A stretch of 19,792 nt of DNA from Oscillospiraceae bacterium (lineage in GTDB: Bacteria > Bacillota_A > Clostridia > Oscillospirales > Oscillospiraceae): the NCBI GenBank assembly GCA_017540945.1, contig JAFYAB010000039.1, forward strand, positions 1-19,792. Direction: 5' to 3'. The notes beneath the pieces are model-generated. The model did no database searches. It was not told where the DNA came from and saw only the letters and a program-made list of their open reading frames with translations. Shown one piece after another: positions 1 to 19,792 of this stretch. Numbering within the stretch: the first letter of the stretch is position 1; each line of letters starts with the position of its first letter. The position numbers and the translations under genes are program-made.

Positions 1-164
1 CGGTAGCTGTAGGACTCTGAAAAGCCCTTCGTGCCAACGGACCAATTCTGCGCCGTCAGACGGTTCGCGCTGTCGTAGAGGTGTTCCGTGCGCTGGACGG
101 TTCCGCTGCCGCCCTCCTCCCGGCTGCGGATCAGGCGGCCCCTGATTGGTTTGGACAAAACAGC
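1..164 (-). pseudogene. RHS/YD-repeat protein fragment, runs off left edge
   Basis: Read on the minus strand, about 1-137 translates to RHS-type sequence: GRLIRSREEGGSGTVQ, then the YD-repeat hallmark EHLYDSANRLTAQNW. YD repeats build the hollow shell of polymorphic toxins that carries a C-terminal toxin. The frame closes at an in-frame TAA (165-167), and no ribosome binding site or convincing start was found. RHS similarity stops where a repeat-like CCCCTGATTGG (about 140-150) begins, so the 5' part appears lost or displaced by a palindromic repeat. The coding sequence continues beyond base 1 towards its C-terminus. I infer a broken RHS gene or silent cassette. It lies downstream, in the same direction, of another RHS C-terminal cassette at 2879-3691. 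Confidence 0.6.
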
Positions 165-181
165 TTATGAGGCGCATCATT

Positions 182-206
182 CAATCAGAGAACCGTCCCC
201 TGATCG
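182..206 (-). repeat. Short palindromic repeat, CAATCAG-arm type
   Basis: Arms CAATCAG (182-188) and CTGATCG (200-206) flank the core AGAACCGTCCC. One arm base departs from perfect pairing. It has the same sequence as the unit at 426-450 apart from that base. Confidence 0.7.
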
Positions 207-299
207 CAGGACTTATATACCGATGTTAATTTTGTCGTCAGATTTATTTACCGAGATTCTCCGGAGGGGGAGATCTTGTATGGGTACTTTATGTGAAAA

Positions 300-343
300 C
301 ACACGGGGACGGTCCCAATGCCATCCCCATTGCGCCCCGTGTG
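300..343. repeat. Palindromic repeat, CACACGGGG-arm type
   Basis: Perfect 9-base inverted repeats CACACGGGG (300-308) and CCCCGTGTG (335-343) enclose a segment that starts with ACGGTCCC. It shares the GGGACGG core of the other units but has different arms and a longer interior. Confidence 0.65.
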
Positions 344-356
344 AGAGAAATCAATT

Positions 357-381
357 CAATCGGGGGACGGTTCTCTGATTG
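357..381 (+). repeat. Short palindromic repeat, CAATC-arm type, inverted
   Basis: CAATC (357-361) and GATTG (377-381) bracket GGGGGACGGTTCTCT. This is the unit at 426-450 in the opposite orientation, with one arm base changed. Confidence 0.7.
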
Positions 382-425
382 ACTGATTGTTCTTAGCTAT
401 TCGGCTTTCTGTATAATATTTTTGT

Positions 426-450
426 CAATCAGAGAACCGTCCCCTGATTG
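426..450 (-). repeat. Short palindromic repeat, perfect CAATCAG/CTGATTG arms
   Basis: This is the clearest unit: 7-base arms CAATCAG (426-432) and CTGATTG (444-450) around an 11-base core AGAACCGTCCC, 25 bases in all. A partial match (CAATCAGGG, about 489-497) overlaps the stop codon of the lipoprotein gene that ends at 493. Confidence 0.75.
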
Positions 451-492
451 CTCCTGGGCAACATGTCGAGCAGTGGTTTTGAACCGCATCAA

Positions 493-1608
493 TCAGGGAT
501 AAGTATAATACACGCTGTTAAAACGCCCGTCGATTGCGAAACAATGTATACTCACAATCGTACCGTGATCGGTACCCAGGTAATATACCGTTCCGTTTTT
601 TGAAATGTACGAAGGCATATAGTTTCCGCTGCCGGGCTGAAAATGATAGGGCCCGTACTGGGCAATGAATTCCTTTTCCGTTTTACCGAGCCATTTTTCC
701 ATCTGCGGGATCGGCTCGATGGGCTCCAGGCCTTCGGCATCCAGCAATTCCAGATCGTCAGAGAACGAGACAATCGCGTAAATATTCTTCCAGTCGTCGC
801 CCGTGCAGGCTATGTGATTCCCTTTTGAATCCTTCCAGGTTACATAAGCGTTAAACTCGTCAGTAATACTGTCACCCAGGGATTCGCTGATTTTACGGAT
901 CGGATCGCCGATATGGACATCATATTCAGGCAGTTCTGTTTCTTCCGATGTTGTGAGTGTGCAGGATGCGTAATGATAGGGTTTTATTGTGAAACAATTC
1001 ATGCGCACAATTGTACCGTGCTCAAGTTCTACCCGGTAAACAGTCCCGTCTTTTGAGATGTAAGAAGGTCCATATATGTTAGTGTTTTGCCGATGATAAT
1101 GATAGGGACCATAGCGCTCCACGAATTCCGCTTCCGTTTTTCCGAGCCATTCTTCCAGTTGCGTGATCGGCTCGATAGGCTCCAGGCCCTCTGCTTCCAG
1201 CAATTCCAGATCATCGGAGAACCGGACGACCGCATAGATCGTGTCCTCATCCTCGCCCGCGCAGGCGACGTGATACCCCGTAGAATCTTTCCAGATAACA
1301 GCATCGCAGTACTCGCGGTCAATCCTGCTGTTCAAAGCTTCTTTGACCGCGCGAAGCGAGTCGCCGATTTGAACGTCATATGCAAGCGGCTCCGTTTCTT
1401 CCGGAATCGTGCCGCTTTGATTCGCTGTGCTTTCGATATCCGTATCTTTTACCGTTTCCGTTTCCTCATGTGTCGTGCTAATACGATCAGCAGTGATCTC
1501 TGCAACCGCCTGTGTATTTGAATTGCTGTCGCTATCTGAAGATCCACAGCCGTACAGAATTATCAAAGCCATAACCAAAGCGATAAACAATACAAGCTTT
1601 TTCATCAT
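493..1608 (-). CDS. Lipoprotein with two tandem copies of a ~130-residue domain; candidate immunity protein
   Basis: A 371-residue predicted lipoprotein. Its MMKKLVLF start is followed by a hydrophobic stretch and a lipobox-like LYGC (Cys21), so it should be anchored on the outer face of the membrane. A Ser/Thr/Glu-rich linker follows to about residue 75. Two copies of one domain then occupy about 76-208 and 228-359, with shared landmarks YDVxIGD, WKDSxG, FSDDLELL, AEGLEPIEPI, WLGKTE, YGPYH, SYISKxGTVY and HGTIV. I do not recognise the domain. The start at 1608 has AGGAGG 7 bases upstream; the ATG at 1605 is equally possible. A longer reading to 1707 would enter a palindromic repeat and lacks a signal peptide at its end. 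The single-domain paralogue lies just upstream, directly behind a toxin-like RHS tail, so an immunity role is inferred. The TGA stop falls inside a repeat fragment. Confidence 0.8.
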   Translation of the reverse strand: MMKKLVLFIALVMALIILYGCGSSDSDSNSNTQAVAEITADRISTTHEETETVKDTDIESTANQSGTIPEETEPLAYDVQIGDSLRAVKEALNSRIDREYCDAVIWKDSTGYHVACAGEDEDTIYAVVRFSDDLELLEAEGLEPIEPITQLEEWLGKTEAEFVERYGPYHYHRQNTNIYGPSYISKDGTVYRVELEHGTIVRMNCFTIKPYHYASCTLTTSEETELPEYDVHIGDPIRKISESLGDSITDEFNAYVTWKDSKGNHIACTGDDWKNIYAIVSFSDDLELLDAEGLEPIEPIPQMEKWLGKTEKEFIAQYGPYHFQPGSGNYMPSYISKNGTVYYLGTDHGTIVSIHCFAIDGRFNSVYYTYP

Positions 1609-1619
1609 GTGCTCTCCTC

Positions 1620-1649
1620 CTAATTTGTCGGGGTCACAAGATAATACCC
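1620..1649 (-). pseudogene. Vestigial 3' end of an RHS-CT toxin gene
   Basis: On the minus strand the bases before this lipoprotein gene read GYYLVTPTN-stop, overlapping its ribosome binding site. The intact toxin-like gene at 2879-3691 ends GYFLVTPTN-stop, also overlapping the next ribosome binding site (AATTAGGAGG). Counted by eye, the 30 bases differ at four positions, two of them silent third-position changes (GTA/GTG, CCA/CCG). Beyond this remnant lies a palindromic repeat (1656-1682). I infer that the second lipoprotein gene once followed its own toxin gene, now lost. Confidence 0.6.
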
Positions 1650-1655
1650 GCCCCA

Positions 1656-1682
1656 AACACACGGGGACGGTCCATTTGTGTT
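1656..1682 (+). repeat. Palindromic repeat, AACACA/TGTGTT arms
   Basis: Perfect arms AACACA (1656-1661) and TGTGTT (1677-1682) flank CGGGGACGGTCCATT. The core GGGACGG is shared with the CAATCAG-arm units, but the arms are unrelated. Confidence 0.65.
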
Positions 1683-1712
1683 GACAAGATAACGGCAGCG
1701 AGGTCAACCGTT

Positions 1713-1765
1713 AATCAGAGGACAATCCAAACCTGATTGCACGAAAGGCCCATCCCCGTGTGTTA
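1713..1765. repeat. Degenerate palindromic repeat pair
   Basis: AATCAG (1713-1718) pairs with CTGATT (1733-1738) around a decayed core. A CCCCGTGTGTT half-unit (about 1754-1764) abuts and overlaps the TAA stop of the upstream lipoprotein gene (1763-1765). Confidence 0.45.
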
Positions 1766-2869
1766 CTTGATTGTGCGAATCGTATCTTTCAAGTCTTCGA
1801 CTGTTTCAAAGCCGTCAAACGAAACCAAATAGCTTCCGTCAGTCCAAACTCCGGACCACCCGTCCTCTTTCTCTATGAGATAAAACGTCCTGCCATGGCT
1901 CGAAAAGGCTCGCGTCGTCGATGCCTGGATTTCCCTTTGCTCTTCGAGTAACAGGTCAGAATCTGAGCACTTCACAATTTTAACGCTAATCCTATGACCC
2001 TGTTGATTCTTTAACTTTACATATATACCTGTTCGTCCCGTCATTAACGTTTTGTTGAGATAGTCTACAGTGTATCCATCCGGGACGCACTGTGGCGCAA
2101 GCTCGGTGGGGAGTCCTAATTCCTGAAGCGCGTCGATCACCTGAGGGAGGAACTCTGAGGGATACATATAGGACAAGTCTTTTATAGAAAAAGATTGTAT
2201 CTTTTTTATTACATCACGATCGGTTTCGTCAAAGCTTAACCAGTAAATTGTTCCTGTTTCCGCAACATAGCATGGGATGTAAAAACCGCTGCCGAATTGA
2301 TAGTGGCAAGGACCGTATTGCGTGATAAATTCGGCTTCTTTTTTCCCAATCCATTTTTCCCGCTCAGCCTCTTCAATCGGTTTGATAAGCTCTATTCCGA
2401 CTGCCTCCATCAATTCCATGTCTTCAGAGAATATTACAACCGCACGAATACTGTTCCGGTCATCACCCGTGAGTGCAATATGATACCCTCTTGCATCCTT
2501 CCAAAAAACACAAACGTATTGCTGCTCAAGAAGAATTCTTTCTCTCACATGACTACTGACAGTATACCACGGCTCTCCAATAACAGCATCATACTCAAAT
2601 AAACCCCCATCTGATTGCGTCGTGTTTGTTTGATCCGACTCATCCACGCTATCCGTGGAAGGAATAGACATGCTTACAGTATCCTGCGACGTGATGATTT
2701 CCTCCGATGAAAGCTCAGTTTCTGCGGAGGGCAAAGACGCACCTGTATTATCTTGAATTGTGTTTGTTTGGCCGGCTGTATTCTCGGGCTTTGCGGAATT
2801 TACGTCCATACAGCCGAACAGAACAATCAAAAAACAAAGAGCAATCACAAATTCTGTATACTTTATCAT
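1763..2869 (-). CDS. Lipoprotein with one repeated domain and a DUF4367-like C-terminus; candidate immunity protein
   Basis: A 368-residue predicted lipoprotein with a hydrophobic N-terminus ending in LFGC (Cys20), then a Ser/Thr/Asp-rich linker to about residue 90. Residues 92-229 form one copy of the domain found twice in the neighbouring lipoprotein (EYDAVIGE, FWKDARGYH, FSEDMELMEA, KWIGKKEAEF, YGPCHY, ETGTIYW). Residues about 240-368 resemble the DUF4367 type found in membrane-associated regulators, with FYLIEKEDGWSGVW then GSYLVSFDGF and a final helix. AGGAGG sits 5 bases before the ATG and overlaps the stop of the toxin-like gene at 2879, leaving only a 9-base gap. That tight coupling is typical of toxin/immunity pairs, and lipidation would suit protection outside the cytoplasm. 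The immunity role is inference. Confidence 0.8.
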   Translation of the reverse strand: MIKYTEFVIALCFLIVLFGCMDVNSAKPENTAGQTNTIQDNTGASLPSAETELSSEEIITSQDTVSMSIPSTDSVDESDQTNTTQSDGGLFEYDAVIGEPWYTVSSHVRERILLEQQYVCVFWKDARGYHIALTGDDRNSIRAVVIFSEDMELMEAVGIELIKPIEEAEREKWIGKKEAEFITQYGPCHYQFGSGFYIPCYVAETGTIYWLSFDETDRDVIKKIQSFSIKDLSYMYPSEFLPQVIDALQELGLPTELAPQCVPDGYTVDYLNKTLMTGRTGIYVKLKNQQGHRISVKIVKCSDSDLLLEEQREIQASTTRAFSSHGRTFYLIEKEDGWSGVWTDGSYLVSFDGFETVEDLKDTIRTIK

Positions 2870-2878
2870 GACAGCCTC

Positions 2879-3691
2879 CTAATTTGTTGGGGTTACAAGA
2901 AAATAACCAAAGAAATGATCGTACACTCCGCGTTTACATTCTTGGGGATCATGAATATAATTATATGAAGCATCAAGTAGACTAACTGAAGCATCACCAA
3001 CTTTATGGAACCAGAGTCCGCTTTCCGTTCGTCTCCACCAATGATAATCACAGAATCCTTTCTCGTTATAACCAAAACCCAAAGCTACAACCCATTGCCC
3101 ATTATTTGTGGGCCAATTTGCTGAACTGACTTCCTCAATTGTAAAGCCTAGGATTTTTCCGTCCGCCTTTGCAGCGCCGATAATATTTTCACGTACTCCT
3201 TGCGTGTTCGCGTAATGATCCTTTTCGAGAGTCGCCCAAAACCCTTCCAGATCTGGCGTGCAGTATTTACCAGAAAAGTCTCCCGGTTGTGGCATCGTTT
3301 GAAATGGTTCACCAGTTCTTGGATCAACCGTAATATTAAATGCGTACGCATAGCAATTCGCTTTCTTCTTGTAGTTCTTGCTTTCGCGTACGGCTTCACA
3401 TATAGCTAATGGTGGGGTATTATCACACACCATAATCGGCTGATGACCACCGTACTCGCCGCTTGGGTCAGCACTTGCAACCGGATTATTATTGCAGTAC
3501 GCAAACATATTATACCCGAGGAAGCCCTGGCCGGTGCTGCCGTAGGAGTCCGCGTTCAGGAAGCGCTTGACGATAGGATCATAGTATCTGGACTGCAGGT
3601 AATAGAAGCCCGTTTCGGAATCGTAGTAGTAGGGGAGGGTTCTCTGTGTTGTCCCTGTGTTCCAGCAGTTATATCCAGTATTATGGGGCGT
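2879..3691 (-). CDS. 5'-truncated RHS core with C-terminal cysteine-peptidase-like toxin domain (RHS-CT)
   Basis: The frame is open from just after a TGA (3692-3694) to TAG at 2879. The only ATG, at 3508 (209 residues), has no ribosome binding site, and RHS coding clearly extends upstream of it: YYYDSETGFYYLQSRYYDP, FLGYNMFAYCNNNPV and the junction motif DPSG. Known RHS proteins carry a variable toxin after this motif. Here that part is about 190 residues. Counting from the ATG, it has NCYAYAFN (Cys52), QPGD (74-77), DYHWWR (His156), HKVGDASV and LLDAS (Asp179), an order that suggests a papain-like Cys/His/Asp site. I recall similar NCYAYA...DYHxYR...HKPG proteins of unknown function but could not verify this. 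Palindromic-repeat sequence is read through at 3632-3662, so this is probably a silent or decayed cassette. The next gene, 9 bases on, encodes its likely immunity lipoprotein. Confidence 0.75.
   Translation of the reverse strand, partial: TPHNTGYNCWNTGTTQRTLPYYYDSETGFYYLQSRYYDPIVKRFLNADSYGSTGQGFLGYNMFAYCNNNPVASADPSGEYGGHQPIMVCDNTPPLAICEAVRESKNYKKKANCYAYAFNITVDPRTGEPFQTMPQPGDFSGKYCTPDLEGFWATLEKDHYANTQGVRENIIGAAKADGKILGFTIEEVSSANWPTNNGQWVVALGFGYNEKGFCDYHWWRRTESGLWFHKVGDASVSLLDASYNYIHDPQECKRGVYDHFFGYFLVTPTN
3632..3662 (+). repeat. Palindromic-repeat sequence inside the RHS reading frame
   Basis: GGGGAGGGTTCTCTGTGTT (3632-3650) followed by GTCCCTGTGTTCC matches the GGGACGGTTCTCTGTGTT theme of the other units. 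It sits exactly where recognisable RHS-core sequence begins on the minus strand, so the repeat marks the breakpoint of the truncated gene. Confidence 0.55.
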
Positions 3692-3806
3692 TCATATCTT
3701 ATAGATACCCCTCTATATATTAAAACAAGTGTGAGGTGTTTTGCAACACTTTTTACCGAAAAAACTGATACAAATTGGGCGTCTTTTTGCCGGGTTTATG
3801 TTATAA

Positions 3807-3827
3807 ACAAAGGGGCCGGTTCTTTGT
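3807..3827 (+). repeat. Palindromic repeat, ACAAAG/CTTTGT arms
   Basis: Perfect arms ACAAAG (3807-3812) and CTTTGT (3822-3827) around GGGCCGGTT. A third arm set on a near-identical core. It lies in the gene-free stretch 3692-3956, which otherwise holds a CCCGGGC/GCCCGG hairpin (3831-3857) and a short GTGTT/AACAC hairpin followed by T5 (3736-3754). Confidence 0.55.
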
Positions 3828-3902
3828 GTTCCCGGGCTTGTTTCAGAGCAAGGCCCGGCATTGGGGACAGCCATCTGCGGCTGGCCACGGTTTTCTTGCG
3901 GA

Positions 3903-3946
3903 CAAAAAAACACGGGGGGCGGTTCCTTGCGCGCAGGAAACGCCCT
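3903..3946 (-). terminator. Hairpin and T-tract downstream of pdaA, built from a repeat unit
   Basis: On the minus strand GGGCGTTTCC pairs with GGAACCGCCC (10 positions, one mismatch) around a 9-base loop. A run of T follows about six bases later (3904-3910 complement). The left part, CACGGGGGGCGGTTCC, is a diverged palindromic repeat, so the repeat may have been adopted as the pdaA terminator. Confidence 0.45.
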
Positions 3947-3956
3947 TCCATTTTTG

Positions 3957-4754
3957 TTACATGCTTCCGCCGGCGAAGAGCTCGTCGAGGCTGGCGAATC
4001 GGTAGCCCATCTCCTCCCAGCGGGTCAGCAGCTCATCCAGGATCTCCGCGTTGGTAGCCGAGGTGGAATGGAGCAGCACCACCGCCCCGTTGTGGACCCG
4101 GGGCAGAAGCTTGTCGAAGGCCTCCTCCCGGCTGGGCTGCCGGTCCTGCTTCCAGTCCACGTAGGCCAGGGACCAGAATACGGTTTTCCAGCCCAGCTCC
4201 TGCGCCATTTTCAGATTGTGTTCCGCGTAAACGCCCCGGGGCGGGCGATAATATCGGGGCATGGGGGCGCCGACCACACGCTCGTAGGCTGCGGCGACGT
4301 CGGAGAGCTCCTTTTCAAAGGTCGCCCGGTCCGCGATTTTGTCCATATCCCAGTGATGCCAGGTATGGTTGCCCACGATGTGCCCCTCGGCGGCCATCCG
4401 CTTTACCAGCTCCGGGTTGTTCTCAATGTAGGAGCCCACAACAAAGAAGGTCGCCGGGGCCCGGTGCTTGGCCAAGGTGTCCAGGATGGCCGCCGTGTGG
4501 CCGTTTTCGTAGCCCGCGTCGAAGCTCAGATAGAGCACCGGCTGGCTCTCGTCCCCCACGAAGGCCGCGTCATAGGCTGCCAGCTCCTCCCGGGAGGCGT
4601 TGCCCACGGGACATTCTCCGGGCCTGGGGAAGCTCAAGCCCCAGGACGCCACCTCCACACTTTGATCCATCCGGGCCAGCCAGCAGCCCGCGGCCACCAC
4701 CGCCAGCAAAAAGAGCCCCACCGCCGCCAGCCGGATCCGATATGCTTTTTCCAT
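3957..4754 (-). CDS. pdaA: PdaA-type polysaccharide deacetylase (spore cortex muramic-delta-lactam pathway)
   Basis: A 265-residue NodB-fold deacetylase. The start is MEKAYRIRL at 4754, with AGGAGG 7 bases upstream; an in-frame extension to 4829 has no such site. Residues 6-23 are a membrane segment ending AAGC (Cys24), so it is either a membrane-anchored enzyme or a lipoprotein. Catalytic motifs are SFDAGYENG (Asp79), the metal-binding NHTWHH (His130, His134), RPPRG (170-174) and VLLH (His229). FDxGYENG, GHIVGNHTWHH and VFWSLAYVDWK match what I know of Bacillus subtilis PdaA, and the length is right. PdaA removes the N-acetyl group from muramic acid on the way to the delta-lactam of spore cortex peptidoglycan, which implies a sporulating lineage. 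It is transcribed alone. I found no convincing sporulation-sigma promoter. A related PdaA/PdaB-type deacetylase cannot be excluded. Confidence 0.88.
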   Translation of the reverse strand: MEKAYRIRLAAVGLFLLAVVAAGCWLARMDQSVEVASWGLSFPRPGECPVGNASREELAAYDAAFVGDESQPVLYLSFDAGYENGHTAAILDTLAKHRAPATFFVVGSYIENNPELVKRMAAEGHIVGNHTWHHWDMDKIADRATFEKELSDVAAAYERVVGAPMPRYYRPPRGVYAEHNLKMAQELGWKTVFWSLAYVDWKQDRQPSREEAFDKLLPRVHNGAVVLLHSTSATNAEILDELLTRWEEMGYRFASLDELFAGGSM

Positions 4755-4889
4755 TGCGTCGCCTCCTGTTCCTGCTGGGAGCTTATGCGGTCCCGGCGGA
4801 AAAAAGACGGGGGGATTTTGATTTTTCAATCAATATTTTTCCCGGTTCCGGGATCTTACAGACAGAAGGACCGGAAGGGAGCGAGCCGT

Positions 4890-4982
4890 ATGAGAGAACA
4901 AACGGAAAAGAAGACGCCGAAGGCGGCCGTTCCGCCGGAGCTGGCGGCGTTTGAAGGGCAGATAAGCACAACGGAACCGTAG
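4890..4982 (+). CDS. Possible 30-residue small protein
   Basis: ATG at 4890 is preceded by GGGAG at about 8 bases and opens a charged 30-residue frame, MREQTEKKTPKAAVPPELAA then FEGQISTTEP, ending at TAG. A textbook terminator on the same strand follows about 100 bases later, and no other gene there would use it. Another frame (4955-5055) stays open past the stop with VVIDNGDLWRLKIKS, so the end could be a frameshifted remnant of something longer. No promoter is obvious. I recognise no family. Confidence 0.25.
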   Translation: MREQTEKKTPKAAVPPELAAFEGQISTTEP

Positions 4983-5083
4983 TGATCGATAACGGGGATT
5001 TATGGCGGCTGAAAATAAAGAGTGGTTTCAATAAGCCTTCCGCAAAGCATCGTTAATTTCTGTATCTCATTATCAAATCAAGC

Positions 5084-5122
5084 GCTCCCGGAGCCGTTTT
5101 TCGGCGGTTCCGGGGGCTTTTT
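5084..5122 (+). terminator. Rho-independent terminator
   Basis: A long GC-rich stem (5084-5096 with 5105-5117, 13 pairs including two G-T) closes a TTTTTCGG loop and is followed by TTTTT (5118-5122). It faces rightward, behind the small ORF at 4890-4982. Confidence 0.75.
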
Positions 5123-5312
5123 GCACAGTTTTTCTGTCAACATGGAATGTTGCACGAAAAAAGCGGTGGAAAACCATGTGGAATTTGTGGAAAAAAGGCA
5201 GGCGGCCCGCGGCGTCTGCCTCGGGCTGGCTGGCCGCCCCTATGGGCAGGGCCCTTGAAGCTTCGTGCCTTCCCCTACCCTGATCCCTCGTTGAAACAGG
5301 CGGCGAACTCAT

Positions 5313-5329
5313 GGCGCACACTGTGCGCC
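5313..5329. promoter_or_regulatory. Perfect 8+1+8 palindrome upstream of the ABC operon promoter
   Basis: GGCGCACA, one C, then TGTGCGCC. It lies about 60 bases upstream of the -35 box of the ABC operon. Its symmetry would suit a dimeric repressor or activator site, but a simple hairpin is also possible. Confidence 0.35.
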
Positions 5330-5391
5330 GCTACAGGCGGGGGGACGGCGGGGCTGCTGCAATTTTTCTCCGGCTTTGTGCGTCGCGGCAC

Positions 5392-5420
5392 TTGCAGTTT
5401 GGGGAAAGCTGTGATATGCT
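5392..5420 (+). promoter_or_regulatory. SigA-type promoter of the ABC exporter operon
   Basis: TTGCAG (5392-5397), a 17-base spacer and TATGCT (5415-5420) agree with the TTGACA/TATAAT consensus at 8 of 12 positions. It stands about 65 bases before the first ABC gene with no other gene between. Confidence 0.65.
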
Positions 5421-5486
5421 TAATTAGATAAGAACGGGGCGGCCGGATGGATGGGATCCGCGCCGGGGCCCGAAGGAGGAAGGTCA

Positions 5487-7229
5487 ATGTTCAAAAAACT
5501 GCTCGCCTGCGTGCGAGACGTGAAAAAACACGCGATCCTGACGCCCTTGCTGATGATCGGCGAGGTGGGTCTGGAGTGCACCCTGCCCATGATCACCGCC
5601 AAGCTGATCAACGCCATCGAGGCCGGAGCCGATATGTCCCTGATCCTGCGCTACGGCGGGATCCTGATCCTGATGGCCATGGGCTCCATGTGCTGCGGCA
5701 TCCTGGCGGGCTGGTTCGCCGCCTCGGCGGGCGCGGGCTTTGCCCGGAACCTGCGCCACGACCTCTTTGCCAAGGTCCAGAGCTTCTCCTTTGCCAACAT
5801 CGACAAATTCTCCACCGCCTCCCTGGTGACCCGGCTCACCACCGACGTCACCAACGTGCAGATGGCCTTTATGATGATCATCCGCGTGGCGGTGCGTTCG
5901 CCCCTGATGCTGGTCTTCGCGGTGCTCATGTCCATCAACATGGGCGGCCCCGTGGCCCTGGTCTTCCTGCTGGTGATCCCCATCCTGGGCGTTGGTCTGC
6001 TGGTGATCGCCAAAAAGGCCATGCCCATGTTCAAGAAGGTCTTCAAGAAGTACGACAAGCTGAACAACTCCGTCCAGGAGAACGTCAAGGGCATGCGGGT
6101 GGTCAAGAGCTTCGTCCGGGAGGGCTACGAGCAGCAGAAGTTCGGCGCGGCCTCCGAGGACGTGCGGAACGACTTCACCCGAGTCGAAAAGCTGCTGGCC
6201 CTCAACAATCCCCTGATGCTGCTGGCCATGTATGTCTGCATGCTGCTGATCCCCCTGCTGTCGGCCAAGACCATTGTGGCCTCCGGCGGCAGCCAGATGC
6301 AGGTGGGCGACCTGGCCTCCCTGATCACCTACGCCATGCAGATCCTCATGAGCCTGATGATGCTCTCCATGATCTTCGTCATGCTGACCATCTCCGGCGA
6401 AGCGGCCCGCCGCGTGACGGAGGTGCTGGACACCGAGCCCACCCTTACGAACCCCGAGCACCCCGTCACCGAGGTGAAGGACGGCTCCGTGGATTTTGAA
6501 AATGTCAGCTTCAAGTACAATCCCGAAGCCCGGGCCTGCGCCCTGGCGGACGTGAATCTGCACATCAAGTCCGGTCAGACCGTGGGCATCCTGGGCGGTA
6601 CCGGCTCCGCAAAGACCACCCTGATCCAGCTGATTTCCCGGCTCTACGATGTGAGCGAGGGCAGCGTCAAGGTCGGCGGCGTGGACGTGCGGGAGTACGA
6701 CATGGAGGCCCTGCGCAACCAGGTGGCCGTGGTCCTGCAGAAGAATGTGCTCTTCTCCGGCACCATCAAGGAGAATCTGCGCTGGGGCGACCCCAACGCC
6801 TCCGACGAGGAGATGATCCGCGCCTGCAAGCAGGCCCAGGCCCACGACTTTATCATGGCCCACCCGGAGGGCTACGACCGCTTCATCGAGCAGGGCGGCG
6901 CCAACGTCTCCGGCGGCCAGAAGCAGCGGCTCTGCATTGCCCGGGCCCTGCTGAAAAAGCCGAAGATCCTGATCCTGGACGACTCCACCTCCGCGGTGGA
7001 CACCCAGACCGACGCCCTGATCCGCAGGGCCTTCCGGGAGGAGCTGCCCGACATCACCAAGCTGATCATCGCCCAGCGAGTGGCCTCCGTCCAGGACGCG
7101 GACCTGATCCTGGTGATGGACAACGGCCGCATCGCCGCCCAGGGCACCCACGAGGAGCTGCTCCAGACCAGCGAGATCTACCGCGAGGTCTACACCTCTC
7201 AGACGAAGGGAGGCGAGGACGTTGCCTAA
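5487..7229 (+). CDS. Heterodimeric ABC exporter, half-transporter with degenerate ATP site
   Basis: A 580-residue half-transporter with an N-terminal six-helix membrane domain (about 15-315) and a C-terminal ATPase (about 335-570). The start at 5487 has AGGAGG 7 bases upstream. Visible motifs are Walker A GGTGSAKTT (from residue 371; Ala where Gly is usual), Q-loop Gln418, signature VSGGQ (474-478), Walker B LILDD (Asp498-Asp499) and switch-loop Gln530. The catalytic Glu is Asp and the switch His is Gln. Those are the changes known for the degenerate site of heterodimeric exporters such as TM287/288 and BmrCD. The partner subunit is encoded next and overlaps the end of this gene, so the two are translationally coupled and form one transporter in the cytoplasmic membrane. 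The substrate is unknown; drugs, lipids or peptides are usual for the family. Confidence 0.9.
   Translation: MFKKLLACVRDVKKHAILTPLLMIGEVGLECTLPMITAKLINAIEAGADMSLILRYGGILILMAMGSMCCGILAGWFAASAGAGFARNLRHDLFAKVQSFSFANIDKFSTASLVTRLTTDVTNVQMAFMMIIRVAVRSPLMLVFAVLMSINMGGPVALVFLLVIPILGVGLLVIAKKAMPMFKKVFKKYDKLNNSVQENVKGMRVVKSFVREGYEQQKFGAASEDVRNDFTRVEKLLALNNPLMLLAMYVCMLLIPLLSAKTIVASGGSQMQVGDLASLITYAMQILMSLMMLSMIFVMLTISGEAARRVTEVLDTEPTLTNPEHPVTEVKDGSVDFENVSFKYNPEARACALADVNLHIKSGQTVGILGGTGSAKTTLIQLISRLYDVSEGSVKVGGVDVREYDMEALRNQVAVVLQKNVLFSGTIKENLRWGDPNASDEEMIRACKQAQAHDFIMAHPEGYDRFIEQGGANVSGGQKQRLCIARALLKKPKILILDDSTSAVDTQTDALIRRAFREELPDITKLIIAQRVASVQDADLILVMDNGRIAAQGTHEELLQTSEIYREVYTSQTKGGEDVA
7208..7224 (+). 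promoter_or_regulatory. Ribosome binding site that fixes a TTG start
   Basis: GGGAGG (7208-7213) lies 8 bases before TTG (7222). The next in-frame ATG, at 7252, is preceded only by A/C-rich sequence, so TTG is the better start and gives an 8-base overlap with the upstream ABC gene. Confidence 0.65.
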
Positions 7230-9162
7230 GCCCCAGACGAACAAAAACAACATGCCCAAGGCCCGGAAGGGCACCCTGCCCCGGGTTGTCAGGCTGCTGA
7301 TGGAGGACTACAAGTGGCCCTTCCTGCTGGCCATGCTCCTGATGGCGATCTACTCCATCGGCAACATCTCCCCCTCCGTGTTTATCAAGAAGATCTCCGA
7401 GATCATCCTGAGCTTCACCGCCGCCCGGGACTGGGACGCGGCCAAGGCTGAGATCCTGACGGTCCTGGCCTTCATGGTGGTCCTGCTGGCGGCCACCATC
7501 GTCTGCAACTACTTCTACCAGCGGCTCATGGCGATCATCACCCAGGGCTTTCTGGACAAGATGCGCAAGCGCATGTTCAACAAGATGCAGCAGCTGCCCA
7601 TCAAGTACTTCGACGCCCACGGCCACGGCGACATCATGTCCCACTACACCAACGACATCGACACCCTGCGCCAGCTGGTGAGCCAGAGCATTCCCCGGAT
7701 TCTGCAGTCCGGCGTCATGCTGATCGGTATGCTGGGCATCATGCTCTGGTATTCCATGAACCTGATGCTGGTGGTGCTGGTGGGAGTCTTCGGCATGAGC
7801 TTTGCCGTCAAGCACATCGGCGGCCGCTCTGCCTCCAACTTTGTCCTGCAGCAGAAGGCCATCGGCAAGCTGGAGGGCTTCGTGGAGGAGATCATGAACG
7901 GCCAGAAGGTGGTCAAGGTCTTCTGCCATGAGGAGGCCAGTCAGGCCGATTTTGACGCCGTCAACGGAGAGCTCTGCGAGGCTGCCACCAAGGCCACCCG
8001 CTTTTCCAACATCCTGGGCCCCGTCATGGGCAACATCGGCAATATGCTCTATGTGCTGATCGCCATTGTGGGCTCCGCCTTCATCACCCTCAAGACCCCC
8101 AACGCCTCCCTGAGCGGCCTCTTCAACGGGAGCTTCGGGACGGTGCTGGAGCTCTCTGTGGTGATCTCCTTCCTGAACATCGCCAAGCAGTTCACCGGCC
8201 AGGTCAACGGCATCGCCCAGCAGTTCAACTCCATTGTCATGGCCCTGGCCGGCGCGGACCGGATCTTCCAGCTGATGGACGAGCCCGCCGAGGAGGACCA
8301 CGGCTACGTCACCCTGGTGAACGCTGAGGAGCTGCCCGACGGGACCCTCCGGGAGGCCGACCACCGCACCGGCGTCTGGGCCTGGCGCCATCCCCACAAG
8401 GCCGAGGGCACCGTGACCTACGAGCGGCTGCGGGGCGACGTGCGGATGTTCGACGTGGACTTCTCCTATGTGGAGGGCAAGAAGGTCCTGGAGGACATCA
8501 CCCTTTGGGCGGAGCCCGGCCAGAAGATCGCCTTCGTGGGCGCCACCGGCGCCGGCAAGACCACCATCACGAACCTCATCAACCGCTTCTACGACATCGA
8601 GGACGGCAAGATCCGCTACGACGGCATCAACATCACCAAGATCAAAAAGCCGGATCTCCGCCGCTCCCTGGGCGTGGTGCTCCAGGACGTGAACCTCTTC
8701 ACCGGCACCGTCATGGACAACATCCGCTATGGCAAGCTGGACGCCACCGACGAGGAGTGTATCCGGGCCGCCAAGCTGGCCAACGCCCACGACTTTATCA
8801 CCCGCCTGCCCCAGGGCTACGATACCATGCTCACCGGCAACGGCGCCAACCTCTCCCAGGGCCAGCGCCAGCTCCTGTCCATCGCCCGGGCGGCGGTGGC
8901 GGATCCCCCGGTGATGATCCTGGACGAGGCCACCTCCTCCATCGACACCCGCACCGAGGCCCTGGTCCAGCAGGGCATGGACGCCCTGATGCACGGCCGC
9001 ACGGTCTTTGTCATCGCCCACCGGCTGAGTACGGTCCGCAACGCCGAGGCCATCATGGTCCTGGACCATGGCCGCATCATCGAGCGCGGCTCCCACAAGG
9101 ACCTGATCGCCCAGAAGGGCGTCTACTACAGGCTCTACACGGGCGCCTTCGAACTGGAATGA
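7222..9162 (+). CDS. Heterodimeric ABC exporter, half-transporter with canonical ATP site
   Basis: A 646-residue partner of the preceding ABC subunit, read from a TTG start that overlaps its last codons. The membrane domain spans about 30-345. A 55-residue linker (about 355-410, containing TGVWAWRHPH) precedes the ATPase and seems to be family-specific. Motifs are Walker A GATGAGKT (440-447), Q-loop Gln488, signature LSQGQ (544-548, diverged from LSGGQ), Walker B MILDE (Asp568, Glu569) and switch His600. The consensus Walker B and His here, paired with VSGGQ of the first subunit, make the active site. The degenerate Walker B of the first subunit with LSQGQ here makes the inactive one, as in TM287/288-type exporters. 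A hairpin terminator follows 19 bases after the stop. Substrate not predictable. Confidence 0.9.
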   Translation: MPKPQTNKNNMPKARKGTLPRVVRLLMEDYKWPFLLAMLLMAIYSIGNISPSVFIKKISEIILSFTAARDWDAAKAEILTVLAFMVVLLAATIVCNYFYQRLMAIITQGFLDKMRKRMFNKMQQLPIKYFDAHGHGDIMSHYTNDIDTLRQLVSQSIPRILQSGVMLIGMLGIMLWYSMNLMLVVLVGVFGMSFAVKHIGGRSASNFVLQQKAIGKLEGFVEEIMNGQKVVKVFCHEEASQADFDAVNGELCEAATKATRFSNILGPVMGNIGNMLYVLIAIVGSAFITLKTPNASLSGLFNGSFGTVLELSVVISFLNIAKQFTGQVNGIAQQFNSIVMALAGADRIFQLMDEPAEEDHGYVTLVNAEELPDGTLREADHRTGVWAWRHPHKAEGTVTYERLRGDVRMFDVDFSYVEGKKVLEDITLWAEPGQKIAFVGATGAGKTTITNLINRFYDIEDGKIRYDGINITKIKKPDLRRSLGVVLQDVNLFTGTVMDNIRYGKLDATDEECIRAAKLANAHDFITRLPQGYDTMLTGNGANLSQGQRQLLSIARAAVADPPVMILDEATSSIDTRTEALVQQGMDALMHGRTVFVIAHRLSTVRNAEAIMVLDHGRIIERGSHKDLIAQKGVYYRLYTGAFELE

Positions 9163-9180
9163 GCCTCCAAAAACAAATAA

Positions 9181-9218
9181 TCAAAAATTCAGCCCCACTT
9201 ATGGGACTGAATTTTTGA
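9181..9218 (+). terminator. Rho-independent terminator of the ABC operon
   Basis: Perfect 12-base arms TCAAAAATTCAG (9181-9192) and CTGAATTTTTGA (9207-9218), with an inner CCC/GGG, directly behind the ABC operon. The T5 run lies within the 3' arm, so the structure could also act in reverse. Confidence 0.6.
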
Positions 9219-9263
9219 TATCATGGTCCTGAACGCCTGAAAAAGCGGAAAGGAGCGAACGCT

Positions 9264-11414
9264 ATGGATCTCACAACGAAACTGAACGCGGAGCAGATGG
9301 AGGCGGTCACCGCCACGGAGGGCTTCGTCCGGGTCATCGCGGGGGCCGGCTCCGGCAAGACGAGAGCCCTGACCCACCGCTTCGCCTGGCTGGTGAACGA
9401 GCTGGGCATCCTGCCGGGTAATATCCTCTGCGTCACCTTCACCAACAAGGCCGCCAACGAGATGCGCCAGCGCATCCACCTGCTCACCGGGGACAACGAT
9501 ACCGGTTACATCAACACCTTCCACGGCTTCTGCGTCTCGGTGCTCCAGGAGGACAGCTTTGCCGTGGGCTATCCCAAGGCCTTCCTGGTGCTGGACAACT
9601 CCGACATCGACGCCATGCTGCGGATCATCTACGAGGAGCGGGGCCTGACCCTGCGGGACATGACCTTCGCCAACGCCCGGGACATGATCGAGATGCAGAA
9701 GCTTCGATTCCACCCGGAGTATTACGAGGATCTGATCGACCTGCCCCTGGAGGACCTGCGGGCCAAGTACGACGGAGCCCGGAGCCGGGACAACATCATC
9801 TTCTACGGCTACCTCTACCAGCAGAAGAAGTGCTTCGGCCTGGACTACAACGATCTGATCAAATTCTCCATCTACATTTTCCGGAAGCACGCCGACATCC
9901 GCCTCAAGTGGCAGCGGCGGCTGGAGTACATCATGATCGACGAGTTTCAGGACATCGACGAGCCCCAGTACGAGCTGATGGAGCTGCTCTGCGACTACCA
10001 CAAGAACCTCTTTGTGGTGGGGGACCCGGATCAGACCATCTATACCTGGCGGGGGGCTGATATCCGCTATCTGTTGGACTTTGACCAAAAGCACCCCGGC
10101 ACCCGCACCATCTTTATGAACCGCAACTATCGCTCCACGCCCCAGATCCTGGAGGCGGTCAACGACCTGATCGACAAGAACCGGAACCGGCTGAAGAAGG
10201 ATCTGATCCCCACTCTGCCGACGGGGCCGAGGGTGCTCTGCCACCATGCCGAAACTCCCGACGAGGAGGCCAAATGGATCGTCTCCCGGATCCGGGCCCT
10301 CCATGCCGCCGGCACCGCGTACCGGGACATAACCCTGCTCTACCGGGCCCACTACCTGACCCGCTCTGTGGAGGACGTGCTGAACAAGGAAAAGCTGCCC
10401 TATACGATCTACAGCGGCGTGCCCTTCTACGGCCGGGCGGAGATCAAGGACGCCCTGAGCTACCTGCGGCTCATCGCCTACCGGGACGACCTCTCCTTTC
10501 TGCGGGTGGCCAATGTGCCCAAGCGGAACCTGGGCAAGCGGCGGATGGAGTTCTTGCAGGCCTGGGCGGAGGAAAACCACTGCTCTCTCTTCCTGGCTCT
10601 GCAGAAGAATCTGGACACGGAGCTCTTCCGGGGCACCAAGGCCGCGGCCTTCGTCCGGCTGGTGGAGGAGTTCTCCGCCTCCTGGGAGGGGCGGCCCGTA
10701 TCCGAGCTGCTGACCGCCCTGCTCCATGAGAGCCGCTACGAGGAGCTGCTGCGAACCGAGGGCAGCCAGGAGCGTCTGGACAATTTGGCAGAGCTGAAGC
10801 AGTCCATCTACGAGTACGAGACAAGCTGCGGCGAGGAGGCGGATCTGCCCCACTACCTGGCTCACGTGGCCCTCTATACCAACACCGATCTGGACGAGCA
10901 GGGCGACAAGCTGAAGCTCATGACCGTCCACGCGGCCAAGGGCCTGGAGTTTCCCCACGTCTTTCTGCTGGGCCTCAACGAGGGCGTCTTTCCCTCCCGC
11001 AAAACCGGGACCCTGGAGGCCATGGAGGAGGAGCGGCGGCTCTGCTTCGTGGCCATGACCCGGGCGGAGCGGAGCCTCTGCCTCTCGGAGGCGGCGGGGC
11101 GCAATTTCGACGGCTCTCCCCGTTACCCCTCCCGCTTCCTGCTGGACATCGACGAGGCCCATCTGGAGCTGACCCGGCCCCGGCAGGAGGGACTGATCGC
11201 CGAGGCCCGGGCCTTCATCGCCGCCGCCGAGCGGGCTCTGCCCGAGAACCGGGCCGCGGCGGCCTTCCCCGTGGGCACCCGGGTGCGCCACGCCGTCTTC
11301 GGCCCCGGAACCGTGGAGGGCATCGATGAAGGCCGGGCCGCCCACCTGGTCCGCTTTGACAGCATGCCCACCGCCCGGGCAATCAGCTTCCGGGCCAAGC
11401 TGGAACGCCTGTAA
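9264..11414 (+). CDS. UvrD/REP-family superfamily 1A DNA helicase
   Basis: A 716-residue ATP-dependent 3'-5' DNA helicase with all family motifs: Q motif LNAEQMEAV (7-15), motif I AGAGSGKT (26-33), TFTNKAANEM (58-67), TFHGFC (85-90), Walker B IDEFQD (225-230), GDPDQTIYTWRGA (253-265), NYRST (288-292), TVHAAKGLEF (554-563) and VAMTRAE (596-602). The last 49 residues, FPVGTRVRHAVFGPGTVEGI onward, look like the Tudor-like tail of PcrA, which is known to contact RNA polymerase. Length is close to PcrA, but MDLTTKLNAEQ and GDNDTGYINTFHGFC fit better a second clostridial UvrD-like helicase distinct from housekeeping PcrA, so no symbol is given. The ATG has AAAGGAG 8 bases upstream. It probably acts in repair or replication. 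It is separated from the ABC operon by a terminator and seems to be its own unit. Confidence 0.9.
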   Translation: MDLTTKLNAEQMEAVTATEGFVRVIAGAGSGKTRALTHRFAWLVNELGILPGNILCVTFTNKAANEMRQRIHLLTGDNDTGYINTFHGFCVSVLQEDSFAVGYPKAFLVLDNSDIDAMLRIIYEERGLTLRDMTFANARDMIEMQKLRFHPEYYEDLIDLPLEDLRAKYDGARSRDNIIFYGYLYQQKKCFGLDYNDLIKFSIYIFRKHADIRLKWQRRLEYIMIDEFQDIDEPQYELMELLCDYHKNLFVVGDPDQTIYTWRGADIRYLLDFDQKHPGTRTIFMNRNYRSTPQILEAVNDLIDKNRNRLKKDLIPTLPTGPRVLCHHAETPDEEAKWIVSRIRALHAAGTAYRDITLLYRAHYLTRSVEDVLNKEKLPYTIYSGVPFYGRAEIKDALSYLRLIAYRDDLSFLRVANVPKRNLGKRRMEFLQAWAEENHCSLFLALQKNLDTELFRGTKAAAFVRLVEEFSASWEGRPVSELLTALLHESRYEELLRTEGSQERLDNLAELKQSIYEYETSCGEEADLPHYLAHVALYTNTDLDEQGDKLKLMTVHAAKGLEFPHVFLLGLNEGVFPSRKTGTLEAMEEERRLCFVAMTRAERSLCLSEAAGRNFDGSPRYPSRFLLDIDEAHLELTRPRQEGLIAEARAFIAAAERALPENRAAAAFPVGTRVRHAVFGPGTVEGIDEGRAAHLVRFDSMPTARAISFRAKLERL

Positions 11415-11451
11415 AAGGAGCGGGAACAGAGATCGAAAAGCAGAGCATCCG

Positions 11452-11485
11452 TTTCTTTCGTTGCGCAGGTTGAGAACGAAAGAAA
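11452..11485. terminator. Perfect 11-base inverted repeat after the helicase gene
   Basis: TTTCTTTCGTT (11452-11462) and AACGAAAGAAA (11475-11485) with a 12-base loop, 37 bases after the helicase stop. There is no T-tract after the 3' arm, so it is a weak terminator candidate or a protein or RNA-stability element. Confidence 0.4.
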
Positions 11486-11548
11486 AACAACGCCAAACAG
11501 AAATTTTTCTCGAATTTTGATATTGCGGTAGAAAAAACTTCTGCGTTC

Positions 11549-11557
11549 TGTTATAAT
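11549..11557 (+). promoter_or_regulatory. Extended -10 promoter of the peptidase gene
   Basis: TG-T-TATAAT (11549-11557) is an extended -10 element 68 bases before the start codon. No good -35 box is seen at the right distance (TAGAAA is the nearest), which is normal for extended -10 promoters. Confidence 0.55.
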
Positions 11558-11625
11558 AAAGAAGGATATTGCTTGGATAAGCGAATCGCCCGAAAAAATC
11601 TGATTTTCACAAAAAGGAGCAAAAG

Positions 11626-14600
11626 ATGAACAGACGAATCTCCAAGCTTCCAGCCCTGCTGCTGGCCTTGACCCTGATCCTGAGCCTGCTGCCAACGGCT
11701 CTGGCGGCTCCCGCCCGGAGCGAAAGCGACCCGGCGGAGAGCAACGCCCTCCGCGCCACCGGCCTGCTGCCCATCCTGCCCCATGGCGGCAAGCTGCCCG
11801 GAGAGACGGACAGGAAAGACGACGACACTGTCCGGGGCGCCCTGCCCGCCGCCTATGACAGCCGGGACTACGGCTACATCACGCCCGTCCGGGACCAGGG
11901 CAGCTACAACACCTGCTGGACCTTCTCCACCGCCGCTGCCTGCGAGGCCTATATGATCAAGCACGGCGTGGAGGTAGGAGATACCGGTGTCGCCGCGGAT
12001 CAGAGCCTGAATCTCTCTGAGTACCATCTGGCCTGGTACACCTACACCGCGGCTTACGACGCCGAGGAGATGCTCACCGGCGACAACACGGCCTTTCTCA
12101 GCTCCGCCAACACCAACTTCCTGGACCACGGCGGCACCGGCGAGCTGGTCAGCTATCCCCTCATGCGCTGGACCGGCCTGGCCGCCGAGACGGAGCCCGC
12201 CCTGATGTACAGCTCCGCCAGCTATAACGGCCTGGGCGCCGACTACGCGTACCAGTACAACGTGGCCCACGTCCAGTCCGCCAAGCACTTCTTCGGCGAG
12301 AACATCGACGAGGTCAAGCGCCACATCATGGAGTACGGCGCCGGGGCCATGGGCGTCCGGGTCTCCAACCAGAGCGGCACCGCCTACCACGGCGGCGTCA
12401 ACACCTCCAACGGCACCATCTGCTGGAAGCAGAACGCCGTGGCCTATCAGGACGCCAACTTCTACTATGCCGACCATGACGTGACCGTGGTGGGCTGGGA
12501 CGACAACTATCCCAAGGAGAACTTCAACAACGGCTATCGGCCGAGCCAGAACGGCGCCTGGATCATCAAGAACTCCTGGGGCACCGGAATCGGCGTTGAC
12601 GGCTATTTCTACGTCTCCTATGAGGATTCCGCCACCCGCGCCAGCTACGTCTCCTTCTTCACCGTGGAGGGGGTTGACAACTACGACCACAACTACCAGT
12701 ATGACGGCTCCGCCAACTATTCCTGCTGGGAGGAGCTCAGCACCGGGGACGCCATCGCCCAGGAGTTCGTCGCGGGCGGCAGCGAGACCCTGAACGCCGT
12801 AGCCATCGGCATGTGCGGCGACGACACAGATTACACGCTGAAGATCTACACCGACTGCACCCCGGGCGACCCCACCGCAGGCGTTCTGGCCCACAGCCAG
12901 ACCGGCAACATCGACTACTGGGGCTACCAGACCGTCCCCCTGGACAGCCCCGTCACGCTGAGCCAGGGCCAGCGATTCTCCGTGGTCTTCGAGTTCGAAG
13001 GCAGCGACATCCTGCCCCTCTACGATGCCAGCTATTCGGAAAACCAGTATTACAACATGCAGGTCACCCACCAGCCCCATCCCAACACCGCCTATCTCAA
13101 GCGCGCCGCGGATTCCGCCTGGACCGACATGTCCGGCGACCGCAACTACCGGGTCAAGGCCTACACCCGGGACATTCCCGAGGAACCCGTCCCCATGAGC
13201 CTGTCCTGCTATGCCCTGGGCAGCCTGTATCAGACCATCTCCGGCACCGCCGGCGACAAGATCCATCTGCCCTCCACGGCCCCCGCCGCCGAGGGTTGGA
13301 GCTTCCTGGGCTGGGTCGCCGCGCCATTGGAGGAGACTGTCGAGAAGCCAGTATTTTACAAGCCCGGCGCCTCCTACAAGCTGACGGCCTCCGTCTCCGC
13401 TGTCTACGCGCTGTATCTGCGCGCAGAGCCCATCGACGCCCCCGTTACCTATGAGCTGGTCACCGCCGTACCCAGCACCTGGGAGGGGAAATACGTATTC
13501 ACCTGCATGAACACCACCGGCAGCGCCGAGTACGTCATGTACGGCGTGGCGGGAGACGCCAACATTGAGAACACCAGCTCCGCCGCAGCCTTCGCCTCCT
13601 CCGGCATCACCCGGAACGGAACGACCCTGAGCGATGTGCCGGAGCGCTATGTTTTCGAGATCGCGGCCTCCGGCGGCGGCATGTCCGTCCGCAGTGTGGA
13701 CAAAAACAGCTGGCTCGCCAGCGTACAGACCGGAAGCACCTCCACCTCCTATTATCTGTACGCGCTGAACGAGTACGACGCGGGGAAGTGCTCCTGGACC
13801 TTTGAAAAGGACGACGACGCCTGGTATCTGAAGAACAACAACAGCGGCCTGGTCCCCTATGTCGGCGTCAGCGGCTCCACCTTCGCCATGACCCGCTACG
13901 GCGGCGAATTCAAATACTACAAGCAGAATCCCACCGAGACCTTCTATTATTCCACCGTCGGCGGAGCGCCGGAGCCCACCGAGCCCATCGAGATCGACAC
14001 GATCCAGATCTACGCCTCCCTTTCCATCGGGATTGAGCTCGATGCATCCTTCAGCGTGCGCAGCACGGATCTGAGCAATTACAATTCCTGGTACATCGAG
14101 GTCAGCAAGCTGGACGCGGACGGAAAGGTGACTGCGTCCAAGCGCTTCGGCGAAGGCCAGGAGGGGGCCGTCACCGGCGACGACGTCTACCAGGCCAGAT
14201 ACACAGATATCACCGCCAAGGAGCTGGGCGTTGCCTTCACCGCTTCCGTCCACGCCTTTGACGCCGACGGCCGGGAGTATGTCAGCAAAAATATCGTCAA
14301 CAGCGAGCCGATCTTCACCTTCCGGGATTACATTCTCGGCGAGCTGACGAAGGAGGGCAACTCCGATTCGATACGGACCCTGGCCGCGGACCTGCTGAAC
14401 TACGGCGCGGCGGCGCAGGTGTATTTCGAATACGACGTTGAGCACCTGGTGAACGAGAATCTGAGCATCGAGGCCCAGGCCGCGCTGAAGCATTATGCAA
14501 CCGCGGGCGAGGCCTCCGCGACTCTGGTGAACGGAACGAACGGTCCCAACGTCTACGGCAGCTTGTCGATCAAGAATCGGATCGTGCTGACCCTGACGAT

Positions 14601-14925
14601 CCGGGGCATTGGCTCACCGGAGACGGTGCAGATCAAGATCAAGGAGCATGATGGCGAAAAGGTGAAGGAGATTATCGACACCGAGAAGAAAGACTCCGTC
14701 TGGCAGGTACAGTATTCCGGTCTGGATGCAGAGGACATGCGGACCCTGTACGACTATGTTCCGGTGGCGGACGGCGCAGAGGTCGGCACGCCGCTGAGCT
14801 GGTCCGTGGAGGGCTACGCCCGGGAGGCCCGGCTGAACGAGGATGCCACGTCTGCGGAGCTGGATCTGTTCAACGCCCTGCTCCACTATGTGGACGCGGT
14901 GGACGCGGTGGATTTCGGCAGCTGA
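11626..14925 (+). CDS. Secreted papain-like (C1) cysteine peptidase with lectin-like domain
   Basis: A 1099-residue secreted protein. AAGGAG precedes the ATG. The signal peptide ends near LPTALAA (27). A short linker leads to a C1 peptidase domain (about 73-346) with SRDYGYITPVRDQG (Gln91), TCWTF (Cys97), DHDVTVVGW (His284) and IIKNSWG (Asn316), the full papain catalytic set. Residues about 366-516 match the lectin-like domain that often follows such peptidases (TLNAVAIGM, LKIYTD, VPLDSPVTLSQGQRFSVVFE). About 523-600 looks like an InlB/Flg_new-type repeat (GWSFLGW). Residues 607-770 are a domain I cannot name. Residues about 787-1095 are the C-terminal module shared with the next protein (YGAAAQ, KNRIVLTLTIRGIG). 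No LPXTG or SLH motif is seen. It probably degrades proteins or glycoproteins at the cell surface or outside. The end VDAVDAVDF is a small internal repeat. Confidence 0.88.
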   Translation: MNRRISKLPALLLALTLILSLLPTALAAPARSESDPAESNALRATGLLPILPHGGKLPGETDRKDDDTVRGALPAAYDSRDYGYITPVRDQGSYNTCWTFSTAAACEAYMIKHGVEVGDTGVAADQSLNLSEYHLAWYTYTAAYDAEEMLTGDNTAFLSSANTNFLDHGGTGELVSYPLMRWTGLAAETEPALMYSSASYNGLGADYAYQYNVAHVQSAKHFFGENIDEVKRHIMEYGAGAMGVRVSNQSGTAYHGGVNTSNGTICWKQNAVAYQDANFYYADHDVTVVGWDDNYPKENFNNGYRPSQNGAWIIKNSWGTGIGVDGYFYVSYEDSATRASYVSFFTVEGVDNYDHNYQYDGSANYSCWEELSTGDAIAQEFVAGGSETLNAVAIGMCGDDTDYTLKIYTDCTPGDPTAGVLAHSQTGNIDYWGYQTVPLDSPVTLSQGQRFSVVFEFEGSDILPLYDASYSENQYYNMQVTHQPHPNTAYLKRAADSAWTDMSGDRNYRVKAYTRDIPEEPVPMSLSCYALGSLYQTISGTAGDKIHLPSTAPAAEGWSFLGWVAAPLEETVEKPVFYKPGASYKLTASVSAVYALYLRAEPIDAPVTYELVTAVPSTWEGKYVFTCMNTTGSAEYVMYGVAGDANIENTSSAAAFASSGITRNGTTLSDVPERYVFEIAASGGGMSVRSVDKNSWLASVQTGSTSTSYYLYALNEYDAGKCSWTFEKDDDAWYLKNNNSGLVPYVGVSGSTFAMTRYGGEFKYYKQNPTETFYYSTVGGAPEPTEPIEIDTIQIYASLSIGIELDASFSVRSTDLSNYNSWYIEVSKLDADGKVTASKRFGEGQEGAVTGDDVYQARYTDITAKELGVAFTASVHAFDADGREYVSKNIVNSEPIFTFRDYILGELTKEGNSDSIRTLAADLLNYGAAAQVYFEYDVEHLVNENLSIEAQAALKHYATAGEASATLVNGTNGPNVYGSLSIKNRIVLTLTIRGIGSPETVQIKIKEHDGEKVKEIIDTEKKDSVWQVQYSGLDAEDMRTLYDYVPVADGAEVGTPLSWSVEGYAREARLNEDATSAELDLFNALLHYVDAVDAVDFGS
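14578..14870 (+). repeat. Near-identical DNA segment, copy 1 (see 19485-19778)
   Basis: Bases 14578-14656 are identical to 19485-19563 (79 bases, by eye). The match continues with scattered differences, including another identical run around 14697-14745, to the end of the module. Confidence 0.8.
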
Positions 14926-15037
14926 ATACAGGCCCAAATGCGCGCAGAAAAACAAAAAGCCCGACAGTTCTACATTCATAAGGAAGTTTTGCCGCATTTC
15001 GATGGGGTGGGTAACTGCGCGTACGATTAGAAAAAGA

Positions 15038-15090
15038 AACAAGCTGAGAAAAGGGTCAAATAGACCTTACGCTCAGCTTGTTTTTTCTTT
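15038..15090 (+). terminator. Strong Rho-independent terminator
   Basis: AACAAGCTGAG (15038-15048) pairs perfectly with CTCAGCTTGTT (15072-15082). A GGTC/GACC inner stem sits inside and a T-rich run (to 15090) follows. The left side is A-rich (15031-15039), so it may work in both directions. Confidence 0.8.
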
Positions 15091-15111
15091 TGTCGTCACG
15101 ACCTTCAAGGT

Positions 15112-15240
15112 TGCCGTTGCACGGCATCCTTTGGCTTTGCCGTGAAATGAATTGCGCCGCACTGTGGAGATGTGCCGCAGGCACAATTCATGGCCGACGG
15201 TCCATTCACCCGCTGCCAGGCGCGATTCATTTCAGTGCGG
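15112..15240. repeat. Cluster of short palindromes with permuted arms
   Basis: TGCCGT (15112-15117), ACGGCA (15121-15126) and TGCCGT (15138-15143) form alternative hairpins. ATGAATTG (about 15146-15153) pairs with CAATTCAT (about 15184-15191) around an inner TGTGCC/GGCACA hairpin. Further right, ATTCATTTCA and GTGCGGCGCA are the complements of TGAAATGAAT and TGCGCCGCAC on the left, but in swapped order. This looks like a tight array of clostridial palindromic repeats. Confidence 0.5.
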
Positions 15241-15307
15241 CGCAGGATCTCCGGGGAATCTTCCCGGCCGTATGGCTTTTCTAATGTTCCGTTAAGGTTG
15301 GGGCGTG

Positions 15308-15313
15308 TATAAT
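15308..15313 (+). promoter_or_regulatory. Likely -10 box of the giant secreted-protein gene
   Basis: TATAAT (15308-15313) stands 34 bases before the start codon. The -35 region is weak. The context TATAATAAA also occurs at the peptidase promoter (11552-11560). Confidence 0.45.
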
Positions 15314-15347
15314 AAAAGACCAGAATATCAATGGAAGGAGAAGCTCT

Positions 15348-18300
15348 ATGAAAATTCGAAAACTCCTCGCCTGGGCCCTTTGTCTCTGCCTGATCCTGGG
15401 TGTGTTCCCGGCGGTCTCGGCGGAAACGAATCCGAGCTGCACGGCGGTGCTTACCGGCAATACCGGCGCGGTCGTCACCTGCAGCGCTGCGCCCCTCTCC
15501 GCGGAGGTGGACGACAACGACCTTGCCATCGTCGAGATCCGCGGAAATGAGGTCCGCGTCATTGCCAAAGAAGGCGCCGTCGGCGTCGCACGGCTGACGG
15601 TCCAGACCTCTGCCGGTTACGAAATTTTTGACATTCCCATCGGCTATACCACCTTCGTCTACGACGGCGGTAAGTTGACCGTCGTCCCCGGCAGCGACAG
15701 CGGCTACACCGTCACCGGCATCAACGCCGCCGGCGAGGAATATATCGCCGGCAGCACCGACTATCCCCTGCCCGTGACCACCGACGTCAACGGCTGGACC
15801 GTCTATGAGAACACCGACGTCTATAAGCTGCACGTCGCCATCGCCAAGACCGGCGGCACCTTCGTCTTTACGGGTACCGCCTCCGACGCCTCCGTCAGCG
15901 TCAAGAAGGCCGCCACGGCTCCCGCCGTCATCCTCCTGGCGGGGCTGGATATGAGCTCCTCCTTCACCGCGCCCATCACCGTGAAGAAGGAATCCACCTC
16001 CACCGTCACCATCACCGCCCTCGGCGGCTTCACCAACACCCTCACCGACGCCGCCTTCAACAACGCCGACAGCTACGGGGATCCCGCCACCGACGGCGGC
16101 GACGGCACCAACGCCGAGTATGCCGAGTCCGCGGTCATCAAGGGCAAGTCCTATTCCCGGGTTACCCTCAACGGCGCGGGCACGCTGAACCTGGTCTGCA
16201 GCACCAAGAACGCCCTCAAGGTGGGCGAGTACGGCAGCCTGACCATTGACGGGCTGACCCTGAACGTTACCTCCGCCAAGAACGGCATCTCCGCCGACAA
16301 CCTGATGACCATCAACGGCGGCAATATCACCGTCACCGCCACGTCCGGCGACGCCATCCGCTCCGATCCCGACGCCGTGGACGCCACTGCGGGCTGCGCG
16401 GGCAACATCGTCATCAACGGCGGCAGCTTCACCCTCCAGTCCGGCAGCGACGGCATCCAGGCCGCCCAGGACCTGACGATCAACGGCGGCGACTTCAACA
16501 TCCGCGCCGGCAGCGGCTATAACGACAGCTCCTTCAACAAGGACACCATGAGCTGCAAGGGCCTGAAGGCCTCCTTCAGCTCCGACGACTCCGATACCGA
16601 CGACACCGACGCCACCAACGTGCTCACCGTCAACGGCGGCACCTTCACCATCAATACCCCCGACGACGCCATTCACACCGACGGCAGCGTGGTCATCAAC
16701 GGCGGCGAGTTCGCCATCCAGACCGGCGACGACGGCGTCCACGGCGACGTGCAGGCCGATTTCGGCGTCCAGGGCGCGGCGGACTGCAAGATCCATCTGA
16801 CCGTCTCCACCTCCTACGAGGGTCTGGAGGCCAAGAACGTCTACATCAAGTCCGGCTGCTACAGCATCGCGGCCTCCGACGACGGCATCAACGCCGCGGG
16901 CGGCAGCAGCAGCGGCTCCGATCCCTCGCCCTGGAATCCCGGCCCCGGCGGCGGCGGAAACACCGGCGACTACAGCCTGAACATCAGCGGCGGTCTGGTC
17001 AACGTCAACTGCAACGGCGACGGCCTGGACTCCAACGGCGCCCTGAACATCACCGGCGGCAGCTCCATCGTCTGGGCCCAAGCTCCCAACGGCGACAACT
17101 CGCCTCTGGACTCCGACGGCACCATGACCGTCAACGGCGGCATGGTCTTTGGCGGCGGCACCAATCCCATGAATGAGAACCCCAGCACCTCCACCAGCCA
17201 GCCCTACGTCAAGTACGGCGGCTCCTCCGGCGGCGGCTGGGGCGGCCCCGGCGGCGGCAGCAGCGGCTCCACCATCAGCTCCGGCAGAACGGTGGTCGTC
17301 AAAAACGCCTCCAGCCAGGTCGTCTTCAGCATCAAGGCTCCCAAGAACATCAACTACGCCATCTATTCCGATCCCACCATGACCAGCAGCACCAACTGGT
17401 CCATTACCTCGGATACTTCTACCCCGACGACGACAAACTTCTGGTCTGAGCATTCCTACGGCTCCTACGTTCAGACCCAGGCTCCCAGCTGCACGGTCCC
17501 CGGCGTGAAGACCGCGACCTGCTCCGCCTGCGGCGGCACCGTGACCGAGGAGATCGCCCCCACGGGCCACAGCTGGTCCTATGTGACGATCGCCCCCACC
17601 GTCACGGAGGAGGGCTATGATCTCTACACCTGCTCCGTCTGCGGCGGCCAGTATCGTACCAACTTTGTCGAGCCCACCGGCGGCGGGGATCCCTGCGTGG
17701 ACGGCCACACCTGGGACGACGGTGTCGTCACCACCGAGCCCACCTGCACCGAGCCCGGCGTCACCACCTACACCTGTACCGTCTGCGGTGAGACCACCAC
17801 GGCCTCCGCTCCCGCGGCCCTGGGCCATGAGTTCAACGATGAGACCGGCGTCTGCGGCCGCTGCGGCATGGAGGCCTGGAAGGCGAGCTTCGTCTGCAGC
17901 GAGGGCTGCTCCGTCACTGCCTATCGCACCCAGGATCTGAGCTCCGGCGGCGCCGCCAACGCGGCTTATGCCTTCGCGCGCTCCTCGGACAACGGCGCCA
18001 TCGACGTCTCCGGCAGCGGCCAGGTGAACTTCGTCGTGGTCCCGGAGGAGGGCTATGCCATCGAGAGCGTCACCGTGACGCCCACAGCCAATTACAAGAA
18101 CCTGAAACTCCCCTCCGAGATCGGCACGGAGAACGCCTACCGCATCACCAAAGTGGCCGGCGACGTGACCGTCACCGTGACGGCCTCCCAGAACGTCTGC
18201 CAGCATGAGTTTGACGACGACGGCGTCTGCATCCACTGCGGCCTGGAGGCGCCGAAGGCGAGCTTCGTCTGCAGCGAGGGCTGCTCCGTCACGGCCTATC

Positions 18301-19792
18301 CGACCCAGGATCTGACCACCGGCGGCACGGAGCACGCGGCCTTCGCCCTGGCCCGCTACAGCGATACCGGCGAGATCGCCATCGACGGCACCGGCCAGGT
18401 GAACTTCGTCGTGGTCCCCGAGGAGGGCTATGAGATCGTCAGCGTCACCGCCGAGCCCACGGCCAACTACAAGAACCTTAAGCTCCCCTCCGAGATCGGC
18501 ACGGAGAACGCCTACCGCATCACCAAGATGTCCGGCCACGTCACCGTGACCGTAACCGCCCGGTCCACAACGCCTCAGATCGAGGATGGCTATTATCTGA
18601 TCGGGCCCGATGGCTGGACTGTGGATACCATTGATCCCGCCAAGTGCTTTGCGGTCAACCCCGCCAACGCCAACGAGTACATGCTGAGCACCACCCTGAC
18701 CGCGGGCGATCCCATCAAGGTCGTACACGTGGCGAACGGCGCCATCGACGCCTGGTATCCCGACGGAGAGGGTACGGAGTACATCGTGGACGCAGACCAC
18801 GCGGGCGAGAAGACGATCTACTTCAAGACCGGCTACGACCAGGCCTGGGCCGAATTCGGCGGCTACATCTGGATCGACGCCAATCCTGTCAACCCCGATC
18901 CTGTCCTGGACACAAATCTGACGTTCTACATGTCCCTGATTACGAAGATTGAGCTGTACGCCAAGTTCACTGTGCGCATGAGAACCGTGCAGGATTATGA
19001 GAGCTGGTATCTTGAGGTGAGCAAGCTGGACGGGGACGGCAACGTCATCGAAACAAAGCGCCTTGGCGAGGGACAGGAAGGCGAAGTGACCCCCGTCAAC
19101 AACATCGCCTACCTGGCGGAATACCGGGACGTCACAGCAAAGGAGCTGGGCGTCGACGTGAGTGTGGTGCTCCATGCCATAGATGCCAACGGTGTCGAGC
19201 ATTACGGACCAGCAGTGGTGTTCAACTACCGGGATTATATCGTGGGCGAGCTGCTGAAGGAGGACAATGATGATGCGGTGCGCAAGCTTTGCGCGGACAT
19301 TCTGAACTACGGCGCGGCGGCCCAGGCGTATTTCGATTACGAAACTGAGCACCTGGTGAACGAGAATCTGAGCATCGAGGCCCAGGCCGCGATGGAGCAG
19401 TTTGCCAGCACGGGCGTGGCCCCCGCGAATCTGGTGAACGGAACGAATGGCCCGAACGTCTACAGCTCCGTGTCGGTCAAGAACCGGATCGTGCTGACCC
19501 TGACGATCCGGGGCATTGGCTCACCGGAGACGGTGCAGATCAAGATCAAGGAGCATGATGGCGGAAAGGTGAAGGAGATTATCGACACCGAGAAGAATGG
19601 CTCCGTCTGGCAGGTACAGTATTCCGGTCTGGATGCAGAGGACATGCGGATCCTGTACGACTTTGTACCGGTGGCGGACGGCGAAGAGACCGGCACGCCG
19701 CTGACCTGGTCCGTGGAGGGCTACGCCCGGGAGGCCCGGCTGAATCCGGATGCCACGGCTGCGGAGCTGAATCTGTTCAACGCCCTGCTCCA
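15348..19792 (+). CDS. Giant secreted multi-domain surface protein with Cthe_2159-like beta-helix (3' end outside window)
   Basis: Open from ATG 15348 (AAGGAG 7 bases upstream) to the right edge, 1481 codons and still open. The signal peptide ends LGVFPAVSA (25). Residues 26-110 look like a bacterial Ig-like (Big2) domain. About 167-605 is a right-handed beta-helix of the Cthe_2159/DUF4353 type, with INGG-(S/N/D)-(F/I) turns and GDAIRSD, SDGIQA, DDAIHTD and DDGVHGD loops; that family binds pectin or cellulose-like polymers. It is interrupted by Gly/Ser/Pro-rich linkers (about 518-541, 624-642). About 715-840 carries CxxC zinc-ribbon-like repeats (CSACGG, CSVCGG, CTVCGE, CGRCG). Two copies of a 125-residue repeat start at residues 846 and 971 (ASFVCSEGCSVTAY). 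Residues about 1081-1180 resemble a starch-binding (SusF/CBM26-like) module. From about 1189 the C-terminal module shared with the peptidase begins. No enzyme motif seen. It probably binds plant or host polysaccharide at the surface. Confidence 0.85.
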   Translation, partial: MKIRKLLAWALCLCLILGVFPAVSAETNPSCTAVLTGNTGAVVTCSAAPLSAEVDDNDLAIVEIRGNEVRVIAKEGAVGVARLTVQTSAGYEIFDIPIGYTTFVYDGGKLTVVPGSDSGYTVTGINAAGEEYIAGSTDYPLPVTTDVNGWTVYENTDVYKLHVAIAKTGGTFVFTGTASDASVSVKKAATAPAVILLAGLDMSSSFTAPITVKKESTSTVTITALGGFTNTLTDAAFNNADSYGDPATDGGDGTNAEYAESAVIKGKSYSRVTLNGAGTLNLVCSTKNALKVGEYGSLTIDGLTLNVTSAKNGISADNLMTINGGNITVTATSGDAIRSDPDAVDATAGCAGNIVINGGSFTLQSGSDGIQAAQDLTINGGDFNIRAGSGYNDSSFNKDTMSCKGLKASFSSDDSDTDDTDATNVLTVNGGTFTINTPDDAIHTDGSVVINGGEFAIQTGDDGVHGDVQADFGVQGAADCKIHLTVSTSYEGLEAKNVYIKSGCYSIAASDDGINAAGGSSSGSDPSPWNPGPGGGGNTGDYSLNISGGLVNVNCNGDGLDSNGALNITGGSSIVWAQAPNGDNSPLDSDGTMTVNGGMVFGGGTNPMNENPSTSTSQPYVKYGGSSGGGWGGPGGGSSGSTISSGRTVVVKNASSQVVFSIKAPKNINYAIYSDPTMTSSTNWSITSDTSTPTTTNFWSEHSYGSYVQTQAPSCTVPGVKTATCSACGGTVTEEIAPTGHSWSYVTIAPTVTEEGYDLYTCSVCGGQYRTNFVEPTGGGDPCVDGHTWDDGVVTTEPTCTEPGVTTYTCTVCGETTTASAPAALGHEFNDETGVCGRCGMEAWKASFVCSEGCSVTAYRTQDLSSGGAANAAYAFARSSDNGAIDVSGSGQVNFVVVPEEGYAIESVTVTPTANYKNLKLPSEIGTENAYRITKVAGDVTVTVTASQNVCQHEFDDDGVCIHCGLEAPKASFVCSEGCSVTAYPTQDLTTGGTEHAAFALARYSDTGEIAIDGTGQVNFVVVPEEGYEIVSVTAEPTANYKNLKLPSEIGTENAYRITKMSGHVTVTVTARSTTPQIEDGYYLIGPDGWTVDTIDPAKCFAVNPANANEYMLSTTLTAGDPIKVVHVANGAIDAWYPDGEGTEYIVDADHAGEKTIYFKTGYDQAWAEFGGYIWIDANPVNPDPVLDTNLTFYMSLITKIELYAKFTVRMRTVQDYESWYLEVSKLDGDGNVIETKRLGEGQEGEVTPVNNIAYLAEYRDVTAKELGVDVSVVLHAIDANGVEHYGPAVVFNYRDYIVGELLKEDNDDAVRKLCADILNYGAAAQAYFDYETEHLVNENLSIEAQAAMEQFASTGVAPANLVNGTNGPNVYSSVSVKNRIVLTLTIRGIGSPETVQIKIKEHDGGKVKEIIDTEKNGSVWQVQYSGLDAEDMRILYDFVPVADGEETGTPLTWSVEGYAREARLNPDATAAELNLFNALL
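17883..18561 (+). repeat. Tandem 375-base coding repeat
   Basis: Copies begin at 17883 and 18258, each with ASFVCSEGCSVTAY, TQDL, GQVNFVVVPEEGY, TANYKNLKLPSEIGTENAYR and VTVTVTA. Each copy is preceded by a HEF(N/D)D...GVCxxCG zinc-ribbon-like unit. DNA similarity is high, so the duplication is recent. Confidence 0.8.
19485..19778 (+). repeat. Near-identical DNA segment, copy 2
   Basis: Second copy of the C-terminal module DNA, inside the giant secreted protein, in the same orientation and about 4.9 kb from copy 1. Homology at protein level extends leftwards to about 18912. Confidence 0.8.

Follow-up and report, generated by a model that had tools for sequence, protein, structure and literature searches.

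Why should pieces of RHS genes alternate with genes for lipoproteins at one end of an Oscillospiraceae contig (JAFYAB010000039.1; the whole 19,792-nucleotide stretch analysed is called the window below)? The usual picture of RHS immunity proteins places them in the cytoplasm. An earlier note on this DNA had proposed a decayed tandem array of displaced RHS C-terminal domains (CTs), each with an exported lipoprotein as its immunity protein. We hold it moderately probable that these are spare parts of an RHS polymorphic toxin locus, namely orphan RHS-CT/immunity cassettes with a papain-like CT and lipoprotein immunity outside the cytoplasm.

Organization of the locus

All five elements of the proposed array are present, in the order claimed and on a single strand. 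Read along the minus strand, they are an RHS-core fragment with an intact CT, lipoprotein 1, the remnant of a CT end, lipoprotein 2 and an RHS mid-gene fragment. By position, the features are:

3..140, minus strand: RHS mid-gene fragment (YD-repeat region), running on left of base 1, upstream part gone
181-207, 356-382 and 424-450 (region 176..452), no strand: three copies of a repeat of TCAATCAGAGAACCGTCCCCTGATTG type, from the repeat search
493..1608, minus strand: lipoprotein 2, 371 aa, signal LYGC, two copies of a domain of about 140 aa; candidate immunity protein
1616..1649, minus strand: what survives of a second CT gene (34 nt), its 3' terminus and ribosome site, lying 5' of lipoprotein 2
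1653..1766, no strand: repeat forming a hairpin, its ends of ACACACGGGGACGGTCC type, between CT remnant and lipoprotein 1, from the repeat search
1763..2869, minus strand: lipoprotein 1 (signal LFGC; 368 aa), a single domain of the lipoprotein 2 type followed by DUF4367; candidate for immunity to the intact CT
2879..3508, minus strand: CT open reading frame, 209 aa, with RHS core end, linker and probable papain-like domain
3509..3640, minus strand: rest of the RHS core, 5' of the first start codon, upstream end broken off
3632..3646, no strand: GGGGAGGGTTCTCTG, a repeat copy (93%) where the RHS-core fragment is broken off upstream, from the repeat search

With its RHS core, the intact CT stretch occupies 3640-2879 of the minus strand. 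The core lies immediately N-terminal to the CT and is recognized by NCBIfam TIGR03696 (Rhs_assc_core; window 3640-2882, residues 5-61, E 2.4e-15). The RHS gene in front of the CT is truncated, because the same frame has a stop at 3694-3692, upstream of the CT frame listed as ORF 3508-2879. Directly 3' of the CT comes the small gene of lipoprotein 1: its ATG is 9 bases past the CT stop and the sequence AGGAGG overlaps the stop codon TAG, confirming the gap and the overlap of ribosome site and toxin stop described earlier.

Lipoprotein 2 is preceded by what is left of a second CT. The remnant at 1649-1616 is identical to the end of the intact CT (2908-2875) at 30 of 34 nucleotides; at least 26 identities were reached by 2 of 20,000 random 34-mers of the window, a draw that may include both copies themselves. 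It codes for GGYYLVTPTN-stop, the same as the end of the relative P0026, and the intact CT ends in GYFLVTPTN-stop. At the other extremity, the fragment 140-3 aligns with an RHS protein in another genome (L004; 54% identity over 54 aligned columns, tblastn E 9.5e-13 among the loci searched), while its match to Pfam RHS_repeat is weak alone (E 0.19). The proposal of displaced RHS-CT and immunity-like modules is supported, a second CT having disappeared ahead of lipoprotein 2.

Each broken end has a palindromic repeat no more than about 40 bases away, and the repeats may therefore have had a role in the rearrangement. The segment 355-452 forms a long hairpin (DNA fold z -11.6) and the repeat at 1653..1766 a second one (z -5.3), neither being equalled in 200 shuffles. 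The repeat CAGAGAACCGTCCCCTGA, with at most one mismatch, was found in none of six related genomes. A 15-base form occurs in 25 stretches of viral contigs.

Bases 1-3800 of the window gave no DNA match in the nearest genome (G001). In six regions of relatives (10.5-11.5 kb) that kept the ABC transporter genes, tblastn at E 1e-5 found neither the deacetylase nor the lipoproteins nor the CT next to these genes. The viral contigs searched contained neither the CT nor the lipoprotein, the plasmids searched did not contain lipoprotein 1, and PADLOC matched none of three proteins.

The CT, a probable papain-like enzyme

Pfam does not match the CT in any of 13 members of the family. Its motifs are NCYAYA at residues 51-56 and DYH at 154-156. 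The Cys and the His are invariant in all 13 rows of the trimmed CT alignment A3; in a wider set of 25 rows the His is kept throughout, and NCYA is missing only from P0043 and P0044, which both start beyond the motif. They are the putative catalytic residues. Profiles A1 and A2, which included signal peptide and RHS core, matched chiefly those parts, and the trimmed A3 and A4 were used instead. In the structure model of the CT (pLDDT 86), papain-like peptidases rank nearest among the structures listed, all with Z below 8, and make a papain-like fold probable.

The domain stands behind an RHS core in 19 of the 25 sequences of the protein search, the window's own counted in and a single core pattern being used; P0045-P0049 are weak matches (E 1e-6 to 5e-4). 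The same core carries other tails in related genomes, where NCYAYA is absent from all 16 matches: the CT is exchanged behind a conserved core. It is also found in secreted proteins outside the RHS group. Seven carriers (L061, L067, L072, L077, L078, L079 and L084) have a signal peptide, judged by eye, and no RHS seen; L072 also bears a ricin lectin and L084 a trypsin-like region, again by eye.

These secreted carriers would suit a cysteine peptidase kept with a dedicated anchored inhibitor for nutrition or surface processing rather than attack, RHS being one of its several vehicles, as in the staphopain/staphostatin comparison. Staphopain is indeed among the top structural matches of the CT model, six of the seven non-RHS carriers have an exported or anchored adjacent open reading frame (L067 is the exception), and L072 and L073 extend past the enzyme in C-terminal stretches, noted by eye, that are possible inhibitor domains in cis. 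The RHS core found before the domain in most sequences argues the other way, and toxin loci better explain the orphan state of the cassettes and the loss of the second CT. We consider this peptidase and inhibitor explanation unlikely.

Two paralogous lipoproteins

Both candidate immunity proteins have a lipobox Cys after a hydrophobic stretch, LFGC in lipoprotein 1 and LYGC in lipoprotein 2, as is typical of bacterial lipoproteins. At the lipobox place, L-x-G-C is found in 22 of 25 aligned rows, mostly as LSGC or LTGC. The claim that they are exported lipoproteins stands as far as export-type signals go; against the strict lipobox consensus, both LFGC and LYGC deviate at position -2.

The repeated domain that the earlier note could not recognize is real. 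The two copies in lipoprotein 2 (300 nt) are 71% identical, and a third, partial copy of 142 nt in lipoprotein 1 is 70% identical to the reference copy; the rest of lipoprotein 1 contains DUF4367 (PF14285; E 1.4e-5; score 26 bits, cut-off 22.1). A model of lipoprotein 2 (pLDDT 81) retrieved folds of BLIP, the beta-lactamase-inhibitor protein, in four of the first six rows listed, all with Z below 8, and on this basis we tentatively call the domain BLIP-like. A BLIP-like motif pattern was rejected, since 17% of shuffled proteins fitted it and neither lipoprotein of the window did. Because of this, we make no such claim for the partners at other loci. No Pfam immunity family matches the window proteins.

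Homologues of lipoprotein 1 other than itself were not found by a search that requires shared 5-residue words, and the domain occurs in none of 34 genomes of the genus. Among 250 genomes it was matched in two, both weak cases, and the 8 kb inspected there contained no CT and no RHS core. Homologues lying mostly away from RHS or other polymorphic toxin genes had been named as what would speak against the array, and these two weak cases point that way.

Exported neighbours in relatives

An open reading frame with an export or anchor segment adjoins the CT at 15 of 24 other loci, compared with 35 of 166 generic genes. The calls follow a hydrophobicity rule, with no signal-peptide program, and the pattern used failed to score the window's own lipoprotein 1. 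The 24 loci are what is left of 29 after setting aside L082 and L110 (whose CT frame reaches no stop within the locus), L064 and L076 as duplicates, and the window, counted apart; they are not all independent, L062 resembling L063 and L113-L115 coming from one genome. In genomes of the same family, 8 of 15 RHS genes bearing a different CT also stand next to an exported or anchored product (Fisher p 0.74 against 15 of 24; duplicates out, 300-base room rule). An exported neighbour is thus equally frequent there and not peculiar to this toxin.

The sole hints of a BLIP-like nature at other loci are the A4 match of L070, whose partner has no signal, and a weak BamE match of L075 (E 9.8e-4), under its cut-off. 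Profile comparison gave no support for A4 against the partners of L061-L063.

The lipoproteins might then be ordinary surface proteins of a common fold, standing beside RHS debris by chance, with an immunity to the CT that is different or absent. The two genomes with the domain away from RHS and the frequency of exported neighbours behind RHS genes in general lend themselves to this. Both paralogues nevertheless lie directly 3' of a CT end with an identical ribosome site, and the equal size of the contigs of P0010 and P0044 also counts against it; we regard a chance vicinity as decidedly improbable.

An internal lipobox-like segment

A lipobox-like segment (LSGC, LTGC or LSAC) precedes the enzyme in 12 of 19 RHS-borne CTs, a set including near relatives (P0046/P0047, P0045/P0048) and the window's own CT, which lacks the segment. 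It is seen in none of 16 RHS proteins with other tails, these being core matches, one with 12 residues past the core, searched with a similar but not identical pattern. One reading has the toxin anchored to the membrane: once set free from the RHS shell, it would expose this hydrophobic segment, and the papain-like enzyme, perhaps itself a lipoprotein, would sit on the outer face, where it meets the immunity lipoprotein. The CT of the window would then be a variant that lost or never possessed the segment. We find this quite unlikely; if true, it would be a new means of holding a toxin on its target surface.

The same membrane-type segment might instead serve entry, the CT acting in the target cytoplasm and the lipoprotein blocking passage at the membrane with no direct inhibition of the enzyme. 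An interbacterial cysteine protease toxin does hit the cytoplasmic GyrB and ParE, according to the available part of its description (PMC12136450), and the signal-less partner of L070 would fit. Export signals of the partners and their possible inhibitor fold suit direct inhibition outside the cell, which leaves the blocking of entry very improbable.

Proposed mechanism

The favoured explanation, orphan cassettes with lipoprotein immunity, is supported by the anatomy of the locus, the CT remnant, the RHS core, the conserved Cys and His, the export-type signals and the above-generic adjacency in relatives. From these and from the models, we infer the fold, activity and site of action of the CT, its inhibition and the recombination as follows. 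The CT would be a cysteine hydrolase of papain-like type (a peptidase or amidase, probably) whose site of action is the cell wall zone or the membrane's outer face. Both lipoproteins would be immunity proteins, exported by Sec and probably lipid-anchored on the membrane outer face, that bind the enzyme through tandem BLIP-like domains, so that an incoming toxin may be blocked at its place of action. The piece of RHS core before the CT could let a full RHS gene acquire the cassette by recombination, and the palindromic repeats may have taken part in the rearrangement.

A CT family without a Pfam match is here paired with exported, possibly BLIP-like proteins, and 8 of the 15 other RHS genes compared likewise have a neighbour that is exported or anchored. 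If this holds true, many RHS toxins in these bacteria would work outside the cytoplasm, and lipoproteins now labelled hypothetical would be immunity proteins.

Comparison with known systems

The Tox-PL and Tox-NLPC/P60 toxins (PMC3482391), with PDB 9l5u, resemble the CT in their papain-like fold (probable here), in the Cys and His and in their C-terminal place in polymorphic toxins. They differ in that the window CT has no Pfam match, and the available part of their description does not contain the NCYAYA and DYHW motifs. Myxobacterial SitA (PMC5562445) is a lipidated polymorphic toxin, as the LSGC-type segment of the 12 relatives might imply for them; the window CT lacks that segment, and SitA, as far as that account extends here, has an ordinary N-terminal lipobox, outer membrane exchange and, for SitA1, SUKH-type immunity. 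Among bacterial teneurin-like proteins (PMC13018210), immunity genes adjoin that of an RHS-like toxin, and the available text notes no lipoprotein immunity.

On the immunity side, the 2012 survey (PMC3482391), in its available part, names Imm65 as the sole lipoprotein among its immunity families. Imm65 with Tox-JAB-1, and the immunity proteins of L,D-peptidase toxins, share with our locus RHS-type polymorphic toxins and lipoprotein or secreted/TM immunity, but Imm65 is listed there for Bacteroidetes and with another toxin domain. TelC of Streptococcus intermedius (PMC6193138) differs, in the available account, as a lipid II phosphatase, and TipC in having a transmembrane anchor; alike are a toxin in the inner wall zone, an immunity domain anchored on the membrane outer face and several tipC paralogues. 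In Staphylococcus aureus (PMC10730906), TslA differs from our CT as a phospholipase of type VII secretion, not RHS, and TilA belongs to the DUF576 family, with no DUF576 match seen in the window. In what is available of that study, an extracellular toxin is neutralised, as we propose here, by an extracellular immunity lipoprotein, encoded among paralogous lipoprotein genes that stand in tandem and recombine.

Layout of the proposed cassettes

Our evidence partly supports a reading of the window's first 3.7 kb as orphan RHS-CT/immunity cassettes, with a probable papain-like C-terminal toxin-like domain (CT) and exported, possibly beta-lactamase-inhibitor-protein (BLIP)-like, immunity lipoproteins. 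The order described in an earlier note (RHS tail with a toxin-like domain, lipoprotein, toxin remnant, paralogous lipoprotein, RHS) is confirmed, all five elements lying on the minus strand:

3640-2879, minus strand, RHS-core fragment joined to the CT
2869-1763, minus strand, lipoprotein 1
1649-1616, minus strand, copy of the CT end (34 nt), plus ribosome site
1608-493, minus strand, lipoprotein 2
140-3, minus strand, RHS mid-gene fragment running out of the window

The 9-base gap between the CT stop and the start of lipoprotein 1 is likewise borne out, with an AGGAGG ribosome site overlapping the stop.

Palindromic repeats of the GGGGACGGT type are found at several places: 3632-3646, where the RHS-core fragment ends upstream; 1653-1766, immediately in front of the CT remnant; 176-452, in the space separating lipoprotein 2 from the RHS fragment; and also 3812-3826 and 3915-3929. 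With two mismatches allowed, the window contains nine copies of GGGGACGGTTCT where 2.2 would be expected, and eight of them fall inside the first 4 kb. Two of the repeat units, folded as DNA, gave strong hairpins (z -5.3 and -11.6). The 18-base form was found in none of the six related genomes searched. The repeats may have brought about the breaks.

Beyond its palindromic repeat, the CT remnant encodes GGYYLVTPTN and a stop. Ten of these ten residues equal the CT end of the relative P0026 and nine that of P0044, against eight for the intact CT of the window; this closer match hints that the lost CT belonged to the P0026/P0044 subtype. The longest contig is 4115 for both P0044 and P0010, a lipoprotein 2 relative, which is suggestive only. 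Another lipoprotein 2 relative, P0014, is chimeric: its N-terminal half differs, with 96% identity across 42% of the query, which points to recent recombination.

Predicted fold and distribution of the CT

No Pfam family matched any of 13 CT members at E 0.1, and PADLOC gave no match for the CT. Its relatives have in common the motifs NCYAYA, DYH, W, HK and D, and a Cys and a His are invariant in all 13 rows of the trimmed alignment A3. The AlphaFold model (mean pLDDT 86, pTM 0.81) contains a helix beginning with Cys at residues 52-56, and places His on strand 153-160. In structural comparisons (Foldseek, VIA-align) the top ranks are held by Josephin-type enzymes, staphopains, the endoisopeptidase PeiR and C39 domains, and the interbacterial papain-like toxin 9l5u ranks lower; no Z reaches 6, and Foldseek's lowest E is 4.5e-3. 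The predicted fold points to a probable papain-like cysteine hydrolase.

CT relatives occur in Roseburia, other Lachnospiraceae, Lachnoanaerobaculum, Acutalibacter, Bacteroides and records named Hungatella and Eubacterium; genome searches also turned them up in the family (2 of 250), the order (13 of 345) and the class (4 of 391). By eye, seven carriers show a signal peptide and no RHS. Among these non-RHS carriers, the one at locus L072 has a ricin lectin and the one at L084, by eye, a trypsin-like region. Additional C-terminal stretches beyond the CT domain in L072:1195-2574 and L073:1177-3450 resemble, by eye, a partner of the inhibitor type and may be an inhibitor fused in cis.

One relative comes from a phage record and another from a Rhizobium plasmid. 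The former (PV036447.1, L084:2018-5061; host given as Anaeroplasmataceae) joins a signal peptide and the trypsin-like region, both by eye, to the NCYAYA domain; a lipoprotein-type ORF comes next, overlapping it by 1 base. The latter, on R. ruizarguesonis plasmid p3 (L083:2353-3183), is a 276-aa protein with NCYNYA and DYHWYR motifs; it has no signal peptide by eye, and no ORF starts -45 to +60 bases from its stop.

Elsewhere in the window, three other genes were annotated:

3957-4829, minus strand, PdaA-type polysaccharide deacetylase, a sporulation-type enzyme (TIGR02884, E 7.7e-83; 277.6 bits, under the cut-off of 298)
11626-14925, plus strand, 1099-aa protein with papain C1 (PF00112) and Lectin_like (PF18560) domains, another exported-type cysteine peptidase
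15348-19790, plus strand, protein of at least 1481 aa extending past the window end, with a Cthe_2159 carbohydrate-binding domain in two stretches (PF14262, E 7.7e-55)

Exported neighbours

We counted as a neighbour any ORF whose start lies -45 to +60 bases from the CT stop and whose N-terminus carries an export or anchor segment. Such a neighbour is present at 15 of 24 distinct CT loci, the window not counted, and at six of the seven non-RHS carriers. Applied to generic genes, this rule yields 35 of 166 (p 7e-5 against CT loci); applied to RHS genes carrying other CTs (loci L001-L030), it yields 8 of 15 (p 0.74). The exported partner is therefore real, yet it is common behind the RHS genes of these bacteria in general; with eight of 15 other-CT genes directly followed by such an ORF, RHS immunity outside the cytoplasm may be widespread in this family.

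The lipoprotein domain was matched in only 2 of 250 family genomes, both proteins being lipoproteins by eye. The earlier note had raised the occurrence of lipoprotein homologues away from RHS, and at both loci neither RHS core nor CT was seen within the 8 kb examined; one gene sits between two others that by eye resemble those for the lipoprotein and the ATPase of an uptake system. This counts against a dedicated immunity domain. Of the proposed array, orphan cassettes with exported partners are supported; the exported neighbour is general to RHS genes in these bacteria, and in two genomes the lipoprotein domain stands without RHS core or CT in the surrounding 8 kb.

A hydrophobic, lipobox-like stretch ending LSGC, LTGC or LSAC was found in 12 (P0030, P0035, P0036, P0038-P0040, P0042, P0045-P0049) of 19 sequences with a visible RHS core before the CT; the 19 include the window's own CT, and several of the 12 are closely related. 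It ends 15-19 residues into the linker between core and CT. The window's CT is without it, and so, by a comparable pattern, are all 16 RHS matches with other tails. RHS toxins are released by cleavage near the core end, so this segment would be the new N-terminus of the freed toxin.

Comparison with published systems

Among the open-licence literature matches listed, none described BLIP-like lipoproteins as immunity proteins of RHS toxins. The 2012 polymorphic toxin survey gives one lipoprotein immunity family, Imm65. SitA is a polymorphic toxin that is itself lipidated, membrane-anchored immunity in the wall zone is already known from TelC/TipC, and an extracellular immunity lipoprotein, recombining lipoprotein arrays included, from TslA/TilA.
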